A stretch of DNA of 36,881 nucleotides. It comes from Planctomycetota bacterium. Lineage in GTDB: Bacteria; Planctomycetota; Planctomycetia; Planctomycetales; Planctomycetaceae. Where the stretch lies: NCBI GenBank assembly GCA_003670925.1, contig QWQG01000031.1:1-36881 (forward strand). Direction: 5' to 3'. The first letter of the stretch is position 1; each line of letters begins with the position of its first letter. The position numbers were made by a program, and so were the translations under genes. The notes under the pieces were generated by a model. The model was not told where the DNA came from, did no database searches, and saw nothing but the letters and a program-made list of their open reading frames with translations. Of the stretch, positions 1-36,881 are shown piece after piece.

Positions 1-275
1 ATCTCCGTGGCTCGAACTTTGATCGGAACGTCTGGTACCCGATCCGTGACAGTGTCGGCATTCCTGATACCTTCGTTTTCCATGATCTTCGTCATACGCA
101 AGCCAGTCTAATGCTGGCGGCGGGCGTGGATCTTAAGGTAATTCAGAAACGATTGGGGCATGCAGACTTCGCCACGACAGCGAACACGTACTCGCATTTG
201 CTCCAGAATGCTCAAAACGATGCGGTTGATAAGTTGGCGGCGATGATGTCGAAAGCACGAAAAAAGCCGACGTAA
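1..275 (+). CDS. Tyrosine recombinase/integrase, C-terminal fragment
   Basis: This is the last 90 or so codons of a site-specific recombinase; the 5' part lies outside the window and the reading frame is open to the left edge (codons start at position 3). The translation shows the hallmark HDLRHT box (His-x-x-Arg), then a LGH box and the nucleophile tyrosine in NTYSHL, followed by a basic tail ending KKPT. These are the C-terminal catalytic residues of the phage-integrase family, which cuts and rejoins DNA at attachment sites. The gene stops about 90 bases from the 3' end of a tRNA-Arg gene on the other strand, the usual arrangement for an integrase of an element inserted at a tRNA. I infer that an integrated element extends to the left of the window. 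The family is certain; activity cannot be judged from a fragment. Confidence 0.93.
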   Translation, partial: LRGSNFDRNVWYPIRDSVGIPDTFVFHDLRHTQASLMLAAGVDLKVIQKRLGHADFATTANTYSHLLQNAQNDAVDKLAAMMSKARKKPT

Positions 276-284
276 AAAAAGCTG

Positions 285-310
285 GTTGGTGTCAAACGTT
301 GGTGTCAAAT
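285..310. repeat. Short tandem direct repeat TTGGTGTCAAA
   Basis: The 11-mer TTGGTGTCAAA occurs twice in direct orientation, separated by two bases, just after the integrase stop codon and before the terminator. Its place between an integrase and a tRNA 3' end would suit an integrase arm-type or core recombination site, but that is inference. It could also be chance. Confidence 0.4.
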
Positions 311-318
311 AAAAACAA

Positions 319-363
319 AAAAAGCCAGTGTAACCGTTTGAGGCGGTAAAACACTGGCTTTTT
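319..363. terminator. Bidirectional intrinsic terminator
   Basis: A 13-base inverted repeat (AAAAAGCCAGTGT paired with ACACTGGCTTTTT) encloses a 19-base loop that itself holds a smaller ACCG/CGGT stem. It is flanked by A-runs on the left and T-runs on the right, so it can terminate transcription in both directions. It lies between the rightward integrase and the leftward tRNA-Arg and would insulate the two. Confidence 0.85.
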
Positions 364-367
364 TCAA

Positions 368-441
<74 letters not shown>

Positions 442-448
442 TTGGTTT

Positions 449-475
449 ACGCAGGCTTGTTCATCGCGCCTGCGT
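449..475 (-). other. Perfect 8-bp hairpin in the tRNA-Arg 5' leader
   Basis: ACGCAGGC and GCCTGCGT form a perfect 8-bp stem with an 11-base loop, placed between the predicted promoter and the mature tRNA 5' end. It would be part of the primary transcript removed by RNase P. A role in processing is inference; no T-run follows, so it is not a terminator. Confidence 0.45.
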
Positions 476-483
476 GGGGAAGG

Positions 484-511
484 AGTTTAGCTTTGAGGGG
501 ATAATTCGCAA
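484..511 (-). promoter_or_regulatory. Predicted sigma70-type promoter of tRNA-Arg
   Basis: On the minus strand TTGCGA and TAAACT are separated by 16 bases and lie about 42 bases upstream of the tRNA 5' end. The -35 hexamer TTGCGA is identical to that of the tRNA-Pro promoter further along, which supports the call. No start site has been measured. Confidence 0.45.
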
Positions 512-614
512 GTTGCTTGGGGTCAGGACCGTCACTCAGAGAAAAAGTTCGTACTTTGAGAAGAGTGTTACCCCTGCTTGGATTGCGTCAAACGTGGCGG
601 AGCGGCTGGAATTC

Positions 615-914
615 CTAAAATATGCCAAGCATGTCTTTTGCATCGTCGGTCATGCGATCTGGTGTCCATGGAGGTGACAATGTGATTGTGATTGTGGCTT
701 CATCGACGTCTTCAAGTCGTTCCAATGCCATTTTGGCCTGTTGGACAATCTGTGGGCCAGCAGGGCAGGCGGGGCTGGTGAGCGTCATTTCGACTGCGAC
801 TTTGCGGTCTTCTTCGTTGACGGCATAAATCAGGCCAAGATCAACAATGTTGACCATCAATTCCGGGTCAATCACCTGCTTTAGGGCCTCAATGAGTTCT
901 TCAGCTGTTGCCAT
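615..914 (-). CDS. SufT/PaaD-like (MIP18 family, DUF59) Fe-S assembly protein
   Basis: A 99-residue single-domain protein of the MIP18/DUF59 family, which helps insert iron-sulfur clusters into client proteins. The N-terminal EALKQVIDPELMVNIVDLGL block and the LTSPACPAGP loop with its conserved cysteine are the family signature. A GGGAGA ribosome binding site sits seven bases before the ATG. Upstream on the same strand, about 70 bases away, is a Rieske ferredoxin, so the two form a small Fe-S operon. In many bacteria such genes sit at the end of suf operons; no sufBCD is visible here. The exact client is unknown. Family call is firm; the symbol sufT is not assigned because paaD-type paralogues look alike. 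Confidence 0.9.
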   Translation of the reverse strand: MATAEELIEALKQVIDPELMVNIVDLGLIYAVNEEDRKVAVEMTLTSPACPAGPQIVQQAKMALERLEDVDEATITITLSPPWTPDRMTDDAKDMLGIF

Positions 915-983
915 GCGCGGTCTCCCTTGATGAAAAAAGGCTGGGAAGGAACATGTTTTCGATCGGTACTTCAGTGGCAGATT

Positions 984-1286
984 TTAAGGCAATTCGGCCC
1001 AAACAGCGGCGTCGCGGATTTCGGTGCGAAACACGCGAATTGGGTCTGTGGCGGGCATACAGAGTGCTTTTCCCGTCTTGAGGTCAAAGCGGGCAGCGTG
1101 CCTTGAGCAGACGATTGAACAGTCCTGAAGAGGTCCTTCTGTTAACGGCTGTCCGTCATGCGAACAAACGTCTTCGATGACAAAATAATCCGATTCGATT
1201 CGGATCACAAGAGCTGGAATATCATCCACGAAAACACTGCGGCGTTCTCCGGACTGCAACTCATCCGTTCCAATGACTCGTTCCAT
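984..1286 (-). CDS. Rieske [2Fe-2S] ferredoxin-like protein
   Basis: A 100-residue soluble electron carrier. Two ligand motifs are seen: C-x-H in DVCSHDG near residue 41 and C-x-x-H in VCSRHAARFD about 18 residues later, the two-cysteine, two-histidine set that binds a Rieske cluster. No membrane anchor or signal peptide is present, which fits the small cytoplasmic ferredoxin type (nitrite reductase small-subunit-like, dioxygenase ferredoxin-like) rather than the bc1 type. AAAGGAGA lies five bases before the ATG. It is first in the leftward pair with the DUF59 protein. Redox partner unknown. Confidence 0.92.
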   Translation of the reverse strand: MERVIGTDELQSGERRSVFVDDIPALVIRIESDYFVIEDVCSHDGQPLTEGPLQDCSIVCSRHAARFDLKTGKALCMPATDPIRVFRTEIRDAAVWAELP

Positions 1287-1631
1287 TTTTCTCCTTTATC
1301 GTGTCGAAATGTCAGGGGACTGACTCGTCATAGCACGGCACGGCGGTTACGACTCGTGGATCGTGCAGCGGTAGTATAGTCGGGACACGCCGCCAAATCA
1401 CAAGGTGAGAAGCCTTCCGTAAACAAGTTCGTAAATTCTGGATGTTGCTAGGATTTCAGTTGTCGATTGAATATGGCACGCTTTTCGCATTTGCGGGAGT
1501 ATGCCGGTTTTTCGGGCGAATCATCAGCCAGAATGGCGTTTTTTAATTGTCATCTTTGTCAAACTGCGCGTTTGAACGGTAAGCTAGTAGAAGTTACAGC
1601 GTTCCCGACAACTGTTTGTGGAAGTTTTGCC
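1287..1631. other. Intergenic region between Rieske and first tatA-like gene
   Basis: This stretch separates divergent genes and must hold the promoters of both. An open frame runs into the tatA-like gene from upstream (from 1467), but the extra 55 residues have no TatA similarity and are probably not translated. I see no RNA gene, repeat or strong promoter match here. Confidence 0.5.
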
Positions 1632-1841
1632 ATGATCAATTCGATTCTTGAAACAATGCTTCAGCCCACGCTGGCATGGGCTCCGGGAGCGATGGAATTA
1701 GTCATCGTACTCGTCATCGTGATGGTTCTGTTCGGCAATCGCTTACCGGGAACCATGCGATCGCTTGGTCAGAGTCTCGTGCAGTTCAAAAAGGGGATGC
1801 GTGAAAACGATGATGATACGTCAAATGACAAACTTCCGTAG
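1632..1841 (+). CDS. TatA/TatB-like twin-arginine translocase subunit (first of two)
   Basis: A 69-residue protein starting MINSILETML. It has one hydrophobic helix (ELVIVLVIVMVLFG, roughly residues 22-35), then the hinge and amphipathic helix with LGQSLVQFKKGM and an acidic tail, the plan of TatA/TatB proteins that form the pore of the twin-arginine export system. The family FG hinge motif is present (LFGNRLP). I chose the internal ATG at 1632 because the longer open frame adds residues unlike the family. It lies 34 bases upstream of a second TatA-like gene. Whether it acts as TatA or TatB cannot be decided. Confidence 0.88.
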   Translation: MINSILETMLQPTLAWAPGAMELVIVLVIVMVLFGNRLPGTMRSLGQSLVQFKKGMRENDDDTSNDKLP

Positions 1842-1875
1842 GTCGTTATTTTTGTGTTGAAAGGAAGTCACTGCC

Positions 1876-2175
1876 ATGGGATTTTTGCCTGGTGTTGGTA
1901 CGCCTGAACTGATCATTGTCGGAATCATTGCGTTGTTGCTGTTCGGCAGAAATCTGCCCAACGTCGCTCGCAATGCGGGCAAGAGTTTTGCCGAATTCAA
2001 GAAGGGGATCTCCGGGTTTCAGGATGAAATCCACAAGGCTTCACGCGATGTCGAAAAGACGATTACCTATAACCCGTCATCCTCGAAATCGACGGACGAA
2101 TCTCGGCCAAAGCTGACGCAAGTTGAAACATCAAACGACGATGATTTCTCTGCCCCCAAGTTCGATCTCGGTTAA
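1876..2175 (+). CDS. tatA: TatA-like twin-arginine translocase subunit (second of two)
   Basis: A 99-residue protein with a short periplasmic N-terminus (MGFLPGVGTPE), one transmembrane helix (LIIVGIIALLLFG), the FGRNLPNVARNAGKS hinge and amphipathic segment, the FKKGI motif and a long acidic, Ser/Thr-rich tail. This is the classical TatA plan for the protein-conducting part of the Tat system in the cytoplasmic membrane. The tandem pair with the preceding gene suggests a TatA/TatB- or TatA/TatE-like set; tatC is not in the window. The gene ends 41 bases before the stop of the convergent folC. Confidence 0.92.
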   Translation: MGFLPGVGTPELIIVGIIALLLFGRNLPNVARNAGKSFAEFKKGISGFQDEIHKASRDVEKTITYNPSSSKSTDESRPKLTQVETSNDDDFSAPKFDLG

Positions 2176-2216
2176 GGCTTGGCGAGACGACAGGCACCGG
2201 TATTTCAGCCGCGAAT

Positions 2217-3590
2217 TTATGTCAGCAACGACCGGACTTCCGACGCCAAAAAAATCGAACCGGTAACGACCACCAAGCCGGCCTGCCCTGCGAGTTCTCG
2301 GGCATGCAAAACAGCAGTTTCAGGATTTTGCGCGACGTGGCAGCGTGTCGCAGGGCGACTGTCATGGTGCAACTCTGCTGCAATCGACAAGAGTTCCTCC
2401 GGTGGCCGACTGCGGGGATTTCCCATAAACCGCGTGAAGACCACGTCGTCGAAGTGCGGACGAATGATCTCAATCATACAGTCCGCGTCCTTGTCTGAGG
2501 CCGCGGCAAAGACGAGCACGCGGCGGCGATTTGACCATTCCGATCCAGTCAAAACGTTGGCGACGGCTTTCATCGAATCCGGGTTATGAGCTGCGTCTAG
2601 CACGATCGTAGGATGCTGATCGAACACTTCAAAACGCAACGGCCAGTGCGTCGTGCGTAAACCATGGGAAACCGCGGCATCGTTGATTTGCCCATATCCG
2701 GCATCCCGTAATAGTTCCGCCGTCATCACCGCCAGGCTGGCATTATGCGCCTGATGTTGCCCCAGTAACGGAATTGTGAGGGCGTCGTAGTTTCTAGTTG
2801 GTGTCACGACGCAGATTTTCTGCGATCGTGGGCGAGCGCTGAGTTGATTGTCAGGATGATCGACGTGCCACGCAAACTCGCGGCCACAAATGAATTGGCG
2901 GCAACCGAGTGCCTGTGCATGAGTCGTAACGACAATGTCTGCAACTTCTGGTAATTGTCCCTGCACGACGGGAACACCTGCCTTTAGAATGCCCGCCTTT
3001 TCCGCAGCGATCAGACTCAGCGTGTCACCCAGAATGTGGGTATGATCTAGGCCAATGCTGGTAATCACGGTGACCAGAGGACGGCAGACATTGGTGCAGT
3101 CTAGGCGGCCGCCAAGTCCTGTCTCAAGGACGGCAATTTCGACACCTTCCTCGTCAAACAGCATCCACGCCAGCAGTGTCGTGATTTCAAAAAACGTGGG
3201 AATGCGGTCGCTTGTTTCCAATTCTGATTCGTGGAGCATTTCAGCCAACTTCGACACAAGCCGAGTCAACTGATCGGGATGCGGCATGCGTCCAGAGACG
3301 CGCATGCGTTCTTCGAATTGTGCGATATGGGGTGATGTAAACAGGCCCGCACGAATGCCTGATGCCTGCAGGATGGAATCGACCATGGCCGCAGTTGATC
3401 CCTTACCCTTGGTGCCGGCAATATGAATCGCGGGAATCCGTTCCTGCGGGGAACCGATGCGTTTTAGCAAACGCTCGATGCGTTCTAGCCGAAATGGATT
3501 GAGCGCAGGCGTTGGTCGGATACGTTCGTAATCGATACGGTCGTACAGCCATTGAACGGCATCGTCGCGATTGTTGATCGCTGTAAACAA
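2217..3590 (-). CDS. folC: Bifunctional folylpolyglutamate synthase/dihydrofolate synthase
   Basis: A 457-residue Mur-ligase-family enzyme that uses ATP to add glutamate to dihydropteroate (making dihydrofolate) and to extend the polyglutamate tail of reduced folates in the cytoplasm. Seen in order: the P-loop GTKGKGST at residues 59-66, the LFTSPHI folate-loop motif, VTSIGLDHTHILGDT followed by IAAEKAGI, and the C-terminal VLDAAHNPDS motif. Length fits the family (about 420-460). It is transcribed alone on the minus strand, convergent with the tatA pair and divergent from the secreted hydrolase. Confidence 0.96.
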   Translation of the reverse strand: MFTAINNRDDAVQWLYDRIDYERIRPTPALNPFRLERIERLLKRIGSPQERIPAIHIAGTKGKGSTAAMVDSILQASGIRAGLFTSPHIAQFEERMRVSGRMPHPDQLTRLVSKLAEMLHESELETSDRIPTFFEITTLLAWMLFDEEGVEIAVLETGLGGRLDCTNVCRPLVTVITSIGLDHTHILGDTLSLIAAEKAGILKAGVPVVQGQLPEVADIVVTTHAQALGCRQFICGREFAWHVDHPDNQLSARPRSQKICVVTPTRNYDALTIPLLGQHQAHNASLAVMTAELLRDAGYGQINDAAVSHGLRTTHWPLRFEVFDQHPTIVLDAAHNPDSMKAVANVLTGSEWSNRRRVLVFAAASDKDADCMIEIIRPHFDDVVFTRFMGNPRSRPPEELLSIAAELHHDSRPATRCHVAQNPETAVLHARELAGQAGLVVVTGSIFLASEVRSLLT

Positions 3591-3747
3591 TGGATTTTTC
3601 CGAAGTAAGGCGGCGAAAATAGTGATGTAGCGGCAGCCCAGTTGGCGGTCATATCGCAGAATTTCAGCGATTGGTCAAGGTGCCGCCCATTTGACTTCAC
3701 AACCTTGGTCTTCATACTGAGCCAAGACTGTTACGATTTGTTGGTTT

Positions 3748-3753
3748 GGGAGG
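3748..3753 (+). promoter_or_regulatory. Ribosome binding site fixing the start of the secreted hydrolase
   Basis: GGGAGG lies seven bases before the ATG at 3761. A TTG at 3746 would extend the protein by five residues but would overlap this site and has none of its own, so the ATG is preferred. Confidence 0.75.
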
Positions 3754-3760
3754 CCGTCTA

Positions 3761-5836
3761 ATGTTGCGGAAACTTTGCTCGATAATAAACCCCGTGCTCG
3801 TCGCAGGGGCGTTCTTCTGCCTGCTGCTGCCGGCGTTTGCGGACGGACTGCAGGACAACATCCCCGAAAACGTTCGCCGCGTTCCGGAACTCGGCGTCGC
3901 AGTGCCGGACGATCGAGCGGCCTCAATGCGAACCTCGCTGGGGCAGCTTCAGGAGAAAATCGCCGCGATCAAGGCTACCAACGATGCCACGAAGACGGCC
4001 TTGCTGTCCGATGTCATGATCTTCGAACGAGCCGTCCGGTGTGCTCTGGACTACAACGAGTTTTTCGACGTTAAGGAATTCGACAAGGCCGATGCTCTGC
4101 TTGCAGAAGGCGCAAAGCGAGCCGATCAGTTGATCGCGGGCAAGCCTGAATGGATAACTCAAAAGGGACTTGTCGTGCGCGGCTACATCAGCCGCATCGA
4201 CGACACCGTGCAGCCGTATGGCCTGGTGATTCCGCCAACGTACGCCATCGATCACAGCGTGCCGACGCGCTGCGACATCTGGTTTCACGGTCGAGGTGAA
4301 AAGCTGAGCGAAGTCAATTTTCTGTGGGACCGCATGAAGAACCCCGGCGAGTTCACTCCGGATCACACGATCATGCTGCATCCCTACGGCCGTTACTGCA
4401 ATGCGTTCAAATTCGCAGGTGAAATCGATGTGCTGGAAGCTCTGGAAGATGTTCAAAAGCATTATCGCATCGACGAAGACCGCATCAGCGTCCGAGGTTT
4501 CTCGATGGGTGGCGCGGCCTGCTGGCAGTTCGCGACTCACTATTCCGACCGCTGGTTCGCCGCTAATCCGGGAGCAGGGTTTTCTGAGACTCCTCAGTTT
4601 CTGAAAGTGTTTCAGAAGGAGGAACTCAAACCGACACCTTGGGAACAGAAATTGTGGAATCTCTATGACTGCGACAAATGGGCCTTGAATCTGACTCACT
4701 GCCCGACGATTGCATACAGCGGCGAGAATGATTCACAGAAGCAGGCGGCGGATGTTATGGAGAAGGCAATGGGGGAGGGGCTCGTAATCCGACTGCGGCA
4801 CATCATCGGCAAAGGCATGGGACACAGATACGATGCAGTGTCGAAACATGTCATCGACGCCAGTCTCAACGAATTGGCAATGCACGGCCGACGCTCATAT
4901 CGCGCTTTCTGGTTCACGACGTATTCCCTCAGATACAACAAAGCGGATTGGGTGACAGTAAATGCACTTGGTGAGCATTGGGCACCAGCAACGTTGTACG
5001 CATCGTTGGACGAAACACTACCCACAGCGAGTGTGCTCACTGTTGCGATTTTTCCTAATATCAATGATTTTACGATCCAACTCCCAGCAGGGACACTTTC
5101 ACCTCAAAGCGAGCTAGTCGTTCTTATCAACTCGTTGGGAGACGACGGCGAGCCCATAAATGGGGGAAATGAAGCATTAGAACTTCATCCACTCAGTGAT
5201 GGATCCTTTCAAGCGACATTTCGCATGGACGCCCAGCGAAACTGGGAGGAATCCACCACCACAGAAAGTAGTCTCAAGAAACGCCACAACCTTCAGGGCC
5301 CGATCGACGATGCCTTCATGGATTCCTTCGTGTTCGTGCGTCCCACCGGCATTGCAGCGAATGAAGCTGTCGGCAAGTGGGCAGAGGCTGAGTTGACTCG
5401 TGCTATCGAACATTGGCGACGGCATTTTCGCGGTGACGCGCGAGTTGTCAATGACGTCGATGTGACCGACGAACTGATTCAGTCGGCCAATCTGGTGCTC
5501 TGGGGCGATCCGAAGTCCAACAGCGTGATGGCAAAGATTGCCGATAAGCTGCCGATCCAATGGACCACCGAAAAAATCACGGTCGGCGAGAAGAGTTACG
5601 ATGCTGCCAATCATGCTCCGATTCTGATTCATCCTAACCCGCTGAATCTGAATCGCTATGTCGTGCTCAACAGCAGCTTCACCTTCCGAGAATATGCGTA
5701 TCTCAACAACGCCCGCCAGGTCCCGATGCTCCCGGACTGGGCTGTGATCGATCTCAACACACTACCCAACAACGTCTGGCCCGGAAAAGTTGTCGCTGCC
5801 GATTTTTTTGATGAGCAGTGGCAGTTGAAGCCGTAG
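3761..5836 (+). CDS. Secreted prolyl-oligopeptidase-like alpha/beta hydrolase
   Basis: A 691-residue exported protein. The N-terminus has a basic start followed by a hydrophobic stretch (PVLVAGAFFCLLLPAFA), a Sec signal peptide. The middle is an alpha/beta hydrolase domain of the S9/dienelactone-hydrolase type with nucleophile Ser248 in GFSMGG, likely acid Asp324 in SGENDS and His355 in GMGHRYD. The C-terminal 300 residues look like beta-rich accessory domains and then a segment with a phosphorylase-like ILWGDPKSN block. Planctomycetes carry many such secreted esterases/peptidases; substrate cannot be read from the sequence. It stands alone, divergent from folC. Peptidase versus carbohydrate esterase is undecided. 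Confidence 0.82.
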   Translation: MLRKLCSIINPVLVAGAFFCLLLPAFADGLQDNIPENVRRVPELGVAVPDDRAASMRTSLGQLQEKIAAIKATNDATKTALLSDVMIFERAVRCALDYNEFFDVKEFDKADALLAEGAKRADQLIAGKPEWITQKGLVVRGYISRIDDTVQPYGLVIPPTYAIDHSVPTRCDIWFHGRGEKLSEVNFLWDRMKNPGEFTPDHTIMLHPYGRYCNAFKFAGEIDVLEALEDVQKHYRIDEDRISVRGFSMGGAACWQFATHYSDRWFAANPGAGFSETPQFLKVFQKEELKPTPWEQKLWNLYDCDKWALNLTHCPTIAYSGENDSQKQAADVMEKAMGEGLVIRLRHIIGKGMGHRYDAVSKHVIDASLNELAMHGRRSYRAFWFTTYSLRYNKADWVTVNALGEHWAPATLYASLDETLPTASVLTVAIFPNINDFTIQLPAGTLSPQSELVVLINSLGDDGEPINGGNEALELHPLSDGSFQATFRMDAQRNWEESTTTESSLKKRHNLQGPIDDAFMDSFVFVRPTGIAANEAVGKWAEAELTRAIEHWRRHFRGDARVVNDVDVTDELIQSANLVLWGDPKSNSVMAKIADKLPIQWTTEKITVGEKSYDAANHAPILIHPNPLNLNRYVVLNSSFTFREYAYLNNARQVPMLPDWAVIDLNTLPNNVWPGKVVAADFFDEQWQLKP

Positions 5837-5864
5837 CAGATTGTTTCCGGCGAGCTGCGATTCC

Positions 5865-5926
5865 TGTAGCTTGGACACTCATGTCCGAGATATTGGCTAT
5901 GCGACGGACATGAATGTCCATCCTAT
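5865..5926. repeat. REP-like palindromic element, TGGACA-N-TGTCC family (copy 1)
   Basis: Two imperfect inverted arms, GTAGCTTGGACACTCATGTC and CGGACATGAATGTCCATCC, flank about 15 bases. Each arm also contains its own small GGACA/TGTCC palindrome. The same design, with closely related arms, recurs inside hsdM at 30287-30382. Elements of this kind are abundant between planctomycete genes. Here it lies just before the UbiA-type gene and could form a hairpin in the transcript. Confidence 0.7.
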
Positions 5927-6006
5927 CATTCGATCGTTTTGGCGTGGCAGCCAATCGAACCGTTCCCAACATCAGAAACCAGTCCACTTCCGTGAATCTC
6001 CCAAAC

Positions 6007-6945
6007 ATGACCATGACCTCAACTCAAACAATCGCTTCCAAGGCCACACCACTCACGTGGCTGCGGCTCATGCGGATCCCCACGGTCTTCACGGCATTTT
6101 CCAATATTTTGTGCGGATATTTGATCACCCACAAGTTGCTGCCTGCCGAGCTTCTGCAGCAAACTGAGCTCTGGTTACTGCTGTTCTCGAGCGCCGGGCT
6201 GTATCTGGGTGGCATGGTTCTGAACGATGTCTTCGATGCCGCGCTCGATGCTGTTGAACGGCCGGAACGTCCGATTCCTTCGGGTCGCATTTCACGTACA
6301 GCCGCCGCAATCTTCGGTGCGCTGCTGCTGATGGTCGGTGTTGGTTGTGCGGCAGCAGTCGGGACGGGAAGTCTGTTGACCGCAGGACTCATTGTCGCCG
6401 CCGTGTTGTTGTATGATGGTTATCTGAAATCAACCGTTGTTGCGCCGCTCGGAATGGGGACATGTCGATTCCTCAACCTGATGCTCGGTGCCAGTGCGGC
6501 CACGACGATGACATCTGTTTGGCAGACGACACCAATGACGGTCGCAGCGGCACTTGGGATCTACATCATTGGTGTCACCGTGTTTGCCCGCAACGAGGCA
6601 GGTAAGAGCAGCTCCAGAGGATTGCTCACGGGTATCGGAATTATGCTCTGCGGTATCGGTCTGGACGCATGGCTGGTGAAGGGTTCCGGCGTGGAGAAGG
6701 CCATTGCTGGCAGCCAGATGGCTTTGTTGATCCTTGGGCTGAATATCCTCATGCGGGCTGCGATCGTTGTGGGGAATCCGCAGCCAGTTCGGATTCAGCG
6801 GACGGTGGGGCTGATGCTGTTGTGCATTATCTTTCTGGATGCACTCATGGTGTTTAGTCTGACTGGCGAAGTCAAACACGCCGTGCTGGTCATCATGCTC
6901 ATTGCGCCCGCATCGCTGGTCCGCCGCTTCATTCCGATGAGTTAG
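6007..6945 (+). CDS. UbiA-family prenyltransferase
   Basis: A 312-residue membrane enzyme that transfers an isoprenoid chain to an acceptor. It has about eight to nine hydrophobic helices and the first Asp-rich motif NDVFDAALD (residues 73-81 from this start) followed by RPERPIPSGRIS, which binds Mg2+ and the prenyl diphosphate. The second motif is weaker (YDGYLKS). The open frame begins at 5914, but its first 31 residues are read from the palindromic element and have no family match, so I place the start at 6007 (MTMTSTQ); no clear ribosome binding site decides it. Acceptor (quinone, haem, sugar or other, including EboC-like roles) is unknown; no quinone genes are adjacent. Confidence 0.85.
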   Translation: MTMTSTQTIASKATPLTWLRLMRIPTVFTAFSNILCGYLITHKLLPAELLQQTELWLLLFSSAGLYLGGMVLNDVFDAALDAVERPERPIPSGRISRTAAAIFGALLLMVGVGCAAAVGTGSLLTAGLIVAAVLLYDGYLKSTVVAPLGMGTCRFLNLMLGASAATTMTSVWQTTPMTVAAALGIYIIGVTVFARNEAGKSSSRGLLTGIGIMLCGIGLDAWLVKGSGVEKAIAGSQMALLILGLNILMRAAIVVGNPQPVRIQRTVGLMLLCIIFLDALMVFSLTGEVKHAVLVIMLIAPASLVRRFIPMS

Positions 6946-7419
6946 GTCGATCTCAAAGCAAAAATTTCGGCAGGTTAGTCTTGGGCTGCCAAAAATCGTG
7001 ATTGTTGAGGCGGCTCATTTATCCGGGTTTTGTTCAAAGTTGAAAGTACAACGTTTCGATAAGTTCCTTCTCCGATTTCGGGGAAACGAGGGGCCGGCAG
7101 GCCGGATGAGGGGGTTGTCCCGGAAGGCAGAGTGCGAAACAAGACCCGACACTCTGCCATCTCCATCAATTTGTTTGCGGCGACATTTGCTCATCATCCG
7201 GAGTGCAAACACGCCAACAAATTTTGGGGGAGGGGACACTGTTTGGTCGTTCCCGACAGCACGAATCCTATCCTAAAGATGAACATGCCGTTTTCAGCGG
7301 ATTCGGGACAACTTTGCGGGTGAATTGCAATTCCCCTGCGGAGACTCATAATTCTCCTCCGGTGCGGGAGTTTCAGAGCGTGGTTTGTTTCAGTCAAAAA
7401 ATGGCGGAGAAGTTTGAAG
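6946..7419. other. Long untranslated region before transketolase
   Basis: No convincing gene is found in these 474 bases. The stretch contains a GC-rich self-complementary block (GGCCGGCAGGCC near 7091), a perfect 9-bp stem at 7126-7158, and a purine-rich GGGGGAGGGG at about 7228. It resembles a structured leader or old repeat remnant rather than coding sequence. No known riboswitch class was recognised. Confidence 0.5.
7126..7158. other. Perfect 9-bp hairpin upstream of transketolase
   Basis: GGCAGAGTG pairs with CACTCTGCC across a 15-base loop. No T-run follows. It may be a repeat remnant or a structured RNA element; function unknown. Confidence 0.45.
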
Positions 7420-9351
7420 ATGTCTGCGGTTGCCGAGTTTCCGATTCCACTCAACCAGTATTCCAAGTTGCCACTGGATCCGAAGAACCCGAAACTGACG
7501 GCCGAACAACGGCAAACACTCCAGAAAAATATCGACATCTGCCGCGACGCCATCGTGTTTTTCACGGCCATCGCGGACGCTAAGGGATTGGGCGGTCATA
7601 CTGGCGGTCCTTTCGATACTGTTCCTGAAGTCTGCATCATGCATGGTTTTATGAAACATGCGGCTGCCGGTGGAACGCCCGATGTGCTGCCGATCTTCTT
7701 CGACGAAGCTGGCCACCGTGTGGCGACGCAGTATCTGATGGCCGCACTCGAAGGCGAGCTGCCGGTCGAAAAGTTGTACCACTACCGCGAGTATTTGTCG
7801 CATTTGCCCGGGCATCCGGAACGCGGTTTTACGCCAGGCGTGAAATTTTCGTCTGGCCGCTTGGGGCACATGTGGCCGTTTGTCAACGGCGTCGCGATTG
7901 CGAATCCTAGCAAGGTTGTGTTCCTCCTGGGTTCCGACGGTTCACAAATGGAAGGCGACGATTCCGAAGCGGCCCGACTTGCGGTCGCGCAGAACCTGAA
8001 CGTGAAGCTGTTGATTGACGACAACGACGTCACGATAGCCGGTCATCCGTCGGACTATCTACCCGGCTATGACGTTTCCAAAACCTTAGCAGGTCACGGT
8101 CTGAAGATCGATATCGGCGACGGCGAAGATCTGGATGCGCTCTACGCCCGCATGTGTGCGGCCGTGACCGCAACCGGACCAATTGCATTGATCAATCGCC
8201 GTAAAATGTGCGTGGGAATTAAAGGACTTGAAGGCAGTGCTCACGGACACGACGTGATCAAGGTTTCACTGGCCAAAGAATATCTCACAGGGCGCGGCCA
8301 GACGGCTGCCGTTGACTATCTCAATAATGTGAAAAAAGGTCCGTCCGGTCCATCGTATGAAGGCAGTTGCAGCAAGAGTATCGGCAAGAACCGCGATCTG
8401 TTCGGCAAGTTTCTCAACGAGATTTTGGACGCATTGCCGGAAGCTCAACGAATCGCATCCGTGCGTGTGTTCGACTGCGACCTTGAAGGATCATGTGGTT
8501 TGAATCATGTGCGTGCCGCTCACCCCGAAGTGTTCGTGCGGGGAGGCATCATGGAACGCGGGAATTTCTCAGCGGCTGCGGGCTTCGGTTATGAAACCGG
8601 GAAGCAGGGCGTGTTCGCGACGTTCTCGGCGTTTCTGGAAATGATCGTTTCTGAAATCACGATGGCGCGGCTGAATCAGGCCAATGTGCTGGCGCATTTC
8701 TCGCATGCTGGCTGTGATGATATGGCGGACAATACATGCCATTTCGGCTTAAATAATATGTTTGCGGCTAATGGACTTCCTGATGAAGGTCGTGACACCA
8801 CACGGCTTTACTTCCCGGCCGATCAGCATCAATTCAAAGCCTGCATGAACAAGATCTATGGTGACGCAGGATTAAGATTTATCTTCTCAACGCGGTCCGG
8901 GGTTCCGGATCTTTTGACGGAGGAAGGGATTCGCGTTTATGGCGACGACTACCAGTTTGTCCCCGGTCGTGATGACGTAATTCGCGAGGGCAAAGATGGC
9001 TATATCGTGTCGTTCGGCGAAACAGTTTACCGGTCATTGGATGCGGTGATTAAGCTCAAGGCGGAGGGCATCCATGTCGGTCTCATCAACAAGGCAACGT
9101 TGAATGTCTATGACGAAACCATGATGGCAAAACTGGCGGCGTCTTCGGTGGTGCTTGTGGCTGAGTCCTTCAACGTGAACACCGGGCTAGGTTCCCGCTT
9201 TGGAACGGAATTACTCAAACGTGGATTTAAGGGAAGCTATAACAATATCGGCACTTATCGCGAAGGCTCAGGTGGCTTGTGGCAGCAGATGGGCCATCAG
9301 GGCATTGATTCCGACGGCATTCAGTTGGCGATGAAGGCGTTGTTGAAGTAG
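7420..9351 (+). CDS. tkt: Transketolase
   Basis: A 643-residue thiamine-diphosphate enzyme that moves two-carbon ketol units between sugar phosphates in the non-oxidative pentose phosphate pathway. The TPP/metal motif is seen as LLGSDGSQMEG followed about 30 residues later by DDNDVTIAGH. The pyrimidine-binding domain has the activating glutamate in MERGNFSAAAGFGYETG, and the C-terminal transketolase domain follows to VAESFNVNTGLGSRFG. An upstream TTG would add two residues, but GGAGAAG at 7406-7412 is placed correctly for the ATG at 7420. The family is clear; substrate range (standard transketolase versus a related aldehyde transferase) is inferred from overall layout and length. Confidence 0.9.
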   Translation: MSAVAEFPIPLNQYSKLPLDPKNPKLTAEQRQTLQKNIDICRDAIVFFTAIADAKGLGGHTGGPFDTVPEVCIMHGFMKHAAAGGTPDVLPIFFDEAGHRVATQYLMAALEGELPVEKLYHYREYLSHLPGHPERGFTPGVKFSSGRLGHMWPFVNGVAIANPSKVVFLLGSDGSQMEGDDSEAARLAVAQNLNVKLLIDDNDVTIAGHPSDYLPGYDVSKTLAGHGLKIDIGDGEDLDALYARMCAAVTATGPIALINRRKMCVGIKGLEGSAHGHDVIKVSLAKEYLTGRGQTAAVDYLNNVKKGPSGPSYEGSCSKSIGKNRDLFGKFLNEILDALPEAQRIASVRVFDCDLEGSCGLNHVRAAHPEVFVRGGIMERGNFSAAAGFGYETGKQGVFATFSAFLEMIVSEITMARLNQANVLAHFSHAGCDDMADNTCHFGLNNMFAANGLPDEGRDTTRLYFPADQHQFKACMNKIYGDAGLRFIFSTRSGVPDLLTEEGIRVYGDDYQFVPGRDDVIREGKDGYIVSFGETVYRSLDAVIKLKAEGIHVGLINKATLNVYDETMMAKLAASSVVLVAESFNVNTGLGSRFGTELLKRGFKGSYNNIGTYREGSGGLWQQMGHQGIDSDGIQLAMKALLK

Positions 9352-9373
9352 CTCTCACTTCGGAAGAGTGATC

Positions 9374-9874
9374 ATGCTGTCGAATGGGTTTCTAGGCTAC
9401 CCGACAACCTTCATGCTGGACTTTGTCGTTTGCGCGCTCGCACTGATTGTGCCTGTGCTGCTGTGGAGCCTGTGGCTGGTCAAGTTTCGCCGACGTTATG
9501 TTGCCCACAAACGCCTGCAGATCGGCTTGGGAATCGTGCTGTTGGTGGCTGTCATGGCGTTCGAACTGGATGTGCAGATTGTGCACGGAGGCTGGGAGAA
9601 AATCGTCGCGAAACAGCTATTAAGTCCCGACGCGTTGTCGACAAAAATTAACACGGTCAGGCCTTGGCTGTTAGTGCATCTCGTGTTTGCCGTAACCACT
9701 CCGCTGTTGTGGATGGTGACGCTCACACTGGCTTTGCGTCGTTTTAAAAATCCTGCAGCACCGGGACCGCATAGTCGTTTACACAAAACTCTCGGATGGG
9801 CGTCGACAATCGACATCACGTTGACATCTGTGACAGGATTGTTGTTCTACTACGTTGCGTTTGTGAGATCGTAG
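9374..9874 (+). CDS. DUF420-type multi-pass membrane protein
   Basis: A 166-residue integral membrane protein with four to five hydrophobic helices. Conserved features are the N-terminal NGFLG segment, the KFRRRYVAHKRLQ basic loop and the histidine-bearing helix ends (LLVHLVFAVTTPLLW, HSRLHKTLGWAS), as in the DUF420 family often found near respiratory oxidase genes. It starts 22 bases after transketolase; GGAAGAG precedes the ATG, which I prefer to a GTG at 9368. Function is not established. Confidence 0.8.
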   Translation: MLSNGFLGYPTTFMLDFVVCALALIVPVLLWSLWLVKFRRRYVAHKRLQIGLGIVLLVAVMAFELDVQIVHGGWEKIVAKQLLSPDALSTKINTVRPWLLVHLVFAVTTPLLWMVTLTLALRRFKNPAAPGPHSRLHKTLGWASTIDITLTSVTGLLFYYVAFVRS

Positions 9875-9982
9875 CCCACCGTGACGCGGGGAAAGCCCGA
9901 GCCCCAAAGGGGAGCGACAGGGCGCCAGTAATTATGCACACTGAAATTGAGTACAACTCGGCATTTTCTGTGACGGTCATTC
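9875..9982. repeat. GC-rich possible repeat remnant between genes
   Basis: The segment after the DUF420 stop (GTAGCCCACCGTGACGCGGG through CCCCAAAGGGG to about 9927) has small self-complementary blocks and reads like other intergenic palindromic elements of planctomycetes. No second copy is in the window, so this is a weak call. Confidence 0.3.
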
Positions 9983-11239
9983 ATGCGTCAGTCCTGCTCC
10001 AAATTCTGGACGATCCTGCTGGTGGCGCTGCTGCTGCGTGTCGTCGTGGCGATTGCAATTGAACAACGTGTGACCGCAGCGGGCCGCACGTTTCTAATCG
10101 AAGGCGACGCCAACGGATACTGGGAACTCGCACAGCATCTCGCAGCCGGTCATGATTATGCGATTTATCAACCGCCGCGCTATGTGCTGCGAACTCCAGG
10201 GTTTCCATTGCTGCTGGCTGCCAGTATCAAGATCTTCGGTAAAAGTGTGTTAGCAGCAAGTCTGGTGATGGCCGTTGTGGGAACCGGCAGTTGTTGGCTG
10301 ACATGGTTACTCGCACGGAAATTGTTTGATGAATTCACTGGTTTGTGGGCGATGCTCTTGGTAGCTGTGTCGCCGCTGCAGATTGGAAGCAATGTTCAGA
10401 TCTTGTCGGAAACATGGTTCAGCTTTGGACTGCTAGTCTGTCTGCTTGCGTTGGCTCGGTTGCTGCAGTCGCCACCTGCGGCTGGTTGGGGCAGAATTGC
10501 GTTTTCAAACGGCATACTGACGGGACTCACGGTCCTCATTCGACCGGGTTGGCTGCTCTGGGTGGGACTCAGCTCACTACTTGTTATTGTGTTCGGCCCA
10601 ATGACGTTCGCGAAGAGAATTCTGTGCGCCGCCCTGATCTGTGGCGGTTGTTTTGTCGCTCTGTTGCCGTGGGCGTGGAGAAATTACGAAATCACTGGCC
10701 ACTGGATTTTTACTTCACTCTGGTCCGGCCCAAGTCTGTATGACGGACTCCATGCTGGCGCGACGGGTGCCAGCGACATGGCCTTCGTGGACAACGAAAA
10801 CGTATTTTCAACAATGTCTGAATTCGATGCGAACGCCCACTATAAACAGCGGGCAATTGACTTTGCGATTGCCCATCCACGTCGCACTGTCGAACTAGCA
10901 TTCCTAAAAGCCGGCCGCTACCTGAGTCCTTCACTAAACGCCGCAGGTTTCTCAGGTGGTGTATTCTCTGTATTTTGCGTTTTCTGGTATTTCAGCCTGA
11001 CGGTGTTAATTGTGTCTGGTGCACTGGACTTACGTCATAAGTTAGTGTGTGTCGGGTTGCTTGCAGGGCCCTTCCTGCAATTTCTGCTGGTTCATATGGT
11101 CTTTGTGGGGTCAATTCGATATCGTTTGCCGCTTGAGTTTCCGTTGTCGATCTTGGCTGCGCATGGACTTGTGGGGCTCCGGCAACGATGGAACGAACGG
11201 ACACAACGTGACGGCAAACGGCCGTCCGACTTGGCTTAA
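9983..11239 (+). CDS. Glycosyltransferase family 39-like (ArnT/PMT type) membrane protein
   Basis: A 418-residue polytopic membrane protein with about ten hydrophobic helices. Near the N-terminus lies the acidic loop EGDANGYWELAQHLAAG followed by PPRYVLRTPGFPLLLA, the arrangement of GT-C fold enzymes of the dolichyl/undecaprenyl-phosphate-sugar-dependent mannosyl/arabinosyl transferase type. The enzyme would transfer a sugar from a lipid carrier to an acceptor on the outer face of the cytoplasmic membrane. Length is on the short side for the family (often 450-600), as the C-terminal periplasmic domain is small. Donor and acceptor are unknown. Confidence 0.8.
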   Translation: MRQSCSKFWTILLVALLLRVVVAIAIEQRVTAAGRTFLIEGDANGYWELAQHLAAGHDYAIYQPPRYVLRTPGFPLLLAASIKIFGKSVLAASLVMAVVGTGSCWLTWLLARKLFDEFTGLWAMLLVAVSPLQIGSNVQILSETWFSFGLLVCLLALARLLQSPPAAGWGRIAFSNGILTGLTVLIRPGWLLWVGLSSLLVIVFGPMTFAKRILCAALICGGCFVALLPWAWRNYEITGHWIFTSLWSGPSLYDGLHAGATGASDMAFVDNENVFSTMSEFDANAHYKQRAIDFAIAHPRRTVELAFLKAGRYLSPSLNAAGFSGGVFSVFCVFWYFSLTVLIVSGALDLRHKLVCVGLLAGPFLQFLLVHMVFVGSIRYRLPLEFPLSILAAHGLVGLRQRWNERTQRDGKRPSDLA

Positions 11240-11284
11240 TTTGGTCCAGTCCGCAAACATGGATGTTGCGATTGGCGAGGAAAC

Positions 11285-14200
11285 ATGAAGTTTTGGCCCA
11301 TATTGAAATGGATGTTCTTCATCGCATTGGCGAGCACGATTGCGGCTGGCGTGGGCGGCATATGGCTATGGAAGAACAGTGACCGGCTCATTCGTGAGCA
11401 GGCATTTCGAACGTTCGACAAGGTTGCCCCTGACCTTGAATTGCAGCTTGATGGCATTGAGTTGAGCAGCACATCGTCGATACGTTTGACGGGAATTGAG
11501 ATTCGTGATCGCGCAGCCAATCGACCAATTTTGCGAGCCAAAGAGGCGTTTGCCACCGTCGATGAAACGGAGTTGATGGAACGCCAGCACGTGATCGTGC
11601 GCACGATCAAGATTTCCGGTGTAGAAATTCTGCTGAAACGATCGGAAGATGGTCGTTGGAACTGGCAGAATTACGCATTTAATAAGCTCAGTGACACGCT
11701 GATTCCACCGAGCGTAGTTTTGGAAAACGTGCGTGTCCAGATTCAATTGGAGCATAGTGCAGGAATTCCTCCTGCGAGTCTGACCGTGACGTCGCCCTTG
11801 TTGCAAGCTGTGCCGAAGTCTTCGGAGGCGTACGATTTTTTAGGAAGTCTGGCATTACCAGGCAGTGAAAATCTTGCACTGAACGGCACCTGCAATCTAA
11901 TAACCAAAGAATGGGATTTGCGGGGTCAGGTTGTAGGAGTTGAGGCAGATCAGTCGTTGTTGGATCTCGCAAAATCAACTGCACCACAGCTTTCGTCGCA
12001 ACTTCAACAACTCGACTTGAAGATCGCCGGTGTTTTGCCGTCAGCAACTGAATCCCGCACGGCAGTTGCCAGTGCAGAGACCAATGCCATTGTGGTTGGT
12101 GGCAGCCCCGCGTCACCTCGTTTTTTTGGAATCCTAGATATCGATTTTCTGGTTGAAAAGCGGTCGGAACGCACGGTTCCGGACGTGCGGCTAAAAGTTG
12201 AAGTCCGGGACGGTCAATTGAGTTCCCCTGTGGTGCCAGTTCGGCTTTCCGATGTGCGTGCCACATTCTTTTGGGACAACAGCAACGTAGCATTTAAGTT
12301 GCTGAATGCACGTGACGGGGATGCGTTGGTGACGGGTCAGTTTTCGATGGAACTGCGTGACAACGGGCCAGCACCGACGGCCTCCGTGCATTTGGAGAAG
12401 TTTCCAATCACAAAAGATTTGCAGCCGTTGCTGCCTGAGAAATCTCGAAAACTGTTTGATCATTTTCAGCCGGCCGGAGTTATTTCTGGCGACATCACCC
12501 TCCAGCGAATGCCGTCTGGTAAGTGGTTACCGACGGCCATAGATGGCATCGCCGACAATGCCTCACTCCTGTTTCACAAGTTTCGATATCCTGTCACTGG
12601 AATCAAAGCCACGATGCATCAAAAGCCGTTAGCGTCTGATGCCGCCACGCTGGACTCTGTAGTCTTAGACATCGTGGCTGAGGGAATGCTTGGAATTCGT
12701 CCGGTGCAGGCACAAGGCGTGATCCGAAATCCCGGCTCTGAGTTGGAATTGGACTTTCAGATCGATGTGCAGGATTTGGCGTTGGACGGGCAGTTCCGTG
12801 ATGCGTTGGACGAACCTGGCCGGAAAGTGGTAGAGAGTCTAAATATCGGTGGATTTGGTTCGGCCAGAGTTCAATGTCGCCGTGAGTCGGGCAAGGATCA
12901 GCCAACTGACATCCAGATCTTCACGACCGTGCGTGACGGCATCGTTCGCTTCAGCAAGTTTCAATACGAGATTACGGGACTCAGTGGTGAATTTTCTTTC
13001 GACTCGAAAGCCAAATACTGGCGGTTTACAAATCTCCACGGATGGCACGATACAGGAGAATTGACTGCTGGCGGCAGTTTTCGAGGCTTGCCTGCTCCTG
13101 GTGTCCTGCAACTCACGATTAATGCGGAGAACGCAAAACTAGACGCCGATTTGTTCAATGCCCTGAACCCGTCCTCACGATCTCTCTGGACAATGTTGCA
13201 GCCCGAAGGGTCGATTAGTCTGACAACCACAATTGACTGGACTGCGGCCTCAGGTCAGACCCCCGTAGTGCAACTCGAAAATGTACGGATCTTTGATGCG
13301 TCGATTTATCCCAAACCATTTCCGTATCGGATGAACATCAGCGAAGCCAAACTCAGCTACAAGCCCAACGATCCAGAGTTTGCCGGCGTGCAGCACTGCA
13401 CGATTGAAACACTGAAAGCGGAACACGAAGGATCGCCAATTCAAGCTAGCGGCTGGGCTGAGTTGGCGCCTGACGGTTACTGGCAAATGCATCTGAATAA
13501 TCTTAATGCGATCGACCTAAAACCTGATGACGAGTTTCGCGCAGCTTTGCCGGACAACTGGCGTGATACGCTGTCGCGGTTGCAGCAGGTTGGTCGAGTT
13601 TCCGTTGAATCATCGGAACTGGAGTTTCGTGGCGTAACAAATGGGAGTGCGCCGACAACGGCTGCTTGGAGTCTCAATATGCGCCTGCAGCAGTGTGCGG
13701 TCGCAGCGGGACTCGAACTGACAAATGTGTCCGGCATGGTCGTTGCAAACGGTACATGGGATGGAGCCCACCTCCAGAATACAGGGCATATTCGCTTGGA
13801 TCAGGCAGAAGTCCTCGACATGACTCTCACGGATATCGATGGACCATACACGATGTCCGAAGATGAACTGGTGCTTGGATGCCGTGAGATCATTCAGCGA
13901 CAATTGCAACCTGCTGAGGTCGCTTTGGATCGGCGCATTATGGCGAAAGCTTATCGTGGCGTCCTTGAAATGGACGGCATGATTGATTTGAAAAAGGGGA
14001 GCCAATACGAGTTCTTTGGAGAGCTAAAAAATTCGCTACTCCAGAACTATGCTGCGGTGCATATGCCCGATCAGCCGAACATGAAGGGTGTGGTAAACGC
14101 GTGGCTCTTGGTGCATGGTGACGGCGATTCAGCGGCCAATCTCACGGGCAGCGGGCAAATGCTAATTTCTCCCGCGGCGTTGTACGAAATTCCCGTCGTC

Positions 14201-14665
14201 TTAGAAATGCTGTCAGCGTTGTCCAGCCTCCAGTTTGCGGTGCCAAATCGAGAAGCTTTTAATCACGCCTTGATGTCTTTCAGGATTCGCGATGAAGCGT
14301 TTCAATTCGAACCAATCGACCTTGTCGGCGATTCTCTTGCATTGCGAGGACGTGGCCAAGTCGGCTTTGGTGGGGATGTGTCACTCGACTTCTTTTCACG
14401 TCCACCCGTTACCAATAATCCACTCAAAAATCTTGTCGTGTCCAGCACAACGTCGTTGGTGACTGTCCAGGTTCGAGGCACAACATCGAAGCCGCAAACG
14501 ACGCGAGGAAGTCGCAAGATTGATGATTCTATTCGCGACTTCTTTGGGGCCTTTGAACCGCGACCTGGTGCTCCGGTTCCGACACTCAATATTCCCCGCA
14601 TCTTTGGCGTTCCCAACTCCCCGCAAGGGGCAACCAATCCAAATCCGCAAGGCATTCGTCGCTAA
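11285..14665 (+). CDS. Large AsmA-like inner-membrane/periplasmic protein
   Basis: A 1126-residue protein with one N-terminal membrane anchor (WMFFIALASTIAAGVGGIWLW, about residues 9-29) followed by a very long beta-rich periplasmic region. It opens with the AsmA-type pattern (IRLTGIEIRDRAANRP, VDETELM, IKISGVEILLKRSEDGRWNW) and ends with an AsmA C-terminal block (ALYEIPVVLEMLSAL through VGDSLALRGRGQVGFGGDVSLDFF) and a Pro/Arg-rich tail. AsmA/TamB-type proteins are thought to bridge the periplasm and carry lipids to the outer membrane. AGGA sits five bases before the ATG. The stop codon overlaps that of the convergent TPR lipoprotein gene by four bases. Confidence 0.85.
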   Translation: MKFWPILKWMFFIALASTIAAGVGGIWLWKNSDRLIREQAFRTFDKVAPDLELQLDGIELSSTSSIRLTGIEIRDRAANRPILRAKEAFATVDETELMERQHVIVRTIKISGVEILLKRSEDGRWNWQNYAFNKLSDTLIPPSVVLENVRVQIQLEHSAGIPPASLTVTSPLLQAVPKSSEAYDFLGSLALPGSENLALNGTCNLITKEWDLRGQVVGVEADQSLLDLAKSTAPQLSSQLQQLDLKIAGVLPSATESRTAVASAETNAIVVGGSPASPRFFGILDIDFLVEKRSERTVPDVRLKVEVRDGQLSSPVVPVRLSDVRATFFWDNSNVAFKLLNARDGDALVTGQFSMELRDNGPAPTASVHLEKFPITKDLQPLLPEKSRKLFDHFQPAGVISGDITLQRMPSGKWLPTAIDGIADNASLLFHKFRYPVTGIKATMHQKPLASDAATLDSVVLDIVAEGMLGIRPVQAQGVIRNPGSELELDFQIDVQDLALDGQFRDALDEPGRKVVESLNIGGFGSARVQCRRESGKDQPTDIQIFTTVRDGIVRFSKFQYEITGLSGEFSFDSKAKYWRFTNLHGWHDTGELTAGGSFRGLPAPGVLQLTINAENAKLDADLFNALNPSSRSLWTMLQPEGSISLTTTIDWTAASGQTPVVQLENVRIFDASIYPKPFPYRMNISEAKLSYKPNDPEFAGVQHCTIETLKAEHEGSPIQASGWAELAPDGYWQMHLNNLNAIDLKPDDEFRAALPDNWRDTLSRLQQVGRVSVESSELEFRGVTNGSAPTTAAWSLNMRLQQCAVAAGLELTNVSGMVVANGTWDGAHLQNTGHIRLDQAEVLDMTLTDIDGPYTMSEDELVLGCREIIQRQLQPAEVALDRRIMAKAYRGVLEMDGMIDLKKGSQYEFFGELKNSLLQNYAAVHMPDQPNMKGVVNAWLLVHGDGDSAANLTGSGQMLISPAALYEIPVVLEMLSALSSLQFAVPNREAFNHALMSFRIRDEAFQFEPIDLVGDSLALRGRGQVGFGGDVSLDFFSRPPVTNNPLKNLVVSSTTSLVTVQVRGTTSKPQTTRGSRKIDDSIRDFFGAFEPRPGAPVPTLNIPRIFGVPNSPQGATNPNPQGIRR

Positions 14666-16080
14666 TTCTGAATTGCCCCAGCGCTAGATGCAGGATCAAA
14701 ACCAGCCGCTGACTGTGGTGGCTTTGCCTTGTTTTCCGTATCAACCATCGCGTTGCGGATTTCTTGAGCGCGTTGCAAATCCGTTTTTGCCTCGTCTGCC
14801 TGTCCGGCTCCGCGGCGATCATCGGCCCGTTTTTCGTAAGCGACGGCGACCTGTTCGTCAAAACGTCCGGCTGTTTCAAAGTCGCTGATAGCGTTGTCAA
14901 AATTCTCGAGACGCATCCAGAGATCACCCCGGATGGAATACGCTTCCTGAGATGATTGAGCAACGATAGATTCATCGCAATCTAGCATCGCTTTTTGCAG
15001 GTCGCCAGTTGCCATCCATGCGGATGCTCGTCCTGTCAAGGCTTCCGTATTTCCGGGATTGACGATCAAGGCGCGAGTGAAGTCTTGGATGGCCGCACCA
15101 TACTGGCTGCCGTTCATTAAATGTTTCCCACGAAAAATCCATGCTGCCGGATTACGTGCGTTGCGGGAAGCTTGCTGAGTCAGTTGGTTTAACTGCTCCA
15201 GCCATGCGAGTTTTGCACCATCCTGCTGCGCCTCAGCAAAGCGATTCAGCTTCAGCAACGCCGCACGACGGTGACCCAGCCAACGCATATCCATAGGTTC
15301 TAGCTCTGATGCACGGGAAAATGCCTGGAGAGCAGCTTCGTATTTTTCCTGCTGCATGTGGACCAACCCGCAGTTATTCCACGCGGTGACATAGGTCTCC
15401 TGAAGCCGCAAGGCCTGTTGCAAATCAGCCAGAGCCGGTTCGTACTGTTCCAGCTTGAGTCGGGCAAAGCCACGATTATTCCATGCGTCGGCAAACTTGC
15501 GGTCGCCATCAATGGCCTTGGTAAAATCGGCTTCCGCAGATTTGTAGTCCTGATTAGTGAGTGCTATCAGCCCGCGATTGTTGAGCGCGGCGGCGTGCGC
15601 GGGATTGAGTTGGATAGCTTTCTCGAAGTCTGCGATTGCTTCCTTAGAAAGACCCTGAGACATCAGAAAGTAGCCGCGATAGTTGTAGCTGTCGGCATTG
15701 TTTGGCGCGAGTCGTACGGCGGTACTGAAATCGACTCGAGCGTTGGCGTTTTCACCTTGGAGGCAGTACACATCAGCTCGCATGCGAAACAAACTGGCAT
15801 CTTCTGGAGACTCAGCAATCGCCTGACTCAATGCTTCAACGGCGACCCCTTTCTGGCCGGCAACCACCGCTGAATTCGCTTTCTGCAGTAGTTGACGCAC
15901 GGCATCTGGGTACTGGGACAGTGTTTTCTTGGCGATACTTTGATCCCCAAGTGCCGTCGTCGTCTGGTTGCCGGAAATCGACAGCGGAATGCCTGCTGAT
16001 CCGGTCTCCGGTGCCTGATTTCCAGATCCACAACCAGTGGCCAGCAACATTGATCCCAAGGCAATTAAGACACGACACAT
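14662..16080 (-). CDS. TPR-repeat lipoprotein
   Basis: A 472-residue exported protein. The N-terminus MCRVLIALGSMLLATGC is a lipoprotein signal with Cys17 as the lipidation site. From about residue 60 it consists of some ten tetratricopeptide repeats, several with near-consensus units (ALNNRGLIALTNQDYKSAEA, AWNNRGFARLKLEQYEPALA). TPR arrays are protein-docking scaffolds; partners are unknown. Convergent with the AsmA-like gene, sharing its last four bases with it. A ~340-base gap to the divergent TPR gene holds its promoter. Confidence 0.85.
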   Translation of the reverse strand: MCRVLIALGSMLLATGCGSGNQAPETGSAGIPLSISGNQTTTALGDQSIAKKTLSQYPDAVRQLLQKANSAVVAGQKGVAVEALSQAIAESPEDASLFRMRADVYCLQGENANARVDFSTAVRLAPNNADSYNYRGYFLMSQGLSKEAIADFEKAIQLNPAHAAALNNRGLIALTNQDYKSAEADFTKAIDGDRKFADAWNNRGFARLKLEQYEPALADLQQALRLQETYVTAWNNCGLVHMQQEKYEAALQAFSRASELEPMDMRWLGHRRAALLKLNRFAEAQQDGAKLAWLEQLNQLTQQASRNARNPAAWIFRGKHLMNGSQYGAAIQDFTRALIVNPGNTEALTGRASAWMATGDLQKAMLDCDESIVAQSSQEAYSIRGDLWMRLENFDNAISDFETAGRFDEQVAVAYEKRADDRRGAGQADEAKTDLQRAQEIRNAMVDTENKAKPPQSAAGFDPASSAGAIQN

Positions 16081-16422
16081 GAGTTCGCTCCATCGGGTAT
16101 TTCAGAAATCGGGCCGATTCCAGCAGCCCTTCAATTCACGGTGATGCTTGTAGTCGTGATAAGTTGGCGGTGTCAATCTGAGTTGAGGGGGAATCGGTAG
16201 TCTAGTGGGGGCAGTGAGCTTTACTTCGCACGAAACTCAAGCGTAACTCGGCAGAAAACGACAGTGACAGTCTTGCTCGCGTCTAGGCTTTCGTCTGGGT
16301 TGCGATGTCAGCGACAGGATTTCGTCTGTCCCGGGTCGTTGCCTAGGCAAGCTAAAACCTGTGCGGCAACCTATACTCCCCGCAAAGGTCCTGACAATCT
16401 CCTCCTGATGGGATCCGTGCGT
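16081..16422. other. Divergent intergenic region between two TPR genes
   Basis: Must carry promoters for both flanking genes. An open frame from 16264 continues into the rightward gene, but its first 50 residues look non-coding. No RNA or repeat recognised. Confidence 0.45.
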
Positions 16423-17241
16423 ATGCGACTGAGTGCATCTTTAATTCCGCGATTTTTTGGGGCTATCTCCATGGCCGCCTGTTTCATAACTCCGGCGTTT
16501 GGTTTCATGGATGAGGCCACGCAGGCGGTGATCACCGACGACAAGGACCAAGAGGTTGAGAAACTCAACGTCGAGCTCATTAAATCGCTCACAAAACAAC
16601 TTAAGCAGAAAGAAACGCTTGATTCCAACGCCGCCGATGCCGTGAACGAGTATTCAGTTCGCGGCGACTTGTTCATGTTTCTCGGCGAATTCCCAAAGGC
16701 CGAAGCAGACTATCTGACAATGGTAAAAATGAAACCGGACCTTGATGCGTCGCACTGGCGACTCGGGATTGCCATGTTTTTCGCGAATCATCCCGAACAG
16801 GCAGCAGCGCAATTCGACAAGTACGATTCCTTTGACAAGATTGACCGCGAGAACGGCATCTGGCGATATCTTTCACACTACCGCGCGTTTGGTAAGGCTG
16901 AAGCGCGACGGCAGTTGCTGCGATACGAGAAAGACGATCGGCCTCCGTTTAAAGAGGTATATCGGCTTTTCGACGGAAGTTTAACCGCAGCAGAAGTGCT
17001 ACAAGCCATTCCCGATGATGCCACAGTTGCGTCGCACGACTCGCGATTGTTCTACAGTCATCTTTATATCGGCATGAATCAGGTCGTCGAAGGTAACACG
17101 GAGGATGCAAAAATCTCCTTGCGGACAGCGACGCTGAATTCATGGCCAAGAAAGGCTGGGTATGGTCCTGATTATATGTGGCACATCGGACGACTGCAGT
17201 ATCTGGAATTGCAAAAGGTGAAGGTGAAGGTGACTCCGTAA
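16423..17241 (+). CDS. Secreted TPR protein
   Basis: A 272-residue protein beginning MRLSASLIPRFFGAISMAA, a signal peptide ending near FGFMDE. The mature part has a tetratricopeptide pair (YSVRGDLFMFLGEFPKAEAD and SHWRLGIAMFFANHPEQAAA) and then a region resembling the later helices of NlpI-like proteins, with HSRLFYSHLYIG-type helices. The frame is open upstream to 16264, and ATG at 16408 is an alternative; I prefer 16423 because it gives a compact signal peptide. Likely periplasmic; function unknown. The end is marked by a K-V-K-V-K-V repeat tail. Confidence 0.7.
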   Translation: MRLSASLIPRFFGAISMAACFITPAFGFMDEATQAVITDDKDQEVEKLNVELIKSLTKQLKQKETLDSNAADAVNEYSVRGDLFMFLGEFPKAEADYLTMVKMKPDLDASHWRLGIAMFFANHPEQAAAQFDKYDSFDKIDRENGIWRYLSHYRAFGKAEARRQLLRYEKDDRPPFKEVYRLFDGSLTAAEVLQAIPDDATVASHDSRLFYSHLYIGMNQVVEGNTEDAKISLRTATLNSWPRKAGYGPDYMWHIGRLQYLELQKVKVKVTP

Positions 17242-17347
17242 CTTGGACACTTGGAGTCAAGTCGATTTCTCCTCAGGCAATGGCAGGGATGCACTTGACT
17301 TGGGAGTAAGTTGCAGATTGCAGTCGGGAGAAAATATCCCACGGACG

Positions 17348-18025
17348 TTATGTTGGATGCATTTTGCACCACGCTGCAAGCCATTTTTGTGGCACACCGA
17401 TCTGCTGCACGACAACGCGACCAAGATATGGCAACGCATGTGGAAAGCGGAAGCCGGCTTTTGTCGCGACAAATGTAACGGTCACGTTGGCCTGCACGGC
17501 CATACCGCAAGGTGCACCGCTATCTGCATGCAATCCGGACGGCACATCGACAGCGAGGACTCGCGCGGAAGAGTGGTTCATTGCAGCCACGATTTCAAGG
17601 AAAGGACTGCGGAGAGTGCCACGAATTCCCGTGCCCAGCAATGCATCGACGATCCAGTCGTCGGGTGTGAGAACGGCCAACACTGCTAGCAGATTTTCTT
17701 CGTTTGCCTCCTGCACGTTGATGCCACTCCGTAGCAGAAATCCTAGATTGGACTGAGTATCTTCAGTGAGAGACTTCCCGGCACGTACAAGATGGACTTC
17801 GCTGTCAATTCCCCGGGCCGCAAGCAAGCGTGCCATGGCGAGACCATCACCTCCATTATTGCCATGGCCACTCACAATGATGATTCTTCCTTGGGGCTGG
17901 ACGGTTTCCAAAACCTCGCAGGCCCCGCGTGCTGCATTCTCCATCAGCAGCAGGCCTGCCATCCCTAGTTCCTGAATGGCAGCAGCATCGATTTGGCGGA
18001 TGAGCCGACTTTGAAGGTATTCCAT
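17348..18025 (-). CDS. nnrE: NAD(P)H-hydrate epimerase
   Basis: A 225-residue enzyme of the YjeF N-terminal family that interconverts the R and S forms of damaged NAD(P)H-hydrate so that a dehydratase can repair it. The GHGNNGGDGLAMARLL motif, IVDALLGTGIRG and the substrate loop AVDVPSGLHADSG are clear. The dehydratase (NnrD) domain that is often fused is absent here; the protein stops right after the epimerase domain. It is divergent from the SDR gene. Confidence 0.94.
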   Translation of the reverse strand: MEYLQSRLIRQIDAAAIQELGMAGLLLMENAARGACEVLETVQPQGRIIIVSGHGNNGGDGLAMARLLAARGIDSEVHLVRAGKSLTEDTQSNLGFLLRSGINVQEANEENLLAVLAVLTPDDWIVDALLGTGIRGTLRSPFLEIVAAMNHSSARVLAVDVPSGLHADSGAPCGMAVQANVTVTFVATKAGFRFPHALPYLGRVVVQQIGVPQKWLAAWCKMHPT

Positions 18026-18207
18026 GGAAGGTTCTCAGGAAACGACTCTGGCAATTTACCGGACGACGATGGCCCAATCTGTTTGAGTGTTTTACTGCAT
18101 CCGCGTAGACTCTGCATTCGCTCGCCCAGCGCGACGGTGAAACTTTGCCGTATGTCACGCGTTGGAAAACCACCTTGGTTCCTCTCAATTGTTTACGAGT
18201 TTCCTAA

Positions 18208-19056
18208 GTGATTGACAGTTATAACGATCGCTGGGCTCTGATCACAGGCGCATCCTCCGGGATCGGAGCGGAGTTTGCTGCGCAACTGGCAGGTCGCGGG
18301 ATGCACTTGATTCTTGCGGCTCGACGCAAAGAAAAAATGGCTGAACTCGCGACGGAATTGAACACGCGACATGGGACGCGTTGCCACATTGTGGCGATTG
18401 ATCTTGCGGATCCGGAGGCAAGTCGTCGATTGTTCGAAGAAATCCGGCGATTGGCTGTGGACGTGGAATTACTCGTCAACAACGCTGGTATCGGACTCAT
18501 CGGTCAAATTGAATCGACATCACCGGAAGATGTGCGTCATCTACTGAACCTGAATCTGCTGACACTGGCCGATCTGACGTATCGCGTGTTGCCGGGAATG
18601 CTTCACCGCAGACACGGTGCGATCATCAATGTGTCGTCACAGGCGGCCTTTCAGCCAGTGGCCTTCATGGCCACGTACGCGGCAAGCACATCTTTCACTC
18701 TGCATTTTAGTGAAGCGTTATGGGCGGAAGTTCGCAGTCGCGGTGTGACCGTGATGGCACTCTGCCCTGGTGTCACGCGGACAGATTTTTTTGATAAGGC
18801 GGGGGTTCCAGGATGGCTTGAAAAGCACGCCTCTGTCACGCCGACAAAGGTTGTCAGAAAAGCACTCAGGGCGATGGAGAAGCGTCGGCAGTACGTTGTG
18901 CCAGGTTGGAAGAATTATCTCCTCACATTGCTGGTGCGGTTTATGACCAGACGCACGGCTGTGAATGAATCGAAGCGCTATTTTCGGCCGAAGAAACAAA
19001 TCCCGGAAAGCGAAGCTACCAAGCAACCAAATGACATGGGCCACGGTCCTGAGTAA
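18208..19056 (+). CDS. Short-chain dehydrogenase/reductase with altered active site
   Basis: A 282-residue classical SDR. The cofactor loop TGASSGIG (residues 13-20), NNAG (91-94), catalytic Ser143/144 in NVSSQ and Tyr157 are present. The catalytic lysine expected four residues after Tyr157 is threonine here (YAAST instead of YAASK; codon ACA at 18688-18690, one base away from AAA). Loss of this lysine usually cripples oxidoreductase activity, so the protein may be inactive, have another role, or the base may be a sequencing error. GTG at 18208 is the first possible start after an in-frame TAA. A cationic C-terminal tail (TRRTAVNESKRYFRPKKQ) may touch the membrane. Cytoplasmic; substrate unknown. 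Confidence 0.9.
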   Translation: MIDSYNDRWALITGASSGIGAEFAAQLAGRGMHLILAARRKEKMAELATELNTRHGTRCHIVAIDLADPEASRRLFEEIRRLAVDVELLVNNAGIGLIGQIESTSPEDVRHLLNLNLLTLADLTYRVLPGMLHRRHGAIINVSSQAAFQPVAFMATYAASTSFTLHFSEALWAEVRSRGVTVMALCPGVTRTDFFDKAGVPGWLEKHASVTPTKVVRKALRAMEKRRQYVVPGWKNYLLTLLVRFMTRRTAVNESKRYFRPKKQIPESEATKQPNDMGHGPE

Positions 19057-19129
19057 CTAGCCTCTGGGGAGCGATTGATCTTGAGATTTGCTAGCGACGA
19101 TACCCAAAAGGAATAGCACCGATCGCCAT

Positions 19130-21538
19130 ATGTTTCAATTCTTCATGAATCCGTGGTTGTTAATCAGCCTAGCAGGAATCGGTCTCCCGATCGCGGCTCA
19201 TTTGTTAAGTCGCCGCCGCTTCGACGTTGTCGAATGGGCGGCCATGCAGTTCCTAAATCCGTCAAAAAAGACACGCCGACGTCTGAAACTGGAAGAACTG
19301 CTCCTGTTGCTGCTACGCATTGGCCTGATTGCGCTCATCGTGCTTTCGGTGGCACGCCCGTGGTTGCCTGGCGGTTGGTTGAGTGGCTATTACTCCGCCG
19401 GATCGCGGACGGTCGTAGTTGTGGTAGATGGTTCAAATTCGATGTCGCGCACAGACGGTGCGAATTCTATGCACCAAAATGCGATTCGTCGCGCGAGTGA
19501 ATTTCTCCACACCCTAGGAACGGATGATAATGTTGCACTGATTGATGCACGCGATGAGCCGCGCGCAGTGATTGAATCACCCTTGCGCGATCTTCCGCTG
19601 GTGGAACAGGAAATTCGCCGACTTCCACCTCCTGGCGGATCCTGTGGAATGCTGACCGCCTTGGAAAAAGCCCTTGCCATACTCGGCCGTTCCAGCGCAT
19701 CGGCGCGGGAAGTTGTGGTATTTACCGACCGGCAAGCCATCAGTTGGAAGTCTGATAACGAGGCCGCATGGTTGCGGTTTGACGACTTGGTAAAGTTTCC
19801 GGCAGTGCGACCGTCTGTGTGGGTGGTTGACGTCGCTCCGCAACTTGGTCCGGTGACACGTAATATTTCGGTGGGACGCCTTGAGTTGTCGCGGGAAATG
19901 ACGGTGCCGGATTTTCCCGTGCGGTTGCAGGTCGCCATTCACAATGAATCCAATACAGAAGCTCAAGTTCCACTGCGACTGCTGCTAGATGGTCAGCCGT
20001 TAGCTGGTAAACTGCAGAGCCCGTCGATTCCCGCTCGTGGCGAATCGGTTATCGAATTCGAGCATGCTTTGCGGACGGAAGGAACGCATATTCTGAGTGT
20101 CGCAGCGGAGATGTCTGACGATGCCGTGGCGGTGGACAACGTGAGTCATGCGGCGATTCATGTGGCAGAGTCGCTAGACGTGCTGCTTGTGAACGGAACT
20201 CCTGCCGCGTTGCCTGCCGAACGTGATAGTTTTTTTGCGGAGTTGGCGTTCGCGCCGCCGGAGGGCAAGCCACCGTGGGTGAAGACGCAAATGATCGAAG
20301 CCGCGGATTTAAAGCCCGCCGATTTTCAAACGGTATCAGCCGCAATTTTTTGTAATGTGGGCACGATTTCCCCGGACGTCGTAACGACCTTAAAGGCGTT
20401 CGTGACTGCAGGAAACGGACTGATTATTGCGTGTGGTCCACACACCACGCCGGAATCTTTCCAAGCGTGCTTTGGTAATTCCGGCCTCGTGCCGCAGATT
20501 CAGATTGTACGGACACGGGAAGCGCCACCACGGGCCGAGCAGATCATTCACGTGGCGCCGTTGAGTCTTCAGCCGGGCTGGTTGGATCGATTTGGGTCTG
20601 ACCCGGCCCGCAGTTTTCTCAAAGCTACATTCGAAGCGTGGTGTCTTACAAAAATCGGACCGGCGGCGATGCCTCCAGCCGCAGTTGCTAACGTGGATGA
20701 TGCTGATCCGAAAACGAAGCAGTTGCCTTTGGGCGGCAATGCCATCGCCGATCGACTGGCCCCATCTGCGACGTCGGCACCGCAGGTTCTTGTGACGCTC
20801 TCAACGGGTGATCCGCTGTTGCTGGAATCACGCTGCGGAGACGGTTTCGTGCTGGTGATGACGACCACCATGGATCGCAATTGGAATGATCTTCCCACAC
20901 GCTCCGACTTTGTTCCGTTTCTGCATGAAGCCGTATTTCATGTTGCTTCGTCGCGTAGTCATCGCAACGTAGACTTTGGTGAGCCTTTGATCGCACGCCT
21001 CCAACAGACCATCGGCACAAACCCCGCGCCTGAACCCATCGGCTCCGATCAACCGGAACTCCGGTCCGTTACAGAACCTGCGGATGAGTTTGTAACGTTC
21101 GTCGCACCCGGCGGCATGGCGTCTGAAGTTCGTGTGGTTGCTGAAAATACACACGCGGAGGTAAAAACAACTGGACGTCATGACGCCTCAGCAGTGTTCA
21201 AAAACACGTTCGCACCAGGCGTATACGCCATGGCCCGGGAAGCCGAACCCGCGTTTCCGGAGCAAGTCGATGCATTTGTTGTCAACTATGACCATTCGGA
21301 AGACGACCTCACTCAATTGACCGACGACGATAGGGCACGACTGGTGACCAATGATCGCGTGCGTTTTTCGTCGTCGCTGGAAGATCTTGCGAAGCGCATG
21401 TACGGCGCTGAAAGTGTTGCAGAATTGTGGGCCGTCCTGCTCACGCTATTCTTGCTTTTTCTGGTTGCTGAACTTTTCCTGACCCGTCGCGCAATCCGCA
21501 AAGGCTACGGCAACGACGCGCTCAACGCCTCGTCCTGA
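19130..21538 (+). CDS. BatA-like N-terminal and VWA domain membrane protein
   Basis: An 802-residue protein. It opens with the BatA N-terminal block (NPWLLISLAGIGLPIAAHLL, SRRRFDVVEWAAMQFL, then RRRLKLEELLLLLLRIGL) with two membrane helices, followed by a von Willebrand A domain with a MIDAS motif (DGSNSMS) and a long beta-rich outer region. A last membrane helix (LWAVLLTLFLLFLVAELFL) lies near the C-terminus with a basic end. Such proteins usually sit with MoxR ATPase and DUF58 genes; neither is in this window. The start at 19130 removes 14 non-conserved residues; 19145 is also possible. Likely an envelope stress or assembly protein. Confidence 0.87.
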   Translation: MFQFFMNPWLLISLAGIGLPIAAHLLSRRRFDVVEWAAMQFLNPSKKTRRRLKLEELLLLLLRIGLIALIVLSVARPWLPGGWLSGYYSAGSRTVVVVVDGSNSMSRTDGANSMHQNAIRRASEFLHTLGTDDNVALIDARDEPRAVIESPLRDLPLVEQEIRRLPPPGGSCGMLTALEKALAILGRSSASAREVVVFTDRQAISWKSDNEAAWLRFDDLVKFPAVRPSVWVVDVAPQLGPVTRNISVGRLELSREMTVPDFPVRLQVAIHNESNTEAQVPLRLLLDGQPLAGKLQSPSIPARGESVIEFEHALRTEGTHILSVAAEMSDDAVAVDNVSHAAIHVAESLDVLLVNGTPAALPAERDSFFAELAFAPPEGKPPWVKTQMIEAADLKPADFQTVSAAIFCNVGTISPDVVTTLKAFVTAGNGLIIACGPHTTPESFQACFGNSGLVPQIQIVRTREAPPRAEQIIHVAPLSLQPGWLDRFGSDPARSFLKATFEAWCLTKIGPAAMPPAAVANVDDADPKTKQLPLGGNAIADRLAPSATSAPQVLVTLSTGDPLLLESRCGDGFVLVMTTTMDRNWNDLPTRSDFVPFLHEAVFHVASSRSHRNVDFGEPLIARLQQTIGTNPAPEPIGSDQPELRSVTEPADEFVTFVAPGGMASEVRVVAENTHAEVKTTGRHDASAVFKNTFAPGVYAMAREAEPAFPEQVDAFVVNYDHSEDDLTQLTDDDRARLVTNDRVRFSSSLEDLAKRMYGAESVAELWAVLLTLFLLFLVAELFLTRRAIRKGYGNDALNASS

Positions 21539-21574
21539 CTCCTCGCTCTCGGGACATTCAACTCGATGACTTCA

Positions 21575-21603
21575 TTGCGAATTGATCCCAGCATTGCTAC
21601 ACT
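21575..21603 (+). promoter_or_regulatory. Predicted sigma70-type promoter of tRNA-Pro
   Basis: TTGCGA and TACACT are separated by 17 bases and end nine bases before the mature tRNA 5' end. The -35 hexamer matches that proposed for the tRNA-Arg gene. Confidence 0.6.
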
Positions 21604-21612
21604 CCAAAATTC

Positions 21613-21687
21613 CGGGAATTAGCGCAGTCTGGCTAGCGCGCTTGGCTGGGGGCCAAGAGGTCGCAGGTTCAAATCCTGTATTCCCGA
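21613..21687 (+). tRNA. tRNA-Pro (anticodon GGG)
   Basis: A complete 75-base cloverleaf: acceptor CGGGAAT/ATTCCCG, D-stem GCGC/GCGC, anticodon stem CTTGG/CCAAG with loop CTGGGGG (anticodon GGG), T-stem GCAGG/CCTGT with loop TTCAAAT, discriminator A. CCA is not encoded. An integrase gene starts about 120 bases downstream in the same direction, so the 3' part of this tRNA is the likely attachment site of the island to the right. Confidence 0.96.
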
Positions 21688-21727
21688 TTTGCACTCAAAC
21701 TGCATTCCGAATCGTGTTTAACGATAC

Positions 21728-21744
21728 CTGACGACGTTCGTCAG
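21728..21744. promoter_or_regulatory. Palindrome CTGACGA-CGT-TCGTCAG upstream of integrase
   Basis: A perfect 7-bp inverted repeat with a 3-base centre in the integrase leader. The size and symmetry would suit a dimeric repressor or the integrase itself. No binding data. Confidence 0.45.
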
Positions 21745-21766
21745 TGCGGCGAAAAACCTGTTTCAA

Positions 21767-21786
21767 TCGTGGAAGTTCTTCCACGA
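21767..21786. repeat. Inverted repeat TCGTGGAAG-TT-CTTCCACGA (copy A)
   Basis: A perfect 9-bp palindrome with a 2-base centre lying 22 bases before the integrase ATG. The 18-mer GTGGAAGTTCTTCCACGA recurs exactly at 21989-22006 within the integrase gene. Confidence 0.7.
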
Positions 21787-21807
21787 AATGATCAAGGACT
21801 CCCGCAC

Positions 21808-22881
21808 ATGGCACGAAAAGCGAATGTTCTTCCGTCGTATCTTCTGCACAAGCAAAGCGGTCAAGCCCGTGTTCGCATAGACGGGAAGGATCACATGTTG
21901 GGGCCATATGGCTCCGAAGAATCACGGATTGCCTACGGAAAACTGGTGGCAAATGCAGCTAATGGGATCGGAATCGACCCGTTGAAAGGTGGAAGTTCTT
22001 CCACGATTGAGTCTGGTCTGACGATCAACGAACTGGTGCTGGCGTTCATGCGTCATGCCGATGGCCACTACATCAAGAATGGCGAACCCACTTCAGAGAT
22101 TCACTGCCTCAAAGCTGCTACCCGTCCCTTGGTGGAATTGTACGGGTTCACGCCGGTCGATGAATTCGGGCCGTTGATGCTGAAGGCCGTGCGACAAAAG
22201 TTTGTGGATGCTGGCTGGGTTCGAGATTCCGTCAACAAAGGCGTCGGCAGAATCCGCCTCATTTTCAAATGGGGTGTCGAGAACGAAATGGTGCAACCCT
22301 CAACGCTTCAGGCATTGCAGGCCGTCGCGCCATTGCTGAAGGGCCGAACTGAAGCACACGACAACGCTCCGAGAACTGCTGTAGACGATGTTCGAATCGA
22401 GACGGTCAAGAAGATGGTTCGGCCATTGGTCCGCGATCTGATCGAACTGCAACGCCTTTGTGGGGCAAGATCCGGTGAACTGATCAAACTCACGACCGGC
22501 ATGATTGACCGCACTGGCGACGTATGGAGGGCGGAGATCAGCGATCACAAGACTGTCCACCATGACCAAAGCCGAACGCTGCATTTCGGGCCACATGCTC
22601 AATTGATCCTAGCGAAATATCTTTCAGCCGATCCGGACGCAAAGCTGTTCAAGATCACACGGACTGCGTTCTGTCGGGCGATTACACGGGCTTGTGAAAA
22701 GGCCGGCATTGAACGCTGGGTTCCCCATCAAATGCGGCATACGAATGCCAACAACGTCCGGGAAGAATTCGGCTTGGAACACACGCAAGCCGTTCTCGGT
22801 CACGCGCATGCCGAAATGACCCAGCACTACGCGAAAGTCAGCAGCAAAAAGGCGGCTGAAGTCGCCAGAAAGATCGGGTGA
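21808..22881 (+). CDS. Tyrosine recombinase/integrase of the island
   Basis: A 357-residue site-specific recombinase of the type common in planctomycetes (N-terminus resembling SGQARVRIDGKDHMLGPYGS). The N-terminal arm-binding region is followed by a SAM-like core-binding domain (about 70-170) and the catalytic domain with Arg221 in LCGARSGEL, His307-x-x-Arg310 in HQMRH, His332 in VLGHAHAE and the nucleophile Tyr341 in QHYAK. All catalytic positions are intact, so it may be active. AAGGA lies nine bases before the ATG at 21808; the frame is open upstream, but those 13 residues run through the palindrome. It sits immediately after tRNA-Pro and probably integrates there. Its stop overlaps a possible GTG start of the next gene. 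Confidence 0.94.
   Translation: MARKANVLPSYLLHKQSGQARVRIDGKDHMLGPYGSEESRIAYGKLVANAANGIGIDPLKGGSSSTIESGLTINELVLAFMRHADGHYIKNGEPTSEIHCLKAATRPLVELYGFTPVDEFGPLMLKAVRQKFVDAGWVRDSVNKGVGRIRLIFKWGVENEMVQPSTLQALQAVAPLLKGRTEAHDNAPRTAVDDVRIETVKKMVRPLVRDLIELQRLCGARSGELIKLTTGMIDRTGDVWRAEISDHKTVHHDQSRTLHFGPHAQLILAKYLSADPDAKLFKITRTAFCRAITRACEKAGIERWVPHQMRHTNANNVREEFGLEHTQAVLGHAHAEMTQHYAKVSSKKAAEVARKIG
21989..22006. repeat. GTGGAAGTTCTTCCACGA (copy B), inside integrase
   Basis: An exact second copy of the 18-mer found in the integrase leader, 221 bases downstream, encoding GSSST-like residues between the arm-binding and core-binding regions of the integrase. Confidence 0.7.
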
Positions 22882-22886
22882 GCGCC

Positions 22887-23084
22887 ATGCAAGGTACACT
22901 TACACCCAAAGCTGAAACTGAATCCAGTTTGAAGCCCGACGCGTTCGAGGTTCTGCAAGCCGCATGGAAGGCCATCAGGCGAACGGAAACCCTGTCAGAC
23001 AATCCGGCAGAAGCCAAAGCCGCAGAACGTGCCCTGGCGTTCGTTGACAAGGCATTTGTCGAACTGGAAAGGAAGAAACGATGA
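22887..23084 (+). CDS. Small hypothetical protein next to integrase
   Basis: A 65-residue acidic/basic mixed, helix-rich protein (AFEVLQAAWKAIRRTE, NPAEAKAAERALAFVDKAFVELERKKR). No family recognised. It follows the integrase by five bases; a GTG at 22878 overlaps the integrase stop (GTGA) and could be the true start. The stop overlaps the next ATG as ATGA. Possibly an excision or control factor by position only. Confidence 0.6.
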   Translation: MQGTLTPKAETESSLKPDAFEVLQAAWKAIRRTETLSDNPAEAKAAERALAFVDKAFVELERKKR

Positions 23085-23269
23085 GCAGCAAAAAGCAGAC
23101 TCCATTGAAACTATCCCACGGGCAGATTGCGTTGCGTGACATCGCCGTTCAAAGCTCCTGCAGCCTGAGCAAGAACCGTCGGAACGTCGCATGTCAAAAA
23201 TCAAATCGCTTCTCAAGAACTTGCATCCCGACCAATGGAAGAGGAAACCGTGGGCAAATCCCACACTGA
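23081..23269 (+). CDS. Small hypothetical protein (doubtful)
   Basis: A 62-residue frame whose ATG overlaps the preceding stop as ATGA, which argues for translation. The first 40 residues look plausible; the remainder is read out of frame through the start of the HTH gene and looks like a shadow. It may be the remnant of a gene truncated by a frameshift. Confidence 0.35.
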   Translation: MSSKKQTPLKLSHGQIALRDIAVQSSCSLSKNRRNVACQKSNRFSRTCIPTNGRGNRGQIPH

Positions 23270-23541
23270 TAGCGGCGAGCCGAGTCAGGCCAGATAAGCT
23301 GAAGTCGTTTATCGTCCAAGAACTTAGATCAGAGGCGGGCAAACCGGCAGTTCAATCTGAATGGCCAACAATCACTGAGGTCGCTAAACGGCTGGGTGAA
23401 AACAAGGGAACTGTATCCCGGTTGATTCGCAAGGGGAGACTCAAAGACAACGGGTTGAAGAACAGGCAACGCAGGATCGATCCTGCCTCAGTTCTGGAAT
23501 ACTGCAAGGCGAAGGGAATAACGTACAACCAAACGCGATGA
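23191..23541 (+). CDS. Helix-turn-helix protein, possible excisionase
   Basis: A 116-residue basic protein. The C-terminal half has a helix-turn-helix (WPTITEVAKRLGENKGTVSR then LIRKGRLKDNG) followed by a short helix (PASVLEYCKAKGI), the pattern of MerR/excisionase-like winged domains. The N-terminal half is basic and unassigned. Position three genes after the integrase, before a terminator, suggests an excisionase or element regulator; this is inference. Confidence 0.65.
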   Translation: MSKIKSLLKNLHPDQWKRKPWANPTLIAASRVRPDKLKSFIVQELRSEAGKPAVQSEWPTITEVAKRLGENKGTVSRLIRKGRLKDNGLKNRQRRIDPASVLEYCKAKGITYNQTR

Positions 23542-23614
23542 AACCACTGCGAAAAACTGCCATGGTTGCCTTCATCAGAATTGCCAAAGAATAGAAACCG
23601 CCCAAAACACTGAC

Positions 23615-23652
23615 AAGCCGTCTGTTTGCAACATGCAACAGGCGGCTTTTTT
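23615..23652. terminator. Intrinsic terminator after the integrase operon
   Basis: AAGCCGTCTGTTTGC pairs with GCAACAGGCGGCTT (one G-T pair and one mismatch region) around a short loop and is followed by six T. It closes the integrase-HTH gene group. Confidence 0.8.
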
Positions 23653-23722
23653 GTTGCACCGCTGAATCCTCGTAAGGATTTACGAAGTGTTGAGTTCACT
23701 TCAGTTTTGTCAGGGGGTAGCA

Positions 23723-23926
23723 ATGGCAATTGATTACGAAACGGAAAGCATCATCACACTCGGGGAGGCTTGTAGAGCTTTTCCACCGAATGGTGTTTCG
23801 GATGCAACGATGGCGCGATGGATTCAACGCGGCGTCAAGGTCTGTAAACTGCGGCGAGAAACCGTGGCGCTTGGCGGGTCGTGGCGGGCGGTTGAATCGT
23901 GCTGCGCCCAAATGTTCAGTTGTTGA
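23723..23926 (+). CDS. DUF1580-like DNA-binding protein
   Basis: A 67-residue protein. The core ESIITLGEACRAFPP followed by ATMARWIQRGVKVCKLRRE and VALGGSWRAVES matches the layout of DUF1580, a small planctomycete family with an excisionase-type winged helix. AGGGGGT precedes the ATG at 23723 by a normal spacing; the frame from 23687 is longer but unneeded. The C-terminus (CCAQMFSC) is unlike the family and may come from a frameshift. Often found on mobile elements. Confidence 0.7.
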   Translation: MAIDYETESIITLGEACRAFPPNGVSDATMARWIQRGVKVCKLRRETVALGGSWRAVESCCAQMFSC

Positions 23927-23991
23927 CTTCGTAATCGCCCGGAAGGCCGTCATCATGGCGGGTTTTCGGGTGAAAAATCCGGAGGAGACAA

Positions 23992-24095
23992 GTGACGCGG
24001 GTGTTCACCGACATGGAAATCTGGGTGGAAGTACGTCGTCGCGTTTTGACGGGCGAGTTGAGCAAACGAGCGGCTTGCATCGTATGCGGCATTTT
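23992..24095 (+). pseudogene. IS21-type transposase (istA) N-terminal remnant
   Basis: The translation FTDMEIWVEVRRRVLTGELS followed by KRAAC resembles the N-terminus of IS21-family IstA transposases of planctomycetes, where the EVRRRVLTGELSKR helix begins the DNA-binding domain. Similarity stops after about 30 codons and the rest of istA and istB is missing. I judge this as a decayed insertion sequence fragment. Recognition is by pattern memory, so moderate confidence. Confidence 0.45.
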
Positions 24096-24121
24096 CGGCG
24101 GAACGAAAACAATTGGCCGAC

Positions 24122-24325
24122 ATGCTGTCCCAAAACTTATGGAAAGCATTGATCGCTGGTCCGCAAGCAGAGGATACCATGTGGGATGTGCTGACCAACG
24201 AAGGCAACCTTGACGCTGAACAACTCGAACCAATCAAGGCTTGTTACTACAAACAAATGAAACCAACGGTCAGTCAGGATCAACTGGTCGTCCTGCGAGC
24301 CAAGTATGGGGTTCGTTACGAGTAA
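24122..24325 (+). CDS. Hypothetical small protein
   Basis: A 67-residue frame (MLSQNLWKALIAGPQAEDTM start, ending LRAKYGVRYE). It looks soluble and helical, with no recognised motif. No strong ribosome binding site. It may be a small gene or part of the IS21 scar. Confidence 0.4.
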   Translation: MLSQNLWKALIAGPQAEDTMWDVLTNEGNLDAEQLEPIKACYYKQMKPTVSQDQLVVLRAKYGVRYE

Positions 24326-24465
24326 TGCGAATGACCACAGCCGAGTCGTTAAGTCCGTCAAAGTTTGCCTTTTGGACCACCGCTCATGTTTCCATCGGCA
24401 TTGGACGAAAAGAAGTCTCACGATCACCGATTTCCACAGTGATTCATGCACCGAGACCGACGCCG

Positions 24466-24726
24466 ATGACTTCAATAAAATCCAAAAAGACGACTGGTTC
24501 GAAAAAGAAGTCACAACCAGAATTGACCGAAGAGGAAAAGCAGGAACTCTTGGAACAAACAAATCAGATTCGAGGCCAGCGGGCTGAAAATGAACTGGAG
24601 TTGGCGAAGCTGTTTCTGGAAAATGAAAAGCCCGACATTGCCCTGCGGCGACTGAAAGAGATCGTGGCCGAGTACAGTGGATCAGCGGCAGCGACAGAAG
24701 CCAAGTCTCTGATGAAGAAACTGTAG
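24466..24726 (+). CDS. Small lysine-rich protein with a TPR-like helix pair
   Basis: An 86-residue protein. A Lys/Ser-rich N-terminus (KSKKTTGSKKKSQPELTEEE) precedes a charged coiled-coil-like segment and a half-TPR (ELAKLFLENEKPDIALRRLK, then EIVAEYSGSAAATEAKSLM) of the type seen in BamD/YbgF-like proteins. The frame is open upstream to 24241, but that part reads as non-coding. Function unknown. Confidence 0.55.
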   Translation: MTSIKSKKTTGSKKKSQPELTEEEKQELLEQTNQIRGQRAENELELAKLFLENEKPDIALRRLKEIVAEYSGSAAATEAKSLMKKL

Positions 24727-24759
24727 AAACATACTGATGTAGTACCTAGCGGACCAGCA

Positions 24760-25374
24760 ATGATTTACGTCTCCTGCCAGTTTGAAACTCCCATCGGTCG
24801 CTCGGATTACAGCGACTATGTGCGAGCATTGCAGATTGATATCTCAGGCTGCGATGCCAATGGAGACCGAGTCCTGCTCGGCAAAATCGCTGCTGATCAG
24901 GTTTTGGTGGGCGATGCTCAGGTTGACGGAATGCCGCTGTTCGATGTTTGCGATCAAGATTCTCAGGGGCTGCATGAAGCCTACGTGGCACTGTTCGATG
25001 AAACTGGAGAGTTTCAGAGTGAACTCAATCTCGATGATCATGCGGACACATTGATCTTCATCTGGAGGGCCGTTGTCCATTCTCGACTGCTTCCGTATCT
25101 TCAGGGTGTGATCGCCACCATCGGTACGATGTTCAGCCAAGCCACTGTCGTTGCGATGTGGCACAGCACCACCGGCCTGTCTGACTCTGAACTGGCTTCA
25201 CTCGGCTTTCGTCGAATTGCGGGTTCAGGATTGATCTATCGACACTCCGCACTCAGATCGGATTTCACCAACGAACATCCTACAGGTCTGGATGTTCCGC
25301 TCGTATTTGAAGCCGAAGAGTCGGATGCAGAATGGGTGCTGGCGAAATGGAAGAAAGTGGATTCTGATGAATGA
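24760..25374 (+). CDS. Hypothetical protein, possible GNAT-like fold at C-terminus
   Basis: A 204-residue acidic soluble protein. Residues about 95-170 (LLPYLQGVIATIGTMFSQAT, then LASLGFRRIAGSGLIYRHS) resemble the closing half of a GNAT acetyltransferase domain, where a short ALGFRR-type element ends the fold, but the acetyl-CoA loop is not clear. The N-terminal 90 residues are unassigned (a beta-rich domain with DANGDRVLLGKIAADQVLV). It ends 35 bases before the stop of the convergent DUF1572 gene. Confidence 0.55.
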   Translation: MIYVSCQFETPIGRSDYSDYVRALQIDISGCDANGDRVLLGKIAADQVLVGDAQVDGMPLFDVCDQDSQGLHEAYVALFDETGEFQSELNLDDHADTLIFIWRAVVHSRLLPYLQGVIATIGTMFSQATVVAMWHSTTGLSDSELASLGFRRIAGSGLIYRHSALRSDFTNEHPTGLDVPLVFEAEESDAEWVLAKWKKVDSDE

Positions 25375-25408
25375 CGCAAGTGATTGAGGAATGATGAGAA
25401 TCGGGCCG

Positions 25409-25987
25409 TCAATCATTTTTCTGGTGGTGTCTGGTAATGCCCCTCCCCCAAACTCGCTGATTGAAGATTGTCGAACCACCACGTGGAATCGCGATCGTCG
25501 TCCAATTGTCGCCTGCCAGTATGCGTGAAATCAGCATGATCTGGCCGATATGGTAGGCACAGTGGGCCAAAGATCGTTGCATGGCCAGAGGGACCGAATG
25601 TGGTTCTCCTCGAATGGTCACGGACTTCCCCAAGCCGCCGCAGGAAAGGGCGGAAAGCGAATTGAAAAGAGTCTTCCAGCCAGACTCCCAATAGGCGATT
25701 AACTCATTACGTTCTTTGAATGTATCCACAAATTCATCATCACGATTACGCCACGGCTTTTCACCATCGGTCGTCAGGAAATCCGTCCATCTGGAAAGCA
25801 GGTTTCCAGCCACATGTTTGATGATCACGGCAATGTTATTGGTGTTGGCATCAAGTGCGACGTGCAACTTTGCGTCGGGAAGCTGAGCAATCGCTTTGTC
25901 CGCCCAGCCTTTGTTGGAGCGGAATGCCGCAATTGAACTGTCAATCACAACCATGCCAGCATCGTTGAATTCGGTTGGAGTCATCAT
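25409..25987 (-). CDS. DUF1572 (DinB-superfamily) protein
   Basis: A 192-residue four-helix-bundle protein of the DinB-like superfamily. The conserved KGWADKAIAQLPDAKLH start, IKHVAGNLLSRWTDFLTTDG, the GEPHSVPLAMQRSLAHCAYH block and the end GDNWTTIAIPRGGS fit DUF1572. The three putative metal histidines (in KHVAGN and HCAYHIGQ) are intact. I place the start at 25987 (MMTPTEF); the frame is open to an ATG at 26059. DinB-like proteins often bind divalent metal and act as thiol-dependent S-transferases; the substrate here is unknown. Confidence 0.85.
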   Translation of the reverse strand: MMTPTEFNDAGMVVIDSSIAAFRSNKGWADKAIAQLPDAKLHVALDANTNNIAVIIKHVAGNLLSRWTDFLTTDGEKPWRNRDDEFVDTFKERNELIAYWESGWKTLFNSLSALSCGGLGKSVTIRGEPHSVPLAMQRSLAHCAYHIGQIMLISRILAGDNWTTIAIPRGGSTIFNQRVWGRGITRHHQKND

Positions 25988-26064
25988 CAGTCGCCGTTGT
26001 TGAAAGCTGGTGTGTAACGTCGCCACAATTGAGCAATGATGTACTCCTTGACCAGACATACAAA

Positions 26065-26226
26065 TTACGTCGATGGTTCACGAATCGCATTGCCGAGCAT
26101 CAATAGTAGTGCTGCCACTTCCTGATCCAGATGCGGGATCGCTTCCTTCGGCCCACAGCAGTCCAGATCATCGACATACCAGAATTCGAATTTTGTCAGC
26201 GAGTACAGAACATAGCCTACTTGCAT
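26065..26226 (-). CDS. Small hypothetical protein (53 residues)
   Basis: An intact frame, MQVGYVLYSLTKFEFWYVDD onward to LLLMLGNAIREPST. Its ATG is only two bases after the stop of the preceding leftward gene, which supports real translation as part of the same operon. No family recognised; a CC pair (DLDCCGPKE) is present. Too short for routine gene finding. Confidence 0.5.
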   Translation of the reverse strand: MQVGYVLYSLTKFEFWYVDDLDCCGPKEAIPHLDQEVAALLLMLGNAIREPST

Positions 26227-26228
26227 GA

Positions 26229-26717
26229 TTACCGTTTCAGTCCTTCTGGAAGTTCCTTCAAACGCTCAATGGTGACGATTTCATGGAAGAACCACGGCTC
26301 TCCTGAGTTCCTGCGAAACATGGCACACTTGGATGGGTACTTCGTTCCGTCGTATTCCTTCCAATCACTGAATCGATAGATGTCGTTTCGCCAATCCACA
26401 CGGACAAGTTCATGTGTCTTCTGGTCGAAATACATATCAATCGCCGGATCCACGCTGCCTGTGACTTGGATGCCAGTCAATTCCTTTTCGCTGTCAGTTA
26501 CGTCAGGGATGAATGCAAGCGTGGACTTTTCGTCTTTGAGCACTCCCAGCGTCCACGCCCATGCTGTGATCTTTGCTGGTTCTTGCCCTCTTTCATTTGT
26601 TCCAATCCACCAAGACTTCGGTGGCTCGACCACTGAGACACGGGAAGTGCCGGGTGATACTCGCTCTTTTCCTGAGTTGTAGCGTTCTTCCATGCGGAAG
26701 AGCGTTGGACCGAACAT
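26229..26717 (-). CDS. Planctomycete hypothetical protein, probably N-terminally truncated
   Basis: A 162-residue protein with the sequence style of secreted planctomycete proteins that score a fitted or measured quantity (SWWIGTNERG, WTLGVLKDEKS, GSVDPAIDMYFDQKTHELVR, VDWRNDIYRFSDWKEYDGTK). Similar proteins I remember are longer and begin with a signal peptide, which is missing here: the frame begins MFGPTLFRMEER right after stops. Either a shortened gene or a remnant. Function unknown. Confidence 0.55.
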   Translation of the reverse strand: MFGPTLFRMEERYNSGKERVSPGTSRVSVVEPPKSWWIGTNERGQEPAKITAWAWTLGVLKDEKSTLAFIPDVTDSEKELTGIQVTGSVDPAIDMYFDQKTHELVRVDWRNDIYRFSDWKEYDGTKYPSKCAMFRRNSGEPWFFHEIVTIERLKELPEGLKR

Positions 26718-26736
26718 TACTAATCGGTTTTTTTAA

Positions 26737-26883
26737 TCACTGATTCGACCCTCGCCCATTTCTGCACGTTTCCGAGCAATACTTGACCTGCCCCCAGACC
26801 TTCGCCCATTTCTTCCGCCAAGCGAACGGTCGGTTGCAGATCGGGCATATCTTCGTTGGCAGATTGGGTTTGTTGTGAGGCAT
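26737..26883 (-). CDS. DUF2256 small zinc-ribbon-like protein
   Basis: A 48-residue protein: MPHNKPNLPTKICPICNRPF, then AWRKKWAKVW and a second Cys pair in YCSETCRNG. The CPIC and CSETC pairs separated by a Trp/Lys-rich loop are the DUF2256 signature, a small probable zinc-binding protein of unknown role that in other bacteria often neighbours photolyase/cryptochrome genes. No photolyase is near here. It lies 45 bases after the stop of the phosphatase gene on the same strand. Confidence 0.85.
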   Translation of the reverse strand: MPHNKPNLPTKICPICNRPFAWRKKWAKVWGQVKYCSETCRNGRGSNQ

Positions 26884-26928
26884 CTTACTTCAGTAACGTC
26901 AGCAGCATAACAACTGGCGATTCAGCCT

Positions 26929-27522
26929 TCATGCTGTCAGCCATCCGCCCTTCCAAACGCCTGTATCAAGACAGATCAAGTATCCCAAGTCGAGAACTTC
27001 TGTTTGCGGCGTGTGGCCCACCACAACAACTTTTCCCGAACAGGGAGGACTCGGAACATAGTCCCTCAGTGACAGCCAACGAATTGTGTGATCGTCCAAC
27101 TGTTCAAGCGGGACATCTGGTTTGTAGTTGGCGTGAAGCAAGATGTGGGTGTCGGTTTCGAAATATGATCGGCATGATTCAAGAAACCGAATGTGATTTC
27201 GTGGTATCAGATCAAGTTTGCCACTTGACCCGTAAGAATCCAGTGCCGCATCACCACCGCAGTTCAGCCAGAATTGAAAGTCCGATCGGCCTTCCCGTGC
27301 GTGAAGCATCATCTGGTCATGGTTGCCAAGAATCGGGACAAGATTGCAGCGATCACGAAGCTCAATCAGTTGATCGAGCATGCCTTTCGAATCAATGCCT
27401 CGGTCAACGTAGTCGCCAAGTGGAATGATTGTGTCGTCAGGCTGAGGACTAATTGCCTCAATCAAGGCTTCCAAACCGATAAGCCATGTGTTGGTCTTCA
27501 GAATCGTCCAGAAATCAATCAT
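26929..27522 (-). CDS. PPP-type metallophosphatase, first metal motif missing
   Basis: A 197-residue calcineurin-like phosphoesterase of the bacterial serine/threonine protein phosphatase type. Seen: GDYVDRG (residues 36-42), GNHD (66-69), His130 in LLHANYKPD and GHTPQ (169-173). The expected first metal-binding motif GDxHG, which should come just before LIGLEALIEAI, is replaced by MIDFWTILKTNTW. The C-terminus also stops early after GGWLTA. The gene therefore seems damaged at both ends, probably by small indels. Its ATG overlaps the end of the hydrolase-CPXCG gene by eight bases (ATGATTGA), so it belongs to that operon. A longer open frame upstream is antisense shadow. Confidence 0.75.
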   Translation of the reverse strand: MIDFWTILKTNTWLIGLEALIEAISPQPDDTIIPLGDYVDRGIDSKGMLDQLIELRDRCNLVPILGNHDQMMLHAREGRSDFQFWLNCGGDAALDSYGSSGKLDLIPRNHIRFLESCRSYFETDTHILLHANYKPDVPLEQLDDHTIRWLSLRDYVPSPPCSGKVVVVGHTPQTEVLDLGYLICLDTGVWKGGWLTA

Positions 27523-28243
27523 AGTCCTGTTCTGGTTCTGCCCAGACCTGAGCATTCCCTTCGTCATCAATCTGAACGTGGATCGTGTTGGCTCGGCAGC
27601 AGACCGGACAGTCTTCGACATACGTCTGACTTGTGCCTTCCGTGACGTCAAGCGGAATGATGATCTCTTCACCACACGCATCGCAGATGTAACTGGCGTC
27701 TTCCTGCGATGTTGCCTTGCTATTGCTGGCTAAATTCGCTGGTGATTGTGACTCATCGTCCAGCCACGGCAGTTTTTCGCCGGACGCCAGCAAGTTGCAG
27801 GCCCACAGCATCACTGACAGGGATTCATCATCCGCCAGTCGATGATCATTGCCGATTTCGATTAACGTCTCTGATGGCAGGCCACTGCTGCCGACCAGTT
27901 CTTCGGAGTCCGCAAAAGAAATCACATCATCATTGCGACTATGCAGGATCAGAGAGTATGCCTTGAGTGTCTTGACCGTTCCCCAATTCTTCCATGCTGG
28001 GCAAAGCAGTACCAGTGGTGTGTTTTGGGAGTTGATATTGAGAGCGATTGCTCCGCCCCGAGAAGAGCCGGCAATGACATCAGGCTGATGCTGATCGTAC
28101 TCAGCTTGTGCTGTACGAACGGCAGCGGCGAAATCGTCGTCATCCAGCTTGGGATTGATGACCTCGTGGCCGTGATCTTTCAGGTACGTTGGTTTGACGC
28201 CACCGGGAACCGAATGCCAGCCGTGGAGGAAGAGGATTTTCAT
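27515..28243 (-). CDS. Alpha/beta hydrolase fused to a CPXCG cysteine-rich domain
   Basis: A 242-residue two-domain protein. Residues 1-155 form a small alpha/beta hydrolase (FLHGWHSVPGG start) with nucleophile Ser61 in GSSRGG, likely acid Asp105/106 in RNDDVIS and His134 in GNDHRL, like YqiA/RBBP9-type esterases. After an acidic linker, residues 184-240 are a CPXCG domain with CDAC (187-190) and CPVCC (212-216), expected to bind zinc, normally found as a stand-alone protein. Its ATG overlaps the stop of the XRE gene (ATGA) and its end overlaps the phosphatase start, so the three are translationally coupled. Substrate unknown. Confidence 0.85.
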   Translation of the reverse strand: MKILFLHGWHSVPGGVKPTYLKDHGHEVINPKLDDDDFAAAVRTAQAEYDQHQPDVIAGSSRGGAIALNINSQNTPLVLLCPAWKNWGTVKTLKAYSLILHSRNDDVISFADSEELVGSSGLPSETLIEIGNDHRLADDESLSVMLWACNLLASGEKLPWLDDESQSPANLASNSKATSQEDASYICDACGEEIIIPLDVTEGTSQTYVEDCPVCCRANTIHVQIDDEGNAQVWAEPEQDYD

Positions 28244-28587
28244 GGAGTCTTGACGTGTACGCTGTTTGATTCAATTTGATCAAGAAGCCGATCTAAAGTT
28301 CTGTCATCAAGCTCAGCAATTCTCCGAAATGCCTGAGGTCGCTCCAGCACCCGCATTTGAATTGCCGGTGGCACCCGATCCGTGAGCAGCAACAACTCAT
28401 CCTCATCGCATTGAAGTGCGTCCGCCAGTTTGTGGATGAACTTCTCGGATGGATAGTCGCCAAACTGCAGGCGTTCCTTTTCGACCTTGCAGATATAGCC
28501 GACCGTCACACCGACTTTTTCCGCCACCTTTTGTTGCGTCAGCTTTCGCTGAAGTCGAAGCTCTTTGACTCGCTCGCCGAACCTCAT
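28240..28587 (-). CDS. XRE-family helix-turn-helix regulator
   Basis: A 115-residue DNA-binding protein. MRFGERVKELRLQRKLTQQK begins a Cro/C1-type helix-turn-helix with VAEKVGVTVGYICKVEKERL as the turn and recognition helix, followed by a short helical tail (PPAIQMRVLERPQAFRRIAE). Regulators of this exact build often stand next to type I R-M genes, and a divergent hsdM begins about 100 bases away. AGGAGG lies eight bases before this ATG, which fixes the start (a longer frame from 28746 exists). It likely regulates its own operon and perhaps hsdM. Confidence 0.9.
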   Translation of the reverse strand: MRFGERVKELRLQRKLTQQKVAEKVGVTVGYICKVEKERLQFGDYPSEKFIHKLADALQCDEDELLLLTDRVPPAIQMRVLERPQAFRRIAELDDRTLDRLLDQIESNSVHVKTP

Positions 28588-28595
28588 AGGCTCGT

Positions 28596-28601
28596 CCTCC
28601 T
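28596..28601 (-). promoter_or_regulatory. Ribosome binding site of the XRE gene
   Basis: AGGAGG on the minus strand, eight bases before the ATG at 28587; it decides against the 53-residue longer frame. Confidence 0.85.
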
Positions 28602-28626
28602 GTTGATTGCCCAACTGCCCACCCCC

Positions 28627-28655
28627 AATGTAGAGTACTGGCACTAAACAGTCAA
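28627..28655 (-). promoter_or_regulatory. Strong sigma70-type promoter of the XRE-hydrolase-phosphatase operon
   Basis: On the minus strand TTGACT and TACATT are separated by exactly 17 bases, about 40 bases before the XRE ATG. The spacer holds AGTGCCAGTACT, whose ends (AGT/ACT) are symmetric and which could serve as the XRE operator; that part is weak. The divergent hsdM promoter must lie in the same ~100-base gap, so one regulator could control both. Confidence 0.7.
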
Positions 28656-30286
28656 CAATGGGCAGATCAGTCGATGCGGAGTCACTCAATGCCGTCCGAG
28701 GCAACAGCGAAAAACGGATCAATGGCTTCAGCATTTGCCGCAGCAAAGAAGAAAGCGGAACGGCTGACGCTGCCGAAGCTCGAACGCAAGCTGTTTGAAG
28801 CGTGTGATATTCTGCGAGGCAACATGGATGCCTCGGAGTACAAAGAATTTATCTTCGGCATCCTGTTCCTCAAACGCCTGAACGATCAGTTTCAGGAAGA
28901 TCAGGGACGGATGCGGAATGAATACACCGCAAAGAAGCTGAAACCTGACCTCATCGAAAAGCAACTTGCCAACCCGGACAAGTACGACTTCTACGTCCCC
29001 GATGACGCTCGCTGGGATTAAAACGACGACAAAGGCCGCAACAAGGGATTGGCTCATCTGAAGACCAGCGTCGATTCCGGGCTGAACAAGGCTCTGGCGG
29101 CGGTGGAGGATGCCAATCCGAATACGCTTCAGGATGTTTTGAAAGGCATTAACTTCAATCGGCGAGTCGGTCAGCGAACGCTCGACGACAGCACACTGGT
29201 CAACTTCATCCAGCATTTCTCCAACATCCTGCTGGCGAATGATGACTTCGAATTCCCCGATCTGCTGGGTGCCGCTTACGAATATCTAATCAAGTACTTC
29301 GCCGACAGTGCTGGCAAGAAAGGCGGCGAGTTCTATACACCGACCGAAGTCGTCGAGCTGCTGGTGCTGCCGATTGATCCGAAGGAAGGCATGAGTATCC
29401 TCGACCCGACCGTAGGCTCGGGCGGTATGCTGATTCGGTCGAAGAAGTACGTTCAGGAAACGGGCGGAGATCCCCGTAATCTGGAACTGGCCGGGCAGGA
29501 ACTCAACGGCGGCACATGGGCGATCTGCAAAATGAACATGCTGCTGCATGGCATTCGCAGTGCCGACATCAGGCACGGCGATACTCTGAAAGAACCATTG
29601 CATCTGGACACGAACGGCGAACTGCGGCGATTTGACCGAGTGATCGCCAATCCTCCGTTCTCCCAGAACTACAGTCTGGAGACGATGAAGTTCAAAGAAC
29701 GGTTCCGTCACTTCATGCCCGAAAGCGGCAAGAAGGCGGACCTGATGTTTGTGCAGCACATGGTGGCATCACTGAAGTCGGACGGCAAAATGGCCGTGGT
29801 CATGCCGCACGGGGTGCTGTTTCGAGGCGGCGAAGAGAAAGCCTGTCGTCAGCAGTTCATCAAAGACGGCATTCTGGAAGCCGTGATTGGTCTGCCGAGC
29901 AACCTCTTTTACGGCACCGGCATTCCGGCCTGTGTGCTGGTGATCAACAAGCACGGAGCCGCCAAACGCAAAGACGTGCTGTTCATCAATGCGGATCGAG
30001 AATTCAAGGAAGGCAAGAACCAGAACTCGCTGCGTGCGGAAGACATAGAGAAGATCGCTCAGGTCTATCGGACTCGGCAGAACCTCGACAAATATTCCCG
30101 AGTTGTGTCGTTTGAGGAACTGGAGAAGGAAGAGTGGAACCTCAACATTCGCCGCTACGTCGATAACAGCCCACCACCGGAACCCCACGATGTCCGAGCC
30201 CACCTGCACGGCGGCATCCCTATGGCAGAGATTGATTCGCTTACCGATTTTTTCAAGAACTACGAAGGCGTGAAGGATGCGATTTT

Positions 30287-30382
30287 CGTAGGTTGGACAT
30301 TCTTGTCCGACTCATCTTCTTCCCATTCCTCAACCCCATCCAAAACAAAACGCAACGACGGGCAAGAATGCCCATCCTGCGC
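30287..30382. repeat. REP-like palindromic element, TGGACA-N-TGTCC family (copy 2), inside hsdM
   Basis: Arms GTAGGTTGGACATTCTTGTC and GACGGGCAAGAATGCCCATC in inverted orientation flank a 45-base A/C-rich spacer. Each arm is itself a small palindrome. The family is the same as at 5865-5926. Translated in the hsdM frame it gives VGWTFLSDSSSS and later NDGQECPSC, peptides I recall as recurrent in planctomycete proteins. It lies between the catalytic domain and the coiled-coil tail of HsdM. Confidence 0.85.
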
Positions 30383-30982
30383 CGCATTCTCCCCAACCAT
30401 CACCACCAAAGACCAAATCAAAACCACCATCGAATCCGCCCCCGGCCTGCAAACAAAACACGCTGCGTTTCAGAAAGCCCTCGCAGGCTGGTGGAAGAAG
30501 AATCTTGCTGAGATCGAACGTCTGCCGGAAACGAAGAACGTGTTTGAACTCCGGCGGCACTGCATCGACAGTCTGGCAAAGACATTCACATCGCAGGGCA
30601 TTCTGACCGGGCATCAGGTACGAGGCTCAGTCGCTGGATATATCAAAGTACTGGAAAGCGACCTGCAATCCATCGCCGCCAGCGGCTGGGGAGCCGAGTT
30701 GATTCCTGAAGAACAGATCCTGCAATCGCAGTTCCCTGAAGTGCTGGCTCAGATAGAGAAGGATCATACTCGAATCGCCGAACTGGAAGGACTGTTCGCT
30801 GCCGCCAATGAGACCGATGAAGAAGACGCCGATCTGGAGAACGTAGACACCGAAAACGGCGTCCTGCCCAAGGCGTTGGTTAAATCCTTAAAGGATGAAC
30901 GCAAAGTGCTGGCTGGCGAAGTGAAGGAGGCGAAACGACTGACGAAGACCGAGCATCGCAAAGAAACCGGTCGAGCATCCAC

Positions 30983-31043
30983 ACTAACCCGAAGCGCCAG
31001 CGAGGCCCACACTGCAAGAGCCTCGCTGGCGCTTCGGGTTGGT
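30983..31043. repeat. REP-like palindrome AACCCGAAGCGCCAGCGAGG, inside hsdM
   Basis: A perfect 20-base inverted repeat (AACCCGAAGCGCCAGCGAGG at 30986-31005 and its complement at 31021-31040) around a 15-base spacer; three more outer bases on each side nearly match. Translated in the hsdM frame it gives LTRSASEA and RASLALRVG; the opposite strand gives NPKRQRG. Both are familiar from planctomycete proteins. It sits in the charged coiled-coil tail of HsdM. Confidence 0.9.
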
Positions 31044-31439
31044 ATATCGTCGACCGCCACTGCAGAGGAACGCATTCAGGCCATCGATCAGCAACTGGAA
31101 CGCCATGCCGCTCTGGATGCGGAACTGAAGAAGCTGAAAGCCAACATTCGAGAAGTGGAGAAGCAGAAAGACGAAATGATCGCAGCGGCTCGTGCGAAGA
31201 TCACTGAGGACGAAGCGAAGACGTTGATCCTGGAACGATTCCGCAATTTGTTGAATGAACAATTCGACGGATATCTCCGGCAGTACCAGCGATCCTTCAT
31301 CGCCGCTGTGGAGAACGTGTGGCAGAAATACGCTGTCACCACAAAACAAATCCTCGCCGAACGAGACCGTGAAGCCGCTCAGCTCGACGCCTTTTTGACG
31401 GAACTGGGGTACAATCTTTAGTCGGCAAAGTTGGAATTT

Positions 31440-31517
31440 TCGTTTAACGGCGAGGCGTAGCCGTAGGCGAAGGCGTAGGCGAAGCGGCACCGACGCCTCC
31501 GGCTTGCCGTTGAACGA
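31440..31517. repeat. Third REP-like palindrome with internal GGCGTA/GGCGAA hexamer repeats
   Basis: Arms TCGTTTAACGGCGAG and CTTGCCGTTGAACGA are inverted; the left arm is extended by five or so hexamers of the type GGCGTA, GCCGTA, GGCGAA. It starts 18 bases after the hsdM stop and ends 40 bases before the DUF433 start. Translated on the minus strand it yields an LRLRLRLR run. Confidence 0.8.
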
Positions 31518-31556
31518 TCGGGGCACAATCACCGAGTTGAACATGGAGCACACACA

Positions 31557-31730
31557 ATGATCTGGACTGAACGAATCACGATTGATGCGGACGTTTGCCA
31601 CGGAAAACCGTGCGTTCGGGGATTGCGATATCCGGTGACGATGATTCTGGACTTGCTGGGATCGGGAATGACGGCACAGGATCTTCTGGCCGATTATCCC
31701 GATCTGGAAGCCGACGATATTCAGGCGTGA
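31557..31730 (+). pseudogene. DUF433 antitoxin-like protein, C-terminally truncated
   Basis: 57 codons (MIWTERITIDADVCHGKPCV, RGLRYPVTMILDLLGSGM, LLADYPDLEADDIQA). The HGKPCVRG and DYPDLE..DI motifs are those of DUF433, usually about 75-80 residues and often the antitoxin partner of a DUF5615 PIN-like toxin. The family normally continues after DIQA with a cysteine or alanine and a final helix; here a TGA is formed exactly where the sequence switches into the 3'-truncated hsdR on the other strand. The partner toxin gene is absent. Confidence 0.8.
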
Positions 31731-33836
31731 TAATGTCTGGACAGTCTGAATGCCTGCCAGGCGTTTATCGACATACATGCCACACAGCAGCGGCGCATCG
31801 AAGCCAGTCTGGAACTTGTTCGCCACCAGCAGGATCTGGTATTCGTCGCCCTTGAACGCTTCGCGGATGTCACGCCCTTTCAGGTTCGGGTTTAGTTCTT
31901 TACTCATCTCCTTAAACGGCTCAGGCCCGGATTCCTTGTCATCGACTTCGCCGGAAAATGCCACCACCGTCGTCAGCGGATACCCTTTGTCTTTGATGTA
32001 CTTGTTGATGGCTAGTTGCCAGCGGACAGCTTCCAGACGACTGCTGACGACCACCATTGCCTTCGCCTTGCCGTCGAGCAGCGGTGCGACGGTTTCGCGG
32101 TAATGCTCGACAACGATCTGAACTTTCTGAGCGATGTTGTACGGATGCAGACGCACCCACCCCATCAACTTTTTCATGGCGGCACTGCGTTCGACTTCCT
32201 TATCGTCAAACTCTTTACCATCGTTGGCCAGCTTGAATGCCAGCTTGTACGACGTGTAGTTCTGGAGGACGTCCAGAATGAATCCTTCCTCAATCGCCTG
32301 CCGCATGGAATAGACGTGAAATGGTCCCGGCAGATTCCCTGGACTCGCTGGTTTCGACGGATCAGGCCGACGCCCAAACAGTTCCAGCGTCTTGGCCTTT
32401 GGAGTCGCCGTATATGCGACGTACGTGATTCCCTGATCATCGGCCCGGCTGGTCATCGTCGCGATCAAAATATCTTCACTGCTGACATCACCACCGTCGG
32501 CCAGTTCCTGCTGTTCCTCGACGGACAGTAACTGCTTCAGTTTTGACGCCGCTTCCCCGGTCTGCGAACTGTGCGCCTCATCGGGAATCACGGCGAAGCG
32601 TTTACCACCCGTCGCTGCCAGTTCCCGCACGGCCTTGATCGCAAACGGAAACGTCTGAATCGTGCAGACGACAATCTTCTTATCGCCGGACAACGCTTCG
32701 GCAAGTTCGGAACTCTTGCTGCCGACATCGCCTTTAATCCTCGCCACGACGCCGGTTGTGCGTTCGAAGCCAAAGATCGCCTCCTGCAACTGACCGTCGA
32801 TCACATTGCGGTCAGAGATTACCAGGACGGTATCGAAGACTTTCTTGTTGTCGGCATCATGCAGATCCGCGAGGAAGTGCGCCGACCATGCAATCGAATT
32901 TGTCTTACCCGACCCGGCGGAATGCTGAATCAGATACTTATGACCCGGACCTTCCGCCAGGATCGCGGCCTGAAGTTTGCGCGTCACATCCAACTGATGG
33001 TAACGCGGGAAGATGATGGCCTTCAGGTTCTTCTTGTCGTCACGTTCAGCCACCAGATAGCGCCCGAGGATCTCCAGCCAACTGTCTCGCGCCCAGACTT
33101 GTTCCCACAGGTAGGCTGTCGGATGGCCGGTTGGATTCAGCGGATTGCCAGCGGCCCCGTTGTCGCCCAGATTGAACGGCAGGAAACGAGTCTTTGTGCC
33201 ATCCAGCCGCGTCGTCATGCGCACTTCACAGTTGCTGACTGCAAAGTGAACCAATGCGCCATTGGGAAACGACAGCAGAGGTTCCGGATTCTGGCCTTTG
33301 GGTGACGGGTTGCGGTCGAATCGGTACTGGTCCACTGCATCGTCGATGCCCTGCGTGAAATCAGTTTTCAGTTCTACCGTCGCGACGGGAACGCCGTTCA
33401 GGAACAACACAAGATCGATGCTGTTCTCATTGTGCAGCGAATACCGCACCTGTCGGATGACTCGCAGCGTATTCGCGGCATAGCGTGACATAATGTCCGG
33501 GTTCATGGCCAACGCCGGCTTGAACTGAGCCAGTTTGATTTCCTTCCGCAGGCCGAGGACATCGAAGCCGTGCCGCAGGACATGCAGTGTGCCCTGCTGG
33601 TCGATGGACTGCCGCAGACGGCTCAGCAGCGTGTCACCCGCAGCGGCCCCGTGGTTCTTCGTCAGAGCGTCCCATGCGGCAGACTGCGTCGCCTGTACCC
33701 ATGCCAGAACATCAGCAGGAAACAGTGCCAGCTTGCGGTCATACTCGGCAGCAGCCTTGTCGGCGTACTGCCACCCCTGTCCGGCAAGATATTCGCAGAT
33801 TTCGACTTCGAAGCTGATTTCATTGTGCAGGCTCAT
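31719..33836 (-). pseudogene. hsdR: Type I restriction endonuclease subunit hsdR, 3'-truncated
   Basis: About 706 residues of an HsdR motor/nuclease subunit. The nuclease site is seen around Asp141 and VELKTDF (Glu155, Lys157); the helicase has Walker A SAGSGKT (306-312), DEAH (419-422), AYTATPKA and motif V-VI region FQTGFDAPLL and TVQTLSRLN. The similarity ends at SRLN, where families continue RTHPGK and a ~250-residue C-terminal domain. The open frame runs on to 30984 through antisense DUF433 and hsdM, which is not HsdR. The ATG overlaps the vapC stop (ATGA). Loss of the motif VI arginine and the C-terminal domain should abolish cleavage. Confidence 0.9.
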
Positions 33837-34246
33837 GGGGTTTCCCAGTCCTCACAGGTCAAATGAGGAACTCGGGAAAACTCTGATGTGTTGTTGGTGA
33901 CAAGGATCAACTGATTCGCTCGGGCAATCGCCGCGATTTGCAGGTCATACGGACCGATCGGTAGTCCACGCTGATGAAGTTCGGCACGAATTTCACCGAA
34001 ATGCCGCGCGGCAGCGATGTCGAAATCGAACATACGAAAGCAGCCAATAAACTGATTCAGCCGTTCCAGCCGTTCCAGCGTTTCTTTCTTTCGTTGCGAT
34101 TTGGCGGCACCATAAAGCAACTCCGCTGCGACCACAGAACACAGACATTTGTCGGAGTCCGCGACGGATTCCAAACGTCGCAGCAGAGACACGCTGCGCC
34201 CCTGGAGAAACCGGATGCAGACGTTGGTATCGAGCAGGTACATCAT
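33833..34246 (-). CDS. vapC: VapC-type PIN-domain toxin ribonuclease
   Basis: A 137-residue PIN protein. The acidic metal site is intact: Asp6 in YLLDTNVC, Glu42 in AAELLYGA, Asp101 in PIGPYDLQIAA, with Asn119 and Glu122 in TNNTSEF. The C-terminal EFSRVPHLTCEDW motif is typical of VapC toxins, which cut initiator tRNA or rRNA when the antitoxin is lost. The ATG overlaps the vapB stop and the stop overlaps the hsdR start, each as ATGA, so the toxin is translationally coupled on both sides. Confidence 0.93.
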   Translation of the reverse strand: MMYLLDTNVCIRFLQGRSVSLLRRLESVADSDKCLCSVVAAELLYGAAKSQRKKETLERLERLNQFIGCFRMFDFDIAAARHFGEIRAELHQRGLPIGPYDLQIAAIARANQLILVTNNTSEFSRVPHLTCEDWETP

Positions 34247-34494
34247 GGCAGTTCCAGACGCGAGTCGAACTCACCCTGAGGATCGCGGTCAGGAAAATCG
34301 CCAATGGAACCGAACAGTTCTGTCAGCGAGGCTTTGTTGACTTCAGCAACCAACGGGCCCGAGACGGACTTGGAGTTGTCCGCCGATGTGTCATCAATGG
34401 CAATAAAAATGACTTCGGTTTTGCGATGGCGCAGTTCCGGGGGCACCGGAATCACGTCCGCAAGGTTGTCGTGAATCTGACGAATAGCAATCAT
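34243..34494 (-). CDS. vapB: VapB-type antitoxin
   Basis: An 83-residue protein. The N-terminal VIPVPPELRHRKTEVIFI block resembles the small antitoxins paired with VapC, and the end FGSIGDFPDRDPQGEFDSRL fits the toxin-wrapping tail. GGAG lies seven bases before the ATG. It would neutralise VapC and repress the vapBC promoter. A 160-base gap separates it from hsdS. Confidence 0.85.
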   Translation of the reverse strand: MIAIRQIHDNLADVIPVPPELRHRKTEVIFIAIDDTSADNSKSVSGPLVAEVNKASLTELFGSIGDFPDRDPQGEFDSRLELP

Positions 34495-34654
34495 GGAAAT
34501 GCTCCCGAAAATGCGGGCCTAATCTCAGGGGACAGGAGAACTGTGAATTGTACCTGTGACAAATCGAAAGTAGCAGGCACATGCAGGGTGCCGAAGCTGT
34601 TGTTCCGGTCTGCGTGATCCGCAGACCGCACTCGGGAAGCGACTGCGACGATGC
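34495..34654 (-). promoter_or_regulatory. Gap between hsdS and vapB, possible vapBC promoter
   Basis: This is the only large gap in the leftward R-M operon. On the minus strand a TACAAT hexamer (34547-34552) could be a -10 box; no good -35 is seen. CTGTGA occurs twice in direct orientation around it. An internal promoter for vapBC-hsdR is plausible. Confidence 0.4.
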
Positions 34655-35356
34655 TCATGCGGCCTCCACATCGGCAAATTCACGCACGTCGATCTTGCCG
34701 GTGACAGCAGCGGAGATCAGGGCCTGCCGCTTTTCCTTCAGCAACTCAATCAATCGCCGCTGCTCCGCGATCAATGCGTCGATCTTGCTGGTTTCCGCGT
34801 CGAGGAAGCTGGCGATGGCGGTTTGTTCGGGAAGCGGTGGCAGGGGAACAGCCATTTCCCCAATTTGCACGAAATTCAGACCCTCACGTGCGGCGCCATT
34901 CTGAGCATGGTCTATCTGATTCTTGATCGGTGCAGACTTGAAGGTCCATCCGACAGCCGGAACTTGCGAAGGATCATTCAATCGAATTACGCAAACATGT
35001 TGATTGACGTTAGCCGAGGGGAAATCGCGTGGAACGACGCAAGATCTCCCAATGGACGCTCCGGTAATATTCAAGAGAATGTCATTGGGAATCACACGAC
35101 TAACGGCCATCGACTCGTCAACCAACGTCGTAATGAACACGACATCGTCGAGACGAAGTCCTTCGTCGTACACGTTTTGACTCCACAAGAATGTCACCCC
35201 TTCATCGACATAGACTTCACTTCCACCAAGTGGGGTCTTTCCGCTTGAGATTCGCGACGACAAATACTTTATCTTCTTCAACTCCCAATGCTCCGGCACT
35301 TCCCCCAGCCACTCCACCCCGCTGTCCTTGTACTTTGGATACTTCGGGAAACTCAT
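34655..35356 (-). CDS. hsdS: Type I specificity subunit HsdS with one target-recognition domain
   Basis: A 233-residue specificity subunit, about half the usual 400-450. It starts with the N-terminal conserved region ([20 protein letters not shown]), has one target-recognition domain (about 31-165) and goes straight to the conserved helix ([20 protein letters not shown], then [15 protein letters not shown]) and the terminal [12 protein letters not shown]. The second TRD and its repeat are absent. Such half subunits can arise by recombination between the two repeats and may act as dimers. The ATG overlaps the hsdM stop (ATGA). Confidence 0.88.
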
Positions 35357-36654
35357 TTAGACAATCCCCCGATCATCTGAACGATCCGGTCCGTAACGCC
35401 CTTCAGTTCGGCATCAATTTCGGCCAGTTCTCGCGGGGGTTTGAAGACGTAGAAATGCCGATTGAACGGAATTTCGTAGCCGGTCTTCGTCTTCTCATGA
35501 TCAATCCACGCATCAGGCACGTGCGGCAGGACTTCGCGCTTGAAGTAGTCTTCCACGTCTTCCGACAGCGGTACGTTCTCAGTGTCGCGCAGACTGGTGT
35601 CCGGCTTCGGCTTCCCTTTCCTTGTCTCCTTCGTCTCCTTCACGATCTTGCCTGCGTCGTCGCGCTCCGGACGCTCGACAGTGATTGTCTGGTAGCCGAA
35701 GTCGGCGTTGTTGAAGATGCGGCTGATCGGCACGTCGGAGCCACTGGCATCTTTCGTCGTGACTTCCTGACATTCGCCGAACAGTTTCGTGATCTGGGCA
35801 ATGTGGTCTTCGCTGAGTTCCTTCCGCTTGCTGCCGAGGCTCTTACGCATCTTCTGCCACATGCTACTGGCGTCGATCAACTGAACCTTGCCGCGTCGAT
35901 GTTCCAGTTTGCGGTTGGTCAGTATCCAGATGTAGGTACTGATCCCCGTGTTATAGAACATGTCTGTCGGCAATCCGATGATGGCTTCGACCAGATCATT
36001 TTCCAACACGTAGCGACGAATCTCACTCTCCCCGCTGCCGGCATTCCCGGTGAACAGCGGCGAACCGTTCAGGACGATACCGAAGCGACTTCCGCCGTCT
36101 TTGGCAGGTCGCATCTTTGAAATCAGATGCATCAGGAATAGCAATGAATCGTCGCTGACTCGGGGAAGGCCCGGACCGAAGCGGCCATTGAAACCTTTTT
36201 CCTCATGTTCCTTCGTGACTTCCTTCTGGATCTTTTTCCATTCCACGCCGAATGGCGGATTGGAAAGCATATAGTCGAACTGTTTGCCCGGTAGTCCGTC
36301 ATTCGACAACGTGTTGTTCAGAATGATGCTGCTGATGTCCTGCCCTTTGATCAGCATGTCGGCTTTGCAGATGGCATACGACTCGGGGTTGAGTTCCTGC
36401 CCGTACATGACCAGCCGAGCGTCCGGATTGTGGCGGGTCAGATGCTCATCAGCGACAGACAGCATTCCGCCAGTACCGGCTGTGGGATCATACATGGATC
36501 GCACGACGCCCGGTTTGCTCAAAGCCTCATCGTCTTCAATGAACAGCAGGTTGACCATCAGTTTGATGACTTCACGCGGCGTGAAGTGTTCCCCGGCGGT
36601 TTCGTTCGACAGTTCAGCAAACTTGCGAATCAGTTCTTCAAAGACGCTGCCCAT
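35353..36654 (-). pseudogene. hsdM: Type I methyltransferase hsdM, N-terminally truncated
   Basis: 433 residues of an HsdM of a different subfamily from the rightward copy. It starts [20 protein letters not shown], a block that normally lies about 150 residues into the protein, and has the SAM motif DPTAGTGGM and catalytic NPPFGVEW. An in-frame TAA stands three codons before the ATG, so the N-terminal domain that contacts HsdS and DNA is missing. The stop overlaps hsdS. It may be inactive, or translation of the missing part occurs elsewhere. Confidence 0.85.
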
Positions 36655-36740
36655 CTGAGCGGGTTAACGTGCCATCCACCATAAAACTATAAGTGCAACA
36701 ACCCGAGTGCCTTGCGTCGAAAGTCTTCCGCACTCCTCCT

Positions 36741-36881
36741 TCAGAAAGCTTTGACTAAGGACCGGGATGCGCGGCGGGTGGTGCGGAAATTCTGGCGGGT
36801 TTTGGGAAGGCCAGCCTCGTTCCGAAAGCGTTTCCGGAAGTTCTTCACGAAATCCACCCACGTCTCAGCACTGCATTCCAG
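36741..36881 (-). other. Partial basic open frame at the right edge
   Basis: A 46-codon frame open to the window edge (ECSAETWVDFVKNFRKRFRN, then TRRASRSLVKAF and a stop). It is very basic. No family recognised. It may be the end of a gene, or repeat-derived sequence that replaced the 5' part of hsdM. The gap to hsdM (36655-36740) holds nothing recognised. Confidence 0.3.

Follow-up and report, generated by a model that had tools for sequence, protein, structure and literature searches.

The described bacterial repeats that come closest to the one analysed here are: (i) MITEs; and (ii) REP/REPIN sequences, which are moved by RAYT (Y1) transposases. Bacterial MITEs are short and non-coding, occur in many dispersed copies, are missing at the corresponding site of a sister genome, and have inverted termini in common with a larger coding element. 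The repeat upstream of the transketolase gene (tkt) of a Planctomycetota bacterium resembles them in each of these respects; it differs in that a target duplication is seen only at a coding relative of the repeat, in genome G012, and in that its interior is no plain deletion of the coding element. REP sequences have a known role as hairpins at the 3′ ends of transcripts. With the REP/REPIN sequences the repeat shares its palindromes, its G+C-richness and a very widespread core word, whereas its unit of ~335–359 nt, its long inverted termini and the lack of a RAYT link in 30 loci set it apart. A further comparison is with the TIR repeats or ‘TIRtrons’ of PMC3733652, in which, according to the excerpted text of that paper, terminal inverted repeats are common to the repeat and to a tyrosine (RAYT-like) transposase gene. 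Here, too, there are dispersed repeats whose terminal inverted repeats are shared with a putative transposase gene; the enzyme in that excerpt is a tyrosine transposase, however, whereas the frame found here has a D-D-E pattern.

The window (the whole stretch of DNA that was analysed, 36,881 nt) has a gap at 6946–7419, between the stop codon of a UbiA/EboC-like gene at 6945 and the ATG of tkt at 7420. A sequence-only reading had taken this gap to be non-genic, and the open frames in it agree: two overlapping frames have no protein family in Pfam or NCBIfam, and a third has none in Pfam. The tkt product itself scores far below the NCBIfam equivalog cut-offs for transketolase (213 bits versus 575) and has relatives at 51–94% identity in planctomycetes, cyanobacteria, Hydrogenedentota and others; it appears to be a distinct transketolase branch.

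The same reading had called the gap a structured 474-base leader, and had offered two interpretations, a regulatory RNA leader or an eroded repeat. The GC-rich self-complementary block that it pointed out is present at ~7080–7116, where it belongs to a dispersed repeat, and its perfect 9-bp stem with a 15-nt loop is present as GGCAGAGTG/CACTCTGCC (7126–7134/7150–7158). We put a probability of about 0.9 on the following interpretation: the bulk of the gap (~6954–7290) is an old, non-autonomous, MITE-like insertion that lies in eroded form upstream of the conserved promoter of tkt, with transcription predicted to start ~60 nt before the ATG. The features are collected in Table 1.

Table 1. Coordinates of the features discussed, numbered from the first letter of the window except for the G012 element, which is given by locus
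Feature	Coordinates	Strand	Remarks
UbiA-family prenyltransferase gene, left flank	5914–6945	+	Nearest NCBIfam model EboC, 194 bits, under its cut-off of 250
Stretch without counterpart in sister genome G001	6954–7283		Pairwise alignments; 24 unrelated bp there instead
Eroded copy of MITE-like dispersed repeat	6982–7290	+	82% identity to consensus 13–323; further copies in own genome and in sisters
Remnant of family palindrome A (consensus arms 13 bp)	7066–7090	+	7 of 10 countable pairs kept; 3 lost to deletion
Most widely dispersed core word, GGCCGACAGGCCGGATGAGGG	7092–7112	+	1 mismatch here; part of GC-rich block
9-bp stem with 15-nt loop, private to window copy	7126–7158	+	Not perfect in any of 12 other copies
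Remnant of family inverted repeat B (22-bp arms)	7158–7233	+	17 of 22 pairs kept
tkt promoter-like element, TTGCAA-N16-CATAAT	7325–7352	+	−35 within palindrome GAATTGCAATTC (7322–7333)
Transketolase gene (tkt)	7420–9351	+	ATG at 7420; mechanical ORF list starts at TTG 7414
G012 insertion element, 1,741 bp	L262, 1457–3197		478-aa frame; 14-bp inverted ends

A search of the window’s own genome with positions 6900–7500 found five further places besides the query, and a search of relatives (59 genomes, own included) found matches to the repeat in 11. When 14 copies were aligned with their flanks, a common unit with inverted ends was revealed; the 359-nt consensus is hand-made. The own genome holds at least 46 matches to this consensus, the window’s included, a lower bound obtained with 39 of 57 candidates scored, and most of these matches cover just a part of it, around a core of ~55 nt. 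Within the genus, 10 of 18 genomes have consensus matches (own included), with the caveat that draft genomes collapse repeats, which affects copy counts. The most widely dispersed part of the repeat is a core word of 21 nt. With at most one mismatch it occurs in 17 of the 101 genomes of a family-wide sample (own genus included) and in 13 of its 58 genera; a reversed control pattern had zero matches in the same 101 genomes. No description of the repeat was found among the listed titles and abstract beginnings from openly licensed PMC literature, where the one match to the core word belonged to an unrelated chicken virus paper.

Full copies measure ~335 bp between inverted termini, TGGGCTGCGCAAAA. 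In many cases GTAGGGTGGGAC stands before these termini and its complement after them; with these additions the inverted repeat reaches 26 nt and the consensus 359 nt. Because the sequence ahead of TGGGCTGCGCAAAA differs among copies, and because the G012 element ends at this same point, we set the boundary of the repeat at TGGGCTGCGCAAAA and not at the 26-nt terminus. Inside full copies are a 28-nt palindrome, whose arms are 13 bp long, and an inverted repeat, whose arms measure 22 bp. The family has the terminal inverted repeats of a MITE, the 26-nt form being present, with one mismatch between the two ends, in the single full copy that has both (L076); it is also small, and the frames over the window copy have the null results given above for the gap. 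L076 shows no target duplication. The window copy is truncated: its left edge is the element terminus TGGGCTGC-CAAAA, eroded and the one terminus that it retains, and its right end (consensus 324–359) is absent.

Support for an insertion at this locus comes from a sister genome, G001, which has the same UbiA–tkt pair without the repeat and is the only other genome of the genus in which a UbiA-like gene is visible before tkt (the fetched flanks were ~1.5 kb). The G001 flanks align with the window to 6953 and resume at 7284. The site is not cleanly empty, in that the 24 bp lying between the flanks in G001 and 28 bp to the left of the window repeat are both without counterpart. The alignments with G001 were made pairwise, as G001 carries another insert and G014, a further genome of the genus, is not collinear upstream of tkt. 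Among the tkt upstream regions of the 18 genus genomes (up to 1 kb each, one of ~670 nt), the window’s matched the repeat at E = 1.9e-84, and it was not found in the other 17 at E < 0.2, the best match elsewhere being 0.22. The identity of the window copy to a consensus of dispersed copies, the absence of the block from the G001 site and the broken palindromes all uphold the second of the two original interpretations, that of an eroded repeat.

The other insert in G001 (locus L057) is a different sequence, with ends TTAATGGGGTCAGACCCC and GGAGTCTGACCCCATTTAA, situated within 200 nt before the tkt ATG. As it separates the conserved promoter from tkt, this sister genome does have a repeat in its presumed mRNA leader.

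The first interpretation, in which all 474 bases form a structured cis-regulatory RNA leader of tkt (a riboswitch or attenuator), is one to which we give hardly any credence. Self-complementary blocks are indeed present and the predicted fold is slightly better than that of shuffled sequences, but for the whole stretch 6946–7419 the fold z is just −1.43, and 10 of 100 shuffles were equally or more stable. The position of the block is not conserved either, since the one genus tkt upstream region in 18 that holds it is the window itself, and copies elsewhere stand in any orientation. For 23 own-genome copies in 20 stretches, with genes called by a simple codon-score method, seven overlap ORFs, two lie between convergent and one between divergent genes, four are in tandem on the same strand and two in tandem on the opposite strand, and seven are at contig edges. 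This spread over all settings is unlike the distribution of a leader RNA. At gathering score, Rfam finds two tRNAs in the window, both outside the gap, and no family within it; a sub-threshold match to wcaG at 7330–7415 (21.2 bits versus 42 needed, E 0.12) was taken as chance.

The 9-bp stem was rejected as a functional hairpin because it is limited to one copy and occurs at chance level. In 12 other copies of the repeat it pairs at best in seven of nine positions. Among 2000 first-order Markov sequences matched in composition, 5.95% contain a perfect stem of at least 9 bp with a loop of 3–30 nt; when the window is divided into 154 half-overlapping stretches of 474 nt, 12 contain one, a count that takes in the stretches covering this stem. 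Taken together with the fold score, this means that ‘structured’ describes no more structure than chance provides.

The palindromes of the family stand on firmer ground, and count in favour of a leader RNA. Over 14 sequences the two family helices have 93.8% of their cells paired, versus 46.8–59.5% when slid by 1–3 columns, and for this reason we regard them as genuine inverted repeats; the observed level of pairing was reached in just 30 of 500 shuffles. All 22 pairs of inverted repeat B, with G-U allowed, are formed in six of 12 two-armed copies, window included, two of the six being nearly identical. One compensatory change in the window copy, from C-G to U-A, counts for a conserved structure. 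Against this, covariation lies within the range of shuffles: there were 2 two-sided pair changes versus 0.6 in shuffles, a number reached in 46 of 500, and the covariation score was reached in 117 of 500. The covariation term of RNAalifold was unfavourable (+2.11), with two-sided changes in 3 of 30 predicted pairs. The covariation to which the sequence-only reading had looked for confirmation is therefore no better in the family palindromes than in shuffles, and in the window copy the palindromes are eroded and the structure is not conserved.

Evidence of another kind comes from the region between the repeat and tkt. A generic promoter scan of 6800–7500 returned one site, the promoter-like element of Table 1, where 0.2 were expected. 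A motif of the form TTGCA[AT]-N16/17-[CA]ATA[CA]T precedes tkt in all 18 genus genomes, its first base lying 95–245 nt before the ATG; it was chosen from the same sequences, and the expectation of 0.005 of 18 under a first-order Markov model is therefore optimistic. Its strict form, with GAATTGCAATTC, matches in nine of the 18, exactly once in each and always before tkt. Of 42 tkt loci picked from 80, 27 have a looser form, which is missing in most of the distant ones; many of the 42 are from the same species as the 18-genome set, and at least one match looks like chance. The stretch formed by the motif and the palindrome that holds its −35 (window 7322–7354) could include an operator.

Because the promoter-like motif is conserved at 7325–7352, transcription of tkt most likely starts near 7359, and the predicted leader of ~60 nt would be free of any part of the repeat. 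This conservation, downstream of the self-complementary block, argues against the gap as a whole being part of the tkt mRNA. With a predicted start so close to the ATG and no covariation beyond that of shuffles, both in the direction that the sequence-only reading had named as refuting a leader, neither the framing of the gap as a 474-base leader nor the proposed regulatory RNA finds support, and we consider the gap before tkt to be most likely unremarkable genomic debris and no RNA switch.

It is also conceivable that the repeat was co-opted at this site, either as a 3′ hairpin that ends the UbiA-like transcript or as a modulator upstream of the tkt promoter. The repeat sits directly between the two genes, and the abstract of PMC3733652 hypothesizes such 3′-end hairpins for REPs. 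Yet a scan of 6800–7500 for terminator-like hairpins followed by T runs found none (1.0 expected), the palindromes have decayed in the window copy, and the repeat is missing before tkt in the sister genomes. We hold co-option to be very unlikely, and an eroded insertion would on our interpretation have no function at tkt.

How the repeat moved is suggested by its termini. A terminus search found 16 places in three of the 18 genomes, and two kinds of end in G014 agree with the terminus of the repeat over all 26 of its positions. Some G014 contigs break ~100–155 nt inside the terminus, where there are two kinds of interior: one codes for the C-terminal 31 residues of an open frame, and the other can be aligned with the G012 element at its opposite end. 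From the latter element we infer that the two kinds of end belong to one larger element. The G012 element has TGGCCTGCGCAAAA at both ends and is flanked by identical 9-bp sequences, CGCTGACTC, a target duplication; its 14-nt ends differ by one base from those of the repeat. In comparison with the G014 ends, the left 68 nt of the repeat agree in 59 of 69 columns, and the right side in 51 of 73 with weak agreement beyond the 26-nt terminus. Given these shared columns, the repeat is most readily understood as a non-autonomous derivative of the coding element. Coding frames beside the terminus in four other loci (L077, L080, L084 and L088), which were read by eye, showed no transposase.

The 478-aa frame of the G012 element has no significant match in Pfam, NCBIfam, PHROGs or PDB sequences. 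Its distant relatives are in nine plasmid records, seven cyanobacterial and two from Candidatus Thiodictyon, and all are named ‘hypothetical proteins’. An alignment of the frame with four relatives (two from Nostoc plasmids) keeps D119, D200 and E400; the D-D-E pattern was picked out of 35 invariant positions, among them D162, D225 and E315 as well. On the basis of its position, the termini and this pattern, the frame is a putative DDE-like transposase. Its last 187 residues have matches in four of the 18 genus genomes, and nothing was found in the own genome at E 0.001. Since the termini of the repeat match the G014 element and the G012 relative carries the DDE-like frame, the repeat would most likely have been moved in trans by an enzyme of this kind.

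If the repeat were instead of the REP/REPIN type, the enzyme that moved it would be a RAYT (Y1) transposase and not that of a DDE-like element. Its palindromic core word is spread across 13 of 58 genera sampled, Y1_Tnp genes are present in 12 of the 18 genus genomes, and the excerpt of PMC3733652 reports GTAG-tagged REPs in Planctomycetes. The RAYT loci themselves speak against it: from 101 Y1_Tnp matches, 30 loci were inspected with up to ~1.5 kb on each side, and none contained the repeat. Four of the 30 hold a GTAGGGTGGGAC-like word with two mismatches, but none continues into the terminus, and the ends of the repeat match another element. We regard a RAYT-moved repeat as improbable, although the ~55-nt core may still be a REP of earlier origin that the element has taken up.

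A broader interpretation of the coding relatives, to which we give even odds, is that the repeat is the trace of an uncatalogued IS family of ~1.74 kb. Such a family would end in TGGSCTGCGCAAAA, duplicate 9 bp of its target and encode a DDE-like enzyme unrecognized by Pfam, NCBIfam and PHROGs models, with distant relatives at 25–32% identity on mostly cyanobacterial plasmids; its termini are found on several unrelated interiors, as though the family assembled layered composites from REP-like palindromes. Five loci (L077, L075, L083, L084 and L256) have unrelated interiors with the same terminus, often with GTAGGGTGGGAC ahead of it and sometimes with a GTCCCACC-type word. A preference for REP-like targets and a stepwise capture are both possible causes of this sharing.

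Finally, the history of the locus can be sketched as follows. A copy of the repeat, mobilized in trans, would have inserted upstream of the tkt promoter, in the space that separates tkt from the UbiA-like gene. Thereafter it would have lost its right end and gained the substitutions that broke its palindromes, while tkt would be transcribed from the TTGCAA-N16-CATAAT element downstream of the insertion. With this explanation, one candidate for an RNA that regulates central carbon metabolism is struck off the list, and the recurrence of such blocks across the genomes of this planctomycete genus is accounted for. The by-products of the analysis are a genus-wide promoter motif for tkt and a little-described family of transposable elements.

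Follow-up and report, generated by a model that had tools for sequence, protein, structure and literature searches.

How do two unlike palindromic repeats come to lie in frame within a single hsdM gene? The question is raised by the window, the whole 36,881-nt stretch of planctomycete DNA analysed here. An earlier note, made from the letters alone, had reported both repeats and proposed that they settle inside genes in the manner of Rickettsia palindromic elements (RPEs) and are tolerated there as extra peptide. Two unlike palindromes are indeed present in frame in the one gene, at 30288-30380 (element A) and 30983-31043 (element B), both on the plus strand and both from multi-copy families.

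Element A is a GTAG-tagged REP doublet in the HsdM linker of ORF 29049-31421, where it is read as VGWTFLSD...NDGQECPSC (residues 414-444 of 790). It begins with GTAG and its arms are imperfect (DNA fold z -3.13). In an ungapped palindrome scan its score of 14 equalled that of the best shuffled gene, and by palindrome strength alone element A is not certain. No second copy of its loop was found among the fetched stretches, and a resemblance of the loop to the linker of a relative (L106) is not claimed, as 36 base shuffles and 247 codon shuffles, out of 2000 of each, came equally close. Element B consists of two 24-nt arms (30983-31006 and 31020-31043) that are 96% complementary and enclose a 13-nt loop (DNA fold z -8.87). 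At the coiled-coil turn it is read as about LTRSASEAHTARASLALRVG (residues 645-665). Element C (31438-31530, plus strand; fold z -2.78) belongs to a third dispersed palindromic family and starts 18 nt past the hsdM stop, at the distance first reported. A further family A doublet (5866-5927, plus strand) is located between ORFs 3746-5836 and 5914-6945, with its right arm overlapping the mechanical start of the latter.

The placement of the two inserts in linker and coiled coil was borne out by a structure model of the window protein (mean pLDDT 77.6). Element A falls in a stretch modelled as disordered, with residues 419-440 below 50; residues 56-76 and 82-94 of the model are likewise below 50, so that low confidence is not special to element A. 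For element B the model predicts a position over the turn at 643-647, which connects helix 608-642 to helix 648-717; the block means there are 52-68.

The host genome (5.78 Mb, 259 contigs) was searched for the arms with up to 2 mismatches, using the reversed pattern as control. The family A arm gave 141 matches and the family B arm 50, with none for either reversed control, which shows that elements A and B are not chance; chance palindromes are ruled out by these family counts together with the window scans. Element C was found at 23 BLAST places, its own copy included. The elements are thus REP-like and multi-copy, as proposed, and not single-copy. A common GTAG, a short spacer and the hairpin GGACATTCnTGTCC characterize 127 family A arms, across which the consensus for the GTAG before the hairpin is GTAGgtTGGACATTCtTGTCC, though the tag is absent from some arms. 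Family A forms 85 distinct groups, comprising 41 plus-minus doublets, 35 single arms and 9 other arrangements. Its anatomy is that of GTAG REP doublets.

In a phylum draw of 294 genomes, which included the host genome and no other member of its genus, family A (GTAG included, at most 1 mismatch) was present in 2 genomes and family B in 8, four of these with a single match; one further genome had one control match. Within the genus, at up to 2 mismatches, 6 of 18 genomes had at least 57 family A matches and the other 12 had at most 7 (controls 0-3).

Five Y1_Tnp matches were obtained in the host genome, 4 of them above the cut-off. One Y1 transposase ORF (contig C136; L253:1479-2087) is bracketed by family B arms, the arrangement of a repeat-flanked transposase gene that defines a REPtron. 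It scored 29.6 bits against PF01797 (cut-off 23), but only 18.2 against NF047646 (cut-off 80). The motifs NHVH and Y----Q are readable by eye, and CCGA occurs within the B arm, where a CnGA foot is only possible. The ORF ends in repeated SEG units followed by TLRVGN, which indicates that the encoded protein finishes in translated family B sequence. A second Y1 transposase (C85) is just over the NCBIfam NF047646 cut-off (80.8 versus 80), and four B arms are found about 0.6 kb from it. No family A arm is beside any of the five Y1_Tnp genes, the nearest being about 2.6 kb away; for family A we therefore claim REP anatomy but not membership of a REP/RAYT pair.

The gene holding elements A and B is not whole. 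Its HsdM_N part (28674-29018, plus strand; PF12161 on the translation, E 1.5e-19) is severed from the rest by an in-frame TAA stop (29019-29021, plus strand), and the remainder (29049-31421, plus strand), with 790 open codons, contains the N6_Mtase domain (PF02384, E 2.7e-104) and both elements. None of 14 aligned orthologues has a stop at the position of this TAA. The ORF scored 210 bits against NCBIfam TIGR00497, below the cut-off of 242.75. In HsdM of a type I R-M system a single open frame spans both HsdM_N and N6_Mtase; here both domains are present with a stop between them. This ORF, first described as hsdM, is not the whole gene, since HsdM_N is upstream of the stop. No hsdS follows the window hsdM. 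In two relatives (L106 and L107) hsdS begins at the hsdM stop; the window has element C at that place. Because of the stop after HsdM_N and the missing hsdS, the window hsdM is, from its sequence, probably not a working methyltransferase at present.

Several features surround this gene. A tRNA-Pro gene followed by a phage-integrase-family gene (PF00589, E 6.9e-14) occupies 21613-22881, and the R-M genes downstream of this pair may be on an integrated island. On the minus strand, hsdR (31557-33836) seems to be cut short, HsdR models matching only to about residue 707 of the ORF; beyond that residue it continues antisense into what may be the start of a DUF433 gene. A second hsdM (N6_Mtase) and a short hsdS (Methylase_S) are found at 34658-36654, also on the minus strand, and a profile search found no HsdM_N in the second hsdM ORF.

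A relative of the same genus (L077, 89% identity) has an hsdM that is open throughout and lacks elements A and B. By coordinates L077 and L106 are the same stretch, one genome with two entries. That genome has 70 family A matches, none of them in its hsdM. The clean insertion points expected against an element-free orthologue were not seen in this closest relative, in which neither site matches the window in length or in sequence.

The damage to the gene raises the alternative that it was already dead and that the palindromes only piled up in a pseudogene, the frame being kept by luck. We consider this unlikely. The in-frame stop at 29019, the lack of an hsdS behind the gene, the presence of element C there and the apparently shortened neighbouring hsdR are all in keeping with it. 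Where a residue is conserved in three outgroups and in the partner of the pair, the window gene differs at 16 of 562 positions and L106 at 3 of 549, so that constraint on the window hsdM may be relaxed. Against a dead gene, 2.37 kb remain open through both inserts, and the window lineage shows 68 synonymous versus 12 non-synonymous codon changes (compared with L106, outgroup L107), about 6 of the 12 sitting beside variable site 2. The L106 lineage shows 71 versus 6, and the pairwise comparison of window and L106 hsdM gave dN 0.072 and dS 0.66. This substitution pattern points to purifying selection on the window hsdM for most of its time. A further point against it comes from other lineages, whose open HsdM frames carry different palindromes at this linker. 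Since the window gene is damaged, it cannot itself prove that inserts are tolerated; toleration as extra peptide, as the earlier note had it, is not demonstrable here and is better supported by those open orthologues.

Of the HsdM relatives, 80 of 294 were kept in the collection, and 83 ORFs of at least 600 residues (from 95 loci with a match) were aligned with the window. Phylum labels of relatives come from MAG records and can be wrong. The linker that holds element A is 7-9 residues long in 72 of 81 informative rows and at least 12 in the other 9: 31 in the window, 22 in L106/L077, 29 in L113, 72 in L119, 14 in L114 and L117, and 12 in L116 and L133. At this same linker L113 (record labelled Chloroflexi) has an unlike palindrome in frame (z -2.66), and so does L119 (record labelled Gallionella; z -8.60), with a second palindrome behind the first (z -2.78) and a third segment that is weak (z -2.03). 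Of 12 shorter ORFs outside the alignment 4 retain the linker, among them L167 (labelled Chloroflexi), which has yet another palindrome in frame there (z -3.50) in an ORF that reaches the contig end. The L113 palindrome was reached by alignment and folding and that of L167 by a regular expression, neither of them by the ungapped scan. The longer linkers of L106, L114, L116, L117 and L133 gave no convincing palindrome (L106 z -0.72). At the two sites of the window gene, neither of its own segments was found in any other aligned HsdM row (83, plus the 4 short ORFs that keep the linker).

The L119 gene encodes an open HsdM of 918 residues with hsdS directly 3' of it (Methylase_S, E 4e-22). The foreign inserts are scarce in their own genomes, which counts against the favoured reading: that of L119 matched only itself, read on both strands, and that of L113 matched itself and 2 partial places. 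No plasmid matches to either insert were found. A pattern derived from the L119 insert matched 8 viral contigs, where alone the repeat is seen dispersed, and one derived from the L113 insert matched one viral contig. A loose pattern was uninformative, matching once apiece in 3 genomes versus 1, 2 and 0 times in the controls. The ungapped palindrome scan over 84 HsdM genes gave 2 real versus 0 shuffled hits at the strict threshold and 8 versus 5 at the looser one. Site 2 of L114 (SRHSREGGN) was weak as a palindrome, its fold (z -0.83) being no better than shuffles; it had 3 matches in its own genome and none in viral contigs. In L133, another planctomycete HsdM, the palindrome GTAGGATGGACG... 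is at the very start of the open frame, before the aligned start.

The recurrence at one linker might instead reflect a DNA target preference of the transposases and not tolerance by the protein. The four inserts are only a few codons apart, as such a preference would predict, but the four elements are unlike in sequence and have no common target by eye, and the site coincides with a stretch that is modelled as disordered. We regard a target preference as improbable.

The contexts of the family copies were assessed in stretches around 100 of the 141 A arms and 45 of the 50 B arms (5 B arms at C70, C107, C155 and C162 were left out). Gene context was judged by codon-usage scores in open frames, the scoring model having been trained on long ORFs from these sequences. 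When the same frame was required on both sides, 4 of 50 paired A groups and 1 of 20 paired B groups were intragenic, versus 1187 of 2014 random placements; this random control exaggerates the avoidance, since no frame can be broken by a random point. When the same frame was not required, the counts were 7 of 50 for A, 1 of 20 for B and 391 of 997 for random placements. In 4 of these 7 A cases the frames differ on the two sides, and these may be broken genes or neighbours. Family A and B copies avoid genes.

Clear in-frame copies amount to 3 of 50 paired groups for A and 1 of 20 for B. A first context scan had flagged 7 A groups as intragenic, from which four were removed: L056, L200 and L208 are single arms, chance or weak, and L021 had weak scores and is absent from the 7 of the frame-free count. 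The three clear in-gene A copies are in the window hsdM, in a kinase-nSTAND1 gene (L001) and in a PglX gene (L210:49-1095; PADLOC E 3.9e-115, no Pfam match). The first two are read in the VGWTFLSD frame and the third in the RSLDILV frame. Three more A arms are directly past the stop of the PglX gene. That the sole in-gene B copy occurs in the same gene as one of the three in-gene A copies suggests that the window hsdM is permissive or relaxed.

It is very improbable that A and B are RPE-like selfish coding elements spread by being read as protein in a preferred peptide frame: the VGWTFLSD frame does recur in two unrelated genes, but the PglX copy uses another frame, 43 to 46 of the 50 paired groups of family A and 19 of the 20 of family B lie outside genes, and the tag is GTAG and not the CGTC described for RPEs in PMC3733652. 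Position and frame counts rule out RPE-type coding as a general behaviour, and the proposal that these elements settle inside genes is not supported.

The account that we consider likely is that a REP-type element inside a gene survives only where the site is permissive, and that the HsdM linker is a recurrent site of this sort. Elements A and B would be miniature palindromic elements of the REP/TnpA-Y1 (RAYT) kind dispersed in a planctomycete genome, most likely, to judge from their families, by Y1 transposases acting on single-stranded hairpins. Copies are retained almost only between genes, and intragenic ones would last if the reading frame is kept and the added residues, presumably neutral, are tolerated by the protein. 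Element A would be tolerated in the linker joining the methyltransferase and C-terminal HsdM parts, which is modelled as disordered, and element B at the turn of the HsdM coiled-coil hairpin. The unlike palindromes in frame in three other lineages support the linker as a permissive site of this HsdM family. The window gene is by now damaged, with a stop behind its N-terminal domain and no hsdS behind it, and this damage presumably came later.

More tentatively, the linker may be a landing pad that unlike palindromes have entered in frame at least 4 times, under three phylum labels, with at least 1 entry at the turn; some working methyltransferases would then have linkers made of mobile DNA. 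Since an in-frame family A copy is present in the PglX gene too, REP inserts may survive preferentially in phage-defence methyltransferases. The linker offers a testable case of mobile palindromes turning into protein sequence at one permissive site, in which different elements fill the same linker in different lineages and empty relatives allow comparison. A second implication is that, among the repeated peptides of annotated proteins, some may be translated REPs and not conserved domains.

Among known systems, RPEs resemble the window elements in being palindromes read as an extra peptide segment. Nearly half of RPEs are within ORFs according to a review (PMC10969869), unlike A and B, which are in frame in genes in only 3 of 50 and 1 of 20 groups, are read in two frames in the case of A, and in A carry the GTAG tag. 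REPINs, analysed in the extragenic space of P. fluorescens (PMC3116915), likewise have the inverted REP doublet as their unit; they differ in that no transposase was found beside family A. Class 3 TnpA-Y1 transposases are known from Planctomycetes, with the motifs NHVH and Y----Q, and in-frame REPs in transposase genes have been described (PMC6006769). The C136 gene is like a class 3 REPtron in showing both motifs by eye and in being bracketed by repeated hairpins, and unlike it in that the CnGA foot is only possible and in the roughly 50 B arm matches found here.

The closest precedent is that of the GTAG REPs of the PVC group, reported as mostly intergenic with some in frame in genes (PMC3733652, 2013). 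The in-frame copies described there are 20-30 residues long, both uvrA genes of O. terrae carry two inserts each, and different REPs are found at about the same recB site in two Xanthomonas species. As in-frame intragenic REPs, even two per gene, have been in print since 2013, the palindromes in the window hsdM are a further case of a published phenomenon. The main text of that paper does not contain the word "restriction", and its supplements may hold an hsdM entry. In the literature searched we found no description of palindromes in hsdM, and no report of what is new here, namely that one HsdM linker has received unlike palindromes repeatedly in distant records. The GTAG tag, the hairpin, the inverted doublets and a mainly extragenic location with some in-frame copies are shared with the GTAG REPs as described in PMC3733652. 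The differences are that one gene of the window combines two families that do not resemble each other, and that a single linker holds unlike palindromes under three phylum labels.
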